From contig JANQGH010000042.1 of assembly GCA_028277405.1 (NCBI GenBank), positions 1 to 64,000 on the forward strand: 64,000 nt of DNA, given 5' to 3'. Origin of the DNA: Alphaproteobacteria bacterium (GTDB lineage: Bacteria; Pseudomonadota; Alphaproteobacteria; DSM-16000; Inquilinaceae). A program made the translations under genes and the position numbers. Under the pieces are notes generated by a model. It was given only the letters and a program-made list of their open reading frames with translations, made no database searches and was not told the DNA's origin. Of the stretch, positions 1 through 64,000 are shown piece after piece (position 1 is the first letter of the stretch; the number at the start of each line of letters is the position of its first letter).

Positions 1-80
1 TTGCCATCATGCGAAAACTCATCATCCTCGCAAATGCCCTGGTACGCGAAAACCGGAAATGGACACCACAAACGCCTTGA
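1..80 (+). mobile_element. IS110-family transposase, C-terminal end only
   Basis: The frame beginning at base 3 reads into the window and ends at a TGA at 78-80. Its residues include MRKLIILANALVRE followed closely by KWTP, which resembles the usual C-terminus of IS110-family (IS110/IS116/IS902) DEDD transposases. The rest of the gene lies outside the window, so neither its integrity nor the left end of the element can be judged. IS110 elements generally lack clear terminal inverted repeats, and none is visible in the 120 bases after the stop. The assignment rests on a short tail and is moderately secure. Confidence 0.65.
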
Positions 81-201
81 TACAACACGGATACTCTAGC
101 GGAAGGGCGCCGGCGGGCTCGTCACACCAATCCGATGGCAACCGTCAAATCGCGCTGAACGTGATGAACGCGTCGATCCCAGACGGCGTTCTGGAGTCAC
201 T

Positions 202-522
202 TCAGTTCTTGGCGCCGGTCATGTCGCGAATCCATGTGAGCGCGGCGACGGCCCGTGGCAGACCGAGCGTGGGGATCGCCAACAATGCGATCTGTTCCAG
301 CTCCTGGGTACTGATGCCCTCTGCAACCGCGCGGCGTGCGTGGGAGTGTGTGGCCCCTTCGGAACCCACTCCGACGGCGAGCGCGAGCTTCGCCAGCCGG
401 ACCGTCTTTTTGTCCAGCGGCCCCGCGGAGGCACAGGCCGCGCCCAGCTTGGCATAGGCCTGCCAGATATCGGGATGGGCTTCGGCAACTCGGCCGGCGG
501 CGGAGGGAAGCTTTTGAGGCAT
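202..522 (-). CDS. Carboxymuconolactone decarboxylase-like (AhpD fold) small protein
   Basis: This is a 106-residue all-helical protein with the carboxymuconolactone decarboxylase layout: a helix ending VRLAKLALAVGVG, then EGATHSHARRA in the position of the usual redox/active-site helix, then IALLAIPTLGLPRAVAAL. The CxxC pair that gives AhpD its peroxidase-reductase chemistry is absent; the only cysteine is an isolated one near residue 30. Thiol chemistry is therefore unlikely. A good ribosome site (AAGGA) precedes the ATG. It lies 24 bases behind the Crp/Fnr gene on the same strand and is probably co-transcribed, which suggests a link to anaerobic or nitrogen-oxide metabolism. The substrate is unknown. 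Confidence 0.8.
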   Translation of the reverse strand: MPQKLPSAAGRVAEAHPDIWQAYAKLGAACASAGPLDKKTVRLAKLALAVGVGSEGATHSHARRAVAEGISTQELEQIALLAIPTLGLPRAVAALTWIRDMTGAKN

Positions 523-546
523 TTCAATCTTCCTTGATGATTTGAT

Positions 547-1245
547 TTAGATATCTGGGTCGTCGATCAGCGGATTGGGTTTGGCCAAACGCACGAGATC
601 GTCCGGCTTTGTCAGTCCAATGTCGGCGCCATCGACCTCGACACCATAAGGCTTCAAGGTGCCGAAGGCGCGTGACAGGTTTTCCGGCGTCATGCCGAGG
701 CGGCCCGCGAGCGTGCGCTTGTCGACGGGCAGCACCAGTTGCCCAGTTCCGCCCTGCTCGATCTCTTGGCGCAGCAGATAATTGGCAAGCCGCTCGACAC
801 CGGTCCTCAGTTTCAGATCCTTCTGCGCCTTGACCACCGCGCGATAGCGTGAGGCCAGTTCGGTGATGATCGCCTTGTCGAAATGCCGGTCGCGCGCCAT
901 GACGGCGCGGATGTTTTCCGCCGGGATCAGCAGTACGCTCGATTTTTCCAGCGTGCGCGCCGACATCAGATAGACCGCGTCCTTCAAAACCGCCGCCAGG
1001 ATGAAGGTGGCCACGGGCCGAACGACCTCCATCGTCGTCTCGCGGCCGTTCGACCGGGCGAACAGTTCCACCGCACCGGAAACGACGATGTGCAGGAAGT
1101 CGGCTGGCTCGCCTTCGGTGATCAACTGGACCTGTCGGGGGAAGCTTTGCAGGTAGGCGATCTGCATCAGGTCGGCGAAGTTGTCTTCCTCCATATCCGC
1201 GAACAATCGCAGCTTTCGGACCAGGGTCTGGTCACCGTCACGCAT
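547..1245 (-). CDS. Crp/Fnr-family transcriptional regulator of the nitrate reductase locus
   Basis: This is a 232-residue regulator with an N-terminal cyclic-nucleotide-binding-type beta barrel (residues about 10-120), a long dimerisation helix and a C-terminal winged helix. The recognition helix reads TPENLSRAF, with E188, S191 and R192 forming the ExxSR set known to read TTGAT half-sites in FNR. No cysteine is present, so it cannot carry the FNR iron-sulfur cluster; a DNR/NnrR-like NO or haem sensor is possible but unproven. I chose the ATG at 1243-1245 because GGGGGAG lies just upstream; the alternative ATG at 1285-1287 has no ribosome site and sits on the operator palindrome. It is divergent from narK1 and probably controls the whole nar cluster. 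Confidence 0.88.
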   Translation of the reverse strand: MRDGDQTLVRKLRLFADMEEDNFADLMQIAYLQSFPRQVQLITEGEPADFLHIVVSGAVELFARSNGRETTMEVVRPVATFILAAVLKDAVYLMSARTLEKSSVLLIPAENIRAVMARDRHFDKAIITELASRYRAVVKAQKDLKLRTGVERLANYLLRQEIEQGGTGQLVLPVDKRTLAGRLGMTPENLSRAFGTLKPYGVEVDGADIGLTKPDDLVRLAKPNPLIDDPDI

Positions 1246-1285
1246 GTCGATGTCTCCCCCTAAGACAGGGGTATGATTGTCGGTC

Positions 1286-1311
1286 ATTCACTTGATAATT
1301 ATCAAGTGAAT
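1286..1311. promoter_or_regulatory. Perfect 26-bp palindrome containing an FNR-type box, upstream of the regulator
   Basis: The core TTGATAATTATCAA occupies 1292-1305 and the symmetry extends without mismatch to 1286-1311. A minus-strand TATAAT at 1310-1315 overlaps its edge, so a start point for the regulator mRNA would fall inside the palindrome. Occupancy would then repress the regulator gene. The autorepression is inferred; the palindrome is seen directly. Confidence 0.75.
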
Positions 1312-1405
1312 TATAGTCATTTGCCTTTTTCAAGGTAGATTTACAGCAAAATGAATAATAAGGAATATCAAGGCAGTAATTATTTGTGCGCTGCAAACAA
1401 GTGAT

Positions 1406-1444
1406 TTGATCTCGATCAAATAAAAATGGCCGGCCATTGATAAT
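1406..1444 (+). promoter_or_regulatory. FNR-type activator site and -10 element of the nar operon
   Basis: TTGATCTCGATCAA at 1406-1419 is a perfect TTGAT-N4-ATCAA site. GATAAT at 1439-1444 can serve as the -10 hexamer, placing the site centre roughly 39-42 bases before the start point, the usual class II activator position. No good -35 is present, as expected for an activator-dependent promoter. It lies 92 bases before the narK1 ATG. Confidence 0.72.
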
Positions 1445-1510
1445 CGTCTGTTCTGCCTTTGCGCGTCCGCCGAAAGAGCGGGCCGCCAAACTTCAGGTAG
1501 GACGATCACA

Positions 1511-2902
1511 ATGCAGCAATTGGCCGGGGTCACTGTCGGACAACAACGCGGCGCATTAACCGCCAGCACGCTCGCCTTCACGGTCTGTTTCGCCGTCTGG
1601 ACCATCTTTTCGATCATCGGCCTGTCGATCCAGGAAGAGCTGGGACTGACCGACACGCAGTTCGGCATTCTGATTGCGACCCCGATTCTAACCGGGTCGT
1701 TGAGCCGGATTTTTCTCGGCATCTGGACCGATCAGTTCGGTGGCCGACGGGTCTATTCGATCGTCATGATCCTGACCGCGATCGCGGTTTGGCTGCTGTC
1801 CTCGGTCGACAGCTACTTCATGTTCCTGCTGGCCGCGCTGGGTGTCGGCCTGGCCGGCGGCTCGTTCGCCGTCGGCATCGCCTATGTCTCGCAATGGTAC
1901 GACAAGGACCATCAAGGCACCGCGCTGGGCATCTTTGGCATCGGCAATGTTGGCGCGGCGGTAACCAATTTCGGCGCCCCCTTCCTGATGGTGGCGTTCG
2001 GTTGGTCCATGACCGCGCAGATCTATGCCGTCGTGTTGCTGATCACCGCCGTCTTGTTCTTCATCTTCACCAAGGAAGACCCCGCGACGGCCCGGCGCAA
2101 GGCACGTGGCGAAAAACCGGTCTCCGCCTTCATGCAGTTGACGCCTTTGAGACGGCTGCAGGTCTGGCGCTTCTCGCTCTACTACTTCTTCGTCTTTGGC
2201 GCCTACGTCGCGCTCGCGCTCTGGCTGCCGCATTATTATGTCGGCGTCTACGGGCTGGACATTCCGACCGCCGGCATGCTGGCCGCGGCCTATGCGCTGC
2301 CGGGCAGTATCTTTCGCGCGCTCGGCGGCTACCTGTCGGACAAGTTGGGCGCCCGGGCGGTGATGTACTGGACGTTCATCGTTTCCGCCGTGATCTGCTT
2401 TTTTCTCAGCTATCCGCCGACGGACTATGTCGTCCAGGGTGTCGAGGGGCCGATTGCGTTCAACCTGACCATCGGGTTGCCGGTTTTCGTGGCCCTGACC
2501 TTCATCCTGGGCTTCTTCATGAGCCTCGGTAAGGCGGCGGTCTACAAGCACATTCCCGTCTATTACCCGGACCATGTCGGCGCCGTCGGTGGACTGGTCG
2601 GCATGATCGGCGGCCTCGGCGGCTTCATTCTGCCGATCATGTTCGGGCTGATGCACGACATCGTCGGCGTGTGGACCAGCTGCTTCATGCTGCTCTTCGT
2701 TTTCGTCACCGTGGCGCTCGTTTGGATGCACTTTGCCATCCAGCGCATGGAGCGGAAGGCCAGCGCCGAACAGCTGGAAGGCCTGCCGGAGTTGCCCGAA
2801 CTGGTCGAACTGCACGGGCCGGACCATGTCGGCGCCTTAGGTCCGTCGGGCGAGAAAAACACGACACGGACGAACACGCGACAGGCCAATCCGGCCACGT
2901 AA
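1511..2902 (+). CDS. narK: NarK1-type nitrate/nitrite transporter (MFS)
   Basis: This is a 463-residue major facilitator with about 12 membrane helices. It has the nitrate-porter signatures: GIGNVGAAVTNFGAPF after the fifth helix region and GMIGGLGGFILP in the second half. These place it with NarK1-type proteins, thought to be proton-coupled nitrate importers. After the last helix there is a hydrophilic tail of about 45 residues rich in Glu and Leu, then Thr and Asn. The upstream ribosome site is weak (TAGGA). It is the first gene of the nar operon, with narK2 starting 24 bases later. Tandem narK1-narK2 is also known in denitrifiers, where the two may be fused; here they remain separate. Confidence 0.93.
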   Translation: MQQLAGVTVGQQRGALTASTLAFTVCFAVWTIFSIIGLSIQEELGLTDTQFGILIATPILTGSLSRIFLGIWTDQFGGRRVYSIVMILTAIAVWLLSSVDSYFMFLLAALGVGLAGGSFAVGIAYVSQWYDKDHQGTALGIFGIGNVGAAVTNFGAPFLMVAFGWSMTAQIYAVVLLITAVLFFIFTKEDPATARRKARGEKPVSAFMQLTPLRRLQVWRFSLYYFFVFGAYVALALWLPHYYVGVYGLDIPTAGMLAAAYALPGSIFRALGGYLSDKLGARAVMYWTFIVSAVICFFLSYPPTDYVVQGVEGPIAFNLTIGLPVFVALTFILGFFMSLGKAAVYKHIPVYYPDHVGAVGGLVGMIGGLGGFILPIMFGLMHDIVGVWTSCFMLLFVFVTVALVWMHFAIQRMERKASAEQLEGLPELPELVELHGPDHVGALGPSGEKNTTRTNTRQANPAT

Positions 2903-2926
2903 CCCACGGCGGATTTTTGGAGGAAG

Positions 2927-4327
2927 ATGAAGATGGCAACAGCCGAACCAGTCAGTGTCCGCCGGGGACACACGCTCACGGACTGGCGACCGGACGACCC
3001 GGCATTCTGGGACGCCACGGGCCGTAAGATCGCGTCGAAAAACCTGTGGATATCGATCCCATGCCTGCTGCTGGCCTTCTCGGTCTGGCTGGTCTGGAGC
3101 GTCGTCGTCGCCGAACTTCCGTCGATCGGGTTTACCTACAATACAGACCAGCTGTTCTGGCTGGCGGCGTTGCCGGGACTGTCCGGTGCAACCTTGCGCA
3201 TCTTCTATTCGTTCATGGTGCCCGTTTTCGGCGGCCGGCTGTGGACGACTTTGACGACGGCATCATTGATCATACCGGCGGTCGGTATTGGCTATGCCGT
3301 TCAAAACCCAGACACCCCCTACAGCGTCTTTTTGGTCCTGGCGCTGCTCTGCGGTCTGGGCGGCGGCAATTTCGCCTCGTCAATGGCCAACATCAACTTC
3401 TTCTATCCGAAAAGCGCCAAGGGTCACGCGCTGGCGCTGAATGCCGGCCTGGGCAATGCCGGGGTCAGTGTCATGCAGTTCGTCGTGCCGCTGGTGGTCA
3501 CCGCGAGTGTCTTCGGCGTCATCGGCGGCGAACCGCAGGTGACAACGGAAGGCGGCCGGATGTGGTTACAGAATGCGGGCTTCATCTGGGTCCCGTTCCT
3601 GATCATCACCGCTCTGCTCGCCTGGTTTGGCATGGACAATATTGCCAGCGCCAAGGCCTCGTTCCGGGACCAGTCGATCATCTTCAAGCGGTCGCACAAT
3701 TGGATCATGTGCGTGCTCTACACCGGCACATTTGGGTCCTTCATCGGCTACTCGGCGGGTTTCCCGCTGTTGGCCCTGACGGAGTTCCCCGAGGTTCATT
3801 CTCTACAGTTTGTCTTTCTCGGGCCGCTGATCGGCGCCTTGAGTCGAGCCGCGACGGGGTGGGTGTCTGACAAGTTCGGCGGTGGCCGTGTCACGTTCTG
3901 GACCTTCATCGTGATGATCCTGGCGGTCGGCGGTGTGCTGTTCTTCCTATCGATCAAGGACACGCCGGGCGCGTTCTGGGGCTTCTTCGCGATGTTCATG
4001 ATCCTGTTCTTCGCGACGGGCGTGGGCAACGCGTCGACCTTCCAGATGATCCCCTCGATCATGCGCCAACAGGTCAAGCGCCTGATGCCCGGCCTCGACG
4101 ATACGACGTTCGTGCGCCAGGCCGAGCTCGAATCCGGTGCGATCATCGCCTTTACCTCGGCGATCGCCGCCTATGGCGCGTTCTTCATCCCCAAGGCCTA
4201 TGGCTCTTCGATTGCCTATACCGGCGGGCCGGAAATCGCGCTTTGGGGCTTCATGGTGTTCTACGCGCTGTGCGTGGTCGTGACCTGGTTCTTCTATACG
4301 CGGCGCAACGCGCCGGTCCCGTGCTGA
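2927..4327 (+). CDS. narK: NarK2-type nitrate/nitrite antiporter (MFS)
   Basis: This is a 466-residue MFS transporter with a hydrophilic N-terminal segment of about 40 residues before the first helix. It carries NAGLGNAGVSVMQFVVP (nitrate signature 1) and the NarK2-typical segment IIAFTSAIAAYGAFFIP near the C-terminus. NarK2-type proteins exchange external nitrate for cytoplasmic nitrite during respiration. TGGAGGAAG lies a few bases before the ATG. It sits between narK1 and narG in one transcription unit, with narG starting 13 bases after its stop. The functional split between the two paralogues follows from family knowledge and is not shown here. Confidence 0.93.
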   Translation: MKMATAEPVSVRRGHTLTDWRPDDPAFWDATGRKIASKNLWISIPCLLLAFSVWLVWSVVVAELPSIGFTYNTDQLFWLAALPGLSGATLRIFYSFMVPVFGGRLWTTLTTASLIIPAVGIGYAVQNPDTPYSVFLVLALLCGLGGGNFASSMANINFFYPKSAKGHALALNAGLGNAGVSVMQFVVPLVVTASVFGVIGGEPQVTTEGGRMWLQNAGFIWVPFLIITALLAWFGMDNIASAKASFRDQSIIFKRSHNWIMCVLYTGTFGSFIGYSAGFPLLALTEFPEVHSLQFVFLGPLIGALSRAATGWVSDKFGGGRVTFWTFIVMILAVGGVLFFLSIKDTPGAFWGFFAMFMILFFATGVGNASTFQMIPSIMRQQVKRLMPGLDDTTFVRQAELESGAIIAFTSAIAAYGAFFIPKAYGSSIAYTGGPEIALWGFMVFYALCVVVTWFFYTRRNAPVPC

Positions 4328-4340
4328 GGAGTATTGACGC

Positions 4341-7300
4341 ATGAGCCAACTGCTCGATCGGCTGAACTTCTTCACCAAGCGTAATCTGGACGCGTTTTCC
4401 GACGGCTACGGCGTGACCACCCGCGAGGATCGGCGCTGGGAGGACGGCTATCGCAAGCGCTGGCAGCACGACAAGATCGTGCGCTCCACCCATGGCGTGA
4501 ACTGCACCGGTAGTTGCTCCTGGAAGATCTACGTCAAGGGCGGCATCGTCACCTGGGAAACCCAGCAGACCGACTATCCGCGCACCAGGCCGGACCTGCC
4601 GAACCACGAGCCGCGCGGCTGTTCGCGAGGTGCGAGCTATAGCTGGTATATGTATTCCGGCAGCCGGGTGAAGTATCCGCTGGTCCGTTCCCGCCTGGTC
4701 AGGTTGTGGCGCGAGGCGCGCCGGACCCTGCCGCCGGTGGCGGCCTGGAAGTCGATCGTCGAGGACCCTGCTAAGCGCGCTTCCTATATCACGAAGCGGG
4801 GCCTGGGCGGTTTCGTGCGCGCGGAGTGGGACGAGGTGAACGAGATCATCGCCTCGGCCAATGCCTACACGGCCAAGACCTACGGCCCCGACCGGATCAT
4901 TGCCTTCTCGCCGATCCCGGCCATGTCCATGGTCTCCTATGCCGCCGGCTCGCGCTACGTGTCGCTGATGGGCGGCACCTGCATGTCCTTCTACGACTGG
5001 TATTGCGACCTGCCGCCGGCCTCGCCGCAGACCTGGGGCGAGCAGACGGACGTGCCGGAGAGCGCCGACTGGTACAATTCCGGCTTCCTGATCCTGTGGG
5101 GCTCCAACGTGCCGCAGACGCGCACGCCGGACGCCCATTTCTATACCGAGGCGCGTTATCGGGGCGCGAAGTCCGTCGTGGTCAGCCCGGACTATTCCGA
5201 GGCGGCCAAGTTCTCCGACCTGTGGCTGCATCCCAAGCAGGGCACCGACAGCGCGCTGGCCATGGCCATGGGCCACGTCATCCTGCGCGAGTTCCACATC
5301 GACCGGCAGGCGGAGTATTTCGAGGCCTACGCTCGGCAGTACACCGACATGCCGATGCTTGTGCGCCTGGAAGAGCGGGACGGGCGCTACGTGCCGGGCC
5401 AATTGCTGCGCGCATCTGAGTTCGACGGTGATCTCGGCCAGGCCAACAATCCCGATTGGAAGACGGTCGCAATCGACCGGACGTCGGGCAAGATCGTCGT
5501 GCCGCGCGGCTCCGCCGGCTTCCGCTGGGGCGAGCAGGGGCATTGGAACCTGGAAAAGAAGGACGCCGACGGCAACGAGATCGATCCGGTCCTGACCCTG
5601 ATCATGGAGGGCGATCACGACGATACCGTCGATGTCGGTTTTCCGTACTTCGGCAATCGCGAGCACGATCATTTCGAAGGGACTGACCATCCCGACGTGC
5701 TGGCGCGCCGCGTGCCGGTGAAGTCGGTCAAGCTGAAAGACGGCGACGCCCTGGTCGCAACCGTCTTCGACCTGTTCGTCGCCAATTATGGCCTCGATCG
5801 CGGCCTGGGCGGCGAGCATGTCGCCACCGGCTTCGATGAGAACGTACCCTACACGCCGGCCTGGGCGGAGAAGATCACCGGCGTGCCGGCCGATCACATC
5901 GTCACCGTGGCGCGGGAGTTCGCGCGCAATGCCGAGAAGACCAATGGCAAGTCCATGGTCATTCTCGGCGCCGGCCTGAACCACTGGTACCACATGGATA
6001 TGAACTACCGGGGGATCATCAATCTCCTGGTCATGTGCGGCTGTGTCGGCCAGTCGGGCGGCGGCTGGTCCCACTATGTGGGCCAGGAAAAGCTGCGGCC
6101 GCAGACGGGCTGGCTGCCGCTCGCTTTCGCGCTCGATTGGGGCCGTCCGCCGCGGCACATGAACTCGACCTCGTTCTTCTACGCCCACACCGACCAATGG
6201 CGTTACGAGTCGCTGGGCGTCGACGAAATCCTGTCCCCGACGGCACCCGAGGGACCATGGGACGGCGCCCTGATCGACTACAACGTCCGGGCCGAACGCA
6301 TGGGTTGGCTGCCCTCCGCACCCCAGCTCAAGACCAACCCTTTGGAGGTCTCCAAGGCTGCGGCTGCAGCCGGCGTGGAGCCGAAGGACTACGTCGTCGA
6401 CGCTCTCAAATCCGGCGATCTGCGCATGTCCTGCGAAGAGCCGGACGACCCGGCGAACTGGCCGCGCAACCTGTTCGTCTGGCGCTCCAACCTGCTGGGC
6501 TCGTCCGGCAAGGGGCACGAGTACTTCCTGAAGCACCTGTTGGGCACGTCCAACGGCATGATGAACAAGGATCTGGGCGAGGAAGGCGGTGCGAAACCGC
6601 AGGAGGTCGCCTGGCAGGACAAGGCGCCGGAAGGCAAGCTGGACCTGCTGGTGACGCTCGATTTCCGCATGTCGACCACCTGTATCAACTCCGACATCGT
6701 GCTGCCCACGGCCACCTGGTACGAAAAGAACGACCTCAACACCTCCGACATGCACCCCTTCATCCACCCGCTGACCGGCGCGGTGGACCCAGCCTGGGAA
6801 TGCCGATCGGACTGGGACATCTATAAGGGCATCGCGCGCAAATTCTCCGAGGTCGCGCCGGAGGTGCTGGGCGTCGAGAAGGACGTCGTCATGGTGCCGA
6901 TCCTGCATGACACGCCGGGTGAGATCGCCCAGCCCTTCGATGTGAAGGACTGGAAGAAGGGCGAGACCGAGCCGATCCCGGGCAAGACCATGCCCAACAT
7001 CGCGGTGGTCGAGCGCGACTATCCGAACCTTTACAAGCGCTTCACCGCGCTCGGTCCGCTGATGACCAAGATCGGCAATGGCGGCAAGGGCATCACCTGG
7101 AACACCGAGCACGAGGTGGACCATCTCCGCGCGCTGAACGGCGCGGTGACGGAGGAGGGACCGACCAAGGGCATGCCCCGGATCGAAACCGACATCGATG
7201 CCAGCGAGGTGATCCTGATGCTGGCGCCGGAGACCAACGGCGAGGTCGCGGTCAAGGCCTGGCAGGCCTTGGCCAAGAACACCGGTCGTGATCATGCGCA

Positions 7301-8087
7301 TTTGGCGGAGCCGAAAGAAGACGAGAAGATCCGCTTCCGCGACGTCGTCGCCCAGCCGCGCAAGATCATCTCGTCACCGACCTGGTCGGGGCTGGAATCC
7401 GAACACGTCTGCTACAATGCCGGCTACACCAACGTGCATGAGCTGATCCCCTGGCGCACCTTGAGTGGCCGCCAGCAGCTCTATCAGGACCATCTGTGGA
7501 TGCGCGCCTTCGGCGAGGGCTTTTGCGTCTACCGTCCGCCGGTCGACCTGAAGACGGTTAAGCCGGTGATCGACGCCAAGTCCAACGGCAAGCCGCAGGT
7601 GGTGCTGAACTTCATCACGCCGCATCAGAAGTGGGGCATCCACTCCACCTACAACGACAATCTGCTGATGCTGACCCTGAACCGGGGCGGTCCCGTGGTC
7701 TGGATCTCCGAGGCCGACGCCGCCAAGGCCGGCATCGAGGATAATGACTGGGTCGAGGCCTACAACGTCAACGGCGCCCTGACGGCGCGCGCGGTCGTCT
7801 CCCAACGCATGAAGGAGGGGACGATCTACATGTACCACGCGCAGGAAAAGATCATTAACACGCCGGGCTCTGAGACCACCGGCCAGCGCGGCGGCATCCA
7901 CAACTCCGTCACCCGCGCGATCGTCAAGCCGACCCACATGATCGGCGGCTACGTACAGCAATCCTACGGCTTCAACTATTACGGCACGGTCGGCTCGAAC
8001 CGCGACGAGTTCGTCATCGTTCGAAAGATGGAAAACGTCGACTGGCTCGATCAACCCGTGGCCCAGCCCATGGAGGCGGCAGAATGA
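4341..8087 (+). CDS. narG: Respiratory nitrate reductase, alpha (molybdenum) subunit
   Basis: This 1248-residue subunit is almost the same length as E. coli NarG. It reduces nitrate to nitrite at a bis-MGD molybdenum centre on the cytoplasmic side of the membrane. The FS0 cluster ligands are visible as H51, C55, C59 and C94 in HGVNCTGSC and RGCSRGA. The Mo-ligating aspartate is D219 in FYDWYCDLPPASP. There is no cleavable Tat signal, as expected for the inward-facing enzyme. A strong GAGGAG ribosome site precedes the ATG. The stop overlaps the narH start (ATGA), consistent with translational coupling. No molybdenum cofactor genes are linked in this window. Confidence 0.98.
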   Translation: MSQLLDRLNFFTKRNLDAFSDGYGVTTREDRRWEDGYRKRWQHDKIVRSTHGVNCTGSCSWKIYVKGGIVTWETQQTDYPRTRPDLPNHEPRGCSRGASYSWYMYSGSRVKYPLVRSRLVRLWREARRTLPPVAAWKSIVEDPAKRASYITKRGLGGFVRAEWDEVNEIIASANAYTAKTYGPDRIIAFSPIPAMSMVSYAAGSRYVSLMGGTCMSFYDWYCDLPPASPQTWGEQTDVPESADWYNSGFLILWGSNVPQTRTPDAHFYTEARYRGAKSVVVSPDYSEAAKFSDLWLHPKQGTDSALAMAMGHVILREFHIDRQAEYFEAYARQYTDMPMLVRLEERDGRYVPGQLLRASEFDGDLGQANNPDWKTVAIDRTSGKIVVPRGSAGFRWGEQGHWNLEKKDADGNEIDPVLTLIMEGDHDDTVDVGFPYFGNREHDHFEGTDHPDVLARRVPVKSVKLKDGDALVATVFDLFVANYGLDRGLGGEHVATGFDENVPYTPAWAEKITGVPADHIVTVAREFARNAEKTNGKSMVILGAGLNHWYHMDMNYRGIINLLVMCGCVGQSGGGWSHYVGQEKLRPQTGWLPLAFALDWGRPPRHMNSTSFFYAHTDQWRYESLGVDEILSPTAPEGPWDGALIDYNVRAERMGWLPSAPQLKTNPLEVSKAAAAAGVEPKDYVVDALKSGDLRMSCEEPDDPANWPRNLFVWRSNLLGSSGKGHEYFLKHLLGTSNGMMNKDLGEEGGAKPQEVAWQDKAPEGKLDLLVTLDFRMSTTCINSDIVLPTATWYEKNDLNTSDMHPFIHPLTGAVDPAWECRSDWDIYKGIARKFSEVAPEVLGVEKDVVMVPILHDTPGEIAQPFDVKDWKKGETEPIPGKTMPNIAVVERDYPNLYKRFTALGPLMTKIGNGGKGITWNTEHEVDHLRALNGAVTEEGPTKGMPRIETDIDASEVILMLAPETNGEVAVKAWQALAKNTGRDHAHLAEPKEDEKIRFRDVVAQPRKIISSPTWSGLESEHVCYNAGYTNVHELIPWRTLSGRQQLYQDHLWMRAFGEGFCVYRPPVDLKTVKPVIDAKSNGKPQVVLNFITPHQKWGIHSTYNDNLLMLTLNRGGPVVWISEADAAKAGIEDNDWVEAYNVNGALTARAVVSQRMKEGTIYMYHAQEKIINTPGSETTGQRGGIHNSVTRAIVKPTHMIGGYVQQSYGFNYYGTVGSNRDEFVIVRKMENVDWLDQPVAQPMEAAE

Positions 8088-9610
8088 GAATCCGTGCGCA
8101 AATCGGCAAGGTCCTGAACCTGGACAAGTGCATCGGCTGTCACACCTGTTCCGTCACGTGCAAGAACGTTTGGACCAACCGGGAAGGCATGGAATATGCC
8201 TGGTTCAACAATGTCGAGACCAAGCCCGGCATCGGCTATCCCAAGGAATGGGAGAACCAGCAGCGCTGGAACGGCGGCTGGGTGCGAACCGGGAACGGTC
8301 GGGTTCGGCCGAAGATGGGCCCGAAATGGCGCATCCTGGCCAAGATCTTCGCCAACCCCGACCTGCCGCAGATCGACGACTATTACGAGCCGTTCACCTT
8401 CGATTACGACCATCTGCAGAATGCGCCCGAACTGCCGGCGTCGCCGACGGCACGGCCGCGCTCTCTGATCTCGGGCGAGCGCATCGAAAAGATCGAATGG
8501 GGGCCGAACTGGGAAGAGATCCTGGGCGGCGAGTTCTCCAAACGATCTAAGGACGTGAACTTCGACGGCGTAGAGAAGGAGATCTACGGCCAGTTCGAAA
8601 ACACCTTCATGATGTATCTGCCGCGCCTGTGCGAGCACTGTCTGAACCCGACCTGTGCCGCGTCCTGCCCCTCCGGCGCGATCTACAAGCGCGAGGAGGA
8701 CGGCATCGTCCTGATCGACCAGGAGAAGTGCCGGGGCTGGCGCATGTGCGTCTCGGGCTGCCCCTACAAGAAGGTCTATTACAACTGGTCCACGGGCAAG
8801 TCGGAGAAGTGCATCTTCTGCTACCCGCGTATCGAGGCGGGCGAGCCGACGGTGTGCTCGGAAACCTGCGTCGGGCGCATCCGCTATCTGGGCGTGCTGC
8901 TCTACGACGCCGACCGGATCGAGGCGGCGGCCTCGGCGGAAGACCCACAAGACCTCTATCAGGCCCAGCTCGACATCTTCCTCGACCCGCACGACCCGGA
9001 GGTGATCGCGCAGGCCAAGAAGGATGGCGTGCCGGCGGCGTGGCTGGAGGCCGCGAAGCGCTCGCCGGTCTACAAGATGGCGATGGACTGGAAGGTCGCC
9101 TTCCCGCTGCATCCGGAATACCGCACCTTGCCGATGGTCTGGTACGTGCCGCCCCTGTCGCCGATCCAGTCGGCGGCCGAGGCCGGCAAGATCGGCGTCG
9201 ATGGCGAGATGCCGGACGTGCGCAACCTGCGTATCCCCGTGCGCTATCTCGCCAACCTGTTGACCGCCGGCAAGGAGGAGCCAGTGGTGCAGGGTCTGGA
9301 ACGCATGTTGGCGATGCGCGGCTATATGCGCGCCAAGACCGTCGACGGCGTCATCGACGAGGCGATTGCCGAGCGCGTCGGCCTGACCTCGGCGCACATC
9401 GAAGACATGTACCAGACCATGGCGATCGCCAACTACGAGGACCGGTTCGTCATCCCGACCAGCCATCGCGAGACCGGCGAGGACGCCTACGATCTCTACG
9501 GCTCGTGCGGCTTTTCGTTCGGCAATGGCTGCTCCGACGGGATCAGCACGGGCGGCATGTTCGGCACGACGAACAAGCGCGCCGAAGAAGCGGCGCGGGA
9601 GGACGCATGA
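8084..9610 (+). CDS. narH: Respiratory nitrate reductase, beta (iron-sulfur) subunit
   Basis: This 508-residue electron-transfer subunit carries four ferredoxin-type cysteine groups. The first is C16, C19, C22 and C26 in CIGCHTCSVTC; the others are CEHCLNPTCAASC, CRGWRMCVSGC and CIFCYPR with CSETC. The tryptophan in CRGWRMC replaces a cysteine, the known reason why one NarH cluster is [3Fe-4S]. It passes electrons from NarI haem to NarG. It overlaps narG and narJ by four bases each. Confidence 0.98.
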   Translation: MRIRAQIGKVLNLDKCIGCHTCSVTCKNVWTNREGMEYAWFNNVETKPGIGYPKEWENQQRWNGGWVRTGNGRVRPKMGPKWRILAKIFANPDLPQIDDYYEPFTFDYDHLQNAPELPASPTARPRSLISGERIEKIEWGPNWEEILGGEFSKRSKDVNFDGVEKEIYGQFENTFMMYLPRLCEHCLNPTCAASCPSGAIYKREEDGIVLIDQEKCRGWRMCVSGCPYKKVYYNWSTGKSEKCIFCYPRIEAGEPTVCSETCVGRIRYLGVLLYDADRIEAAASAEDPQDLYQAQLDIFLDPHDPEVIAQAKKDGVPAAWLEAAKRSPVYKMAMDWKVAFPLHPEYRTLPMVWYVPPLSPIQSAAEAGKIGVDGEMPDVRNLRIPVRYLANLLTAGKEEPVVQGLERMLAMRGYMRAKTVDGVIDEAIAERVGLTSAHIEDMYQTMAIANYEDRFVIPTSHRETGEDAYDLYGSCGFSFGNGCSDGISTGGMFGTTNKRAEEAAREDA

Positions 9611-10332
9611 TGGCCAACACCTTCAAGGTCTTGTCGATCCTCATGACCTACCCGTCGACGGAGATTGCGGCTGCGGTCCCGGACCTGAAACGGGTCCTCG
9701 CTGACGAGGGGCTGGTCCCCGACGGCTTGCAGCGCCGGTTGAACAGACTGTGTGACGAGCTCACCGATCGTGAGCTGATCGACTTGCAAGAACGCTACGT
9801 GCTGCTGTTCGACCGGTCGCGCTCGCTCTCGCTGCACCTGTTCGAGCATGTCCATGGCGAAAGCCGGGACAGGGGCCAGGCCATGGTCGATCTCATGGAG
9901 TTGTACGAGCGGCATGGCCTGGCGATCGACGCCAAGGAACTGCCGGATTACCTGCCGCTGTTTCTGGAGTTTCTCTCGACGTTGCCGCTGGCAGACGCAC
10001 GCACCCTGTTGGCGGAGCCGTTGCCCGTGATCACGGCCCTGAAGCAACGCCACCGCAAGCGTGACAGCGCCTATGCCGTCGTCTTCGAGGTGCTGGAGGT
10101 GCTGGCGGCGGGAAAGGCGAAACCCGCCGAGGCGGCGACACTGGCCACCCCGCCGGATGAAGACCCGGACGATCACGCCGCCCTCGACCGGATCTGGGAA
10201 GAAGAGGCGGTCAGTTTCGGCGGCGCCGGCGCGATGGCGCCAGACGGCTCATGCCCGGCATCCCGCGACATGCTGGCTCGCATGACACCTGCACCAACCA
10301 GTCCCGCCGCGAGGAGGCCGTTCAATGGGTGA
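9607..10332 (+). CDS. narJ: Nitrate reductase assembly chaperone (delta subunit)
   Basis: This 241-residue helical protein contains the NarJ signature HLFEHVHGESRDRGQAMVDL and starts with a typical LSILMTYPS helix. NarJ binds apo-NarG, helps insert the molybdenum cofactor and holds back membrane docking; it is not part of the mature enzyme. The start ATG at 9607 overlaps the narH stop. An acidic, low-complexity C-terminal third (about residue 170 onward) is common in the family. The end overlaps narI by eight bases. Confidence 0.94.
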   Translation: MMANTFKVLSILMTYPSTEIAAAVPDLKRVLADEGLVPDGLQRRLNRLCDELTDRELIDLQERYVLLFDRSRSLSLHLFEHVHGESRDRGQAMVDLMELYERHGLAIDAKELPDYLPLFLEFLSTLPLADARTLLAEPLPVITALKQRHRKRDSAYAVVFEVLEVLAAGKAKPAEAATLATPPDEDPDDHAALDRIWEEEAVSFGGAGAMAPDGSCPASRDMLARMTPAPTSPAARRPFNG

Positions 10333-11059
10333 GTTCATGAACACGCTGGTCTTCGGCATCTATCCCTACATCGCGCTGGTCGTTTTCGTGGTCGGCACGA
10401 TCATCCGCTACGACCGCGAGCCCTATACCTGGCGCTCCGGCTCCAGCCAGCTTTTGCGGCGCAGGCAGTTGATCTGGGGCTCGGTGCTGTTTCATGTCGG
10501 GGTGCTGATCGTTCTGTTCGGTCACATCGTCGGTTTGCTGACGCCGATCGCTTTCTTCGACGCCATCGGCATCTCCCATGGTGCCAAGCAGCTGCTCGCC
10601 ATCGTGGTCGGGGGCGTGGCCGGTGTGTTCGCGCTGATCGGCGCCACCATGCTGGTGCATCGCCGCCTGTTCGATCCGCGCATCCGCGCCACGTCGAAAT
10701 TCAGCGACAACGCGATCATCTCGATCCTATGGCTGCAGCTTGTGCTGGGCCTGGCCACGATCCCGATTTCTCTCGGCCACCTCGACGGCCACGAGATGGT
10801 CAAGTTCATGTCCTGGGCCCAGGGCATCTTCATCTTCGACACAGGTGCCGCCGGCTACATCGCGGACGTAAACCCGATCTTCAAGCTGCACCTCTTCCTG
10901 GGCCTGACGATCTTCCTGATCTTCCCGTTCACACGCCTGGTCCACATGCTCAGCGTGCCGCTGCGCTATCTCTGGCGGCCGGGCTATCAGGTCGTGCGCA
11001 CCTATCGCCGTCGCGAGCGCGGCAATGCCGCGGGCATTCCGTCGGCGCCGGCGGAGTAG
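10325..11059 (+). CDS. narI: Respiratory nitrate reductase, gamma (cytochrome b) subunit
   Basis: This 244-residue, five-helix membrane subunit oxidises quinol at the periplasmic side and carries two b haems. Candidate haem ligands H57, H67, H189 and H207 fall in HVGVLIVLFGH, FKLHLFLG and RLVHMLS, matching the spacing of the E. coli ligands. The N-terminal motif FGIYPYIAL is typical. The ATG at 10325 is used here; the ATG at 10337 is also possible. The C-terminal RPGYQVV followed by basic residues is cytoplasmic. Confidence 0.97.
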   Translation: MGEFMNTLVFGIYPYIALVVFVVGTIIRYDREPYTWRSGSSQLLRRRQLIWGSVLFHVGVLIVLFGHIVGLLTPIAFFDAIGISHGAKQLLAIVVGGVAGVFALIGATMLVHRRLFDPRIRATSKFSDNAIISILWLQLVLGLATIPISLGHLDGHEMVKFMSWAQGIFIFDTGAAGYIADVNPIFKLHLFLGLTIFLIFPFTRLVHMLSVPLRYLWRPGYQVVRTYRRRERGNAAGIPSAPAE

Positions 11060-11064
11060 GGGCC

Positions 11065-11859
11065 GTGCAGTCGGCCTTCGTCAACGGTGTGGAGATCGAT
11101 CGCGCGGCCATTCTGGCCGAGGCGCAGAACCACCCGTCGGCGTCGCCGGACAGGGCGTTGGCGGACGCCACGGAGGCCCTGGTCGTTCGCGAGCTGCTGC
11201 TGCAGGAGGCGCGGCGCCAGGGGTTGACGCCGGCTCCGCACGTGTCCGAGAACGGGCGACGGGAGACCGACGACAACGCCCTGATCCGCCAATTGCTCGA
11301 GAACGCGCTCTCCGTACCGGCGGCCGACAAGGATAGCTGTCGGCGCTACTACGACAACAATCGGCGTCGGTTCATGAGCCAGGATCTCTACGAGGCCTCA
11401 CACATTCTGCTCGCCGCGTCGCCGGATGATGAAGTCGCCTATCAAGAGTCAGTCGACAAGGCGATGGAGATTGTCTCGTATTTACAAACCAGTCCGGCGT
11501 CTTTCGAAGATATCGCTCGAGAGAAGTCCGACTGCCCCTCAGGCAAGGATGGCGGCCGCCTGGGCCAGGTCTCGCGCGGCGATACGGTGCCGGAGGTCGA
11601 GACGTTCCTCCTTGCGCTTGAACCTGGGCAGCTGTGCCCGGTACCGGTCAAATCGCGCTATGGCGTGCATGTTCTGCGGCTCGACCACAAGATCGAAGGA
11701 CGCCAACTGCCCTTCGACGCCGTACACCGGCGCATTGCCGACTATTTGCAGGAGGCAAGCTGGCGCCGATCCTTGGCGCAGTTCGTCCAACTGCTGGCCG
11801 GCCAGGCCAATATCCAGGGCATCCAGTTCAACGCGGCAAGCAGCCCTCTGGTGCAATAG
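11065..11859 (+). CDS. Parvulin-type peptidyl-prolyl isomerase of the nar operon (PpiC/NifM-like)
   Basis: This is a 264-residue protein with a helical N-terminal half and a rotamase domain at about residues 115-220. The domain shows EASHILLA, FEDIAREKSDCPSGKDGG and GQLCPVPVKSRYGVHVLRLD. No signal peptide or membrane helix is seen, so it should act in the cytoplasm, probably on Nar subunits, as NifM does for nitrogenase. The GTG start at 11065 follows AGGGG five bases after the narI stop. A PPIase in this place also occurs in other proteobacterial nar operons. It is probably the last gene of the operon. Confidence 0.88.
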   Translation: MQSAFVNGVEIDRAAILAEAQNHPSASPDRALADATEALVVRELLLQEARRQGLTPAPHVSENGRRETDDNALIRQLLENALSVPAADKDSCRRYYDNNRRRFMSQDLYEASHILLAASPDDEVAYQESVDKAMEIVSYLQTSPASFEDIAREKSDCPSGKDGGRLGQVSRGDTVPEVETFLLALEPGQLCPVPVKSRYGVHVLRLDHKIEGRQLPFDAVHRRIADYLQEASWRRSLAQFVQLLAGQANIQGIQFNAASSPLVQ

Positions 11860-11915
11860 GCGCATGGCTGTGCCGGCCCGTTGAGGGCTAGGGTCTGCGT
11901 CGATTTGGGTGATTC

Positions 11916-11967
11916 ACGGGCACTTGACGTGCCCTGTAGATACTCACGGCAAAGGCGCAATTGCGCC
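11916..11967. other. Two short palindromes after the nar operon
   Basis: GGGCAC-N5-GTGCCC at 11918-11934 forms a compact hairpin with no T-tract. GGCGCAATTGCGCC at 11954-11967 is a perfect 14-bp palindrome 30 bases before the next start codon. The first could be a weak terminator for the nar operon and the second an operator for the downstream gene. Neither role is shown by the sequence. Confidence 0.35.
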
Positions 11968-11997
11968 ATCGATCAAGACATTTTGGAGTGTTTAGGG

Positions 11998-12657
11998 ATG
12001 AGCGATCGATCCCCAGGCGCCGGCTGGTCCCGGCGTTTGCTGATTGCGTCTTTTGGCGCTGTCGGGTTGCTTGCCACGCCGGCCTCTGCCTTTGAGACTG
12101 ATCTGCGGCTGACAGGGTGCGACGCCGAGGCTGTCGGCACCGTCCTTGGTGATGCCGGCGGCCTGTCATGGACGGGCGAACTTCATGCGTTGGGGCCATG
12201 GTCGTTCGCCAGTCACGTGCGCCTGTCATGCGATGGCGAGGGCTGTCGTGCCGAGATTGGGCGCGTCGCGGTTCCCGTTGGCCCCGACGGCTGGGACGAA
12301 AGCGACGCAGCAGCGGTTTTCAGTTACGTCGACGCGGAACAATCGGCCTGGTTTGCTGGCTCCGAACCGTTGTTGGCGGCGATGGACAACGTCGCCCGGG
12401 TTGTTTACCGCGTCGAGGGCGAGGATGCGGAAGATCTGTCGGCGGCGATCGCCGATGGCTGGCGCGGCGCGGACGGCAGCCGGCGACAGGTCTTTTTCGA
12501 TGACGATAGTGTCGGCGGCATTCGCATCACGGCCCGTACCAGCCTGGCCTGTTCCATTGACGGGACGATCTGCGAGGTCGATGTGACAACCTTGCTCGAC
12601 ACTTCCGCGCATGCCAGCGCGGCCTGTCCGATCGCATCACCGGCGAACGGCTCCTGA
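11998..12657 (+). CDS. Secreted protein of unknown function
   Basis: This 219-residue protein has a signal peptide (RRLLIASFGAVGLLATPASA, cleavage likely after ASA near residue 31). The mature part holds six or so cysteines spread through the chain, including CDAEA, CDGEGC and CSIDGTIC, suggesting disulfide bonds in the periplasm. I do not recognise a domain. The ATG at 11998 follows TTTAGGG, a weak ribosome site. It may be read through from the nar operon but is separated from it by two palindromes. A link to nitrate respiration is only positional. Confidence 0.72.
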   Translation: MSDRSPGAGWSRRLLIASFGAVGLLATPASAFETDLRLTGCDAEAVGTVLGDAGGLSWTGELHALGPWSFASHVRLSCDGEGCRAEIGRVAVPVGPDGWDESDAAAVFSYVDAEQSAWFAGSEPLLAAMDNVARVVYRVEGEDAEDLSAAIADGWRGADGSRRQVFFDDDSVGGIRITARTSLACSIDGTICEVDVTTLLDTSAHASAACPIASPANGS

Positions 12658-12671
12658 GGCCTCGTGAAACC

Positions 12672-14393
12672 TCAAGACGCCAGCGGCTGCTGATCGTCGG
12701 GTTCCACGACCTCCAGCCGGGGGCTTGGTTGCGCGCCCATCAGCAAGGCGGCTGCCTGGTCGGCGGCGTCCTGGAACGGCAGCAGAACCAGGTCGGCGCC
12801 GGATTCCAGCAGCCAATCGCGATCGCGCAGCCGGTGGCAGGTGACCGCGATCCGACCCCGGAAGCCATACGCGCGCAGGGCGTGGATCAGGGCCAGCCGC
12901 GTGTCGTCATGGGTCACCCCGGCCACCGGTTCAGGCACCGACGTGACCACCCATTGGGCGCTCTCCAGCGGCAGATGGCCGACGAACTCGGGGTCCGAGG
13001 CGTCACCAAAGGCGCCGACGAACCCTTCCTGGCGCCATAGCCTCACGGCGGACGGATTGAAATCGACGCCCAGGACGCGCGTGCCCTGGGCCTCCAGCCG
13101 CTGGCCGATGGCGCCGCCGAACCGACCGAGACCGAACAGGATCACATCGAACGTGCCCTCCGGTGCCGCCTGTTGCGGCTCGCGCTCGCGCGGCGTGCCC
13201 CGGCGCTCAAACAGTGAGAGGGCACGCTCCAGCAGCCGAAAGAGCTGATGGCCGTAGGTGATGCCATAGGTCGAAAGCGCGATGGTCAGGAGGCCGACCA
13301 GGGTCACCAGGCCAAGCGCCTCCGTACCGACCTGGCCGACCGTGACGCCCATCGCCATGAAGATCAGAGAAAACTCGCTGATCTGTGACAAGGTTAGTCC
13401 GGCGAGGAACCCTGTCCGCTTGCGATAGCCCATCAGGCCGGCGATGGTCAGCACGACCAGGGGCTTGCCGATCAGCACGAACAGCGACAGGACGATGGCG
13501 GGACCGATTTGTGTGCCGATGACCGACAGGTCGATCTGTGAGCCCAGGACGACGAAGAAGAACAGCAGCAGAAAGTCACGCAGCGGCGTCAGGCGCGCCG
13601 CGATCGCCTCGCGAAAGCTGGTGGAGGCAAGGGATACGCCGGCCAGCAGGCCGCCAAGCTCCTTGCTGAAGCCTGCAAAGTCACCGACCGCCGCGAACAG
13701 GGCCGCCCAGCCGATGGCAAAACAGACCAGCAGCTCCGGCGACGACGCCAGGCGGTGGACCAGCGGGTCGGCAGCGTAACGGATGAACAGGCCGACGACG
13801 GCAAGCATGGCGATGCCGTAAAGCACGATCAGCCCGACATCGGCGAACGTCGCGCCCTCCGCACCGCCCACGCCGACCGCCGACATCGCGATCATCGCCA
13901 GCACGACCACCAGATCCTGCACCACAAGAATGCCAAGCGCGATGCGCCCGTGCAGGGAGTCGATTTCCCGCCGGTCGGACAGCAGCTTCACGACGATGAT
14001 GGTGCTGGAAAAGGCCAGCGCGATGGCGACGTAGAAGCTGGTGATCGCATCGAGCCCCAGCCGAAGGCTCAGCCAATAGCCGATGACGGCGGTGAAGGTG
14101 ATTTGCCCCAGGCCGGCTATCAGCGCCACGAAGCCGAGGGTGCGGATCAGCTTGACGTCAAGCTTGAGTCCAACCAGGAACAGCAACACCGCGATGCCGA
14201 GTTCGGCCAGCAACTCGATCGGCTCGTGCGCCCTGGCAAGGCCGGTGACGGACGGGCCGGCGATAATGCCGACGGCGATGAAGCTGACGATCAGGGGCTG
14301 GCGAAAGAAGGTGCCGATCAGGCCGACCAGCGCCGCCAGGACCAATAGGGCCGCCACTTGATAGAAGACGGAGGCGGCGACCAGATCGATCAT
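12672..14393 (-). CDS. Monovalent cation/proton antiporter, CPA2 family, with TrkA-N domain
   Basis: This is a 573-residue KefB/YbaL-like antiporter. Residues about 1-380 form 12-13 membrane helices with the family segment LHGRIALGILVVQDLVVV. From about residue 410 a Rossmann-type TrkA-N domain begins with VILFGLGRFGGAIGQRL, which usually binds NAD(H) or a nucleotide and gates ion flux. No C-terminal TrkA-C domain is seen. I used the ATG at 14391-14393; a TTG 36 bases further upstream is possible but would add a non-hydrophobic leader. It stands alone and converges on the secreted protein at its left. The ion (K+ or Na+) cannot be read from sequence. Confidence 0.92.
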   Translation of the reverse strand: MIDLVAASVFYQVAALLVLAALVGLIGTFFRQPLIVSFIAVGIIAGPSVTGLARAHEPIELLAELGIAVLLFLVGLKLDVKLIRTLGFVALIAGLGQITFTAVIGYWLSLRLGLDAITSFYVAIALAFSSTIIVVKLLSDRREIDSLHGRIALGILVVQDLVVVLAMIAMSAVGVGGAEGATFADVGLIVLYGIAMLAVVGLFIRYAADPLVHRLASSPELLVCFAIGWAALFAAVGDFAGFSKELGGLLAGVSLASTSFREAIAARLTPLRDFLLLFFFVVLGSQIDLSVIGTQIGPAIVLSLFVLIGKPLVVLTIAGLMGYRKRTGFLAGLTLSQISEFSLIFMAMGVTVGQVGTEALGLVTLVGLLTIALSTYGITYGHQLFRLLERALSLFERRGTPREREPQQAAPEGTFDVILFGLGRFGGAIGQRLEAQGTRVLGVDFNPSAVRLWRQEGFVGAFGDASDPEFVGHLPLESAQWVVTSVPEPVAGVTHDDTRLALIHALRAYGFRGRIAVTCHRLRDRDWLLESGADLVLLPFQDAADQAAALLMGAQPSPRLEVVEPDDQQPLAS

Positions 14394-14526
14394 GCAAACC
14401 CGTTCGTCGACAGCGGCCCGGCAGGCCAAGGCGTTCAGCGCCTAAGGTGGCACCATACCGTCTGTAATCAAAGGCCGGCCGCCACTTGTTGACCTGGGTC
14501 AAAACGATGACCCGACGCAGCTCCGA

Positions 14527-15315
14527 TCAATCGTCGATGATCGCGACAGCGCGGGTGAACCCGGCGGACCCTTTCTTGATCTTGAACGGGAAGCAGCAGA
14601 CGGTGAATCCGTGGTCGGGCAGTGTCTCCAGATTGGCCAGCTTTTCGATGTGGCAATAGCCGATCTCCATGCTGGCCCGATGCCCCTCCCAGATCAGCGA
14701 CGGGTCATGGGTCTGCTCGAATCTCCGGCGTGTGTGGACGAAGGGCGCGTCCCAGCTCCAGGCGTCGGTTCCGGTCACGCGCACGCCGCGTTCCAGCAGG
14801 TAGAGCGTTGCCTCGCGCCCCATGCCGCAGCCCTTGGAAACATAATCGTCGCGACCATAGGCGGCACCGGCGGCCGTATTGACCAGCACGATGTCGAGCG
14901 GCTGGAGGTCGTGGCCGATGCGCGCCAGTTCCGCCTCGACATCGGCGGCCGTGGCGACGTAGCCGTCGTCAAAGGCGCAAAAGTCCAGCTTCACGCCGGG
15001 ATTGAAGCACCAGTCCAGCGGCACCCGGTCGATGGTCCAGGCGGGCTCGCCACCGTTCAGCGCGCGGTTCATGGTCGAGTGGTGGTGATAGGGCGCATCC
15101 AGATGGGTGCCGGTGTGGGTCGTCAGTTTCAGCCATTCGATCGCCCAGCCTTCGCCGTCCGGCAACTGATCGACCTCGAGGCCGGGAAAGAACGATGCCA
15201 CGGCACTGGCCGTCTGCTTGTGGTCCAGATAGTCGATCTCGGGCGTGTAGCCCGGCGGGTCGGAGGCAATGTCCGCTTCCAGGGGAACCGAGATGTCGAT
15301 GAAGCGTCTTGGCAT
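14527..15315 (-). CDS. Cyclase-family metal-dependent hydrolase (kynurenine formamidase-like)
   Basis: This is a 262-residue protein of the cyclase/kynurenine formamidase superfamily. The metal-binding signature [13 protein letters not shown] lies near residue 68, and the N-terminal [18 protein letters not shown] is typical. Members hydrolyse amides or lactones such as N-formylkynurenine or isatin; the substrate here is unknown. It is the last gene of a TetR-dctP-dctQ-dctM unit, starting 10 bases after dctM, so its substrate may be what the TRAP system imports. Two cysteines near the C-terminus (VCCF) are not part of the metal site. Confidence 0.87.
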
Positions 15316-15325
15316 AGGTTGCCCC

Positions 15326-16630
15326 CTAGAGCAGCCATAAGGCGAGACCGGGCACGGCGATTACCAGGATCAGCACCAGCAGCATAATCAGCGCGAACGG
15401 CGCCGCGCCCTTGAAAATGTCGCCCAGCGAGATGTTCTGGTCGGCCAACGTGCCCTTGATCACGAAGACCGACAAGCCCATCGGCGGCGTCAACAGGCCG
15501 ATCTCGACCGCGAGCACGGTGATGATGCCGAACCAGATCAGGTCCAACTGCAGTTCGATCGCCACCGGCAGGACCAAGGGCAGCACGATCAGCATGATCG
15601 ATGAGCTGTCGAGGATCGTGCCCATGGCGATGATGACCAGCACATACAGCGCGATCATGCCGTAAACGCCGAACTCGGCGGTCGTGATCCAGGTGGCCAG
15701 TACCTCGGGCAGCCCGCTCATGGACAGCATGCGGCTGTACATGGTCGCGGCAATGATCAGAAAGCAGATCGCGGCCGTGATGTGGCCGGTTTCGATCGTC
15801 ACCTTCCACAGGCGGCGCCAGCCCAGTCGCCGCTTGGCCGCGCCGATGACGATCGCGCCCAGGGCACCGATGGCGCCGGCCTCGGTCGGCGTGAACCAGC
15901 CGCCATAAATGCCGCCCAGGACCAGGATGACAAGAGCGACCAGCGGCAGCAGCTTGGTCAGGATGTTGAGCCTGCCGTCATCATCCTGCGGAGGCGGCAC
16001 GGCGACGCCGGTGAAGCCCTTGAAGCGTGTTGCCATGATGTAGATCGCCAGGCAGAAGGCGACGGAGAGCGCCAGACCCGGCAGGATGCCGGCGATGAAC
16101 AGCGCGCCGACCGATTGTTCCGACAGCACGGCGTAGAGTATGAGCAGCAGCGAAGGCGGGATCAGCATGCCCAAGACCGACGAGCCGGCGACGACTCCGA
16201 CGGCGAAGCGCGGCCGGTGGCCGACGCGCAGCATCTCCGGCACGGCGACCCGGGCAAAAACGGCGGCCGAGGCGATCGAAATGCCGGTCACGGCGGCGAA
16301 GACGGCATTGGCGCCGACTGTGGCCATGCCGAGGCCGCCCTTGATGCGCCGAAAGGCCCGGTTGGCGACGTCGAACGTGTCCTTGCCGATATCCGCCTCG
16401 GCCACGACCAGGCCCATCAACACGAACAGCGGCACGACGCCGAACAGATAGCTTGAGATGCTCTCGCCTGTGGCCAGCGCCATCAGCCGTCCGGCCAACA
16501 CCGTGCTGTCGCGGATCAGCGCGACGCCGACAAAGCTGACCAGCGCCAACGCTATTGCGACATGCAGGCCCGAATAGACCAGCAGCACCATCGCCACCAG
16601 AGAGAGGATGCCGATATCCAGCGGCGTCAT
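15326..16630 (-). CDS. dctM: TRAP transporter large permease (DctM type)
   Basis: This 434-residue membrane protein has about 12 helices and the DctM features [30 protein letters not shown] and [14 protein letters not shown]. It forms the ion-coupled translocation channel of a TRAP importer, driven by sodium or protons. It overlaps the small permease gene by four bases. The substrate is set by the binding protein upstream. Confidence 0.96.
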
Positions 16631-17181
16631 GGATCTGTCCCGCGAACCGCCCGAACGGCAAGGCCAATCGCGCCGATGAGGAAGGTGACCAGCATGGCCG
16701 TCGCGCCGATCAGCACGATCAGGTTGATCGGCCAGGTCGGTGCGGTGAAGTTGCCGATGGCACCGACGAACTCGTCCCGTTCCCAGGATCGCACAAAGCG
16801 CGGGTAGAAGCTGGACAGGATGACCCAGACCAGCACCGCGCCCGCCAGGTGAAACAGGGCGTCGATGGCGGCGGCCAAGCGCGGCAACCGTTGGCCCACG
16901 GCAGACAACAGGGCGTAGGATCGAGTCAGGCGCCCGGCCCGCAACGTGTTGGCAAGTTGCAGAAACACGATGCCCATGATCGACATCGAGACCATCTCCG
17001 GCACGCCGGCGATCGGGTTGCCGAAAGTGCCGCGCCCGACCACGTCGGCGCTGATCAGCAGCATCAGGGCCAGGATCCAGACCGTGCCGATCGCGTTCAT
17101 CACAGAGGTGACACGGTCGACCCAGCCGGCGACCCGGTCAAAGGGTCGCCAGCCGGTCGGTGCCGGGGTGCGGGTGCTCAC
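16627..17181 (-). CDS. dctQ: TRAP transporter small permease (DctQ type)
   Basis: This 184-residue protein has four predicted membrane helices and the family segments DVVGRGTFGNPIAGVPEMVS and GIVFLQLANTLRAGRLTRS. It pairs with DctM as the membrane part of the TRAP importer. The start is a GTG at 17181, 20 bases after the binding-protein stop. The stop overlaps the dctM start. Confidence 0.93.
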   Translation of the reverse strand: MSTRTPAPTGWRPFDRVAGWVDRVTSVMNAIGTVWILALMLLISADVVGRGTFGNPIAGVPEMVSMSIMGIVFLQLANTLRAGRLTRSYALLSAVGQRLPRLAAAIDALFHLAGAVLVWVILSSFYPRFVRSWERDEFVGAIGNFTAPTWPINLIVLIGATAMLVTFLIGAIGLAVRAVRGTDP

Positions 17182-17201
17182 GAGATCAGGGGTCTACGCG
17201 C

Positions 17202-18263
17202 CTATTCCTGATCCCAGCTGCGTGCCAGCGCGACATTGGCACCGCGCAGCGTGTCCATGTAGGCGCTGAGCACGGTAGAGCCCGGCAGGCCTTGCTCATC
17301 GGCGTTCGCCGCCCACTCGAGTGCCACGTTGGGGAGTGCTGCGGCCCATTCGGCCCGTTCGCCCGGCGGCAATTGCGTGACAGTGGCGCCGCCATCGACC
17401 ATGGCCTGCATGGCACCAGCAATGCGCTGGGCCTGTTCGGCGATGTAGGCCACGGTGTAAGCCTCGGCGGCCTCATGGAACGCGTCTTGGATTTCTTGAG
17501 GCATGGCCTCCAGCCAGGGACGATTGGCAACGACCGAGCCGGCGTACTGGGCGCCGAAATTGGTGATCGTAATATAGGGCGCGACCTCATAGAGCCTCGC
17601 CGGTGCCGCGGCCGTGGCAAAGACAACCACCCCTTCGAAAACGCCGGTCTGAATGTCGTTGTAATAGGTGGTCAGGTTGCCGGAGACGCCGACCGCGCCG
17701 GTGCCTTCAAGCCAGTTCACGGCCGGGCCCGGCGCGCCGATGCGGCGGCCCTCGAGATCGTCCAGGCTCTCGACCGGGAAGGTGGTCATCAGCAAGTAGT
17801 CGTCGAGCGCGAAGCCGCCGCCTAGATACTCCAGATCATAGGTGTGCCAGCTTTCCACCACGCCCGGCACGTCTTCATGCAGATCGTCGATGACCGAGAG
17901 GATCAACTCGGGCGACGGCGAACCGAACGGCGTGACGTAGGTGACGTTCTGCAAGGGCAGGTTCGACGGCTCGAACACCGTCGGCACGACACCGACCTCG
18001 GCCAGCCCGTCCTCCAACGCCTCCAACTCACCGCCGACGGCGGCCAGTTCGCCGCCATAGAACTCGTTCCAGTCGATGGCGTATTGCGTGTCTTCCAGGG
18101 CCGCGTCGACGGTCGGGATGAAGGTCTCGGTCAGGTGCTTGACCCACAGAAAGATCGGCGGGTGGCCGTTCACGACATTGACCGTATAGGTCTGGGCCGT
18201 GGCCACGCCCGCCGACAGGCAAAGGGCGGTTGCGGCGGTCAGGGTGCGCCATGGGGTTTTCAT
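17202..18263 (-). CDS. dctP: TRAP transporter substrate-binding protein (DctP family)
   Basis: This 353-residue periplasmic protein has a signal peptide ending SAGVATA before QTYTV. It shows the DctP pattern, including an N-terminal HPPIFLWVKHLTE, GELAAVGGELEALEDGLAEVG and the mid-domain GRRIGAPGPAVNWLEGTGA. The usual substrate-carboxylate arginine lies in that GRRIGA segment, so the ligand is probably an organic acid, though its identity is open. It starts inside the last codons of the TetR gene (ATGA overlap), so repressor and transporter share one mRNA. Confidence 0.93.
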   Translation of the reverse strand: MKTPWRTLTAATALCLSAGVATAQTYTVNVVNGHPPIFLWVKHLTETFIPTVDAALEDTQYAIDWNEFYGGELAAVGGELEALEDGLAEVGVVPTVFEPSNLPLQNVTYVTPFGSPSPELILSVIDDLHEDVPGVVESWHTYDLEYLGGGFALDDYLLMTTFPVESLDDLEGRRIGAPGPAVNWLEGTGAVGVSGNLTTYYNDIQTGVFEGVVVFATAAAPARLYEVAPYITITNFGAQYAGSVVANRPWLEAMPQEIQDAFHEAAEAYTVAYIAEQAQRIAGAMQAMVDGGATVTQLPPGERAEWAAALPNVALEWAANADEQGLPGSTVLSAYMDTLRGANVALARSWDQE

Positions 18264-18994
18264 CGGGTTTCCTCCTTTTCACGCTGGATGGTCTGTTCTT
18301 TTTGTGATGGTGCGGGCGTATCGGCGAGCGCGCGCAGGCCGGCGCAGATGAAGGGCACGGTGCGCGACAGGATGGTCTCGACATCGCTGTCGTCGGTCCC
18401 GCCGTCGGACAGGGAAGCGGCCCGGCCGGTGCGCGCCATCTGCGGCAGGGCGATCGAGATGGCGTAGAGATAGCCGCGCACGGCATCGGCGTGGCTGAGC
18501 CGGGGCAGGGCGGTGCGAATGGCCTCGATGTAACGCCGCGCGATCGGATTGTAGTGCTCGGCCGTCAGCCGGATCGAGCGTTCGTCGGTGCCGTTGCCCA
18601 GCGCCACCACCAGATTGGCGTAGTGCTGACCGCCGCGTTCTGGATCGTGCCCCAACTCGATCGTGGGCCGCAGCAGGGCGATGATCACCGCCTCCAAGGG
18701 CGGGTTCTTCGGTGCCGCCTCCGCGATCAGCGCGTCAAGCGCGGCCGTCCGGCGACCGTTGATGTCTCCCGCCCGCCGGTTGATCACCTCGGCATAAAGC
18801 CGGTCCTTGCTTTCGAAGTGATAATGGATCAGGGGCTGGTTGACACCGGCCCGCTGGGCGATCGCCCGCATCGAGGCGCCGGCAAAGCCGGCCTCCGCAA
18901 ACACGGTTTCCGCCGCGTCCAAAATCGCCGCGCGCGTGCCTTCGGCAGCCAACCCAGCCTCCCGCCATGGGATCGGGGCGCTTGACGCACCCAT
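18260..18994 (-). CDS. TetR/AcrR-family regulator of the TRAP operon
   Basis: This is a 244-residue regulator. Residues about 19-65 form the TetR helix-turn-helix (AAETVFAEAGFAGASMRAIA followed by VNQPLIHYHFESKDRLY). The remainder is a helical ligand-binding domain of unknown specificity. It is the first gene of its own operon and overlaps dctP. With a palindrome just upstream at 19013-19037, the likely arrangement is autorepression that also gates the transporter and the cyclase. Confidence 0.92.
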   Translation of the reverse strand: MGASSAPIPWREAGLAAEGTRAAILDAAETVFAEAGFAGASMRAIAQRAGVNQPLIHYHFESKDRLYAEVINRRAGDINGRRTAALDALIAEAAPKNPPLEAVIIALLRPTIELGHDPERGGQHYANLVVALGNGTDERSIRLTAEHYNPIARRYIEAIRTALPRLSHADAVRGYLYAISIALPQMARTGRAASLSDGGTDDSDVETILSRTVPFICAGLRALADTPAPSQKEQTIQREKEETR

Positions 18995-19012
18995 CTTCTT
19001 AGGAAGCTATCT

Positions 19013-19037
19013 TTGATTTTATCGATCGATCAGTCAA
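19013..19037. promoter_or_regulatory. Probable operator of the TetR-TRAP operon
   Basis: TTGA and TCAA at the two ends (19013-19016, 19034-19037) flank ATCGATCGAT at 19021-19030, giving a near-symmetric site about 20 bases before the TetR ATG. The position and symmetry suit a TetR dimer. Nothing else is recognisable in 19040-19224. Confidence 0.5.
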
Positions 19038-19224
19038 TAGGATTAGAGCCGCACGCCAGCGGCCCCTAGAGGGCGCCCCCCTTCATGGCCGCCGAATGCC
19101 GGCCTCGCGAAACATGGTTACGCGAGGTCGCGGGAGGAAGCGTCGACGGGCTTTAGGCCGCCATCGGTTGGATTGCCCAAACGTTCGGGCCACAGGAAAG
19201 CGCCAACAATCTCAATGCCGGCGG

Positions 19225-19665
19225 CTATGGTCCTTCGGTAATTGTCATCGTCTCCTGGATCGGATCGATGAAGATGGAGACTACCCCGATGTCGCCGTCG
19301 TTCAGTTCACCGGTGATGATCTCGTAGTCGAAGCTGACCGCATCGCCAGGCGTCGAGAAGCTCGTCAACGTCACGACAGCGTTTGCCTGATCGCCGGTAA
19401 TTGCGGCGTTGGGCGGCGAGGCTTCAAGTTGACGGCTCCAAAGATCGGCCAGCTGATCGGCCGTCATATCGCCGGCGTCGTGAACCGGACGATCGGTGAA
19501 CCATTCGACGAGTTCGGGCTCTATGTCTAGGCGAGCCCCGTCAATCGTTGCCGGCCCCCGTAGGACGACGAGTGTTGCGGTTTCGTCAGCAAGGGCAACG
19601 GGTGTCCATGCCCCGCTGATGGCTAGAACTAACGCAGCAGTAATAAGGCGACCGGATTTCATCAT
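19225..19665 (-). CDS. Small secreted protein of unknown function
   Basis: This 146-residue protein has a signal peptide ending in PVALA before DETATLVVL. The mature part is acidic, has no cysteine, and appears rich in beta strand (VVTLTSFSTPGDAVSFDYE, VVSIFIDPIQETMTI). I recognise no family. AGAAGA precedes the ATG. It stands alone between the TetR and FadR-type regulators, with noncoding sequence on both sides. Codon use looks like that of neighbouring genes, so I take it as real. Confidence 0.6.
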   Translation of the reverse strand: MMKSGRLITAALVLAISGAWTPVALADETATLVVLRGPATIDGARLDIEPELVEWFTDRPVHDAGDMTADQLADLWSRQLEASPPNAAITGDQANAVVTLTSFSTPGDAVSFDYEIITGELNDGDIGVVSIFIDPIQETMTITEGP

Positions 19666-19852
19666 TTTCTTCTCAGTTTGGAGGGCGGAGCGAAAAAATA
19701 TACGCTGATATTCAAATTATTCAATAGAAACGTGCGCACACCAAAATAGTTGCTTGAGCGACGAAATCTGACTCTCGGCTGGCGCCGAGACCATTTTTGA
19801 TCCGCCTGAACGGTCAGGAGCCAATTGGCCGGCGAGAGCATGAGGTCCAGTG

Positions 19853-19892
19853 TTGACAAGCAGGCTTATCGTCTTCCAAATTGGTCTGACCA
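19853..19892 (+). promoter_or_regulatory. Promoter with FadR-type operator before the GntR-family gene
   Basis: TTGACA at 19853-19858 is a consensus -35. CAAATT at 19877-19882, after an 18-base spacer, can act as the -10. TGGTCTGACCA at 19882-19892 matches the TGGT-N3-ACCA core bound by FadR/PdhR-type regulators and abuts the -10. Binding there would block transcription, so autorepression is likely. Confidence 0.6.
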
Positions 19893-19908
19893 TCCGACCA
19901 CTTAGCGT

Positions 19909-20715
19909 GTGTGTAGGAATTTGGACCAGGACGGCGAGACGGGAACGGTCACCGAGAGGCCCGAGAGCGACGGCCCGCTGCTTGGCCTGTTGCAGCCCAC
20001 CCAGCACGTCAGCAGCGGCCAGGCGGTTTTGCGCGCTCTGTCGGATTTCATCCTGCGCAGCGGGCTGACCAAGGGCGACGCACTGCCGGCGGAGCGGGAT
20101 CTTGCCAGCAGGCTAAGCGTCAGCCGTGCCACCATTCGCGAGGCGCTGGTCAGTTGGGAGGCGCTGGGCATCGTCGAACGCCAGCAGGGCAGGGGCACCT
20201 TTCTGGCCATCGACATCGGCAGCAACGATCTGCACGCCCCGATCACGCTGAGGCTGGAACGACAGGCGCTGCTGTACATCCTGGAACTACGCCGCGTGCT
20301 GGAGGCGGAGAGCGTGCGCCTGGCCGCAGTGCGCGCCGACGCGCGCGATCTTGAGATCATCGAGCGGCGGCTCGTCCATCTGGAGCAGACCTACGCCAAG
20401 TTCGGGGTCGCCGTGGCCGAGGATAGGGCGTTCCACCTCTCGGTCTTCGAGGCTTCGCATAACCCGGTGTTCGGGCAGATCTACGAAAGCGTCATCAACC
20501 GCTTCAACGACGCCTTTAACGCCAACGACGCCAACCCCTTCATCCAGCCCTATACCGATGGCTCCATGCCCCTGCACCGGGTGATGTTCGAGGCCATCGC
20601 AAGGCGCGATCCGGACGCCGCCGCCGCCGCCGCCCGAGGCATCGTGGACTATGTCGAGACCGAGATCCGGGCCCAGGGCTCCGGCCCCAGCCAGGCGACC
20701 CGCAATGAGCGCTGA
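19909..20715 (+). CDS. GntR-family regulator, FadR subfamily (FCD domain)
   Basis: This is a 268-residue regulator. A winged helix-turn-helix (about residues 40-105) reads LPAERDLASRLSVSRATIREAL and GIVERQQGRGTFL. A helical FCD domain follows, with likely metal/ligand histidines in AFHLSVFEASHN and MPLHRVMFEAI. FCD regulators usually sense small carboxylic acids. The GTG at 19909 is the first start in frame and gives a slightly long N-terminus; the true start is uncertain. The stop overlaps the next gene, so it is co-transcribed with the PLP enzyme and probably controls the sugar-type ABC operon. Confidence 0.9.
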   Translation: MCRNLDQDGETGTVTERPESDGPLLGLLQPTQHVSSGQAVLRALSDFILRSGLTKGDALPAERDLASRLSVSRATIREALVSWEALGIVERQQGRGTFLAIDIGSNDLHAPITLRLERQALLYILELRRVLEAESVRLAAVRADARDLEIIERRLVHLEQTYAKFGVAVAEDRAFHLSVFEASHNPVFGQIYESVINRFNDAFNANDANPFIQPYTDGSMPLHRVMFEAIARRDPDAAAAAARGIVDYVETEIRAQGSGPSQATRNER

Positions 20716-21886
20716 ACCCGAGGCCGCGCTGGCTGCCGATGTGCCGCCGGACGTCACAACCCGGCTCATGAGCGAGCAGGCGGCCTTCGGCGCCGTCGTG
20801 CCGCCGATCGTGCAGACCTCTCTGTTCACCTTCGAAACGGTGGCGGAGATGGAGGCGGCCTTTGCCGACCCCATGCACCGGCCGGTCTACACGAGGGGGC
20901 GCAACCCCACGGTTCAGGCGTTCGAGGCCAAGCTGGCCATGCTGGAAGGGGCAGCGGACGCAAGAGGGTTCGCCAGCGGCATGGCCGCTATTTCCGGCGC
21001 GTTGTTAGCGTTTCTCAAGGCCGGGGACCGTCTGGTGGCGGTCCGCCATCTCTATCCTGACGCCTATCGCCTGATGACCGGCCTGATGGAACGGCTGGGC
21101 ATCGAAACCGTCTTTGTCGACGGTGAAGACCTGACCGCCTTGGCCGACGCCTGCGACGGGGCGGCGATGGTCTATCTGGAAAGCCCGACCAGCATGCTGT
21201 TCCACCTGCATGACCTGCCGGCCCAGATCGAGATCGCGCGTCGAGCCGGCGCGCTGACCATCGTCGACAATTCCTGGGCCAGCCCGGTGTTCCAGAACCC
21301 CTTGTCTTTGGGCGCCGACCTCGTGGTCCATTCAGCGTCGAAGTATCTCAGCGGGCACAGCGACACCGTTGCCGGCGTCGTGGCGGGCCGGACCGAACTG
21401 ATCGAACAGATCAACACGCTGGTCCTGCCCAGCCTGGGTGCCAAACTGTCGCCGTTCGATGCCTGGCTGCTGGTCAGGGGGCTACGCACCCTGCCATTGC
21501 GCATGGCGAGGCACCATGCCTCGGGCCTGGAGATCGCCAGGCGGCTGGCCGACCATCCGCGTGTCGCCACCGTGCACCATCCGCTGTTGAACCGCACCGA
21601 ATGGGGCAGTCTGACCGGCGGGTCCGGCCTGTTCAGCTTCGCCGTCGATGGCGATGCGGCGATGGCCCGGCAGGTTTGCGACGGGCTGTCGTTGTTCCGG
21701 CTGGGCGTGAGCTGGGGTGGTCACGAAAGCCTGGCCTTCCCGGCCCAGCTGGGGCGCACCCAGCCTGGGGTGAGCCAGCCCTTCGATGTGTTCGATGTTC
21801 CGACAAATCTGATCCGCATTCATGTCGGCTTGGAGGAGCCGGAAGATCTGTGGCGCGACCTGGACCGCGCCCTTAACGCCGCCTGA
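20705..21886 (+). CDS. PLP-dependent Cys/Met-metabolism family lyase
   Basis: This 393-residue fold-type I PLP enzyme belongs to the cystathionine gamma-synthase/beta-lyase group. The Schiff-base lysine is K213 in HSASKYLSGHSD. Other family marks are YTRGRNPT, EGAADARGFASGMAAIS and IVDNSWASP. The N-terminus contains TRLMSEQAAFGAVVPPIVQTS, normal for the group. Whether it acts on cystathionine, methionine or another substrate is not clear. The start ATG at 20705 overlaps the regulator stop. Its place ahead of an ABC importer suggests catabolism of an imported sulfur or amino compound, but this is only inferred. Confidence 0.88.
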   Translation: MSAEPEAALAADVPPDVTTRLMSEQAAFGAVVPPIVQTSLFTFETVAEMEAAFADPMHRPVYTRGRNPTVQAFEAKLAMLEGAADARGFASGMAAISGALLAFLKAGDRLVAVRHLYPDAYRLMTGLMERLGIETVFVDGEDLTALADACDGAAMVYLESPTSMLFHLHDLPAQIEIARRAGALTIVDNSWASPVFQNPLSLGADLVVHSASKYLSGHSDTVAGVVAGRTELIEQINTLVLPSLGAKLSPFDAWLLVRGLRTLPLRMARHHASGLEIARRLADHPRVATVHHPLLNRTEWGSLTGGSGLFSFAVDGDAAMARQVCDGLSLFRLGVSWGGHESLAFPAQLGRTQPGVSQPFDVFDVPTNLIRIHVGLEEPEDLWRDLDRALNAA

Positions 21887-21975
21887 GCAAGGTCTTGCGC
21901 GGGCGGTTTGACGCGTGGGCTCGTAACGTCCGTTTGGGGCGGAGCTATCTGGTAAGAACAGGAGGAAACTGAGAG

Positions 21976-23241
21976 ATGAGAAAACTGCTGATGGCCGCCG
22001 CTGGGACGGCTGCCCTGCTCGCTGCGGCGAGTGCAACGGCACAAACCCTGCGTGTCGTCGAGGTGCTGACGACGCCGGCCCGGACCCAGCTCTTTGAAAA
22101 CCTGATCACGGCGTTTGAATCGGAAAATCCGGGCGTTGAGGTCGAGTTGATTTCGATCCCCTGGGACACGTCGTTCGAGCGCGTGCTGACGATGACCCAA
22201 TCTGGCGAGCAGATCGACGTCTTCGAAATGCCGGAACGCTGGATCTCGACCCTCGACGGTGCCGGTGCCCTGGTCGATCTGCAGACCTATTTCGACCAGT
22301 GGGGCGACAACCCTCCGATATCGGAGGGCGCGATGGAGCAGGCCTATATCTACGACGATCGGCCGATGTTCGTGCCTTACGGCTTTTTCATCCGGGCGCT
22401 CTTCTACAACCGCGAGATGCTGGAAGAGGCCGGCGTGGAAAGCCCGCCGGAGACGTTGGACGAGTTCATCGCGGCCGTGATGCAGGTGTCGGAGAACCTG
22501 GAAGGTCGCTACGGCTATTGCCTGCGCGGTGCGCGCGGCGGTTTCGTCGGCTGGTGGCTGTTCATGTCGGCGATGACCGGGTCGAGCGAATGGTGGGACG
22601 AGGAAGGCAACAGCATCTTCAACACGCCGGAAGGCATCGCGGCCATCCAGGCCATGATCGACCTCTACCAGAATGGCGGCGCCCCGCCGGATTCGGTCAA
22701 CTGGGCGTTCAACGAGCAGGTCGCCGGCTTCTACACCCAGAACTGCGCCTTCCTCGACCAGGACCAGGATGCTCTGATCCAGGTCACCGAACGGCTTGAG
22801 GAAGACCAGTTCAGCGTCATTCCGGTGCCGCTTGGTCCTCACGGGACAGTCACCCCGCCGATGGGGATGAGCGGCTGGTCGATCTCTACCGCGTCGCCCA
22901 ACCCGGACCTTGCCTGGTCGTTCATCGACTTCATGTCGCAGTACGACAACAACCTGGAATGGGCCAAGCTGGTCGGCGTTGTGCCAGCCGCGGAAGGTGC
23001 GGCCGACGACCCCTATTTCCAAAGCGATGTCTATGCCGGCTTTTTCGAGGAACTGGCCGACCCGCGCTATGATCTGCGGCCCTGGCCGGCGCACCTGCCC
23101 GAGTTGGGCTACTTCTTCGACGTCATGGCCGTCGAAACCTCGCAGGCCGCGCTGCTGGGGCAGATGACGGCCGAGGAACTGGCCAATGAGTGGGCCGAGT
23201 TCCTGACCGAGGCGCAGCAGGCCTATCTGCAGGCCCAGTAG
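21976..23241 (+). CDS. Sugar-type ABC transporter substrate-binding protein
   Basis: This is a 421-residue extracellular solute-binding protein family 1 member. It has a signal peptide ending AAASATA before QTLRVVEVL and the typical FESENPGVEVELISIPWD. The mature protein is rich in tryptophan and aromatic residues, as in carbohydrate binders. A strong AGGAGG lies before the ATG. It heads the SBP-permease-permease-ATPase cluster. The ligand cannot be assigned. Confidence 0.93.
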   Translation: MRKLLMAAAGTAALLAAASATAQTLRVVEVLTTPARTQLFENLITAFESENPGVEVELISIPWDTSFERVLTMTQSGEQIDVFEMPERWISTLDGAGALVDLQTYFDQWGDNPPISEGAMEQAYIYDDRPMFVPYGFFIRALFYNREMLEEAGVESPPETLDEFIAAVMQVSENLEGRYGYCLRGARGGFVGWWLFMSAMTGSSEWWDEEGNSIFNTPEGIAAIQAMIDLYQNGGAPPDSVNWAFNEQVAGFYTQNCAFLDQDQDALIQVTERLEEDQFSVIPVPLGPHGTVTPPMGMSGWSISTASPNPDLAWSFIDFMSQYDNNLEWAKLVGVVPAAEGAADDPYFQSDVYAGFFEELADPRYDLRPWPAHLPELGYFFDVMAVETSQAALLGQMTAEELANEWAEFLTEAQQAYLQAQ

Positions 23242-23279
23242 GGTTGGGTCGGATAAGCGAGGGTAGATAGGATCGTTCC

Positions 23280-24227
23280 GTGACGTTTGCCGATCCGGCG
23301 CGCGGATCTGTCCAGGCGCGACCGCCCCATCACCGGGAAGGTTTCTTCCAGCCGGTGCTGCGGGCGGTCGAGCCCTACCTCTATGTTGCGCCCGGCCTGC
23401 TGACCATCATCCTGGTCATGCTGGTGCCGCTGGCGATCGGCATCTCCTATTCGTTCCAGCATTTCGTGATCTTCCTGCCGCAGATGCGGGGCTATATCGG
23501 CTTTGAGCACTATGTCGAGATGTGGAGCGACCCGAATTTCTGGCTCTCGCTCGTCAACACGATCGAATGGACCGGCTGGTCCGTCGCCTTGCAATTCGCG
23601 CTCGGGCTGGGCCTCGCGCTGTTACTGAACAAGCCGTTTTTCGGCCGGCGGGTCTATCAGGCGCTGATTTTCCTGCCCTGGGCCGTACCGACCTTCCTGT
23701 CCGGCTTGAACTTTCAATGGCTGTTCAACCCGCTGATCAGCCCCATTCCCCATGGGCTCGCATTCCTCGGCATTCTGGACGAGCCCCGGAACATCCTGGC
23801 CGACCCTGACCTGGCGCTCTATGGGCCGATCGTGGCCATGGTCTGGTGGGGCATTCCGTTCTTTGCCATCACGCTGCTGGCCGCGCTGCGCTCGATCCCC
23901 AACGAGCTGTACGAGGCCGCCGCGATCGACGGCGCCAATGCCTGGCAGAAATTCAGAGCCATCACCTGGCCGCTGCTGATGCCGACGATCACCATCACCG
24001 TGATGCTGCGCACCGTCTGGATCGCCAACTCGCCGGATCTGATCTTCGTCATGACCGGCGGCGGTCCCGCCAACGCGACCCAGATCCTGCCGTCTTACCT
24101 GTTCACGACCGCCTATCGCGGGCTTGATTTCGGCTACGCGTCGGCCTTGGCGACGGTCTTGATGCTGCTGCTGTTGGCCTGCGCCCTGGTGATCCTGACC
24201 ATGCGTCAAAGGTTGATGCCGTCATGA
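23280..24227 (+). CDS. Sugar-type ABC transporter permease (MalF/UgpA type)
   Basis: This is a 315-residue inner-membrane permease with six helices. The EAA loop reads ELYEAAAIDGANAWQKFRAITWPLL and contacts the ATPase. The start is GTG at 23280. A hydrophilic N-terminal stretch of about 25 residues precedes the first helix. It overlaps the second permease by four bases. Confidence 0.93.
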   Translation: MTFADPARGSVQARPPHHREGFFQPVLRAVEPYLYVAPGLLTIILVMLVPLAIGISYSFQHFVIFLPQMRGYIGFEHYVEMWSDPNFWLSLVNTIEWTGWSVALQFALGLGLALLLNKPFFGRRVYQALIFLPWAVPTFLSGLNFQWLFNPLISPIPHGLAFLGILDEPRNILADPDLALYGPIVAMVWWGIPFFAITLLAALRSIPNELYEAAAIDGANAWQKFRAITWPLLMPTITITVMLRTVWIANSPDLIFVMTGGGPANATQILPSYLFTTAYRGLDFGYASALATVLMLLLLACALVILTMRQRLMPS

Positions 24228-25051
24228 TGCGGCCGCTCGCCACCGCCGGGCGCTATGGCGCGCTGGCCGCCTATCTGATCTTCGGCCTGTTTCCGCTCGC
24301 CTGGCTGCTGCGCATCGCGGTGACACCGGACCACGTGCTGTACGCCGAGGGCCCGACGATCATCCCGTCGAGCTTCACCTTCGAAAACTTCATCTTTGTC
24401 GCCAACAACAGCCCGTTTCCGATCTACTTCCTGAACTCGGTCATCGTCAGCGTCGGCACCTCGATTATCGTGACCGCACTGGCGGCGGCCGTCGGCTATG
24501 CCCTGTCGCGCTTTCGCTTTCGCGGCAAGAAGCTGCTGCTGGCCTTGCTGCTGATCACCCAGCTCTTCCCCCTGGTCATGGTCATCGCGCCGATCTACCG
24601 GCTGCTGGCGCCTTTGGGGCTGACCGACAATCTGTTCGGCCTGATCATCGTCTACACCGCCTTCAACCTGCCGTTCGCGTCGTTCCTGATGGCGACGTTC
24701 CTGGATGGCATTCCGGCCGAGCTGGAACAGGCCGCGATGATCGACGGCTGCACCAGGCCAGGTGCCCTGGTGCGGGTCATCCTGCCCCTGTCGCTGCCGG
24801 GCATCGGTGCGACGCTCGGTTTCGTGTTCACGGCCGCCTGGAGCGAGTTGTTGCTGGCGCTGATGCTGATCAGCACCGAGACCTCCAAGACCTTCGCCGT
24901 CGGGCTGATCACCTTCATCGGCCGGTCCGGCGTCGATTGGGGGCAGATGATGGCGGCGGCCACCTTGGCGCTGATCCCGCCGGCGATCTTCTTCGCCCTG
25001 ATCCAGCGCTATCTGATCGCCGGGCTGACCGCCGGCGCCGTCAAGGGGTAG
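24224..25051 (+). CDS. Sugar-type ABC transporter permease (MalG/UgpE type)
   Basis: This is a 275-residue permease with six helices, the MalG-type segment VTALAAAVGYALSRFRF, and an EAA loop reading ELEQAAMIDGCTRPGALVRVILPL. It forms the channel with the preceding permease. Its start overlaps the previous stop (ATGA). Confidence 0.93.
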   Translation: MMRPLATAGRYGALAAYLIFGLFPLAWLLRIAVTPDHVLYAEGPTIIPSSFTFENFIFVANNSPFPIYFLNSVIVSVGTSIIVTALAAAVGYALSRFRFRGKKLLLALLLITQLFPLVMVIAPIYRLLAPLGLTDNLFGLIIVYTAFNLPFASFLMATFLDGIPAELEQAAMIDGCTRPGALVRVILPLSLPGIGATLGFVFTAAWSELLLALMLISTETSKTFAVGLITFIGRSGVDWGQMMAAATLALIPPAIFFALIQRYLIAGLTAGAVKG

Positions 25052-25060
25052 GGGGCCCAA

Positions 25061-26161
<1,101 letters not shown>

Positions 26162-26610
26162 GGCCCGGTCCTTTCCAGCACCATTCAGGACAGGGGACGA
26201 CTGACGGTGTGCAACCCGACGGGCCAGGTCGACACCGCGGCCAACCGGTCTTGGTGAAAAACAAGGGCTAGACCAATCGGCGTCACAAGCGGCGTCGACT
26301 TGCCCCGGCCCGTCCAGGTCGATGGCTGGTGCGTTGTCGGCGACCGCGTCCGCCAAATCCGTGCGCAACCTCTACAACTCATTCTTGCGGCGCCCGCGAC
26401 GATAGCCGACTAGCTGCAATCACGCCATTCGCGGCAAGACACGCCGGACGCTTCATTCCAGTCCTGCTTGGCCGGGAACGGGGTGGCTGCCGCGACCGCA
26501 TGACGCAATCATAAATTAATTGTGATCGTGGAAATCAATTTACAAACGCAGGTCGATGTGTCTAGAAGCCTACAATTAAGAATTGATGACACACGTTAGA
26601 GGAGGCTCGC
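26162..26610. other. Noncoding gap before the giant surface-protein gene
   Basis: These 449 bases carry no supportable gene. The first 320 bases have normal high GC. From about 26505 the sequence turns AT-rich (CATAAATTAATTG and following), as expected for a promoter region of the downstream gene. No tRNA or clear terminator is visible. Confidence 0.7.
26536..26610 (+). promoter_or_regulatory. Leader of the giant gene with paired CAATT-type sites (copy A)
   Basis: CAATTAAGAATTG at 26573-26585 is a perfect 5-bp inverted repeat around three bases. A half-conserved copy, CAATTTACAAACG, starts 37 bases earlier at 26536. AGAGGAGG lies before the ATG. The same layout is found at 33078-33151 before the shorter paralogue, with the 16 bases CTACAATTAAGAATTG identical. 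It is either a conserved operator pair or simply the duplicated promoter. Confidence 0.6.
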
Positions 26611-29600
26611 ATGGACCAGGAGCTCAACACCATCGAAGGCACGGCTCGCGCAGACTTTCTGCGCGGCAGTTGGCAGGACGATCTCATTCTGGCCGGGGCC
26701 GGAAACGATCTGATCTTTGCCAGGGGCGGCAATGACGTCGTCCATGCCGGCGATGGCAACGACCGAGTGTTCGCCGGTTCCGGAGACGACCTGGTCAAGA
26801 CCGGCCTGGGCACGGATTTCGCCGATGGTGGCAGGGGCATCGACACGGCGCAGTTCGACGGTGACAGGTCGGACTACAGGATCACCAGCTTCTTCGGTTT
26901 CACCTTCGTCACCGACCTGCGCAACGGCGAGACTGACACGCTGAAAAGCTTCGAGTTCCTGAAGTTCGATGACGGCCTGTTCGACATCAACGGCGACCCG
27001 GTCGCGTCCGACCCGGAAGCGGTCGACGACGAGGCCTCCACGATCGAAGACGCAGCGATCACGATCAACGTCCTGGCCAACGACAGCGATCCCAACAACG
27101 ATCCGCTGACTGTCACCGAAGCCACGGCCACCTTCGGAAGGGTGGAGATCAATACCGACGGCACGCTCCGGTATACGCCGCCTGAGAATTTCAGCGGCGA
27201 GGACACGATCAGCTACACCATCTCGGACGGTAATGGCGGAACGTCGTCGGCGACCGTCGCGGTTCAGGTCGATGGCGTTGCCGATGCGCCGTCTCTGATG
27301 GCGCCTAAGTCATTGGAGACGCTTGATCTTGAAGAGATCATGCTCGCCGATCTGGTTGCGCGCTTGGTCGATCGGGATGGCTCCGAACGGCTGAAGGTCA
27401 AGTTCGGCAACCTGCCGGAAGGCGCCGTGATCCTGAACAAGGCCGCAATCGCCGACAAGGAAGCACAGATCGCGGTCCTGAATGATCAGATTGATCGGCT
27501 GCAGGAAGAGACAGGCGCGCTTGAAGGTCAACTCGTGGAACTGCGCGCGCTGATCGACGATCTTGAGCAGAATGACCCGACTTCCGACCGGCTGCCGGCC
27601 CTGCGCGAGCAGAGGGATGCGGGCGAAGTCCGGCTGGAACAGGAACTCGAACGGAAGCTGGAACTGGAAACCAATCGCGCCAAGTTGGAGCTGGAAAAAG
27701 GCGAGCTAAGCAAAACGACCGGCCCCGACGGCATGGTCGAGTTCGACGATCTGGGCGCCGGCTTTGCATTGCAACTGCCCCCGGGGACGACCGAGGATTT
27801 CGTTCTCGAGGTTCACGCCAGCGCCACGGAGTCCGATCCGGTGGCCAGCGAAGACGTGCGCACGGCCGAGAGTTCCGTCGAGATCGAAATCGTCGTGAAG
27901 GAATCCCCGTCGGCGGAGGACGACAAGGCGACGACCAAGGAAGACACGCCGGTCTCGATCAGGGTTCTCGACAATGACACTGACAGTGACGGCGACGAGC
28001 TGACGATTACGGAGGTCACGGACGGCGCCAACGGTACGGTTGTCATCAATGACGACGGTACCGTGGAGTATCGGCCGAACCGCGACTTCAGCGGTGACGA
28101 CACCTTCACCTACACGGTCGAGGACGGCGATGGCGGGGTCTCGACCGCGACGGTCAGTGTCCTCGTTGGCGGCGTGGCCGATCGGCCCCAGCTGTTTGCC
28201 GCTCAATCGGCCGAGACAAGAGACTTGGCCGACATAGAGCTTGTGCAACTTGTTGCTGCCCTCGTCGATAAGGACGGCTCGGAGAAGCTGACGGTCCAGT
28301 TCAGCAATCTGCCCCAGGGTGCCGTGATCCTGAATCCGGCCGCGATCGCGGCGAAGGATGGCCAAATCGCCGAACTTGGCAGCTTGATCGACGCTCTCGG
28401 TGCTGACATTGGGCAGCTCAAAGAAGACATCGACGAAGTATCAAAACAGATCGAGCAACTGGAGCAAGGCAATCCGGATTCCGAAGATCTCCCGCCGTTG
28501 CGGGAGCAGAGAGCGAACCTCCAAAAGCAGTTGGCTGAGAAGACCGATGTACGCAGCAAGGCCCAGGCGGACCTTGATCAGGCGAAGTTTGACAAGGAGC
28601 AGTTGACCCAGGAGGCCGACGCGAACGGAGAGATCGAGTTCCACGATCTCGGAAGTGGCTTTGTCCTGCGGCTGGCGGAAGGCACGACCGAAGACTTCAT
28701 CTTGCGCGTGAAGGCGATCGCCACCGAATCCGACCCCGTGCTCGATAACGAAGACCGCGAAGCCGTCAACGGCGTGGTTATCAACGTCAGCCTTTTAGAG
28801 AGCCCTGAGGCCAATGACGATACGGCGGTTACCGCCGAAGACACGCCTGTGACGATCAACGTTCTCGACAATGACGTCGACAGCGACGGCGATGACCTGA
28901 CCGTGATCGACGTACTTGGCGTCTCAAATGGCTCAGCCGACATCAATGACGACGGCACGATCACGTTCACGCCGGACCCCAATTTCAGCGGCGAGGCCGA
29001 GTTCACCTACACGATCACGGATGGCAATGGCGGGGTTTCGGACGCGTCGGTGAAGGTGCTGGTCGGCGGCGTCGCGGACACGCCCCGTCTCCTGCTGCCG
29101 AATGCGCTGGAGACGATCGATCTCGCGCCGATCCCGCTGGACCGGATCGATGCCAGCTTGATCGACACGGACGGTTCGGAAAGCCTGAAGGTCAAGTTCC
29201 GCGGTCTGCCCGAGGGCGCGGTGATCTCGAACCCCGAAAAGATCGCCGAAAAGACCGAAGAGATCGAAGCGTTGACCGCACAGATTGACGAGCTTGAGCA
29301 GAGTATTGCGGATTTGGAGGAGTCGATTGCAGCCACGGCGCAAGCAATAGCGACCCTCGAGAACGAGCCGAATCCTTCGGCGACCAGCGGCCGAATCCTT
29401 GCTGAGCTCAGGTCCCTGCAGGAGAAGCTGCAGGAGGCGTTGGCCGAGGACACGGACTCGCGTGAGAGGGCGCAAGCGCAACGCAACGAGGCATCGGCTG
29501 AACTGGCCGAGCTTACCGAGGCAGCAGATGCCGACGGTAACGTCGAGATCGAGGGTTTCGGCGACGGCTACGTCCTGCAACTGCCTAAGGGGACAGTCGA

Positions 29601-32600
29601 CGATCTCCTGGTCAAGGTCGATGCGACCTCGACGGAGTCTGAGCCGCTGGCTGGCCCCGAGTTCGAAACCGCGACGATTTCGCGATCGTTCCAGATCATC
29701 GTGCGGGAATCGCTGGCGCCGCAGGATGACTTTGCCGTGACGATCGAGGATGTCCCGGTCACGGTTTTTGCGACGGCCAACGATGTTGGCGAGGGGCCGC
29801 AGGTCGTTGAGGTTGGCGCCGCGGCAAACGGCAGGGTGGACATCAATGACGATGGCGACCTGGTGTACACGCCGGATGCCAACTTCAGCGGTATCGACAC
29901 GTTCACGTACCGGGTCCAGGACATCTTCGGGGTTACGGAAGACGCGACCGTCCAGGTCACTGTCGGCGGCGTTGCCGACATGCCGAACCTGGCGCTGCCC
30001 GACGGCCTCCTCACAACGGATTTGGCACCGATTTCTCTCGACGGCATCCAGGCGAGCCTGGTCGACACGGACGATTCGGAAAGCCTGAAGGTGAAGTTCG
30101 GTGGGCTGCCCGAAGGTTCAATCATCTCGAACCCCAGCCGTTTCGGAGCATTCAATGGCCGGCTTGAGGTCGTCGAGGCTGACATTGCCCGAAACGAGGC
30201 CCTGACGGCCGAGACCGAGAGGAACCTTGCCGAAACCATTGCGGCGATTGACGAGCTGAGCAACATCACCGATCCAACCGAGGAACAGCTCAATGAGCTC
30301 GCCAGGCTGGAGCAGGGCAGGGACGCCTTGCAGGGCGAACTGCAGGTCCTGTCTGATCAGCGGGCTGAGTTTGTTGCTCGGCGAGACGAGCTTAGGCCCA
30401 TCGTTGAGGACCTCTCGCAAACCGCGGACAAAGACGGCCATATCGAGATCAAGGGCTTTGGCCCTGGCTTCATCTTGCAACTGCCGGATGGCGTGATCGA
30501 CGATTTCAAACTGACCGTCGAGGCAATCGCGACAGAATCAGACCCGTTGGCGAGCCCGGATACGCTTCGCGCGACGGCTTCTGGCGAGGTGAAGGTCAGC
30601 GTCCGGGAAAGCCCGGAGGCTGTCGACGACATGATCACCGTCCGAGAGGACGAAGCGGGCGAGTTCAACGTTGTTGCCAACGACCTCGACAGCGACGGAG
30701 ACGCGCTGACGATCGTCAACGTGACCGACGGCGCCCGCGGGACGACGGAGGATCTGGGCGGCGGCAACATCCGCTACACGCCGAACGCCAACTTCAGCGG
30801 CGACGATCAGTTCACCTACACGGTCGAAGACCCGGATGGAAACTCCAGCACCGCCACCGTCAGGGTCCTCGTCAACGGCGTCGCCGATGCCCCGACATTG
30901 TTTGCGCCGCAAAGTCTTCAGACCATCGATCTGGCTGACATCGACCTCGGTGGCATCAGGGGTCAGTTGGTTGACACGGACGGGTCAGAGACCCTGCTGA
31001 TCAAGTTCAGCGGGTTGCCGCAGGGCTCCGTACTCACGAACCCGCAGGCCATCGCCGATCTCAACGACGAAGGCAACGGGTTGGCAGCCACGATCAAGGT
31101 CCTCCAGACCGATGTCAGGAGCAATCAGGAGCTGCTCTCTGAGAGGGAAAATGAGCTTCGCGGTCTTCTTGATAGCGGGACGGCCACGGAGGACCAGATC
31201 GCGGCGAAGCGGCAGGAGATCGAAGATCTCACGCGGCAGATCAGCGAGGACAACCAAGAGATTGCGAGCGCCAACGGGCGTCTTGCCGAGATCGATGCCG
31301 AGTTGGGATTGCTAACGCTAAGGCCCGACATTGACGGCGTTGTCGAGATTCCTGGCGAGACTGCTGGATGGGTCTTGCAACTGCCCGCCGGCTCGACAGA
31401 GAACTTCAGTTTCGACGTCGAAGCGGTCGCGATTGAATCCGACCCGGTCGCTGGCAACGAGGATCGAACGGCGACCAGCGATAAGGCATCCATTTTTGTC
31501 GGTGTCCGGGAAAGCTCCCGCGCCGAAGACGACAGTGTCGAGACCGACGAGGATACGCCGATCGACATCAACGTGCTGGCTAACGATCTTGGCGACAGCA
31601 ATGCGCCGGTCGACGTGGTCGATGTCTCCGAGCCGACCAATGGCGCTGTGCAGATCAATGCGAACGGCACCATTACGTACTCACCGTTTGACGACTTCAA
31701 CGGCTCGGATACCTTCACCTACACGATCGAGGACGAGATCGCCGGCCAAAGCACGGCAACGGTGAATGTGACCGTGAAACCGGTGAACGATCCGCCGGAA
31801 GGCGCCCCTGCCTTATCCGGCACGCCTGAGGTGGGCCAAATCCTGAGGGCCAATCCCGACCCGATCAATGATCCGGATGGCATCCGTTCCATCGACCAGT
31901 ATGTCTGGCAGCTTTCGGCCGATGGCATCAACAACTGGGAAATCATCTTGGGCGCGGTTGGGCCGGAGTTCGAGGTGCCGCCCGAGGCTGAAGGGAAGTT
32001 CCTGCGCGTTGAGGTCCTCTACACCGACGGGGGCGGAAAAGGGGAAAACGCCGCCAGCTTGCCAACGGCCGCGGTTGCGGCGGCACCGGCCGCCAACCAG
32101 GACCCGATCGCGAACCAAGACGATGCTGTAGCCAACCAGCCGTTTGGTTTGATCATTGACGTCTTGGACAACGATACGGATCCGGACGGCGATCCGCTTA
32201 CCCTCATATCGGTCTCGAACCCCGGCAACGGTACCGCGGAAATCGGCCCCCTCCTGGGTGGGGGCCAGGGGATTGTGTACGACCCCGAACCTGGCTTTGT
32301 CGGCAACGACAGCTTCACCTACGAGATATCCGATGGCAATGGGGGCGTTGCGACCGGGACGGTCAATGTCCAGGTCAATGAAGGCCAGGTGCTTCCGCCG
32401 CCCGACGATGGCGGAGGGGGCGAGCCGCCGATCTTTCCTCCGCCCGGCGGTGATGATGGCGGCGAACGACCGCCGGAAGATGGTGGCGGTAAGGAGCCAC
32501 CAGGTGGTGGCCTTGGCCCCACGCCAATCCTGCCGAACCCAATTCAAAGCAACTTCGCGACCTCGCAGGAGCTTGGTGCTGGTTCCATGACCGGCACTTC

Positions 32601-32886
32601 GGACAGCGATGTCTTCCTGTTCAGCCAGGGCGACGGTGCCGTCAGTCTGCTTGGCTTCCAGCAGGCGACCGGGACCGCCGGGGAGGTCGCCGATCAGATC
32701 CAGCTTGCCGGCTTCGGCCTGGCCTTTGCCGACCTCGACAGCAATGGTGACGGTCGGGTCGATGCCGGCGACGCCGGGGGCAGTGGTGGTGGCGACGATC
32801 CGCTGGCGCTCGATCTTGGCGGCGGCGACGTGCTGTCGGTGGCCGGCATTTCGTTCCTGACCGACGACGACTTGCTGTTCGTCTAA
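26611..32886 (+). CDS. Giant type I-secreted RTX-like surface protein with cadherin-like and coiled-coil repeats
   Basis: This is a 2091-residue acidic protein in which I see no cysteine and no Sec signal. Residues about 27-75 hold RTX calcium-binding repeats (GGNDVVHAGDGND and similar). Cadherin-like (VCBS-type) domains start at residues 137, 435, 734, 1037, 1337 and 1638, with a seventh near 1830; each shows EDTPVTINVLDND and NFSGDDTFTYT variants. Five second domains lie between them (DGSExLKVKFxxLPEGAV to LQLPxGTTEDF and ATESDP), each interrupted by a helical hairpin of about 90 residues. A Gly/Pro-rich linker spans about 1923-1980. The C-terminus, with LDLGGGDVLSVAGISFLT and terminal DDDLLFV, resembles type I secretion signals. 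An adhesin or biofilm matrix role is likely. No exporter genes are nearby. Confidence 0.88.
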   Translation: MDQELNTIEGTARADFLRGSWQDDLILAGAGNDLIFARGGNDVVHAGDGNDRVFAGSGDDLVKTGLGTDFADGGRGIDTAQFDGDRSDYRITSFFGFTFVTDLRNGETDTLKSFEFLKFDDGLFDINGDPVASDPEAVDDEASTIEDAAITINVLANDSDPNNDPLTVTEATATFGRVEINTDGTLRYTPPENFSGEDTISYTISDGNGGTSSATVAVQVDGVADAPSLMAPKSLETLDLEEIMLADLVARLVDRDGSERLKVKFGNLPEGAVILNKAAIADKEAQIAVLNDQIDRLQEETGALEGQLVELRALIDDLEQNDPTSDRLPALREQRDAGEVRLEQELERKLELETNRAKLELEKGELSKTTGPDGMVEFDDLGAGFALQLPPGTTEDFVLEVHASATESDPVASEDVRTAESSVEIEIVVKESPSAEDDKATTKEDTPVSIRVLDNDTDSDGDELTITEVTDGANGTVVINDDGTVEYRPNRDFSGDDTFTYTVEDGDGGVSTATVSVLVGGVADRPQLFAAQSAETRDLADIELVQLVAALVDKDGSEKLTVQFSNLPQGAVILNPAAIAAKDGQIAELGSLIDALGADIGQLKEDIDEVSKQIEQLEQGNPDSEDLPPLREQRANLQKQLAEKTDVRSKAQADLDQAKFDKEQLTQEADANGEIEFHDLGSGFVLRLAEGTTEDFILRVKAIATESDPVLDNEDREAVNGVVINVSLLESPEANDDTAVTAEDTPVTINVLDNDVDSDGDDLTVIDVLGVSNGSADINDDGTITFTPDPNFSGEAEFTYTITDGNGGVSDASVKVLVGGVADTPRLLLPNALETIDLAPIPLDRIDASLIDTDGSESLKVKFRGLPEGAVISNPEKIAEKTEEIEALTAQIDELEQSIADLEESIAATAQAIATLENEPNPSATSGRILAELRSLQEKLQEALAEDTDSRERAQAQRNEASAELAELTEAADADGNVEIEGFGDGYVLQLPKGTVDDLLVKVDATSTESEPLAGPEFETATISRSFQIIVRESLAPQDDFAVTIEDVPVTVFATANDVGEGPQVVEVGAAANGRVDINDDGDLVYTPDANFSGIDTFTYRVQDIFGVTEDATVQVTVGGVADMPNLALPDGLLTTDLAPISLDGIQASLVDTDDSESLKVKFGGLPEGSIISNPSRFGAFNGRLEVVEADIARNEALTAETERNLAETIAAIDELSNITDPTEEQLNELARLEQGRDALQGELQVLSDQRAEFVARRDELRPIVEDLSQTADKDGHIEIKGFGPGFILQLPDGVIDDFKLTVEAIATESDPLASPDTLRATASGEVKVSVRESPEAVDDMITVREDEAGEFNVVANDLDSDGDALTIVNVTDGARGTTEDLGGGNIRYTPNANFSGDDQFTYTVEDPDGNSSTATVRVLVNGVADAPTLFAPQSLQTIDLADIDLGGIRGQLVDTDGSETLLIKFSGLPQGSVLTNPQAIADLNDEGNGLAATIKVLQTDVRSNQELLSERENELRGLLDSGTATEDQIAAKRQEIEDLTRQISEDNQEIASANGRLAEIDAELGLLTLRPDIDGVVEIPGETAGWVLQLPAGSTENFSFDVEAVAIESDPVAGNEDRTATSDKASIFVGVRESSRAEDDSVETDEDTPIDINVLANDLGDSNAPVDVVDVSEPTNGAVQINANGTITYSPFDDFNGSDTFTYTIEDEIAGQSTATVNVTVKPVNDPPEGAPALSGTPEVGQILRANPDPINDPDGIRSIDQYVWQLSADGINNWEIILGAVGPEFEVPPEAEGKFLRVEVLYTDGGGKGENAASLPTAAVAAAPAANQDPIANQDDAVANQPFGLIIDVLDNDTDPDGDPLTLISVSNPGNGTAEIGPLLGGGQGIVYDPEPGFVGNDSFTYEISDGNGGVATGTVNVQVNEGQVLPPPDDGGGGEPPIFPPPGGDDGGERPPEDGGGKEPPGGGLGPTPILPNPIQSNFATSQELGAGSMTGTSDSDVFLFSQGDGAVSLLGFQQATGTAGEVADQIQLAGFGLAFADLDSNGDGRVDAGDAGGSGGGDDPLALDLGGGDVLSVAGISFLTDDDLLFV
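27019..31521 (+). repeat. Five tandem units of about 900 bp inside the giant gene
   Basis: Units begin at 27019, 27913, 28810, 29719 and 30619, and the last ends at 31521 where a sixth cadherin-like domain begins alone. Unit lengths are 894, 897, 909, 900 and 903 bp. Each encodes one cadherin-like domain of about 86 residues and one coiled-coil-interrupted domain of about 212 residues. Unit junctions read ESPxA(E/N/V)DD. The units are clearly homologous in protein but well diverged in DNA, so the expansion is not recent. Confidence 0.88.
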
Positions 32887-33077
32887 AGCCGGGCGGAACC
32901 CAGCCCTGCGCGGCGCCGGTGAAACGGCCATCGGGGTCGTGCAGGGCAACGCCTGCTCGCCGGCTTACCAGATGTCTGACGTTGCAGCGCGATGGTGTCG
33001 GCACCCATTGCTATCTTAGGCGGCAGCAACGTCGAACACCGTGCCCAACAGCAACTAAAAATACTCTGTATGGGGGG

Positions 33078-33151
33078 CAATTTAAAATTGGAGTCTAGGC
33101 GGCCTTAATGGCTACAATTAAGAATTGCGGTTGGAACAGTAGGAGACTCGC
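33078..33151 (+). promoter_or_regulatory. Leader of the shorter paralogue with paired CAATT-type sites (copy B)
   Basis: CAATTTAAAATTG at 33078-33090 and CAATTAAGAATTG at 33115-33127 are both perfect CAATT-N3-AATTG inverted repeats, 37 bases apart. That is the same spacing as in copy A. The distance from the second site to the ATG is 24 bases here and 25 in copy A. The rest of the 32887-33077 gap shows nothing I can name. Confidence 0.6.
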
Positions 33152-34093
33152 ATGGTGGACGATCGCACCAAAATCGAAAGCGCGGTTCGCGCCGGCTCTT
33201 CTCGCAACGGCTGGCACGGCGATCCGGAGAAGCGCGTGGCCGGCGCGGCACCCGCCGGTGAGGTCGCCGCTCCTGTGACCTGCCCAGCCAACGATTCCAA
33301 TCCTGACGACGGCACGTCGAAGCTGGGGGAGGCAGCGGTCTCCAACGGCAGCGTCGTGACAGAGGCTGAACGCACGCCAAGCGAAGCGCCGGACGAAAAC
33401 GGCGGCGGCGAAGACACGATCAGTTGCACCATCTCCGACGGGAACGGCGGAACCGTGACGGTGCCGATCGAGGTAGCCGTGACCGGCATCGCCGGTACGA
33501 GACGCTTTGCCCCAAGGCCGGCCTATACAGCGCGCAAGCTCGGCGTGGGCAAACCGGCCAAGCTGGCCATCGGGCCGGTTGGCAAGGACGGATCCGAAAC
33601 TCTGAAGGTTCAGTTCAATGGCCTGCCATCGGGCAGCGTCGTCTCCCATCCCGCGGCAATCGCCGAGAAGAATGCCGAACTCGCCATGCTGACTGATCGG
33701 ATTGCGGCGCTGCAGACCGAGCTTGCGGCGGCCGAGCAGACGCGCGCAGAGAGGACCCGCGACCGCCAGGATCTCATCGATGCCGGTAGGCCGCAGGAAG
33801 ATATCGACAAGCTGTCCGCCGAGCTCGCCGATCTCGAAGGCCGAATAACGCTGAAGGCTGCCCAGAGGTCGGTGGCTGAAATCGAGCGCGACATCGCGCG
33901 ACTTGAAAGCCAGCAATTGACCCAGACGGCCGGCGCAGGTGGCACCGCCAGCTTTCACGGCCCCGGCAGCGGCTATGTTCTGCAACTGCCGGACGGCGAC
34001 GGTGACGATTGCGCTCCTTCAGTCGTCCCCATCGCTACGGAAGCCGTTCATCGTGCCAACCGAAGGACGAGACAGTATCGACCGAAAACCTGA
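33152..34093 (+). CDS. Shortened, decayed paralogue of the giant surface protein (likely pseudogene)
   Basis: The 313-residue frame is collinear with the first part of the giant protein: its start (RAGSSRNGWHGD against RADFLRGSWQDD), then the first cadherin-like domain (GEDTISCTISDGNGG against GEDTISYTISDGNGG), then one coiled-coil-interrupted domain (GSETLKVQFNGLPSGSVV, a helical hairpin, and SGYVLQLPDG). The RTX region, about 110 residues, is missing. The similarity fades after IATEA and the frame stops with no secretion signal. Three cysteines have appeared in a family that otherwise has none. It is probably a relic of a partial duplication; expression is possible because its leader is preserved. 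Confidence 0.7.
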   Translation: MVDDRTKIESAVRAGSSRNGWHGDPEKRVAGAAPAGEVAAPVTCPANDSNPDDGTSKLGEAAVSNGSVVTEAERTPSEAPDENGGGEDTISCTISDGNGGTVTVPIEVAVTGIAGTRRFAPRPAYTARKLGVGKPAKLAIGPVGKDGSETLKVQFNGLPSGSVVSHPAAIAEKNAELAMLTDRIAALQTELAAAEQTRAERTRDRQDLIDAGRPQEDIDKLSAELADLEGRITLKAAQRSVAEIERDIARLESQQLTQTAGAGGTASFHGPGSGYVLQLPDGDGDDCAPSVVPIATEAVHRANRRTRQYRPKT

Positions 34094-34155
34094 TCCGGTT
34101 CTCAGTCGTCTAGAGCCCATGGGGCGTGACGACAAGACGACCTAGGGATTTGTCC

Positions 34156-35139
34156 CTAGCCAGCGCCTTCAAACAGATGGCAGGCAACGTCGCGGGTTTC
34201 GCGCTCGGAAACGTTGCGCCTGACAAGCGGCGGCCTGTCTTGCCGGCAGACATCCATCGCCTTCGGGCAACGCGCGGCGAACGGGCAGCCTGGTGGCGGG
34301 TTGGACGGGTCGGGCAGTTCGCCGGTCACCGCCACCCGCTCGATCGCCGGTATGGCGTCGCCGGCCACATGGGGCACGGCGGACAACAGCGCGACGGTGT
34401 AGGGGTGGGCGGGGCTGGCGAACAGGGCATCGGTTTCGGCCTGTTCCACGATGCGGCCGAAATACATCACCGCGACCCGGTCGCTGACATGGCGCACGAC
34501 CGACAAATCATGGCTGATGAACAGGAAGGCGATGCCGCGCTCGCGGCGCAGATCTGCGATCAGGTTCAGGATCTGGGACTGGATCGAGACGTCCAGCGCC
34601 GAGACAGGTTCGTCGGCGACCACCAGGTCCGGCTCCAGCGCGATGGCACGGGCGATCGCGATGCGCTGGCGCTGACCACCCGAGAACTCGTGCGGGTAGC
34701 GGTCAACCGCGTCCGGCTCTAGGCCGACCGCGTCCAGCAGGTCACGCACCTTGGCGGCGCGCTCCGCCTTGCTGCCGACGCCGTGGACGGCCAGCGGTTC
34801 GCCGATCACCTTGCCGACCGTATGGCGCGGGTTTAGTGCGCCGAACGGGTCCTGAAAGATGATCTGCAGACGCCGGCGCAGCGGCTTCAAGGCGCTCAGG
34901 GACAGGGCGGCAATGTCTTCGCCATCGACGCGCACCCGGCCGGCGCTGGGCTCCGTCAGGCGCAACAGCGTGCGCCCCAGCGTGGTCTTGCCGCTGCCGG
35001 ACTCGCCGACCACGCCCAGCGTCTCGCCCTTGTTCAGCGAGAAGTCGACATCGGCCAGCGCGAACACCTTGCCGGCGCGGCCCTGGCCATAGGTCTTAGT
35101 CAGACCCTCGACTTCGAGCAGTGGCGGTGCGGCGGTCAT
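34156..35139 (-). CDS. Oligopeptide/dipeptide ABC transporter ATP-binding protein (OppF/DppF type)
   Basis: This 327-residue ATPase has Walker A GESGSGKTT, signature FSGGQRQRIAIARA and Walker B LVVADEPVSALD. The C-terminal oligopeptide-ABC region has the cysteine cluster CPFAARCPKAMDVC typical of the family. The ATG at 35139 overlaps the OppD stop (ATGA). It works with the OppD-type ATPase and most likely with the permeases encoded divergently at 39136-40937. Confidence 0.94.
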   Translation of the reverse strand: MTAAPPLLEVEGLTKTYGQGRAGKVFALADVDFSLNKGETLGVVGESGSGKTTLGRTLLRLTEPSAGRVRVDGEDIAALSLSALKPLRRRLQIIFQDPFGALNPRHTVGKVIGEPLAVHGVGSKAERAAKVRDLLDAVGLEPDAVDRYPHEFSGGQRQRIAIARAIALEPDLVVADEPVSALDVSIQSQILNLIADLRRERGIAFLFISHDLSVVRHVSDRVAVMYFGRIVEQAETDALFASPAHPYTVALLSAVPHVAGDAIPAIERVAVTGELPDPSNPPPGCPFAARCPKAMDVCRQDRPPLVRRNVSERETRDVACHLFEGAG

Positions 35140-36128
35140 GATCCGACCGGGTTCCAGCAGGCGAAGCGTCCGCCAGTGTCGACAGCGGCAAGCGGCGGCG
35201 TTTCGTTCTCGCAACGTGCCAGCCGGTTGGGACAGCGCGGGGCGAAGTGACAGCCCGCGCCGCGTGCGGCCGGGGCCGGCACCGTGCCCTCGATGGTCGG
35301 CAAGCGGCCGCCCCGATCATGCGCGGCCGGCCGCGATCGGATCAGGCCGGCCGTGTAGGGGTGGCGGGGCTGGCGGAACACACGCTCCGCTGAGTCCTCC
35401 TCGATCAGCCGGCCGGCATACATGACACCGACGCGATCGCACTGCTCCGACACCACGCCCAGATCATGGGTGATCAGCAGAACCGCCATGCCCAACTCGG
35501 CGCGCAGCCGGTTGATCAAGGCCAGGATCTGGGCCTGGATCGTGACATCCAGCGCCGTGGTCGGCTCGTCGGCGATCAACAGCTTCGGGTCGCAGGCAAG
35601 CGCAATGGCGATCATCACCCGCTGGCGCTGGCCGCCGGACAGTTCGTGCGGATAGCGGCCAAGCTGACGGGCGGGGGCGGGCAGGCCGACCATGTCGAGC
35701 AGGCGGACCGCCTCGTTTCGCGCGGCCGCGCCGCGCAGATGCCGGTGCAGACCCAAACTCTCACTGATCTGGTCGCCCACGGTGAACACGGGATTGAGGC
35801 TGGTCATCGGCTCTTGAAAGATCATGCCGATTTCTGCGCCCCTGATCTGGCGCATCAGGCGCGGCGGCGTGGTCAACAGGTCGCGGCCGCCGAACAGAAT
35901 GCGCCCGCCGTCATAACGGCCGGGCGGCTGGGCCACCAGGCGCAGGATCGACAGGGCCGTCACGCTCTTGCCGCAGCCGCTTTCGCCGACCAGCCCATAG
36001 ACTTCGCCGGCCGCGATCGACAGGCTCAGCCCGTCGACGACCGGCGCTCGCCGGCCGGTCGCGGCTGATCGTGCGCCCATGGAAATGGTCAGATCATCGA
36101 TCTGCAGCAGCGGTGCCGACGCGGCCAT
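35136..36128 (-). CDS. Oligopeptide/dipeptide ABC transporter ATP-binding protein (OppD/DppD type)
   Basis: This 330-residue ATPase has Walker [11 protein letters not shown], signature [14 protein letters not shown] and Walker [13 protein letters not shown]. The C-terminal motif [15 protein letters not shown] is again the family cysteine cluster. Its N-terminus ([12 protein letters not shown]) is normal. It starts nine bases after the anmK stop, so anmK, oppD and oppF form one minus-strand unit. Confidence 0.94.
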
Positions 36129-36137
36129 GCGTTGAAC

Positions 36138-37244
36138 TCAAGCGGCCAGCGGTTGGTTCAGTCGCCCACCCGGCATCGGATAGGGCACGCCTGTCGTGGT
36201 CGGCACGCTCAGCGGCAGGTTCATCGTGGCGCGCACGGCCAGGAACGCCATCATCTGGGCCTCGATCGCGTCGCCGTTCCAGCCGACCGCCTCGACCGGT
36301 TCGACCGGTACTCCCAACCGGTCGGCCAAGCCCTTCATCATGGTGTCGTTGTGACGACCACCGCCTGTGACCAGCCAACGCTTTGGCGGCCCGGGCAGAT
36401 GATCAAGCGCCAGCGCCACGGTCCCGACGGAAAAGGCGGTCAAGGTCGCCGCACCGTCTTCCAGCGACAGGCCCGAAACGGGCGCGGCGGAAAAGGCGTT
36501 GCGGTCCAGCGATTTGGGCGGCGGCAATTCGAAGTAGCCATTGTCGAGCAGCCGGGCCAGCGCCGCCTCATCGACCTTGCCTTTGGCCGCAATCGCGCCG
36601 CCGGCGTCGAAAGCCGCACCGCTTTTGGCGGAAACCCAGTCGTCGATCATGGCGCTGGCGGGGCCCGTGTCGAACGCCAGCACCAATTCGTCGTCATCGT
36701 CTGGGCCGCGGTCGATGAAGGTGACGTTGCCGACCCCGCCCATGTTCAGAATGGCGACCGGCCGCTCCAGATCCTTGGCCAGGGCGGCGTGATAGAGACT
36801 GGCAAAAGGCGCGCCCTGGCCGCCGGCGGCGACGTCGGCGTGGCGCACCTGATCGATGACCGGGCGGCCAATTGCGGCGGCCAACGCCGCACCATCCCCC
36901 AACTGGCGGGTCAGGTGCCGTTCCGGGGCGTGCAGTATCGTCTGGCCGTGAAAACCCACGATGTCGATCGTCGCAAGGTCGACCGCCTCGTCCTTGCAGA
37001 ACGACGCAATGGCGCTTGCGTGGGCGTCGACGATGGCAGTGTCCTCATCCGTCAGCGGGGCCGTCGCCGCCAGTTCGGGGTCGGCGGCGATCGTCAGCAA
37101 GCGGCGTCGAAGGTCGGCCGGATAGGGCAGGGTTGCGGACGGGCCGAAGGCAAGGACACGATGCCCGTCCGTGCGCAGAACGGCGAGGTCAATCCCGTCC
37201 ATCGAGGTACCGCTGATCAGGCCGAGAGCGGTTAGGTCGGTCAT
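36138..37244 (-). CDS. anmK: Anhydro-N-acetylmuramic acid kinase
   Basis: This 368-residue kinase opens and phosphorylates 1,6-anhydro-MurNAc to MurNAc-6-phosphate during cell-wall recycling. Length and motifs match AnmK: GLISGTSMDGIDLAVL at the N-terminus, FHGQTILHAP, DVAAGGQGAP, NMGGVGNVTFI and FDTGPASAMIDDW. I chose the ATG at 37242-37244, where the kinase homology begins; the longer frame adds an unrelated leader. It heads the anmK-oppD-oppF unit and diverges from the dppA-type gene, suggesting that the transporter handles murein fragments. Confidence 0.94.
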   Translation of the reverse strand: MTDLTALGLISGTSMDGIDLAVLRTDGHRVLAFGPSATLPYPADLRRRLLTIAADPELAATAPLTDEDTAIVDAHASAIASFCKDEAVDLATIDIVGFHGQTILHAPERHLTRQLGDGAALAAAIGRPVIDQVRHADVAAGGQGAPFASLYHAALAKDLERPVAILNMGGVGNVTFIDRGPDDDDELVLAFDTGPASAMIDDWVSAKSGAAFDAGGAIAAKGKVDEAALARLLDNGYFELPPPKSLDRNAFSAAPVSGLSLEDGAATLTAFSVGTVALALDHLPGPPKRWLVTGGGRHNDTMMKGLADRLGVPVEPVEAVGWNGDAIEAQMMAFLAVRATMNLPLSVPTTTGVPYPMPGGRLNQPLAA

Positions 37245-37392
37245 TGGATAAGGCCCGCTGGAAGTGAAACAGTCTGTGGCCAGCATAGGCCAAATCCAAT
37301 GCCAATTAAAAGCCACCTTGCGAATCTGGCGCAATCCGGCGCCTTGACGATAATACCAATTTGCTAAGGGAATATGCGGCTGTCTTTCACCG

Positions 37393-37422
37393 TTGACCGC
37401 TTTACGGGCCTCACCCTATAGT
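37393..37422 (+). promoter_or_regulatory. Housekeeping-type promoter of the peptide-binding protein operon
   Basis: TTGACC at 37393-37398 and TATAGT at 37417-37422 are separated by 18 bases, close to the sigma-70 consensus. The predicted start near 37429 gives a leader of about 68 bases ending in a very strong ribosome site (GGGGAGGGG). The remaining gap toward anmK has several CCAAT-like runs but no clear operator. Confidence 0.55.
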
Positions 37423-37497
37423 CTGACCAAGAATTCCAATTCAATACCAGTTGGCTGTCCTCATCATCTGAGTTCATCGTTTTAAGGGGAGGGGAAA

Positions 37498-39012
37498 ATG
37501 ACCGTATTTCGATCCGTCATGTTGGCGTCGGCGGCAACGGCGCTTGCACTCGCAACCGCAGGCGCGTCGGCCCAAACGCTGCAGGTGGCGACCGACCAGT
37601 CGCCCGTCGGCCTGGACCGGCACGTGGCGACGGCCTTTTCGACCACGCTGATCACCGGCCCGATCTATGAAGGGCTGACCGCCACCGACTCCGGCCTGCA
37701 GGTCATCCCGGCCCTGGCGGAAAGCTGGACGGTCTCTGAGGACGGGCTGACCTATGTCTTCACCCTGCGCGACGGCGTGACCTTCCATGACGGCAGCGCG
37801 CTCGATGCCGCCGATGTGGTCGCGACCTTCACGCGCGTGCAGGACGAAGCCACCGGCTCGCCGCTCGCCAGTCGCATCAACATGGTCGAGAACGTCGAGG
37901 CGACCGGCGACAACGAGGTGACGCTGACGCTCAGCACCCCGGCGGCCGCCCTGCTGAGCGAGTTGACCACCGTCGTCATCGTGCCGTCGGAAGTGGCGGA
38001 CGGCTCCAGCGGCGTCGATCTGCAGCGCCAGCCGGTTGGCACCGGCCCGTTCCAGTTCGGCGAATGGGTGCCCGACACCTATATCGAGCTGACGGCATTC
38101 GCGGACTATTGGGACAGCGAGCTGCCGCTGGTCGAGGCGGTGCGTTTCAACATCGTGCCCGAGGCGTCGACGCGTCAGGTCGGCCTGTCGACCGGCACCT
38201 ACGACATGCTGCCGAACATCGACAGCGCCACGGCCGTCACCTTGCAGGCCACGCCGAACGTCACGCTGCTGCAGACGGCGGATCTCGCCTACAGCCTGAT
38301 CGGCATGAACGTCGCCGAGGCGCCGTTCGACGACCCGGCCGTTAGGGCCGCCGTCAATATGGGCATCAACCGCGACCAGCTGGTCGAGGCGGTCTATTTC
38401 GGCCAGGCGGAGCCGGGCGGCCCATTGTCGCCTGCGCTTGAGGAATGGGCACTGCCCGTGGCCGAGTTCAGCTGCTATGGCGGCGACCCGGCGGCCGCAC
38501 AGCAAATGCTGGCCGAGGCGGGCTACACCGATCCGGTGGCATTTACCATCAACGTGCTCGGTTCGCTTCAGACCGTGGTCGACGCCGCCCAGGTCGTCCA
38601 GGCCCAGTTGAACGAGGCCGGGTTCGACGTGACCTTGAACGTGCAGGAGCAGGGCACGTTCGTTCAGGATTGGCGCAATTCCAACTTCCAGGCCTTCGCC
38701 AGCCTGAATGGTGGCCGCACCGATCCGGACGGCTATCTCTATCGCACCTTCCATTCGGGCGGCTCGACCAACGTCTTCAACTATGCCGACGCGCAAGTTG
38801 ACGAGTGGCTGGAAGCCGGGCGCAGTGAGGTTGACCCGTCGGAGCGTGAGGCGATCTATGCCCAACTGCAGGAGAAGCTCGCCTGTGAAGGGCCGATCGC
38901 GCATTTGGCGTACGGCGACCTGTACACTGCTACCACTGAGGGTGTAGAAGGGTATGAAGTGGTTGGTGACCGCTCGACACGGTATCTGCGCCAGACCAGC
39001 GTGGCACAGTGA
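37498..39012 (+). CDS. Peptide-type ABC transporter substrate-binding protein (SBP family 5)
   Basis: This is a 504-residue periplasmic protein with a signal peptide ending ATAGASA before QTLQVATDQ. Family 5 marks include YEGLTATDSGLQVIPALAESW, YVFTLRDGVTFHDGS and VGTGPFQF. These proteins bind di- or oligopeptides, murein peptides or some sugars. It is the first gene of the SBP-permease-permease unit and lies divergent to anmK. A hairpin separates it from the permease genes, fitting the higher amounts of binding protein usually needed. Confidence 0.93.
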   Translation: MTVFRSVMLASAATALALATAGASAQTLQVATDQSPVGLDRHVATAFSTTLITGPIYEGLTATDSGLQVIPALAESWTVSEDGLTYVFTLRDGVTFHDGSALDAADVVATFTRVQDEATGSPLASRINMVENVEATGDNEVTLTLSTPAAALLSELTTVVIVPSEVADGSSGVDLQRQPVGTGPFQFGEWVPDTYIELTAFADYWDSELPLVEAVRFNIVPEASTRQVGLSTGTYDMLPNIDSATAVTLQATPNVTLLQTADLAYSLIGMNVAEAPFDDPAVRAAVNMGINRDQLVEAVYFGQAEPGGPLSPALEEWALPVAEFSCYGGDPAAAQQMLAEAGYTDPVAFTINVLGSLQTVVDAAQVVQAQLNEAGFDVTLNVQEQGTFVQDWRNSNFQAFASLNGGRTDPDGYLYRTFHSGGSTNVFNYADAQVDEWLEAGRSEVDPSEREAIYAQLQEKLACEGPIAHLAYGDLYTATTEGVEGYEVVGDRSTRYLRQTSVAQ

Positions 39013-39073
39013 CGATCGGTCCAATGGGGGGCGCTGCGATGCGCGAGCAATCGCGCCGTAGCGCACCTTGATA

Positions 39074-39111
39074 CGGTGCCGGTGATCCTTCCTCCCGGGT
39101 TGCCGGCACCG
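39074..39111 (+). other. Hairpin between binding-protein and permease genes
   Basis: CGGTGCCGG at 39074-39082 pairs perfectly with CCGGCACCG at 39103-39111 across a 20-base loop. There is no T-run after it. Such elements commonly protect the upstream mRNA or partly end transcription in ABC operons; which applies here is not shown. Confidence 0.5.
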
Positions 39112-39135
39112 CTGCTTTCGGCTCAGCAATAGACC

Positions 39136-40086
39136 ATGGCGCGCTATCTAGCGGTTCGCCTCAGCGACCTTGTGTTCGTCCTGTTCGGGGTCTCGGTCGT
39201 CGCCTTTTTGATGATCCGGCTGATCCCGGGCGACGCCGTCGAAATCATGCTCGGCGCCAATGCCGAGGTCACGGACGAGCAGATCGCCCTGGTACGCCAG
39301 CGGTTGGGCCTCGATCGCGGGCTGGTCGAGCAGTACATCTCGTGGCTCGGCGACCTCTTGCGCGGCGATCTCGGCACCTCGCTATGGACCGGGGTGCCTG
39401 TGACCCAGGAGATCGGCGCGCGCATCTGGGTAACGCTGGAACTCAGCCTGCTGGCCATGGCCCTGTCAGTTGCACTGGCGATCCCGGCCGGTTGCGCCAT
39501 GGCCTATTTCCGCAGCTCGTTCGCCGACTACGCCATCCGGATCGTGACCATCGCCGGTGTGACCGTGCCCAATTTCTGGCTCGGCGCCCTGCTGATTTAC
39601 CTCTTCTTCATCCTGTTCCCATCCTTCCCGTCGATCGGTTGGGTGCCGTTCTCGGAGGACCCGCTCGGCAATCTGGCACGCCTGATGCTGCCGACCATCG
39701 CGCTGGCGGTGCCCGTGCTGGCGTCGCTTTCGCGCATCGCGCGTTCGGCCATGCTGGACGCGTTGGGTCAGGATTACATCCGGACCGCCCGCGCCAAGGG
39801 CGTGCCCGACACCCGGGTGGTGTTCCGCCACGCGCTGCGCAACGCGCTGATCCCCTTCGTCACGGCGGTTGGTATCTATGCCGGCTACCTCTTTGGCGGC
39901 GCGATCGTTGTCGAGCAGGTGTTCGCGCTGCCGGGCCTCGGCCGTTTGATGATCGGCGCGATCGCGGAGCGTAACTATCCGCTCGTCCAGGCCTCGATCC
40001 TGCTGGTCACCACCGCCTTCGTGCTGATCAACTTTCTGATCGACCTGCTCTACGCCGCACTCGACCCCAGAATCAGCCTGAAATGA
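39136..40086 (+). CDS. Peptide-type ABC transporter permease (DppB/OppB type)
   Basis: This is a 316-residue membrane protein with six helices. The N-terminal FGVSVVAFLMIRLIPGD and the EAA-like loop with DYIRTARAKGVPDTRVVFRHALRNALIP are diagnostic of DppB-type permeases. It overlaps the next permease by four bases. Confidence 0.95.
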   Translation: MARYLAVRLSDLVFVLFGVSVVAFLMIRLIPGDAVEIMLGANAEVTDEQIALVRQRLGLDRGLVEQYISWLGDLLRGDLGTSLWTGVPVTQEIGARIWVTLELSLLAMALSVALAIPAGCAMAYFRSSFADYAIRIVTIAGVTVPNFWLGALLIYLFFILFPSFPSIGWVPFSEDPLGNLARLMLPTIALAVPVLASLSRIARSAMLDALGQDYIRTARAKGVPDTRVVFRHALRNALIPFVTAVGIYAGYLFGGAIVVEQVFALPGLGRLMIGAIAERNYPLVQASILLVTTAFVLINFLIDLLYAALDPRISLK

Positions 40087-40937
40087 GCACGGCTTCGATC
40101 CCTGGCCATCGCCGCCGATTGCTGCCTCGGCACCCCCTTGTGATCGTTGGCGGCACGCTGGTCGCGCTGCAGGTGCTGTTGGCGGTCTTCGCGCCGTTGC
40201 TGGCGCCCTACGACCCGCTGGCCCAGTCCATCCTGGACCGCATGCAGGGGCCGAGCGCCGCACATTGGCTGGGCACGGACCGGTTTGGCCGGGATATCCT
40301 GTCTCGTATTCTCTACGGCTACCGCGCCTCCTTCGCCATCGCCGCCAGCGCGGTGGCGATCGCGCTCCTAATCGGCGGCACGCTTGGCATTCTGTCCGCC
40401 GTCTATCGCGGCTGGACCGACCGGGTGATCATGCGCCTGATGGACGTGCTGTTCGCGTTCCCGATCATCCTGCTCGCCATCGGCATCATCGCTATCCTAG
40501 GCCCGGGTGCCGTGACCACGGCGGTCGCCATCGGCATCGTCTACATTCCGATCTTCGCCCGGCTGCTGCGCGGCCCAACGCTGGTCGTCGCCGCGACGGA
40601 GTATGTCGAGGGCGCGCGCGCGATCGGCGCCGGCACCGGCCGCATCATCGTCAGCCACATTCTGCCCAACCTGACCAGTGTGATCCTGGTCCAGGCCAGT
40701 CTCTCCCTGTCGACCGCCATTCTTGTGGAGGCCTCCTTGTCATTCCTCGGTATCGGCAGCCAGCCGCCATCCCCGTCGCTGGGGCGGATGCTGTCGGAGG
40801 CGCGCGAATACCTGCTGCTGTCGCCCTGGGACAGCGTGTTTTCGGGCCTGGCAATCCTGCTGGCCTCCTTTGGCTTCAACCTGCTTGGTGATGGCCTGAG
40901 AGACGCGCTCGACCCGCGACTGCGGGGTGCCGATTGA
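40083..40937 (+). CDS. Peptide-type ABC transporter permease (DppC/OppC type)
   Basis: This is a 284-residue permease with six helices. The periplasmic motif HWLGTDRFGRDILSRILYG and the coupling loop EYVEGARAIGAGTGRIIVSHILPN identify the DppC type. It pairs with the preceding permease. Its stop overlaps the TTG start of the DMT transporter gene. Confidence 0.95.
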   Translation: MSTASIPGHRRRLLPRHPLVIVGGTLVALQVLLAVFAPLLAPYDPLAQSILDRMQGPSAAHWLGTDRFGRDILSRILYGYRASFAIAASAVAIALLIGGTLGILSAVYRGWTDRVIMRLMDVLFAFPIILLAIGIIAILGPGAVTTAVAIGIVYIPIFARLLRGPTLVVAATEYVEGARAIGAGTGRIIVSHILPNLTSVILVQASLSLSTAILVEASLSFLGIGSQPPSPSLGRMLSEAREYLLLSPWDSVFSGLAILLASFGFNLLGDGLRDALDPRLRGAD

Positions 40938-41842
40938 GCGATCAGCAAGATAGCAGCCAGATGGTCGTCCGGGGCGCGGTGCTGTTTTGCGTCGCGCTTG
41001 CCGCCACGGCGGTGATGGACGTGCTGGTCAAGCTGGGCAGCGAACGGCCGGGGCCGGTCGCCATGCTGCTGGCGCGCAGTTTGGGCGCGATCGTGATCGT
41101 CGCGCCGCTGACCGTCGCGCGCGGCGGTTGGCACCGGATGCGGCCAGAGCGCTGGGGATATGTCATCGTTCGGTCGGTGCTGCTCGGCTTGGGTACGGCC
41201 CTGTTCTTCTGGTCGCTCAGCGGCCTTACGCTGCCGGTGGCCTACGTGATCACCTTCAGCATGCCGATCATCATGATCGGTCTTGCCGCCCTGTTTCTCG
41301 CCGAACGGGCCGGCGCGCTCGGCTGGCTGGCCGCGTTGGCGGGGTTTGCCGGCATCTTGCTGGCCATCGACCTGCCGGCCGTGGTGGCCAGTGAAGAGGG
41401 TTCGGTGTCGCTGCTCCATGCCGCCGCCGCCTTCACGGCGGTCGTCTTCTACGCCGTTGCCTTATTGATGGTCCGAGGTCCGGTGGCGGGCGAAACCACC
41501 GAGGCGCTGGTTGTCTGGGGGCTGATCGGCACCGGTGCCGTCGCCCTCGTCCTGGCGCTGATCGGCGAGCTTCAGGGGCGGCCCATACCTTGGCCCAGGG
41601 CGTATGAATGGGCGATGCTGGCCGGTGTCGCGGTTGCCGGCGCGTTCAGCCAGTTGCTGCTGACCCGGGCGTTCCAGATCGCGCCGGCGTCGAAGCTCGC
41701 GCCGTTCGGCTACACGCCCTTTATCTGGGGCGTGCTGTTCGCCGTGCTGATCTGGCGCGATTGGCCGGACCCGACGACTTGGGCCGGGGCCGCCGTCATC
41801 ATCGCGGCAACCCTGATCGCCGGGCGCGCCACGCGGAACTAG
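40934..41842 (+). CDS. DMT-superfamily (EamA) transporter
   Basis: This is a 302-residue protein with ten predicted membrane helices in two EamA repeats (residues about 10-145 and 155-300), including ALPVAYVITFS-type and LAPFGYTPFIWGV segments. EamA proteins mostly export metabolites or amino acids. The start is probably TTG at 40934, overlapping the permease stop; ATG at 40961 is the alternative. Its overlap with the peptide operon suggests co-transcription and perhaps export of a product of the imported material, but the substrate is unknown. Confidence 0.88.
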   Translation: MSDQQDSSQMVVRGAVLFCVALAATAVMDVLVKLGSERPGPVAMLLARSLGAIVIVAPLTVARGGWHRMRPERWGYVIVRSVLLGLGTALFFWSLSGLTLPVAYVITFSMPIIMIGLAALFLAERAGALGWLAALAGFAGILLAIDLPAVVASEEGSVSLLHAAAAFTAVVFYAVALLMVRGPVAGETTEALVVWGLIGTGAVALVLALIGELQGRPIPWPRAYEWAMLAGVAVAGAFSQLLLTRAFQIAPASKLAPFGYTPFIWGVLFAVLIWRDWPDPTTWAGAAVIIAATLIAGRATRN

Positions 41843-41847
41843 ACCTG

Positions 41848-42330
41848 ATGGCCGACTTCGCCGTCCACGTTCGGCTTCAGAGCGCCCATCGCGGACGAAT
41901 CTGCCACGCGTTGTTGTTGCAGCTCCCGGACTGGTTTGGCCGGGCCGACGCGATCGATGCCTACGCCCAACGCGCCGCGACACTGCCCATGCTGGTTGCC
42001 ATGGCGGGCCGCAAAGTGGCGGGCTTTCTGTCCTTGAGACACTCAGCGGGTGAAAGCGCGGAGATTGTCGTCATGGCCGTACGGCCCGAATGGCATCGAC
42101 AAGGTATAGGACGCGAATTGATCCGCGAGGCGGTCGCGTTGGCGCGGCGCCAGGCTGCCCCGCAGATCGTCGTGCGGACGCTGGGCCCGTCGCATCCTGA
42201 TCCGCTGTACCAGCGAACACGTGCGTTCTATCGCGCATGCGGGTTTCGACCGGCCGGCGAGACACCCGATCATTGGGGACCGGGCACCCCCTCGCTGTTG
42301 ATGATTGCCGATCCTTACAAGGGACTTTGA
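41848..42330 (+). CDS. GNAT-family N-acetyltransferase
   Basis: This is a 160-residue acetyltransferase. The acetyl-CoA loop reads VRPEWHRQGIGRELI (R/Q-x-x-G-x-G/A), followed by a C-terminal FYRACGF of the usual GNAT kind. The acceptor is unknown. It starts five bases after the DMT transporter stop and is probably in the same unit. The 209 bases after it hold no gene I can support. Confidence 0.87.
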   Translation: MADFAVHVRLQSAHRGRICHALLLQLPDWFGRADAIDAYAQRAATLPMLVAMAGRKVAGFLSLRHSAGESAEIVVMAVRPEWHRQGIGRELIREAVALARRQAAPQIVVRTLGPSHPDPLYQRTRAFYRACGFRPAGETPDHWGPGTPSLLMIADPYKGL

Positions 42331-42539
42331 TTTCATCGTCTACGTCTCCGCGAGGGTGGGGTGCTCGTGAAGGCGGGTGTCGATGGCAATCGCTCTTGAT
42401 GGCTGGGTGGACAACCGGTCCTTTGCCTGGATCGGTCGGATCGCGATCGAGCGGACGACAGTGGGAGGTCCGGGCCTCCGCCGGCCGCCCCGGTGTTGCC
42501 ACCGCTGACACGACCGGCCGATGCCGGCAGAATGGCGAT

Positions 42540-43262
42540 ATGACCGACACCGCCGCCGATCGCTACGCGATCTATTTCTTTCCTGACCCCAAATCGCTAC
42601 TCGCCAGACTTGGCCAGGAGTGGCTCGGCCGATCCGTCGAGGTGGCCACCGACGAGGGACGGCCGCCTCCCGAACTTGGGCCGGGGGTGCCGTCCGACAT
42701 CTGGCGTGAGGCCACGGCGATGCCCCGGACCTATGGCTTTCACGCGACGCTGAAGGCGCCCTTTCGTCTCGCGGCCGGCGAAAGCCTTGAAACGCTGGAA
42801 CAGGCGGTCGCCAACATCGCATCGGGCTTTGCGCCCTTTGCGCTGCCGCCGCTACAGGTCACCGCCTTGGGCGGTTTTCTGGCGCTGTGCCCGGGTGAGC
42901 CGTCGATCGAAATGGCTGCGTTGGCCGACCGCTGCGTGATTGACCTCGACACGTTCCGCGCACCGTTGACGGCCGCCGAACGGTTCAAGCGCCGCCCGGA
43001 AAGGCTGACGGCACGACAGCGCGACCACCTCGATCGCTGGGGCTATCCCTACGTGTGCGAGGACTTCCTGTTCCACATGACGCTGACGGGAAGCCTGCCC
43101 GAAGAGGTCAAGGACAAGGTCGCCCCGATCCTGCAGCACCTCATGGCACCGCTCGGTCAAACGACCCATCGCGTCGATCGCTTGAGCCTTTTTCATCAGC
43201 CGCGGCCGGGCGCACCCTTTGTCATGGTTCGGCAGTTTCCCTTTCGGCGCGAGCCGGAATGA
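42540..43262 (+). CDS. DUF1045 protein, 2H-phosphoesterase-like
   Basis: This 240-residue protein shows the DUF1045 pattern. The two histidine motifs of the 2H phosphoesterase fold are seen as YGFHATLKAPF near residue 73 and FLFHMTLTG in the last third. In many bacteria this family is encoded with phosphonate (phn) genes, next to phnN. No phn gene is nearby here, so the usual substrate link is missing. A start upstream of 42540 would extend into unrelated sequence. It overlaps the next acetyltransferase gene by four bases. Confidence 0.87.
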   Translation: MTDTAADRYAIYFFPDPKSLLARLGQEWLGRSVEVATDEGRPPPELGPGVPSDIWREATAMPRTYGFHATLKAPFRLAAGESLETLEQAVANIASGFAPFALPPLQVTALGGFLALCPGEPSIEMAALADRCVIDLDTFRAPLTAAERFKRRPERLTARQRDHLDRWGYPYVCEDFLFHMTLTGSLPEEVKDKVAPILQHLMAPLGQTTHRVDRLSLFHQPRPGAPFVMVRQFPFRREPE

Positions 43263-43846
43263 CCCGAAGCGCCGACGGGTTTACGATCCGGCCGGCGACA
43301 CCGTCGGATGTGCTCGCGATCGCCGAGACCGATGTGGCCTGCTGGCGCGAAGCCTATCGGGACATCTTGCCGCCGCCGATGTTGGCGCGCCTATCGGTGC
43401 GGCGCCGCGCGGCCCAATGGTCGCAGGTCGTTGCGCGATCCGAAAAACAGGGCGTCGACGAACTCGTCATTGCCACTGATCGCGCGGGCGCGGTCTTGGG
43501 CCTCGGTTCCTGCGGTCGGCAGCGATCCCGGACATTTCATGAGGCCGGATTTCAGGGCGAGATCTATGCCCTTTATGTCAGCGGTGCCGCTCAGCGGCGG
43601 GGCATTGGCACGGCCCTCATGCAAGCAATGGCGCACGCGCTGGAGCGACGTGACCTCAAGGGCCTCGGTCTTTGGGTGCTGGCGGAGAACAGGCCGGCCC
43701 AGCGCTTCTACGAGACCCTGGGTGCTGAGCGTTTGGGTGGTCGCAAAGAGCTGTGGCAAGGGCTGCTGGTCCTGCCCGAAATTGGCTATGGCTGGCGCGA
43801 TACGGCGCCACTGCTCAAAGCAAAGGGGGAGCGGCGATCTGCCTAG
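43259..43846 (+). CDS. GNAT-family N-acetyltransferase
   Basis: This is a 195-residue acetyltransferase. FTIRPATPSDVLAIAETD starts the domain, ALYVSGAAQRRGIGTALM forms the acetyl-CoA loop and QRFYETLGAERLG closes it. The sequence resembles RimI-like general acetyltransferases, with unknown target. The ATGA overlap couples it to the DUF1045 gene. It converges with cbpM, the two genes overlapping by four bases at their ends. Confidence 0.9.
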   Translation: MTRSADGFTIRPATPSDVLAIAETDVACWREAYRDILPPPMLARLSVRRRAAQWSQVVARSEKQGVDELVIATDRAGAVLGLGSCGRQRSRTFHEAGFQGEIYALYVSGAAQRRGIGTALMQAMAHALERRDLKGLGLWVLAENRPAQRFYETLGAERLGGRKELWQGLLVLPEIGYGWRDTAPLLKAKGERRSA

Positions 43847-44184
43847 TCGGGCAAGGCGTCTCGGCAGGCCTTGGCGATGGCGGCCCTCGTGGCCTCGTCC
43901 AACGTGGCCACCGCACTCGCCATGGCGCGAAGTTGCTGGCGCGCGCCCATGAGTTGATCGTGCAGCGAGAGCACAACGCCCAACGCCTCGTCGTCGATGT
44001 CGCAGGCGCGTTTCAGGCTGACGATCAACCGCAGCCGGGCGACATCGACCTCGTCGAAATGCGGCTCGTCATCTTGCCAGACCGGCACGACCCAATGCTC
44101 CGCCAGGCTGGTCTCCAGAACGGTCTCGTCCAGATCCGTGACGACCTTGAAGACGGCCCGCGTGCCCTTGATGACCATGGTCAT
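43843..44184 (-). CDS. cbpM: CbpM-type modulator of the DnaJ-like co-chaperone
   Basis: This 113-residue MerR-like helical protein matches CbpM in size and in the segment WVVPVWQDDEPHFDEVDVARLRLI. CbpM binds the J domain of CbpA and inhibits its co-chaperone and DNA-binding activities. I chose the ATG at 44184, which overlaps the cbpA stop. The partner gene directly upstream supports the assignment. Confidence 0.86.
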   Translation of the reverse strand: MTMVIKGTRAVFKVVTDLDETVLETSLAEHWVVPVWQDDEPHFDEVDVARLRLIVSLKRACDIDDEALGVVLSLHDQLMGARQQLRAMASAVATLDEATRAAIAKACRDALPD

Positions 44185-45122
44185 GACCCGGCTCCCGCCT
44201 TGGCCCGTTCGCGGCGCTTTTGGCGTGGGTCGTACGCGTGACGCTCGCGCCACTCCGTCAGGAAGTCGGCCAGCTCGCTGTCGATCGTGTCGGGCATCAT
44301 GACTTCAAGATGGACAAGCTGGTCGCCACGCGTATCGCCCGACTTCAGGCCCTTGCCCTTCAGGCGCAGCGTCTGGCCCGAATTGGCGCCCTTGGGCACA
44401 GTGACCATGACGGTGCCGTCGATCGTCGGCACCGGTACCTTGGCGCCCAGCGCGGCCTCGTCGATCCCGATTCCGACCGTTACATGAACATCGTTGCCGT
44501 CGGCGGTGAACAGTGGGTCGGGCTTCAGCCGGATCTCGACATAGGCATCGCCCGCCGGTGCGCCCCCGCCGCCCGGCTGACCCTGGCCCTTCAGGCGCAG
44601 GCGCTGGCCGTCGCGCGTGCCGGGCGGGATCTTCACACGCAGTTGCTTGCCGTCGGGCATGGTCACGGTCGTGGTCACGCCCTTGGCGGCATCCAGGAAC
44701 TCCACCTCCATGGAATAGTTCACGTCCGCACCCCGCGCCGGACCGCGCCGACCACGGGTGGCCCGGCCGCCGAACAAATCGTCGAACACGGACGACAGGT
44801 CCGGCCCGCTGTCCTGAAACGTATGCCAGCTTTGATATTTCTGTCCCCCCGGCCCGCCGGCCTGCTGACGATAGAAGGCATGTTCGGGCCGTTCCGCTCC
44901 GCTCTCGTCGATCTCGCCGGCGTCATAGCGCCGCCGTTTGTCCTCGTCGCCGAGGATGGCGAACGCGGCCGAGATTTCCTTGAAGCGCTTCTCCGCCTCG
45001 GCATCGTCGGGGTTGAGGTCGGGATGGTGGGTCTTGGCGAGCTTGCGATAGGCGCGCTTGATCTCGTCGTCCGATGCCGACGGCTTGACCCCCAACGTGT
45101 CGTATAGCGCTTTGTCCGCCAT
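44181..45122 (-). CDS. cbpA: DnaJ-like co-chaperone (CbpA type)
   Basis: This 313-residue J protein has a J domain at residues 1-70 with the HPD motif (THHPDLNPDD), a short linker with FDDLFGG, and two C-terminal client-binding beta domains containing VKIPPGTRDGQRLRLKGQG and VPKGANSGQTLRLKGKG. The zinc-finger domain of DnaJ itself is absent, which defines the CbpA class. It stimulates DnaK and is modulated by CbpM, whose gene overlaps it. Confidence 0.94.
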   Translation of the reverse strand: MADKALYDTLGVKPSASDDEIKRAYRKLAKTHHPDLNPDDAEAEKRFKEISAAFAILGDEDKRRRYDAGEIDESGAERPEHAFYRQQAGGPGGQKYQSWHTFQDSGPDLSSVFDDLFGGRATRGRRGPARGADVNYSMEVEFLDAAKGVTTTVTMPDGKQLRVKIPPGTRDGQRLRLKGQGQPGGGGAPAGDAYVEIRLKPDPLFTADGNDVHVTVGIGIDEAALGAKVPVPTIDGTVMVTVPKGANSGQTLRLKGKGLKSGDTRGDQLVHLEVMMPDTIDSELADFLTEWRERHAYDPRQKRRERAKAGAGS

Positions 45123-45217
45123 GGTTTGATTAGGTTCCTCGGCTTACTGTCCCGCAACCCCGATATGGGCCACCGGCCAAGGCAGGTCTATCCCCATCGC
45201 CGGGCGCCGATCAACCG

Positions 45218-46171
45218 TTACGCTGCCTTGATCGGCAGAAGCTGGCCGTCGATTGCCGCCAACCAGTCCCGATGGTGCCGCCGCGCCTCGATGGCATCGG
45301 CCAGCGAAACCGCCTTGAACTGGATCTCTGTGCCCGGCCGGCCCTGGGCCAAGACGTCCATGTCGCAGCTAACGACCGTGGCGATCTTCGGATAGCCGCC
45401 GACCGTTTGCCGATCGGCCATCAGCACGATCGGCTGCCCGTCGCCCGGCACCTGGATGCTGCCCGGCGCGATGCCTTCCGAAATGATGTTGGCGGCTCCC
45501 TTTGTGGCCAGGGCCTGGCCCTCCAAGCGATAACCCATACGGTCGGACTGACGTCCGATGCGATAGGGCGCCTCGACCAGTCGGGCGCGCGTGCGGTCGT
45601 CGAAGAAGTCGTCCTGTGGGCCCAGGACGACACGGATTATGGGCCGTTTCTCACGCGCCGGCGGCTCGGCCAAGTACCTGGTCGGTTGATCCGTGGCATC
45701 CGGCCCGACGGGCAGAACATCACCGGTTTTCAAAGCGGAACCGTCGAACGGTCCGATGCCGGACCGAAGATGGGTCGACAGGCTGCCGAAGACAGGCGGC
45801 AGATCGAAGCCGCCGGCGACCGCCAGATAGCCGAACATGCCGTCTCGTTCCGGCAGCAAGGTCGCGGTCTGGCCGCGATGAAGAACGGCCGACCGCCAAC
45901 TTCCTTGCGCGACGCCATCTATCGTCAAGGCCGCCGCACCCGCCACCGCCACGCTGATCGCGCCGCCGCCGCAACGCAGCCGCGCGCCGGTCACCGCGAT
46001 TTCGATCGCCGCCGCTTCGGGCGTATTGCCGACCAGACGGTTGGCGATGGCAAGCGCCGTTCGATCCATGGCCCCGGCAACCGGTACGCCGAAGCGCTGG
46101 TATCCGCGCCGACCGCCGTCCTGCAACGTGGTCAGGGGGCCGGCCTGAATGACGTAGAGTGCGCGGGTCAT
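45218..46171 (-). CDS. pxpC: 5-oxoprolinase subunit C (KipA-like)
   Basis: This 317-residue biotin-dependent-carboxyltransferase-like protein belongs to the PxpC/KipA family. Typical segments are VIQAGPLTTLQDGGRRGYQ, GVPVAGAMDRTALAIANRLVGN and VPGDGQPIVLMADRQTVGGYP. With PxpA and PxpB it hydrolyses 5-oxoproline to glutamate using ATP. It overlaps pxpB by four bases (ATGA). Confidence 0.94.
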   Translation of the reverse strand: MTRALYVIQAGPLTTLQDGGRRGYQRFGVPVAGAMDRTALAIANRLVGNTPEAAAIEIAVTGARLRCGGGAISVAVAGAAALTIDGVAQGSWRSAVLHRGQTATLLPERDGMFGYLAVAGGFDLPPVFGSLSTHLRSGIGPFDGSALKTGDVLPVGPDATDQPTRYLAEPPAREKRPIIRVVLGPQDDFFDDRTRARLVEAPYRIGRQSDRMGYRLEGQALATKGAANIISEGIAPGSIQVPGDGQPIVLMADRQTVGGYPKIATVVSCDMDVLAQGRPGTEIQFKAVSLADAIEARRHHRDWLAAIDGQLLPIKAA

Positions 46172-46914
46172 GTGATCGGCGCGACCAGCGGGTCGCCGGC
46201 TTCGGCCCGACGGTCCAGCGCCTCCCAATCCCCGTGATCGATCGGCTCGAACCGCACGGTATCGCCGGCGGCGAGCAGGAAGGGTTCGGCACGGTTGGGG
46301 TCGAAGACGCGCACGGGCGACCGGCCCAGCATGTGCCAACCGGACGGTGCCGCGATCGAAAAGATGCCGGTCTGTGCGCCGCCGATGCCGACACTGCCGG
46401 CCGGCACCTTCGGGCGGGGCGAGGCCAGCCGCTCGGTCGCCAATGCCGGGTCGAGGCCGCCCATGAAGGCAAAGCCCGGCATGAAGCCGAGCATGTAGAC
46501 CCGATAGTCGGCCTGGCTGTGGCGCCGTATGACATCGTCCGCGGTCATGTCGTGCTGTGCAGCCAGCGACTCGAGATCCTGCCCATACGCGCCGCCATAG
46601 GCCGTCGGCAAGACCCATCGGCGGTGGGCCTGACTATCGTCAGGCCGGTCGTCAGAGAACGACAGCACCAGATCCTTCAGCCGGTCCGGTGGCAGGACCA
46701 GCGGGTCGTAATGGATCGACAGGCCCGTATAGGCGGGTATGGTCTCGACCAATCCGTCCGGCGCCCTCTTCCTGAGCGCCGCATCCAGGGCCAGCACCGC
46801 CTCGCTCAAGTCCGCGTCGATCACGTCGCCGAGTTGGACCATCAGCACACTGTCGCCGGCAACGAGGAACCGGGGTCGGTCAAAACGCGCTGTGTTTGGC
46901 TCTGTTGCGGTCAT
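46168..46914 (-). CDS. pxpB: 5-oxoprolinase subunit B (KipI-like)
   Basis: This 248-residue KipI-like protein has the signatures YTGLSIHYDP, YRVYMLGFMPGFAFMGGL and PRPKVPAGSVGIGGAQTGIF. It forms a complex with PxpC. The ATG at 46914 gives a normal N-terminus; longer frames run into the divergent pxpA. The gap of 84 bases to pxpA must hold both promoters. Confidence 0.93.
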   Translation of the reverse strand: MTATEPNTARFDRPRFLVAGDSVLMVQLGDVIDADLSEAVLALDAALRKRAPDGLVETIPAYTGLSIHYDPLVLPPDRLKDLVLSFSDDRPDDSQAHRRWVLPTAYGGAYGQDLESLAAQHDMTADDVIRRHSQADYRVYMLGFMPGFAFMGGLDPALATERLASPRPKVPAGSVGIGGAQTGIFSIAAPSGWHMLGRSPVRVFDPNRAEPFLLAAGDTVRFEPIDHGDWEALDRRAEAGDPLVAPIT

Positions 46915-46998
46915 CGTCGCTTTCGGCTTGGGATTGACGAGGGTTTGACGGACACTCGTCCTCTTTTTGGTGAAGCATGGATAGGCGACGACAGCGGC

Positions 46999-47778
46999 AT
47001 GGGCAACAGCGTGGATCTTAACGCCGATCTCGGCGAGTCTTTCGGCGACTGGCGTATGGGCGACGATGAGGCGATCTTGAAGATCGTCAGCAGCGCCAAT
47101 GTGGCCTGCGGCTTTCACGCCGGCGATCCCCTGATCATGGCCGACACGGTCAAGCGCGCGAAGGCCGAAGGCGTGGCCATCGGCGCCCATCCCGGCTATC
47201 GCGACCTGTGGGGCTTTGGCCGCCGTGCGCTGCCCGGTGAAAAACCGGCGGATCTGGTTTGGCACGTGACCTACCAGATCGGCGCGCTTGCCGCGATTGC
47301 CGCGGCGCTTGATCACCCGATCGGCCATGTGAAGGCCCACGGGGCGCTGTCCAATCGGGCGATGGCGGATCGCCCGGCCGCCGACGCCATCGGCCGGGCG
47401 ATTACCCAAACCGATCCGAAGCTTGTCTGGTACGTGTTGCCGGCGACCGAGCTTGAGGCGGCGGCCGAGGCGTCGGGCGGGCCGCTGGCCCGCGAAATCT
47501 TTGCCGACCGCGCCTATGAAGATGATGGCAGCCTGGTCTCGCGCGCCAAACCGGGGTCGGTCCTGCACGACGCCACGGTGGCGGCCGACCGGGTGCTGGC
47601 CATGGTCGAAGAGGGGGCGGTCACCTCGATCAACGGCGTCAAGGTGCCGGTGGCCATCGACACCATCTGCGTTCACGGCGACACGCCTGGCGCGGTCGCC
47701 TTGGCCGACCGGGTGCGTAACCGACTTGAACAGGGCGGCTGGACCGTGGCCTGCCGCAACCAGTCGATCGCGGCGTGA
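46999..47778 (+). CDS. pxpA: 5-oxoprolinase subunit A (LamB/YcsF family)
   Basis: This 259-residue LamB/YcsF protein has VDLNADLGESFGDWRMGDD at the N-terminus, SANVACGFHAGDP, GAHPGYRDLWGFGRR and GHVKAHGALSN. It is the hydrolase-type partner of PxpBC. Here it is transcribed away from pxpBC, whereas the three genes are commonly in line. The ATG at 46999 follows a weak ribosome site. Confidence 0.94.
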   Translation: MGNSVDLNADLGESFGDWRMGDDEAILKIVSSANVACGFHAGDPLIMADTVKRAKAEGVAIGAHPGYRDLWGFGRRALPGEKPADLVWHVTYQIGALAAIAAALDHPIGHVKAHGALSNRAMADRPAADAIGRAITQTDPKLVWYVLPATELEAAAEASGGPLAREIFADRAYEDDGSLVSRAKPGSVLHDATVAADRVLAMVEEGAVTSINGVKVPVAIDTICVHGDTPGAVALADRVRNRLEQGGWTVACRNQSIAA

Positions 47779-47811
47779 CCCGGTCGGCTTTTGTACATTC
47801 ACAAACCTGCA

Positions 47812-47837
47812 GCAATCCGATGCCATCATCGGCTTGC
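47812..47837 (+). terminator. Hairpin after pxpA
   Basis: GCAA-T-CCGATG pairs with CATCGG-C-TTGC across the four-base loop CCAT, with one internal mismatch. No T-run follows. It is the only structured element between pxpA and the next gene and may end or protect the pxpA mRNA. Confidence 0.35.
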
Positions 47838-47915
47838 CCTAGGTTTGATCCAACTGGCATCGTAGTTTCGGCGATGCCGCTAAGTTCTTGACAGCATCTC
47901 AGGGAGGGTAGGTCC

Positions 47916-50900
47916 GTGCGGTTAAAACTCGCAGTGGGAACAGCATTGACGTGGTCGATGACGGTGGCCGTGCCGGCGTTGGCGCAGGGAACGGGCGATA
48001 CGGCGGCGGATCCGATTCCGCTGATCGCCGGCGAACAGGTCGTCGGCCAGGTGCAAAACGCCTCGGACATCGAATGGTTCCAGGTTCAGCTCGATGCCGG
48101 CCAGACCTACACGTTCGACGTCCAGGGGCAGGCGACCAACGCAGGCACGCTGGGCGATCCCTTGGCGATCCTGATGGACGCCGAACTCAACGAGGTGGCG
48201 CGCGACGATGATGGCGGGGTCGGCCTGGACTCCAGCCTGACCTTTACACCGCAAACCACGGGGAGCTACCTGCTTTCCGTCAGTTCGTTCGGCAGCGAGT
48301 CCGGTGACTTCCTGCTGACCTTCTCGAACGGTGCGGCGGCGACCGCGGCGGAAGTAGCGGCCTCACCCACGGACGACTTCGAGGACACGCCCACGACGTC
48401 CGGGCAGTTGGCCCTAGGCGGCAGTTCATACGGCGAGCTCGAAACCGCCGGTGACGGCGATTGGTTCGCGATCTACCTGCAGCCCGGCCAACAGATCCTC
48501 ATTGATTTGGAAGGCGCGCCGACGAACCAGGGCACCTTGTCCGATCCGCTCGTCGCGGTCTACGACGCAAACGGCGTCCAGCTCGATCGAAACGACGATG
48601 GCGGCGAGGGCCTGAACAGCCAGCTTGCCTTCACCGCCCCTGAGGCGGGCACCTACTATGTCGGCGCCGGTGCCTTTGGCAGTGCGACCGGTTCATACCG
48701 GCTGTCCGCGGCGGCGCAAGGCGACATCGCGGACGCCACACCAGCCCAGGCACCGTCAACGCCGACCGCCGATGACCATCCGGCGAGTACGGTCACTGGC
48801 GGCCGGCTGACGGTGGGCGGCAGCGTGATCGGCAATTTGGAAAGCGACGGCGACGAGGACTGGTTCGCGATCGACCTGTCCCAGGGCCAACGGGTGATCT
48901 TCGATCTTGAAGGCAATCCGACCGGCCAAGGCACGCTCAGCGACCCTTACCTGACGATCTACGACGCTGCGGGCAACGAGATCGATCGCAATGACGATGG
49001 CGGCGACGGGCTGAACAGCCAGCTCGACTTCACGGCGCCAAGCGCAGGCACGTACTATGTCGAGGCGCGCGGTTTTGCCGGCAACAGCGGCACCTATCGC
49101 CTGTCCGCTCAACAGGGGCTGCAAGCCGTTCAGCCCATCCAGCCGCCGGTGGCCGACGCGGGTGATGACTACCCGAGTGGGCCGGAGACAACCGGTCGGT
49201 TGAACCTGGGCGGCAGCGTCAGCGGCAATCTGGAAGCCGCCAACGACACCGACTGGTTCGCCATCAATCTGTCCCAGGGCCAGACCGTCGTGTTGAGCCT
49301 CGAAGGCAACCCGACCGGACAGGGAACACTTAGCGATCCCTATCTGACCGTCTTTGACTTCGGCGGCAACGAGCTTGACCGCGATGATGATGGTGGCGAC
49401 GGCTTCAACAGCCGTCTGGAGTTCACGCCACCCTCCACGGGTACGTTCTACGTCGAGGCGCGCGGCTTCGGCGGTAATTCCGGCACCTATCGACTTTCTG
49501 CACAGGCGGCAGCACCTCAAGCGCCGACGGTTGTGGACGACTATTCCAGTGATACAGGGACCGCAGGCCAGATCGGCGTTGGCGGCAGCGTCCTTGGAAA
49601 CCTAGAGGCATCCAGCGACGAGGATTGGTTCGCCATTTCGCTGTCCCAGGGTCAAACGGTCGTTTTCGACCTTGAAGGCGAGGATACTGGCCAGGGCACG
49701 CTTTCCGACCCGTATCTGACCATCTTCGATCAGTTCGGCAACGAGGTCGATAGCAACGATGACGGGGGCTCAGGCTACAACAGCCAACTCAGCTTCACCG
49801 CGCCGGCCTCGGGCGTCTACTTCGTCGAGGCGCGCGGCTTCGGCGGCGCCAGCGGCACCTATCGGCTCTCGGCGGCGCCGGGGGCTGCTGCCCCGCCACC
49901 TCCACCGCCTGTCGCGGACGACTACCCTGCCGATTCGTCGACGCCGGGATTCGTCGCGGTTGATGACTTCGCCACCGGCGTCATCGAACAGGCCGACGAC
50001 GCCGATTGGTTCGCACTGCAACTCGCGGCTGGGCAGACGGTCGATCTGTCGCTTGAAGGGTCGGCCACCGGCGGCGGGGATCTGAATGACCCGTTGATGG
50101 TGATCTACGACCAGTTCGGCAACCAGCTCGACCGCAACGATGATGGCGGCGAGGGGCTGAACAGCAGCCTGTCGTTCACCGCGCCGTCGGCCGGCACCTA
50201 TTATGTCTCGGCCGAAGCCTTCGGCGCATCCACCGGCAGCTATACGCTCTACGTGGATGACGCGACGCCCGCACAGGTCGGCGGCAAAGGCCCCCGCGAC
50301 GACTACGCGGGCGATGCCTCGACCACAGGGTTCCTCTCCGTCGGCGGCTCCGTGTCCGGCAACCTTGAGCAGATCGACGACACGGACTGGTTCGCCATTC
50401 AGCTCAGCGCCGGTCAGGCGATCGAGGTGTCGCTGGAAGGCCAGCCGACCGGGGCGGGGACACTGCCCGACCCGGTCCTCGCGATCTTCGACCAGTTCGG
50501 TAATGAAGTCGCCTACAACGACGATGGCGGCGAGAGCTGGAACAGCCTGCTGACCTTCACCGCGCCGGCTGCCGGCACCTATTATCTGTCGGCGGAAGGC
50601 TTCGGCGAAAGCACGGGCACTTACCTGCTGTCGGCGGTGCCGGGCCAGCCGGACGACTATCCGGCCGACATGTCGACCACCGGCTTCGTGGGTATCGGCC
50701 GGCCGGTCTCCGGCTCAATCGACAGCCCCGGCGATACCGACTGGTTCGCCGTCAACCTGAATGCCGGACAGCCCGTCATCATTCGCCAGCTCGGCAACTC
50801 GGCCGGCGGCGGCTCGTTGCAGGACCCGTATCTGGAGCTCTATGACGGCAACGGCCAGTTCATCGACAGCAACGACGATGATGACGTCTCCCTGAACTCC

Positions 50901-51374
50901 GCGATCGCGTTCACGCCGTGGATGTCCGGTACGCACTACATCGCGGCCGGCGCCTTCTCCGACTATACGGGCAGCTACACCCTGTCCGTCGAGGTAGGCG
51001 CGCCGATCCGGGACGATTATGCCTCCGACACCTCGACCGTCGGCCAGGCACAGGTCAACGGCACGGTCTATGGCGAGTTGGAAAGCCCGAACGACGAGGA
51101 CTGGTTCTGGATCCAGCTCCAGCCCGGCAACTACGTCATCGATCTTGAAGGGCAGGCGACGGGCATGGGGTCGCTGAACGATCCGTACCTGGTCCTGTAC
51201 AATGCCCAGGGCTTCGAAATCGACCGCAACGACGATGGTGGCCAGAACCTGAACAGCCAGTTGCGGCTGTCGGTGGGGGCGCCCGCGACCTACTACATCG
51301 GCGCCGGCGCCTTTGGCGGCGGGGTGGGCACCTACGCTCTGACCGTCACCGGCACGGGTGGCGGCGGCAAGTAG
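47916..51374 (+). CDS. Secreted protein composed of nine PPC repeats
   Basis: This is a 1152-residue protein with a signal peptide ending AVPALA before QGTGDTA. The rest is nine bacterial pre-peptidase C-terminal (PPC) domains. Each has DxDWFAIxLxxGQ, a GTLxDPYLxIYD segment, NDDGG and a closing TYYVEARGFGG or similar. The Asp-rich NDDGG loops look able to bind calcium. No peptidase or other catalytic domain, membrane helix or sorting signal is present, so it is probably a periplasmic or released beta-rich protein. The start is GTG after GGGAGGGTAGG. It stands as a single-gene unit bounded by hairpins. PPC domains usually accompany proteases; a PPC-only chain of this length is unusual. Confidence 0.9.
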   Translation: MRLKLAVGTALTWSMTVAVPALAQGTGDTAADPIPLIAGEQVVGQVQNASDIEWFQVQLDAGQTYTFDVQGQATNAGTLGDPLAILMDAELNEVARDDDGGVGLDSSLTFTPQTTGSYLLSVSSFGSESGDFLLTFSNGAAATAAEVAASPTDDFEDTPTTSGQLALGGSSYGELETAGDGDWFAIYLQPGQQILIDLEGAPTNQGTLSDPLVAVYDANGVQLDRNDDGGEGLNSQLAFTAPEAGTYYVGAGAFGSATGSYRLSAAAQGDIADATPAQAPSTPTADDHPASTVTGGRLTVGGSVIGNLESDGDEDWFAIDLSQGQRVIFDLEGNPTGQGTLSDPYLTIYDAAGNEIDRNDDGGDGLNSQLDFTAPSAGTYYVEARGFAGNSGTYRLSAQQGLQAVQPIQPPVADAGDDYPSGPETTGRLNLGGSVSGNLEAANDTDWFAINLSQGQTVVLSLEGNPTGQGTLSDPYLTVFDFGGNELDRDDDGGDGFNSRLEFTPPSTGTFYVEARGFGGNSGTYRLSAQAAAPQAPTVVDDYSSDTGTAGQIGVGGSVLGNLEASSDEDWFAISLSQGQTVVFDLEGEDTGQGTLSDPYLTIFDQFGNEVDSNDDGGSGYNSQLSFTAPASGVYFVEARGFGGASGTYRLSAAPGAAAPPPPPPVADDYPADSSTPGFVAVDDFATGVIEQADDADWFALQLAAGQTVDLSLEGSATGGGDLNDPLMVIYDQFGNQLDRNDDGGEGLNSSLSFTAPSAGTYYVSAEAFGASTGSYTLYVDDATPAQVGGKGPRDDYAGDASTTGFLSVGGSVSGNLEQIDDTDWFAIQLSAGQAIEVSLEGQPTGAGTLPDPVLAIFDQFGNEVAYNDDGGESWNSLLTFTAPAAGTYYLSAEGFGESTGTYLLSAVPGQPDDYPADMSTTGFVGIGRPVSGSIDSPGDTDWFAVNLNAGQPVIIRQLGNSAGGGSLQDPYLELYDGNGQFIDSNDDDDVSLNSAIAFTPWMSGTHYIAAGAFSDYTGSYTLSVEVGAPIRDDYASDTSTVGQAQVNGTVYGELESPNDEDWFWIQLQPGNYVIDLEGQATGMGSLNDPYLVLYNAQGFEIDRNDDGGQNLNSQLRLSVGAPATYYIGAGAFGGGVGTYALTVTGTGGGGK
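48013..51360 (+). repeat. Nine tandem PPC-domain repeats
   Basis: DWF (EWF in the first) cores mark nine repeats. The linker motif DDYP or variant that opens repeats 2-9 starts near 48373, 48769, 49163, 49537, 49917, 50296, 50652 and 51013, giving periods of about 355-400 bp. Repeats 3-5 are most alike; the eighth and ninth are more diverged (NDDDD, and loss of FTAP). Confidence 0.85.
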
Positions 51375-51397
51375 CCCGGCATCATCCAACCTGGCAT

Positions 51398-51428
51398 GCG
51401 GGGACGGTCTCTAACCGTCCCCGCTTTG
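51398..51428 (+). terminator. Rho-independent terminator after the PPC-repeat gene
   Basis: GCGGGGACGGT (51398-51408) and ACCGTCCCCGC (51414-51424) form a perfect 11-bp stem with a five-base loop, followed by a short TTTG run. It lies 23 bases after the stop codon. Confidence 0.8.
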
Positions 51429-51475
51429 CTGTGATATAGCAGGGTCATCGATATCCCGCTGATCCGACAGGCTTC

Positions 51476-53149
51476 ATGAGTAACTCTCTACGCACCGGTG
51501 CCGAACTGCTGGTCGACGGTTTGGTAACCAACGGGGCTGATCTTGTTTTCGGCGTCCCGGGCGAGAGCTATCTCGCCGTTTTGGACGCGCTCTACGACCG
51601 CCGCGACATGTTGCGCTTCATCACCTGTCGGCAAGAGGGCGGGGCGGCCAACATGGCCGACGCCTACGCCAAACTGACCGGCCGCCCGGGCATCTGCATG
51701 GTGACGCGCGGGCCGGGCGCCACGAACGCGTCGATCGGCATCCACACCGCCTTTCAGGATTCCAGCCCGGTCATTCTGTTCATCGGCCAGGTCGGCCGCG
51801 ACATGATGGAGCGCGAGGCGTTTCAAGAGGTCGACTATCGCCGCATGTTCGGCCCGATGGCCAAATGGGTCGCCCAGATCGACAGCGCCGACCGGGTGCC
51901 GGAGTTCGTCTCGCGGGCGTTCCATACCGCAACATCGGGGCGGCCCGGACCGGTGGTGCTCGCATTGCCGGAAGACATGCTGCGCGATCACGCGCCTACG
52001 AAAACGCTACGACCCCACCGGCCTAGCCAAGCGAGCCCGTCCGACGCGTCGATCACTGAGATAAGGGAGCGACTGTCGAGGGCGGAACGGCCCTTGGCCC
52101 TTCTTGGCGGAGGTACGTGGACGCCTGAGGCCGTAGAAGACATCGCCGCTTTCGCACATGCCAACGGCGTGCCCGTCGCCTGCTCGTTCAGGGCCATGGA
52201 CTGTTTCGACAATCGCGACCCGCACTATATCGGCCAAGTCGGTTTGGGCCTGAACCCGGCCCTGGCCGACTGCCTGCGGCAGGCCGACCTGCTGCTGGCC
52301 ATCGGCCCCCGTTTGGGCGAGATCACGACTGCCGGCTACAGTCATCTGTCGGTGCCAGCGCCTGATCAGTCCCTGGTTCACATCCATCCCGGGGCTGAAG
52401 AACTGAACCGGGTCTACCAGGCCGATCTGGCCATTATGTCCGGCATGCCACAGGCGGCCTCGGTCCTGCGCCGGATGGCACCCGTCGACGGCTCTGCCTG
52501 GGCAGCATGGCTTTCGGCGGCCCGCGCGGACCAGCAGGCCTTCTTTGAGCCGACCGATGTTCCGGGCCAGGTCAATCTGGGTACCGTCGTCCGGCATGTC
52601 TCCGACACCGTGCCTGACGACGCGGTGATCACGACAGGTGCCGGCAACTACGCCGGCTTTGTCGGGCGCTTTTATCAGTATCGCCACTATCGGACCCTAT
52701 TGGGGCCGACCAGCGGGGCCATGGGCTACGGTGTTCCGGCCGCCGTGGCCGCCAAGATCGCCCGGCCGGAACGCACGGTGATCAGCTTCAACGGTGACGG
52801 CTGCTTCCTGATGAACGGCCAGGAACTGGCCACGGCGGTGCAATATGACGCGCCAGTGGTGTTCATCGTCGCGAACAACGGCACCTATGGCACCATCCGC
52901 ATGCATCAGGAGAGGGACTACCCCGATCGCGTCCTGGGCACCGACCTCCGGAACCCGGATTTCGCCGCCCTGGCGGCGGCCTACGGCGCCTGGTCGACCA
53001 GGGTAGACAAAACCGAGGATTTCCCGGCGGCTTTCGACGGCGCCCTTGCCGCAGGCCGACCTGCCCTGATTGAGCTGACTATCGATTCTGAGGCGATCTC
53101 GCCGTCGGCCACGCTCAGCGCGATTAGGGGCTCGGGCACGGCTTCGTAA
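51476..53149 (+). CDS. Thiamine-diphosphate enzyme, acetolactate-synthase-like large subunit
   Basis: This is a 557-residue ThDP enzyme. The cofactor-activating glutamate sits in FGVPGESYLAVLDALYD near residue 30, and the ThDP/Mg motif runs from NGDGCFLMNGQEL to IVANNGTYG. The middle domain (about 190-330) is of the FAD/nucleotide type but without a clear FAD motif. No regulatory subunit gene follows, so biosynthetic acetolactate synthase is unlikely. Glyoxylate carboligase is disfavoured because that enzyme replaces the glutamate with valine. It converges with the hydroxypyruvate isomerase gene, seven bases apart. The reaction remains open. Confidence 0.85.
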   Translation: MSNSLRTGAELLVDGLVTNGADLVFGVPGESYLAVLDALYDRRDMLRFITCRQEGGAANMADAYAKLTGRPGICMVTRGPGATNASIGIHTAFQDSSPVILFIGQVGRDMMEREAFQEVDYRRMFGPMAKWVAQIDSADRVPEFVSRAFHTATSGRPGPVVLALPEDMLRDHAPTKTLRPHRPSQASPSDASITEIRERLSRAERPLALLGGGTWTPEAVEDIAAFAHANGVPVACSFRAMDCFDNRDPHYIGQVGLGLNPALADCLRQADLLLAIGPRLGEITTAGYSHLSVPAPDQSLVHIHPGAEELNRVYQADLAIMSGMPQAASVLRRMAPVDGSAWAAWLSAARADQQAFFEPTDVPGQVNLGTVVRHVSDTVPDDAVITTGAGNYAGFVGRFYQYRHYRTLLGPTSGAMGYGVPAAVAAKIARPERTVISFNGDGCFLMNGQELATAVQYDAPVVFIVANNGTYGTIRMHQERDYPDRVLGTDLRNPDFAALAAAYGAWSTRVDKTEDFPAAFDGALAAGRPALIELTIDSEAISPSATLSAIRGSGTAS

Positions 53150-53156
53150 CTTGGCC

Positions 53157-53927
53157 TCAGCTACGCATCCAACCGAAACTGTCTGCCGTTGGCCCGGACG
53201 GCCGGTATTCGCAGCCGACCCAGCCTTGATAACCGATCCTGTCCAGATGATCGAACAGGAAGGGATAGTTGATTTCGCCAGTGCCTGGCTCATGGCGGCC
53301 GGGATTGTCGGCGATCTGGATATGGGCGATACGGGGCAGGGCGGCCTCGATCGTGCGGGCCAAATCGCCCTCGACGATCTGCATGTGATAGATGTCGTAT
53401 TGCAGGTAAAGATTGTCCGACCCCACCGCCTCGATCAGGTCCAGCGCCTGTCGTGAGCTGTTCAGGTAGAAGCCCGGGATGTCGATCGGGTTGATGGGCT
53501 CAATCAGCAGCTTAGTGTCATATTTTTCAAATAGATCGGCGGTGAATTTCAAGTTTTCTATGAAAGTCTCGCGTAGCACCGCCAAGTTCGTGCCGTCAGG
53601 CACGATGCCCGCCAGGCAGTTGACCTGCTTGCAGCCCAACGCCTTTGCGTACGCCACGGCCGTCTCGGCACCGGACCTGAACTCCGCCACGCGGTCCGGC
53701 AGGATGGCGATCCCTCGCTCGCCGGCATCCCAGTCGCCGACCGGCAGGTTGAACAGCACCTGGGACAGGCCATTGGCGGCAAGCCGCCGGGCGAGGATGT
53801 CCGGTTCGTAGTCGTAGGGCGACACATATTCGACACCGGCGAAGCCCGCTGCTGCCGCGGCCGCGAACCGGTCGAGAAAGTCGACCTCGGTGAACAGCAT
53901 GCTCAGATTGGCATCAAATCTCGGCAT
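53157..53927 (-). CDS. Hydroxypyruvate isomerase-family TIM barrel (Hyi/OtnI type)
   Basis: This is a 256-residue AP-endonuclease-2-type TIM barrel. Family marks are NLSMLFTEVDFLDRFAAAAAAGF, the glutamate in LLIEPINP, YLQYDIYHMQ, and the final glutamate in WVGCEYRPSG. Hyi interconverts hydroxypyruvate and tartronate semialdehyde; the close relative OtnI isomerises 2-oxotetronate, and I cannot separate them by eye. The ATG at 53927 starts directly at the conserved MPRFDANLS. Confidence 0.9.
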   Translation of the reverse strand: MPRFDANLSMLFTEVDFLDRFAAAAAAGFAGVEYVSPYDYEPDILARRLAANGLSQVLFNLPVGDWDAGERGIAILPDRVAEFRSGAETAVAYAKALGCKQVNCLAGIVPDGTNLAVLRETFIENLKFTADLFEKYDTKLLIEPINPIDIPGFYLNSSRQALDLIEAVGSDNLYLQYDIYHMQIVEGDLARTIEAALPRIAHIQIADNPGRHEPGTGEINYPFLFDHLDRIGYQGWVGCEYRPSGPTADSFGWMRS

Positions 53928-54056
53928 TGAGGGTTCCTGCTCGGCGGAAAGGGCTGACAAGACCACCGCATCGTTGGTCAATCGTTGAGGCGCCTCTATA
54001 CGGCCCGCCACGCCTTCGCTCAACTGCGCGGCAACAGGGGTTGGCACGTCGAAAGC

Positions 54057-55070
54057 CTAGGCGGACGCGGCCGTCTCGCGCGGCAGTTCGCCGAATTCGC
54101 GCCTGTACTTGGCGGCAAAGCGGCCCAGATGGCTGAAGCCCCATCTGCGTGCCGTCGCCGACACCGATACCGCACCGGCCTTTTCCAGCAGTTCAGACCG
54201 GATGCGGCACAGGCGCTCCCGCTCAAGCGCACGCATGGGCGTGCAGTCGTACTGGCGCCGGTAGGCGTATTGAAGGGCCCGCACCGATACGCCGGCCGCG
54301 TCTGCCAGATCATCGATCGACAAAGCGCGGTGGGCGTTCGCGCGCATGAAGTCGTCGGCCAACCGAACGTGGCGAGGGGTGGGGCGACCGGTCGGGCCGG
54401 CCAGGAAGGGGCTGATGTTGCTTGGCTGGAACCGCAGAAACTGCTCCAGCAAGGTGTGTTCGAGATAGGCTTGCGACAGTCCGGCGCCGTGATGTGACAG
54501 CCGTCCCGCCGTACCTTCGGCAAACATCCGTCTGGCCAGCGCGCACCAGGCGGTGAACCGGCGGTCGGTCAGGTCGATCACCGGATCGAAGACAATCCCG
54601 CCGGGCAGTTCACGCCTCAGCAGGCGTTCGGCAAATCCGTGCAGTGTCTGCCGGTCGATTTGGATGAGGGCGTGGGCACAGCCGCGCCACCAGGTCATGC
54701 GCGTCGGCCGATCCGGGTCCAGGATCGACGCGGTTTCGCGGTTGCTGGTGAAGGTCTTGCTGCCGTTTGTGATGGTGGCCGTGCCGGACTGCGGCAGCTG
54801 GATGAGATAGAATGTCTCCAACGCGCCCGGATCGATCACCACATCGGCGCCATAACTGATGTAGTTCAGCGACATCTTCGTGGCCCGCACATGATGATGC
54901 CGAGCCGCGAATTGTCGGTGATCGGCGCCTGGATCCAGGCGGTGGCTGCAGAACTTCGACGCGACCCGCGCGCGTGCCTCGTCGACGTCAAACGTTTCAA
55001 ACAGGACGTGACGGTCGAGCGGCAGCCTTCGGGCGTGGAGTGGTTCCGCAAGCATGCCCGAATTGACCAC
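54057..55070 (-). CDS. AraC-family transcriptional regulator
   Basis: This is a 337-residue regulator. Residues about 60-210 form a cupin-like AraC-binding domain, and the C-terminal 100 residues carry two helix-turn-helices (LSIDDLADAAGVSVRALQYAYRRQYDCTP and VSATARRWGFSHLGRFAAKYRREFGE). The N-terminal domain type is that of ring-cleavage and alkane regulators, so a small organic ligand is likely. The start may be GTG 55070 or ATG 55055. It diverges from the cupin and monooxygenase genes, the probable targets. Confidence 0.92.
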   Translation of the reverse strand: MVNSGMLAEPLHARRLPLDRHVLFETFDVDEARARVASKFCSHRLDPGADHRQFAARHHHVRATKMSLNYISYGADVVIDPGALETFYLIQLPQSGTATITNGSKTFTSNRETASILDPDRPTRMTWWRGCAHALIQIDRQTLHGFAERLLRRELPGGIVFDPVIDLTDRRFTAWCALARRMFAEGTAGRLSHHGAGLSQAYLEHTLLEQFLRFQPSNISPFLAGPTGRPTPRHVRLADDFMRANAHRALSIDDLADAAGVSVRALQYAYRRQYDCTPMRALERERLCRIRSELLEKAGAVSVSATARRWGFSHLGRFAAKYRREFGELPRETAASA

Positions 55071-55268
55071 AGAGTCCGACGGGCGCCAAACGCCTTTGCC
55101 TGCGGTCGATCCTTCTTTGTTGCGTTTTTTGGACAGTTCCCGCGTTTCGTCGCGGTCGCGGAGCCAAATCTCTCTATGGTCAACAGCTACCTACCGTCGC
55201 GTTCCCCGCAAAGAGGGGCCGACCCTGCGACTGCACAGCCAAATGGAAGAAGAGGGAGCACCCGGACC

Positions 55269-55721
55269 ATGAGCAAGGATCTCGCAAAAGGCATCACCCG
55301 CAACGGCACGGGCCAGGACGGCAAGACCTGGAACATCCTGGGCCAAACCTACTACCCGAAAGCAGCGTGCGACAGCACCTTTGCCTTCGAAACCAACAGC
55401 GAACCCGGGCAGTTCGTGCCGGTGCACGTCCATCCGACGCAGGACGAGTTCATTCTCGTTCAAGAGGGGACATTGGATCTGAAGCTGGACGGCGAATGGG
55501 TGCAGGCCAGCGAGGGCGACTTGGTGCGTATGCCGCGCGGCATTCCGCATGGTTATTTCAACAAATCCGACAAACCCGCACGGGCGCTGTTCTGGGTCTC
55601 GCCGGCCCGCAAGCTGGAGGCGCTGTTCGACCGGATCGACAACCTGACCGACCCGGAGGAGGTCGTGAAGATATCGGCCGACCACGAGGTCGACTTCCTG
55701 CCACCCGACGCGAACGACTAA
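55269..55721 (+). CDS. Single-domain cupin protein
   Basis: This is a 150-residue cupin. Motif 1 reads VPVHVHPTQDEFILVQEG, with two histidines and a glutamate for a metal. Motif 2 reads GDLVRMPRGIPHGYFN, with the third histidine. The fold could be an isomerase, a dioxygenase or a binding protein. The ATG at 55269 is preceded by AGGGAGCACC. It lies divergent from the AraC gene and 108 bases ahead of the monooxygenase, so a common promoter is plausible. Confidence 0.85.
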   Translation: MSKDLAKGITRNGTGQDGKTWNILGQTYYPKAACDSTFAFETNSEPGQFVPVHVHPTQDEFILVQEGTLDLKLDGEWVQASEGDLVRMPRGIPHGYFNKSDKPARALFWVSPARKLEALFDRIDNLTDPEEVVKISADHEVDFLPPDAND

Positions 55722-55829
55722 TCGCAATCTCAATACCCGTCTTGGCGGTCAGGGGCGTCGCATTACGACGCATTGGCGGCGTGCGCCCGCTCCCTGCCCA
55801 CCGGCGCCGAGCGAGCGGGAGCAAACGCC

Positions 55830-57323
55830 ATGGAAATCAGGAAAAAGAACGTCTGTGTCATCGGCGCCGGCGTTAGCGGCCTTGCCACGGCAAAGGCCTT
55901 CAAGGAGACCGGGCACTCTGTAACGATCGTGGAACGATCCAGCGATCTGGGCGGTGTCTGGGAACCGGCGCGATCGTATCCCGATGTCCAGACCCAGAGC
56001 CCGAAGGATCTCTACCGCTACACCGACATGGCCATGCCGTCGGATTATCCGGAATGGCCCAAGGGGCCGCAGGTTCACGCCTATCTCGCGGCCTACGCCG
56101 ACCGCCATGGGCTGGGTCCCGTGCTGCGCTTCGACACGCATGTCGAAACGATCGATCGTCGCGACGACGGCCGCCCGGGCTGGCGTGTGACGCTGCGCCC
56201 GGCCGGTGGCGACCAGCGATCGGAGGATTTCGACTTCGTCGCGGTCTGCACCGGGCAGTTCAGCGACAAGAACCGGATCAGCCATCCGGGAGAGCATGAT
56301 TTCCAATCGGGCGGCGGCGCGGTGATGCACTCGTCGGAATACACCGAGCCCTCGGCCGTGAAAGGCAAACGGGTCGTCGTGCTCGGCTTTTCAAAGTCCG
56401 CGACCGATATCGCGGTCAATGCGGTCGAGGCGGGGGCTTCCGCGGTCACCATCGTCTACCGAGAGCCGGTTTGGCGCGTGCCGTACTTCATCGGCGGCCT
56501 GATCAACTTCAAGCGCATCCTGTACGTCCGGGTTCAGGAGAACATGTTCCCGCCCTGGGGCATGGGCGCCTTTGGCCGGTTCAAGCATGCGATTGCGAAG
56601 CCCTTTGTCTGGGCCAACTGGCGCGCGCTTGAGAGCCTTCTGAAGACGCAATTGAAGCTGAGGAAGTGCGGCATGGTGCCGAACAAGCGGATCGAGGACA
56701 CGGTCAGCTGTTCGTCCCCGATCGCAACGCCCGGCTTTTATCCGATGATCGCCGATGGCCGGATCAAGGCCATCCGCGGCACTTTCGACCACTACGAAGA
56801 AGGTGCCATCGTGATGACCGGCGGCGAGCGGGTCGAAGCCGATTTGGCTATTCAGGCGGTGGGCTGGAAACTGGGCGTGCCGTTCCTGCCGGGGGCGTAT
56901 CGCGACAAGCTGGTGGCGCCGGACGGTCTCTACCGCCTGTATCGCCTGATCGCGAACCCGGATCTGCCGGACATGGGCTTTGTCGGCTTCAACTCCAGCT
57001 TTTGCTCCGTCCTGTGTTCGGAAATGGCGGCCAACTGGCTGGTTCGTTACGCAGACGGGCAGTTGGCCCACCAGCCAACGGCCGATGAAATGCGCGGCAA
57101 TATCGACATGATGCTGACCTGGCGGCGCGAGGAGCGGCCGGCGGCCGGCGTTTATGGCGGTCAGTGTGTCGCGCCCTACCACTTCCGCCATTTTGACGAG
57201 TTGCTGGCCGATATCGGTGCGACCGAAAAGCGCCGCAATCCACTCGCTGAACGGCTGCTACCGCCGAACGCCGACGCATTCGGCCGCTATTTGAAGTCGG
57301 CACCCGCCTATCAGGTGGGCTGA
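55830..57323 (+). CDS. Flavin-containing monooxygenase
   Basis: This is a 497-residue class B flavoprotein monooxygenase. The FAD-binding Rossmann motif VIGAGVSGLATAKAF is at the N-terminus and the NADPH motif appears as VVVLGFSKSATDIA near residue 190. The FMO signature is altered: the GxxxHxxxY part is present (GAVMHSSEY), but its leading Phe position is Gly. It probably oxygenates a soft nitrogen, sulfur or ketone substrate; the identity is unknown. I use the ATG at 55830, where homology to FAD enzymes begins. The regulator and cupin upstream suggest one inducible catabolic unit. Confidence 0.88.
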   Translation: MEIRKKNVCVIGAGVSGLATAKAFKETGHSVTIVERSSDLGGVWEPARSYPDVQTQSPKDLYRYTDMAMPSDYPEWPKGPQVHAYLAAYADRHGLGPVLRFDTHVETIDRRDDGRPGWRVTLRPAGGDQRSEDFDFVAVCTGQFSDKNRISHPGEHDFQSGGGAVMHSSEYTEPSAVKGKRVVVLGFSKSATDIAVNAVEAGASAVTIVYREPVWRVPYFIGGLINFKRILYVRVQENMFPPWGMGAFGRFKHAIAKPFVWANWRALESLLKTQLKLRKCGMVPNKRIEDTVSCSSPIATPGFYPMIADGRIKAIRGTFDHYEEGAIVMTGGERVEADLAIQAVGWKLGVPFLPGAYRDKLVAPDGLYRLYRLIANPDLPDMGFVGFNSSFCSVLCSEMAANWLVRYADGQLAHQPTADEMRGNIDMMLTWRREERPAAGVYGGQCVAPYHFRHFDELLADIGATEKRRNPLAERLLPPNADAFGRYLKSAPAYQVG

Positions 57324-57493
57324 TCGACAACGGTCCGGCGGACGTGCATCTCAGGCCGCGGGTTCGACGAGCCGCAGAAGCCCTCAATGCGCTGCGCGAT
57401 CTTCTGTGTTATCGCTGAAGGGTGTGAATCCTTTGCCCGACCACAGACCAAGCCAACGGCACGGTCAGGCGATTTTCCGGCCGGAGAGCGTGC

Positions 57494-58435
57494 ATGTCCA
57501 AGCCCCACCTACTTGTCATCGGCCCCTTTCCCGATGCCGACCTTCAGCCGCTGGAGCGGGATTTCACCGTTCACAAATACTGGTTGGCCGAGGATCGTGA
57601 CGCGTTTGTCGCCGAGCGGGCGGACATGATACGCGGCATCGCGACGCGCGGTGATCGCGGGGCGTGGCGATCGCTGATCGAAGCCCTGCCGAACCTGGAA
57701 ATCATCGCGAACTACGGTGTCGGCTTCGACGCCGTCGACATCGACTGCGCGCGCGAGTGCGGCGTCCGGGTGACGAACACGCCAGATGTGCTGACCGAAG
57801 ACGTGGCGGATTTCGGCTTTGCACTGCTCTTGGCCGTGGCACGCCAGATCCCGCGCGGTGACAGCCATGTTCGATCGGGCAAATGGTGCGACGGGCCGAT
57901 GCCGCTGGGGGCGCGGCTCTTTGGCAAGAGGCTGGGCATCGTCGGACTTGGCCGGATTGGGTCGGCCGTGGCGAGACGCGCCGCCGCCTTCGACATGGCG
58001 ATCGCCTACCATGACATCGCCGCGCGCGATGACCTGCCGTACCGTTATGTAGACGATCTGGTGGCGTTGGCGCGGGAAAGCGACTTTATGATCGTCACCG
58101 TCGCCGGCGGTGCCGGCAGCGCCAAGATCGTCAACGCCGACGTCTTGAACGCGCTGGGGCCATCGGGGTTTCTGGTCAACATCTCCCGCGGCAGCACCGT
58201 CGACCAAGCCGCACTCCTGGAGGCGCTGGAAGACGGCAAGATTGCCGGCGCCGCGCTGGATGTCTTCGAGATCGAACCCATTAACGACCCGCGGTTCAAC
58301 GCCTTGGAGAACGTGGTCCTTCAACCGCACCAGGCCAGTGCCACGGTAGAGACACGCCAGGCGATGGGCCAGCTCATGCGCGACAATCTTGCTGCCCATT
58401 TCGGTGGCCGGCCACTGCTGACGCCAGTCGTGTAA
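57494..58435 (+). CDS. D-2-hydroxyacid dehydrogenase (hydroxypyruvate/glyoxylate reductase type)
   Basis: This is a 313-residue NAD(P)-dependent dehydrogenase. The nucleotide motif GIVGLGRIGSAVARRAA is in the middle. The catalytic set is visible as Arg in VNISRGSTVD, Glu in FEIEPINDP and His in LQPHQAS. Length and pattern fit glyoxylate/hydroxypyruvate reductases. With the isomerase at 53157 it could reduce hydroxypyruvate to glycerate, an inference from proximity. It stands 170 bases after the monooxygenase, with its own ribosome site. Confidence 0.9.
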   Translation: MSKPHLLVIGPFPDADLQPLERDFTVHKYWLAEDRDAFVAERADMIRGIATRGDRGAWRSLIEALPNLEIIANYGVGFDAVDIDCARECGVRVTNTPDVLTEDVADFGFALLLAVARQIPRGDSHVRSGKWCDGPMPLGARLFGKRLGIVGLGRIGSAVARRAAAFDMAIAYHDIAARDDLPYRYVDDLVALARESDFMIVTVAGGAGSAKIVNADVLNALGPSGFLVNISRGSTVDQAALLEALEDGKIAGAALDVFEIEPINDPRFNALENVVLQPHQASATVETRQAMGQLMRDNLAAHFGGRPLLTPVV

Positions 58436-58585
58436 GCGCGGTTGGTCAACGGTGGGCACCGCACGTTTGCTTGACCAGGCGGCGATCATCCCCGCAATCC
58501 ACAACCGGACGGTCGTCGCACGTCGTGACCTGTGCGCGCCGACCTGCCATGCTGAGCGCGATACCCCGGTTGAGTCGGAGCCTTC

Positions 58586-61500
58586 ATGAGCCACGCCGAT
58601 TTCGTTCATCTGCGCGTCCACAGCGCCTATTCGCTGGCCGAGGGCGCGCTGAAGGTGAAGGAACTGGTCGGGCTGTGTCAGCGTCATGCGATGCCGGCCG
58701 TGGCCGTGACCGATACGGGCAATCTGTTCGGCGCCCTGGAGGTCGCGATGGCGGCCGCCGGCGCCGGTGTCCAGCCGATCACGGGGACGGTCATGGCGAT
58801 CGCCCGCCCGGCCTCGTCGCGGAACGGCCAGCCCGCCAAGCCCGATCAACTTGTCCTGCTGGTCCAGGACGAAATCGGCTATCGAAACCTGATGGCCCTG
58901 GTAAGCCATGCCTTCCTGGAAACGCCGCCGGGTGAGGCGCCGTGCGTCTCTTGGGACGATCTTGACGGCCGGACCGAAGGCCTGATCGCGCTGAGCGGCG
59001 GCCCCGGCGGCACGGTCGGCCGACTGCTGCTGGAAGGTCAGGTGCCCGCCGCCGAGAGTGCCCTTGACCGCCTGCAATCCCTGTTCCCCGACCGGCTTTA
59101 CATCGAACTGATGCGTCACGGCCTGGCGGCGGAACGGAGGATCGAGCCGGCGCTGATCGGCCTTGCCTACGGACGTGATCTGCCGCTGGTCGCGACCAAC
59201 GACTGCTTCTTCGCTGACGAGGGCATGTTCGAGGCCCACGACGCGCTGCTGTGCATCGCCGACGGCACCTATGTCGCCGAACGCGATCGCCGTCGCGTGA
59301 CCAAGCACCATTGGTTCAAGCCGGCCGCCGAGATGCGCGCCCTGTTCCAGGACCTGCCCGAGGCCGTCGACAACACGCTGGTGATCGCCCGGCGCTGTGC
59401 GTTCATGCCGGAACCGCGCAAACCGATCCTGCCCCGGTTCGAGACCGACGGTGGCCGGTCGGAGGCCGACGAGCTTCGCGCCCAAGCCGAGGCCGGTCTG
59501 GAAGAGCGCCTGGCGGCCTTCCTGTTCGAGCCCGGGATGACGGACGAGCAGCGGGCGGAGGTTGCAAAGCCCTATCGCGACCGGTTGGCCTTCGAACTCG
59601 ACATCATCATCGAGATGGGGTTTGCCGGCTATTTCCTGATCGTTGCCGACTTCATCAAGTGGTCGAACGCCAACGGCATTCCGGTGGGGCCGGGCAGGGG
59701 GTCGGGTGCCGCCTCGGTGGTCGCCTGGTCGCTGACCATCACCGGCCTCGACCCGATTGCCCTGGACCTGGTGTTCGAACGGTTCTTGAACCCGGAACGC
59801 GTGTCGATGCCGGACTTCGACATCGATTTCTGCCAGGACCGGCGGGACGAGGTGATCGACTATGTCCGGCAGAAATTCGGCGACGATCGGGTGGCACAGA
59901 TCATCACCTTCGGAAAGCTGCAGGCCCGCGCCGTGCTGCGCGATGTCGGGCGCGTCTTGCAGATGCCCTATGGCCAGGTCGACCGGCTGTGCAAGCTGGT
60001 GCCCAACAACCCGGCCAATCCGGTCACCTTGCAGCAAGCCATCGACGGCGAGCCGGCGTTACAACAGGCCCGGGCGGAAGACGAGAATGTCAACCACCTG
60101 ATCGACCTGGCGATCAAGCTGGAAGGGCTCTACCGCCATGCGTCGACCCATGCCGCCGGCGTCGTGATCGGCGACCGGCCGTTGCAGGAGTTGGTGCCGC
60201 TCTATCGCGATCCGCGCTCGCCGATGCCGGTGACCCAGTTCAACATGAAATATGTCGAACAGGCCGGCCTGGTGAAGTTCGACTTCCTCGGTTTGAAGAC
60301 CCTGACCGTGCTGCAGCAGGCGGTCGAACTGGTGAACGCGCGCGAAAGCGATGTGCCGGACCCGGCACTCGATCTTGATCGCATCCCGCTTGATGACGGC
60401 GACACCTACGCCATGCTGTGCCAGGCCACGGCGACCGGCGTGTTCCAGTTGGAATCGAGCGGCATGCGCGACGTGCTGCGCCAGATGAAGCCGTCCGTGT
60501 TCGAGGACATTATCGCCCTGGTGGCCCTCTACCGCCCGGGCCCGATGGACAACATCCCGACCTTCATCCGCAACAAGCACGCGCCGAACGGTGACGGCAT
60601 CGATTACCTGCACCCCAAGCTGGAACCGATCCTGAAAGAGACCTATGGCATCATGGTCTATCAGGAACAGGTGATGCAGGCGGCGCAGACCCTCGCCGGC
60701 TACACGCTCGGCGGCGCCGATCTCTTGCGGCGGGCCATGGGCAAGAAGATCAAGGCCGAGATGGACGCCCAGAAGCAGGTGTTTCTGGAGGGCGCGGCCG
60801 AGCAGGGCATCAAGGCCAAACAGGCGGGATCGATCTTCGACCAGATCGAGAAGTTCGCCGGCTACGGTTTCAACAAGGCGCACGCGGCCGCCTATGCCCT
60901 GGTCGCCTATCACACGGCCTACCTGAAATCGACCTATCCGGTTGAGTTCATGGCCGCCTCGATGACGCTTGATCTGCACAACACCGACAAGCTGAACATT
61001 TTCAAGCAGGAACTGGACCGCATGGGCATCCGGCTGTTGCCGCCGGACATCAACGCCTCACCGGCCCGCTTCGGCGTCGAGCGTGCGCCGGACGAAGGCG
61101 GGGAAGGCCAAAAGCGCGCCATCCGCTATGCCTTGGGCGCGATCAAGGGTGTCGGTGTCGAGGCCATGCGGCTGGTTGAGGCTGAACGCAGGTCCGGCGG
61201 GCCCTATCGCGACATCTTCGACTTTGCCGAGCGGCAGGATGCCCGCGTCTTGAACCGGCGCCAGATCGAAAACCTGATCAAGGCCGGCGCCTTCGATGCG
61301 ATGAACGACAACCGGGCGCAACTGATGGCGGCGGTCGACACGCTGCTGCGTCATGCGTCGGCCGCCGCGTCGGACCGGGACAGCGGCCAGTCCAGCCTGT
61401 TTGGCGGGTTGTCCGAGGAGGCCCAACGGCCGCGCCTGCCCATCGTTGCGGAATGGGACAGCATGGAGGCCCTGCGGCAGGAGTTCGAGGCCGTGGGCTT

Positions 61501-62080
61501 CTATCTGTCCGCCCATCCGATCGACAATTTCCCGACCGTGCGCGTCGGCGCCGTCCCGTCGTCGGAGATCGGCGCCCGGTTCCGCAGTTCCGGACGCTCG
61601 ACCATGAAGGTCGCCGGCATCGTGCTGGCCAAGCGCGAGATGACGACCAAGACCGGCAACCGCATGGCCTTCGTGCAGATGTCCGACGCCAGCGGCGTGT
61701 TCGAGATCACCCTGTTCGTCGAGGCCCTGGTAAAGGCACGGCCACTGCTGGAGGCGGGGACGCCGCTGCTGGCCGTTATCGAGGTCCAGGCGCGCGACGA
61801 GGATCTGAGGCTGACGGCGACGGATGTCACACCGTTGGATGACGCCGTGGCCCAGGCCGGCATGGCGATCCAGGTCCATATCGACCGGCCGGAGGCTGCG
61901 ACCGAACTTCACGGGATTCTTGAGCGCATGGGCCAGGGGCGCGGCCGGGTCAGCGTCTTGATCCCTGTCGATCGCGACGGCGAGGCGGAGATCGTCTTGC
62001 CGCAGACCTACGCCATCGGCACCAGGGGCCGTGCGGCGATAAAGTCGATCCCCGGCGTCAGCGACGTGCGGGAGTTTTAG
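58586..62080 (+). CDS. dnaE: DNA polymerase III, alpha subunit
   Basis: This 1164-residue replicative polymerase subunit is equal in length to E. coli DnaE. It has an N-terminal PHP domain (FVHLRVHSAYSLAEGALK), the polymerase core with GPGRGSGAASVVAW and the catalytic aspartates in MPDFDIDFCQDRRDEVI, GLVKFDFLGLKTL, then helix-hairpin-helix and OB regions toward the C-terminus. In the PHP domain the position after LRVHS and the segment TDTGNLFG depart from a fully metal-binding set, as is common in proteobacterial DnaE. GGAG precedes the ATG. It is followed by rpsB. Confidence 0.98.
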   Translation: MSHADFVHLRVHSAYSLAEGALKVKELVGLCQRHAMPAVAVTDTGNLFGALEVAMAAAGAGVQPITGTVMAIARPASSRNGQPAKPDQLVLLVQDEIGYRNLMALVSHAFLETPPGEAPCVSWDDLDGRTEGLIALSGGPGGTVGRLLLEGQVPAAESALDRLQSLFPDRLYIELMRHGLAAERRIEPALIGLAYGRDLPLVATNDCFFADEGMFEAHDALLCIADGTYVAERDRRRVTKHHWFKPAAEMRALFQDLPEAVDNTLVIARRCAFMPEPRKPILPRFETDGGRSEADELRAQAEAGLEERLAAFLFEPGMTDEQRAEVAKPYRDRLAFELDIIIEMGFAGYFLIVADFIKWSNANGIPVGPGRGSGAASVVAWSLTITGLDPIALDLVFERFLNPERVSMPDFDIDFCQDRRDEVIDYVRQKFGDDRVAQIITFGKLQARAVLRDVGRVLQMPYGQVDRLCKLVPNNPANPVTLQQAIDGEPALQQARAEDENVNHLIDLAIKLEGLYRHASTHAAGVVIGDRPLQELVPLYRDPRSPMPVTQFNMKYVEQAGLVKFDFLGLKTLTVLQQAVELVNARESDVPDPALDLDRIPLDDGDTYAMLCQATATGVFQLESSGMRDVLRQMKPSVFEDIIALVALYRPGPMDNIPTFIRNKHAPNGDGIDYLHPKLEPILKETYGIMVYQEQVMQAAQTLAGYTLGGADLLRRAMGKKIKAEMDAQKQVFLEGAAEQGIKAKQAGSIFDQIEKFAGYGFNKAHAAAYALVAYHTAYLKSTYPVEFMAASMTLDLHNTDKLNIFKQELDRMGIRLLPPDINASPARFGVERAPDEGGEGQKRAIRYALGAIKGVGVEAMRLVEAERRSGGPYRDIFDFAERQDARVLNRRQIENLIKAGAFDAMNDNRAQLMAAVDTLLRHASAAASDRDSGQSSLFGGLSEEAQRPRLPIVAEWDSMEALRQEFEAVGFYLSAHPIDNFPTVRVGAVPSSEIGARFRSSGRSTMKVAGIVLAKREMTTKTGNRMAFVQMSDASGVFEITLFVEALVKARPLLEAGTPLLAVIEVQARDEDLRLTATDVTPLDDAVAQAGMAIQVHIDRPEAATELHGILERMGQGRGRVSVLIPVDRDGEAEIVLPQTYAIGTRGRAAIKSIPGVSDVREF

Positions 62081-62287
62081 GCGCGCGGGAATGTCAGGTC
62101 ATTTGCAGGCTGGTGCTTGCAAATCAGGGTCAACGGGGCTATCTACCCGGCGTCACTGACAATCCTCACGCGGGACATGCGGTCAGCCGTCAGCAGGCGG
62201 TTGCTCGCTCCGGTGTTCCGGCACGGCTTTTCGAGGCCGCGCCGAGGGCAAGACCCGCGGCGGACGAACCGGAGAAGGAAAGATCCG

Positions 62288-63205
62288 ATGGTCATGCCGA
62301 CCTTTACCATGCGCCAGCTCCTGGAAGCCGGCGTTCACTTTGGTCACAACACTCGTCGTTGGAACCCGAAGATGGCGCCGTACATTTTCGGCGTTCGCAA
62401 CGGGATCCACATCATCAATCTGGAAGAGACCGTGCCCTTGCTGGGGCGGGCGTTGGAAGCCATCCGCGAGGTGGTGGCCAGCAATGGCCGCGTCCTGTTC
62501 GTGGGCACCAAGCGCCAGGCGCAGGAACGTATTGCCGAGGCCGCGAAACGCTCGGGCCAGTACTACGTCAATCACCGCTGGCTGGGCGGCATGTTGACCA
62601 ACTGGAAGACGATCTCGCAATCGATCAGACGGCTGAAGGAGATGGACGGCCAGCTCGAGGAAGGCATTACCGGCCTGACCAAGAAAGAGCAGCTGCAGCT
62701 CACCCGCGAGCGGGACAAGCTGGAGCGGGCCCTTGGCGGCATCCGCGACATGGGCGGCCTGCCGGATCTGCTGGTGGTGATCGACACGAACAAGGAATCG
62801 ATCGCCATTCAGGAGGCCAACAAGCTCGGCATACCGGTCGCGGCGGTGGTCGACAGTAATTCGAACCCCGAGGGCATCACGTTCCCGATCCCGGGCAATG
62901 ACGACGCCTTGCGCGCGATCGACCTCTACTGCGACTTGGCCACCGGTGCGGTGCTGGCCGGTATCGAGGCGGCGTTGACGACGTCCGGCGCCGATGTTGG
63001 TGCGATGGACACGCCGGTCGCGGAAACGGTGCCGGATGCCCCGGCCGAAGAACCTGCGCAGGAGGCTGCCGCCGAAGCCGAAGCCGAATCCTCGACCAAG
63101 GAGGCGCCGGCCGAAGACGCCCCCGCGGAACCGGAGCCGGCCGCCGAGCCGGCGGGTGATACCGCCGCCGAAGAGGAAAAGTCGAAGGCCGGCGAAGCCG
63201 CCTGA
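62288..63205 (+). CDS. rpsB: 30S ribosomal protein S2
   Basis: This 305-residue S2 has the usual [24 protein letters not shown] at its start, [21 protein letters not shown] and [17 protein letters not shown]. The body ends near residue 235; about 65 further residues form an acidic, Ala/Glu/Pro-rich tail, common in this bacterial group but absent from E. coli. AGAAGGAAAG precedes the ATG at 62288. The 207-base leader after dnaE has a 7-bp inverted repeat (62101-62107 with 62118-62124) and probably contains the promoter. Confidence 0.97.
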
Positions 63206-63221
63206 TCACCGACCGAGAGTG

Positions 63222-63255
63222 AACCGGGCGGCGATCAGGCCGCCCGGTTTCTTTT
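63222..63255 (+). terminator. Terminator/attenuator between rpsB and tsf
   Basis: AACCGGGCGGC (63222-63232) and GCCGCCCGGTT (63239-63249) form a perfect 11-bp stem with a six-base loop, followed by a T-rich run TTTCTTTT. It lies 17 bases after the rpsB stop and 44 before tsf. In this operon such a site usually reduces rather than blocks tsf transcription. Confidence 0.82.
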
Positions 63256-63298
63256 AGTATCAATGTTTTGTTACGGAATTCTGACGTAAGAGGTCAAA

Positions 63299-64000
63299 AT
63301 GTCAGCAATCACAGCGGCCCTGGTGAAGGAGCTGCGCGAAAAAACCGGCGCCGGCATGATGGATTGCAAGAAGGCGCTGACCGAGACCGACGGCGACATG
63401 GAAGCGGCCGTCGACTGGCTGCGCAAGAAGGGCTTGGCGGCGGCGGCGAAGAAGGCCGGCCGTACCGCTTCGGAGGGCCTGGTCGGGTTGCAGATCGACG
63501 GCCCCAAGGGCGCGCTGGTCGAGGTCAACTCGGAAACCGACTTCGTGTCGCGCAACGAGACGTTCCAATCGTTCGTGAAGACCACGTCCGAACTGGCCAT
63601 GGGGGCGGACGGCTCCGTCGAGGCGCTGGCCGCCTTGGACTATCCGGGCACCGGTCGGACGGTTGCCGAGGAACTCACCCATCTGATTGCGACCATCGGC
63701 GAAAATATGAGTTTGCGCCGGACCGCCAGCCTGTCGGTCGGCACCGGCGTGGTGGCCGGCTACATTCACGGCGCCGTCGTGCCGGACATGGGCAAGATCG
63801 GCGTGCTGGTCGCGCTGGAGTCGACCGCCGACGCGGGCGCGTTGGCGGAGTTTGGGCGGCAACTTGCCATGCATGTCGCCGCCACCCGCCCCGAATCGCT
63901 GTCGGTCGAGGATCTGGACCCGGCGCTCTTGAACCGCGAGCGTGAGGTTTTGTCGGAACAAGCCCGTGCCTCGGGCAAGCCGGAGAACATCATCGAGAAA
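63299..64000 (+). CDS. tsf: Translation elongation factor Ts (3' end outside window)
   Basis: The first 234 residues are present and the frame is open at the window edge. The N-terminal UBA-like domain and the contact motif [22 protein letters not shown] are typical of EF-Ts, followed by [11 protein letters not shown] (the conserved TDFV core that displaces Mg2+ from EF-Tu). EF-Ts exchanges GDP for GTP on EF-Tu. AAGAGGT lies before the ATG. About 70 more residues would be expected. Confidence 0.97.

Follow-up and report, generated by a model that had tools for sequence, protein, structure and literature searches.

The window (the whole 64-kb stretch of DNA analysed here) carries a regulator gene divergent to narK1-narK2-narGHJI, with two FNR-type boxes and a series of weaker half-sites in the gap between them (Table 1). 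The regulator open reading frame (547-1287, reverse strand) encodes 246 amino acids that include no cysteine and contain the recognition helix TPENLSR, in agreement with the first-pass annotation, which had described a cysteine-free Fnr-type regulator with an ExxSR helix. Matches to PF00027 (59 bits) and PF13545 (41 bits) in Pfam place the window protein in the CRP/FNR superfamily, and all 50 structural matches listed are of CRP/FNR type by title. A structure model (pLDDT 86, pTM 0.69) supports the fold only; the relative orientation of its domains cannot be relied on (rmsd 7-17 A to the structural matches listed). The protein is probably 232 amino acids long, because a start codon at the position of residue 15 (ATG, GTG or TTG; ATG 1245 here) is kept in 80 of 85 relatives that have both boxes, and because the Shine-Dalgarno sequence GGGGGAG precedes ATG 1245. 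In 38 of these 85 relatives, an in-frame stop lies ahead of any other start. A start at residue 15 would place the 26-bp palindrome described below in the narR leader or promoter, outside the gene.

Table 1. Features of the narR-narK1 region, with positions in the window
Feature	Position	Strand	Remarks
Carboxymuconolactone-decarboxylase-like gene	202-522	-	24 bp after narR, same strand
narR orthologue, Crp/Fnr family	547-1245	-	232 amino acids from the conserved start; the ORF reaches ATG 1287
narR-proximal box, TTGATAATTATCAA	1292-1305		AT core, C/G flanks; predicted NarR autorepression operator and lattice anchor
TATAAT	1310-1315	-	Possible narR -10 (choice of the first-pass annotation); shares 2 bases with the palindrome end
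Lattice unit 1	1314-1327	-	3/10 box matches
Lattice unit 2, TTGCTGTAAATCTA	1336-1349	-	8/10 box matches; 44 bp from the operator
Lattice unit 3, TTGATATTCCTTAT	1358-1371	-	7/10 box matches; 66 bp from the operator
Lattice unit 4 and AAAYAA element (here AAATAAT, about 1379-1385)	1379-1393	-	4/10 box matches
narK-proximal box A, TTGATCTCGATCAA	1406-1419		Candidate class II activating site, NarR and/or Fnr
narK1, MFS nitrate transporter	1511-2902	+	Divergent target
narK2, nitrate/nitrite transporter	2927-4327	+	
narGHJI	4341-11059	+	Pfam match for NarI (10325-11059); names of G, H and J taken from ORF translations

On the basis of sequence and gene order, the window regulator is an orthologue of Paracoccus NarR and as such of a known kind. 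The NarR proteins of P. denitrificans and P. pantotrophus are 51% identical to the window protein (E 3e-71), and the window gene lies divergent to narK-narGHJI, the arrangement that characterizes NarR. Paracoccus narR is divergent to narK, with two boxes 136 bp apart, and each of 11 Paracoccus records among those listed holds exactly one matching place; passages of PMC9409073 identify Pden_4238 as narR and Pden_4237 as narK. The linkage extends to the family, with NarK matches in the flank of 55 of 60 genome loci and a NarK1-like match on the opposite strand for 104 of 115 proteins. A sample of 385 genomes of the class contained homologues at E <= 1e-40 in 28 of them, the window's own genome included; order-level samples covered orders of 2 to 25 genomes.

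The family name is a source of confusion. NCBIfam model NF006901 (FtrB; cut-off 211) scores the window protein at 333 bits and the Paracoccus NarR proteins at 342 and 335 bits; since it matches Paracoccus NarR too, annotations as FtrB hide NarR, and the name cannot separate them. With the Caulobacter-specific FtrB model NF050815, the window protein reaches 244, below the cut-off of 300. Caulobacter ftrB is described within the FixK hypoxia network in the available part of PMC3751524. The NF006901 equivalog model also matches an Azospirillum relative located beside nos and nnrS genes. Two narR loci each are present in the assemblies of Martelella radicis (L036, L040) and Rhizobium straminoryzae (L047, L051); the two R. 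straminoryzae gaps are nearly identical, and L051 is without a NarK match.

The carboxymuconolactone-decarboxylase-like gene following narR is also found beside narR in nine other loci, and all 10 proteins have SEGAxHS(H/R)xR in common. AhpD-type members carry a cysteine motif. With SEGAxHS(H/R)xR in its place, the carboxymuconolactone-decarboxylase-like protein is probably not a thiol peroxidase. Elsewhere in the genome there are genes for two FNR-type regulators that have cysteine clusters at the N-terminus (G000 C98:19187, L065/L138; and C98:128084, L067), and a perfect FNR box lies about 100 bp upstream of the probable start of the former. Both of these proteins could read the same box as NarR. 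Another perfect box, C41:9386 (L134), precedes an ORF that we take to be ccoN/fixN.

The window contains two exact copies of TTGATNNNNATCAA and no more, one at 1292-1305 and the other at 1406-1419, both in the narR-narK1 gap. This confirms the two perfect TTGAT-N4-ATCAA sites noted earlier in this gap; 0.01 were expected in the window, and none of 100 shuffles contained two. In the whole 6.2-Mb assembly there are nine exact boxes, two of them in this gap, and a reversed control pattern does not occur. The core is AATT in the narR-proximal box and CTCG in box A, which fits the family pattern given below. Around the narR-proximal box extends a 26-bp palindrome, ATTCAC-TTGATAATTATCAA-GTGAAT (1286-1311). 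Its proposed overlap with the narR -10 stands to the extent of the two bases shared with TATAAT, but this hexamer has no good -35 at 17 bp; by eye, an alternative narR promoter, TTGATA-N18-GACAAT, uses the box as its -35. Similarly, the proposal that box A occupies an activating position for narK1 is plausible, and box A plausibly lies at about the class II position for narK, but no clean -10 was apparent by eye for exactly -41.5. Sphingopyxis ftrB is divergent to narU with three FNR boxes, one of them at -42.5 from the transcription start, according to excerpts of PMC7713065. This arrangement speaks for box A as a class II site, and narU/ftrB comes closest as a precedent for a gap with several boxes. 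The cysteine-type FNR proteins of this genome probably use box A as well.

The two boxes are of different types among relatives. A regulator match was present in 119 loci, 85 of which had both boxes at <=2 mismatches, and 71 non-redundant loci remained after dropping spacers at least 65% alike. Boxes at <=1 mismatch numbered 92 in 62 gaps, against 1.15 expected. Across the 71 loci, the narR-proximal box has on average 0.25 GC among its four core bases and mostly C/G flanks, whereas the core of box A is of the CTAG type (2.06 GC of 4) and its flanks are free. By distance to the start codon, 37 of the 71 loci are of an SD type, with the proximal box 17-37 bp ahead of the start and over or close to the Shine-Dalgarno region, and 32 are of an upstream type, with the box further upstream; two loci fall between these types. 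SD-type loci with a box spacing of 134-138 show a promoter just upstream, in which the -35 matches best at r-43 and the -10 at r-22 and r-20, of which r-20 gives a 17-bp spacer to the -35. In upstream-type loci the box itself resembles a -35 hexamer: base 5 is C, as in the consensus TTGACA, in 23 of 32 loci (21 TTGAC, 2 TTAAC) compared with 2 of 37 SD-type loci (p = 5e-9, uncorrected for kinship), and a -10-like hexamer follows 16-18 bp downstream more often than in shuffled sequences (3.0 against 2.26±0.17, 29 loci). Judged by position, the narR-proximal box covers the narR promoter region in either locus type.

Were the proximal box to activate narR as a class II site, the start at +41.5 would fall inside narR in 38 of the 71 loci and leave a leader of <15 nt in 58; in the window, the leader would be 11.5 nt. 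We rejected such activation on this geometry. Because the proximal box lies on the promoter or Shine-Dalgarno sequence and class II geometry is excluded in many orthologues, autorepression is favoured over activation of narR, as the first-pass annotation had thought likely, and the arrangement points to a likely two-operator control with narR autorepression. Degenerate narR-proximal boxes occur in Martelella and Cohaesibacter, and among 12 distant narR-like loci (22-40% identity) eight have one box, one has two and three have none. Six Parvularculaceae/Marinicaulis loci (L034, L046, L048, L049, L050 and L052) have no box A at <=2 mismatches; the same six share CGTCTCGTCACG about 110 bp upstream of the proximal box, at about the place of box A.

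We observed that the distance between the two boxes is quantised. It is 93, 112-116 or 134-138 bp (22n+2 to 22n+6) in 68 of the 71 non-redundant loci, the other three having 107, 124 and 167; these three were left out of the phase tests and kept in the TCAA count, the box-type comparison and the class II count. Pair spacings in the first 62 loci were 114 (nine), 134 (one), 136 (eight) and 137 (19), with three others. The class-level set of 28 loci (two duplicates removed) gave 112, 114, 115 (three), 136 (two), 137 (three) and 93 (one), and one locus has a third site, which adds pairs at 48 and 64. Among 24 loci fetched after the lattice described below had been conceived, 19 had two boxes at <=1 mismatch and five had one; all 19, seven of which belong to one genus, include a pair at 112-115 or 136-138, and L146 has two extra pairs from a third site. 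The spacing in the window is 114 bp. This quantisation is explained by degenerate CAA half-sites in the spacer, which follow a 22-bp lattice with the narR-proximal box as its anchor. An AAAYAA(G) element is located 35-41 from the start of box A (consensus), at about -70 to -76 from the predicted narK start. Its distance from box A is fixed in both spacing classes, which therefore probably differ by one unit inserted between AAAYAA and the operator. As a narR -10 or a narK -35, AAACAAG gave no consensus fit by eye.

An alignment of 35 non-redundant 137-type gaps revealed conserved AAACAAG, CA, TCAA, TTG, TA and TCAA between the boxes, and the positions of their CA(A) match a 22-bp grid whose anchor is the narR-proximal box. 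Over the 71 loci, the spacers contain 105 TCAA words, of which 61 coincide with the grid and 15 deviate from it by one base, so that 76 are at phase 0 or 21 of 22. For the 48 discovery loci, the box match at grid phase scored 4.04 of 10, compared with 2.59±0.09 after shuffling. A strict holdout consisted of 14 loci that were collected once the lattice had been conceived and were less than 60% alike to every discovery locus, with a shared genus left out; it gave 3.47 against 2.74±0.18 (z = 4.0, 0 of 1000 shuffles as high), a weaker effect than in discovery and with phase 21 (3.22) close behind phase 0 (3.47); 17 of its 21 TCAA words were on the grid or one base off. For a wider later set of 20 loci the values were 3.88 and 2.80±0.14 (z 7.6), but this set includes relatives of the discovery set, namely six loci of one discovery-set genus, two of which, L146 and L147, are identical to L041 and L044, respectively. 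When periods of 14-40 were scanned, 22 gave 3.99 and the next best 2.99. With one locus for each of 48 genus-like groups, assigned by hand from record titles, the match was 3.97 against 2.66±0.09. The lattice phase was the top of 22 phases in 41 of 68 loci, the window among them. As loci share ancestry, p values overstate independence.

Within a locus, the lattice units are alike only at the C-A-A of the right half-site, which argues for repeated sites rather than duplicated DNA; tandem duplication as the source of the lattice was rejected for this reason. At the corresponding phases for the left half, TTGA is present in 24 of 66 cases; eight of these belong to unit 2, the unit in which the narR -35 is located. 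The window units are uneven, with 10 (operator), 3, 8, 7 and 4 matches of 10. Box A usually misses the lattice by 4-5 bp, and on its narK side the phase test detected no lattice signal. Eight non-redundant loci with the proximal box only did not pass the lattice test (2.95 against 2.60±0.2). A control of narK loci lacking narR consisted of the five of 29 loci without a regulator match, two of which were usable. Of other candidate sites, we rejected 11-bp direct repeats of response regulators, given that only 1 of 105 TCAA words is at phase 11 (the half-period), and IHF sites, given that no TTR followed ATCAA by eye in the few inspected. In several Parvularculaceae, TTG(A) is one or two bases off the grid, as noticed after the phase test. 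We found no description of a NarR operator array or of 22-bp FNR arrays in the available portions of the open-licence PMC literature. Within the literature searched, the 22-bp operator array across the narR-narK gap is a new architecture of a known regulator.

Concerning the signal, no cysteine or histidine is present at >=90% in 104 narK-linked homologues, and none is invariant or near-invariant in A1. No cysteine column exceeds 55 of the 104 homologues, and 48 of them have exactly one cysteine. The N-terminal cysteine cluster of FNR is absent from the window protein, which has no cysteine at all. Sensing through an Fe-S cluster or haem is unlikely because neither residue is conserved in the family. 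The FNR relatives DNR and NnrR, which are without an Fe-S cluster, are NO/haem sensors. For NnrR, this is also stated in passages of PMC4771820. That the window protein is a haem protein of this kind sensing NO appears very improbable: DNR is a structural and sequence relative, but among characterised proteins NarR is the closest, the gene is located beside nar, and a Paracoccus narR mutant fails with nitrate but denitrifies with nitrite, as excerpts of PMC3541799 describe. We set NO/haem sensing aside as unlikely for want of a conserved ligand candidate. The first-pass annotation had left the signal wide open (NO, haem or other), which no longer applies to a NarR orthologue whose family conserves no histidine or cysteine as a haem ligand. 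Paracoccus NarR is presented as nitrate/nitrite-responsive and as working with FnrP (parts of PMC3541799, PMC8139620 and PMC4771820), and as needed for effective denitrification with nitrate (PMC3541799, in part). By analogy, the signal of the window NarR would be nitrate/nitrite. An Fe-S cluster is ascribed to NarR in a passage of PMC9409073 and is not supported by the sequences considered here.

We consider it fairly probable that NarR and FNR control nar, that the operator autorepresses narR, and that the 22-bp half-sites couple both through a NarR array. A NarR dimer, having neither an Fe-S cluster nor a conserved haem ligand, would respond to nitrate/nitrite and, together with a cysteine-containing FNR protein, control the divergent narK1K2GHJI operon. 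Box A, with its usual FNR/FixK-type core at about the class II position for narK, would activate nar, and NarR on the AT-cored operator at 1292-1305 would repress narR; in relatives the operator is placed on the -35 hexamer or between the start site and the Shine-Dalgarno sequence. Half-sites recurring every 22 bp, that is, two helical turns or one dimer length, would allow further NarR dimers to bind one after another, starting at the operator and extending in the direction of box A, presumably cooperatively, and a single nucleoprotein array would thus couple nitrate sensing, narR shut-off and nar activation. The conserved 22-bp half-site series suggests a switch that acts as a row of protein and not as single bound pairs. 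A point against the array is the conservation, on average, of the right half-site (CAA) alone, since a symmetric FNR dimer would be expected to favour both halves. The most specific form, in which 5 to 7 NarR dimers form a contiguous, nitrate-gated row that spans the gap, represses narR and remodels the nar promoter, is possible, and we put it forward tentatively.

The retention of CAA alone and in a single orientation would also fit an architectural lattice, made of phased flexible CA steps or of sites for another protein, that bends the gap for contact between FNR and RNA polymerase while NarR occupies one or two boxes. The off-lattice position of box A and the fixed AAAYAA element are compatible with such a role. 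We regard it as rather doubtful, given the TTGA words at left-half phases (24 of 66, including the eight in unit 2 at the narR -35) and a lattice in register with the strong operator; the single TCAA of 105 at the half-period phase speaks against binders of 11-bp direct repeats. Alternatively, FNR/FixK alone might bind both boxes, with the proximal box activating narR in low oxygen and NarR acting elsewhere or as a co-activator at box A. The genome has suitable candidates in its two FNR-type proteins with N-terminal cysteine clusters and ExxSR helices, one of them preceded by a box, and the additional FNR boxes in Sphingopyxis were proposed as possible activators of ftrB (PMC7713065, in part). 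However, the position on the Shine-Dalgarno sequence or -35 leaves little or no room for activation of narR from -41.5 in 58 of 71 loci, and the two boxes consistently differ in core; we judge this explanation unlikely.

According to a passage of PMC9409073, the mechanism by which NarR controls nar is not known, and no NarXL homologue was reported found in this group in the accessible text of PMC8139620. The conserved operator array makes the control of nar by NarR directly testable. If the proposed NarR array is correct, a CRP/FNR protein would give a sharp nitrate response in a group without a reported NarXL homologue, and a CRP/FNR regulator would work as an array instead of as isolated dimers. 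Promoter spacing would then evolve by whole lattice units, accounting for the quantised narR-narK promoter distances across many alphaproteobacterial genera.

In comparison with known systems, the window regulator is closest to Paracoccus NarR, with which it shares 51% identity, the divergent narK and the pair of boxes. It differs from Paracoccus NarR in that the box spacing of 114 bp is one lattice unit less than 136, that narK1 and narK2 are separate ORFs, and that the protein has no cysteine, whereas the Paracoccus proteins have one and two scattered cysteines (one in P. denitrificans); moreover, the operator array is absent from the published description of Paracoccus NarR as far as the available open-licence PMC text extends. 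The FtrB proteins of Caulobacter and Sphingopyxis have the NCBI family name NF006901 in common with it. FNR, FnrP and FnrL resemble the window protein in fold, ExxSR helix and TTGAT-N4-ATCAA box, but the window protein is without the N-terminal Fe-S cysteines. Like DNR and NnrR, it is a CRP/FNR denitrification regulator without an Fe-S cluster; unlike them, the window NarR is without a conserved haem-ligand candidate and is tied by synteny to nar.
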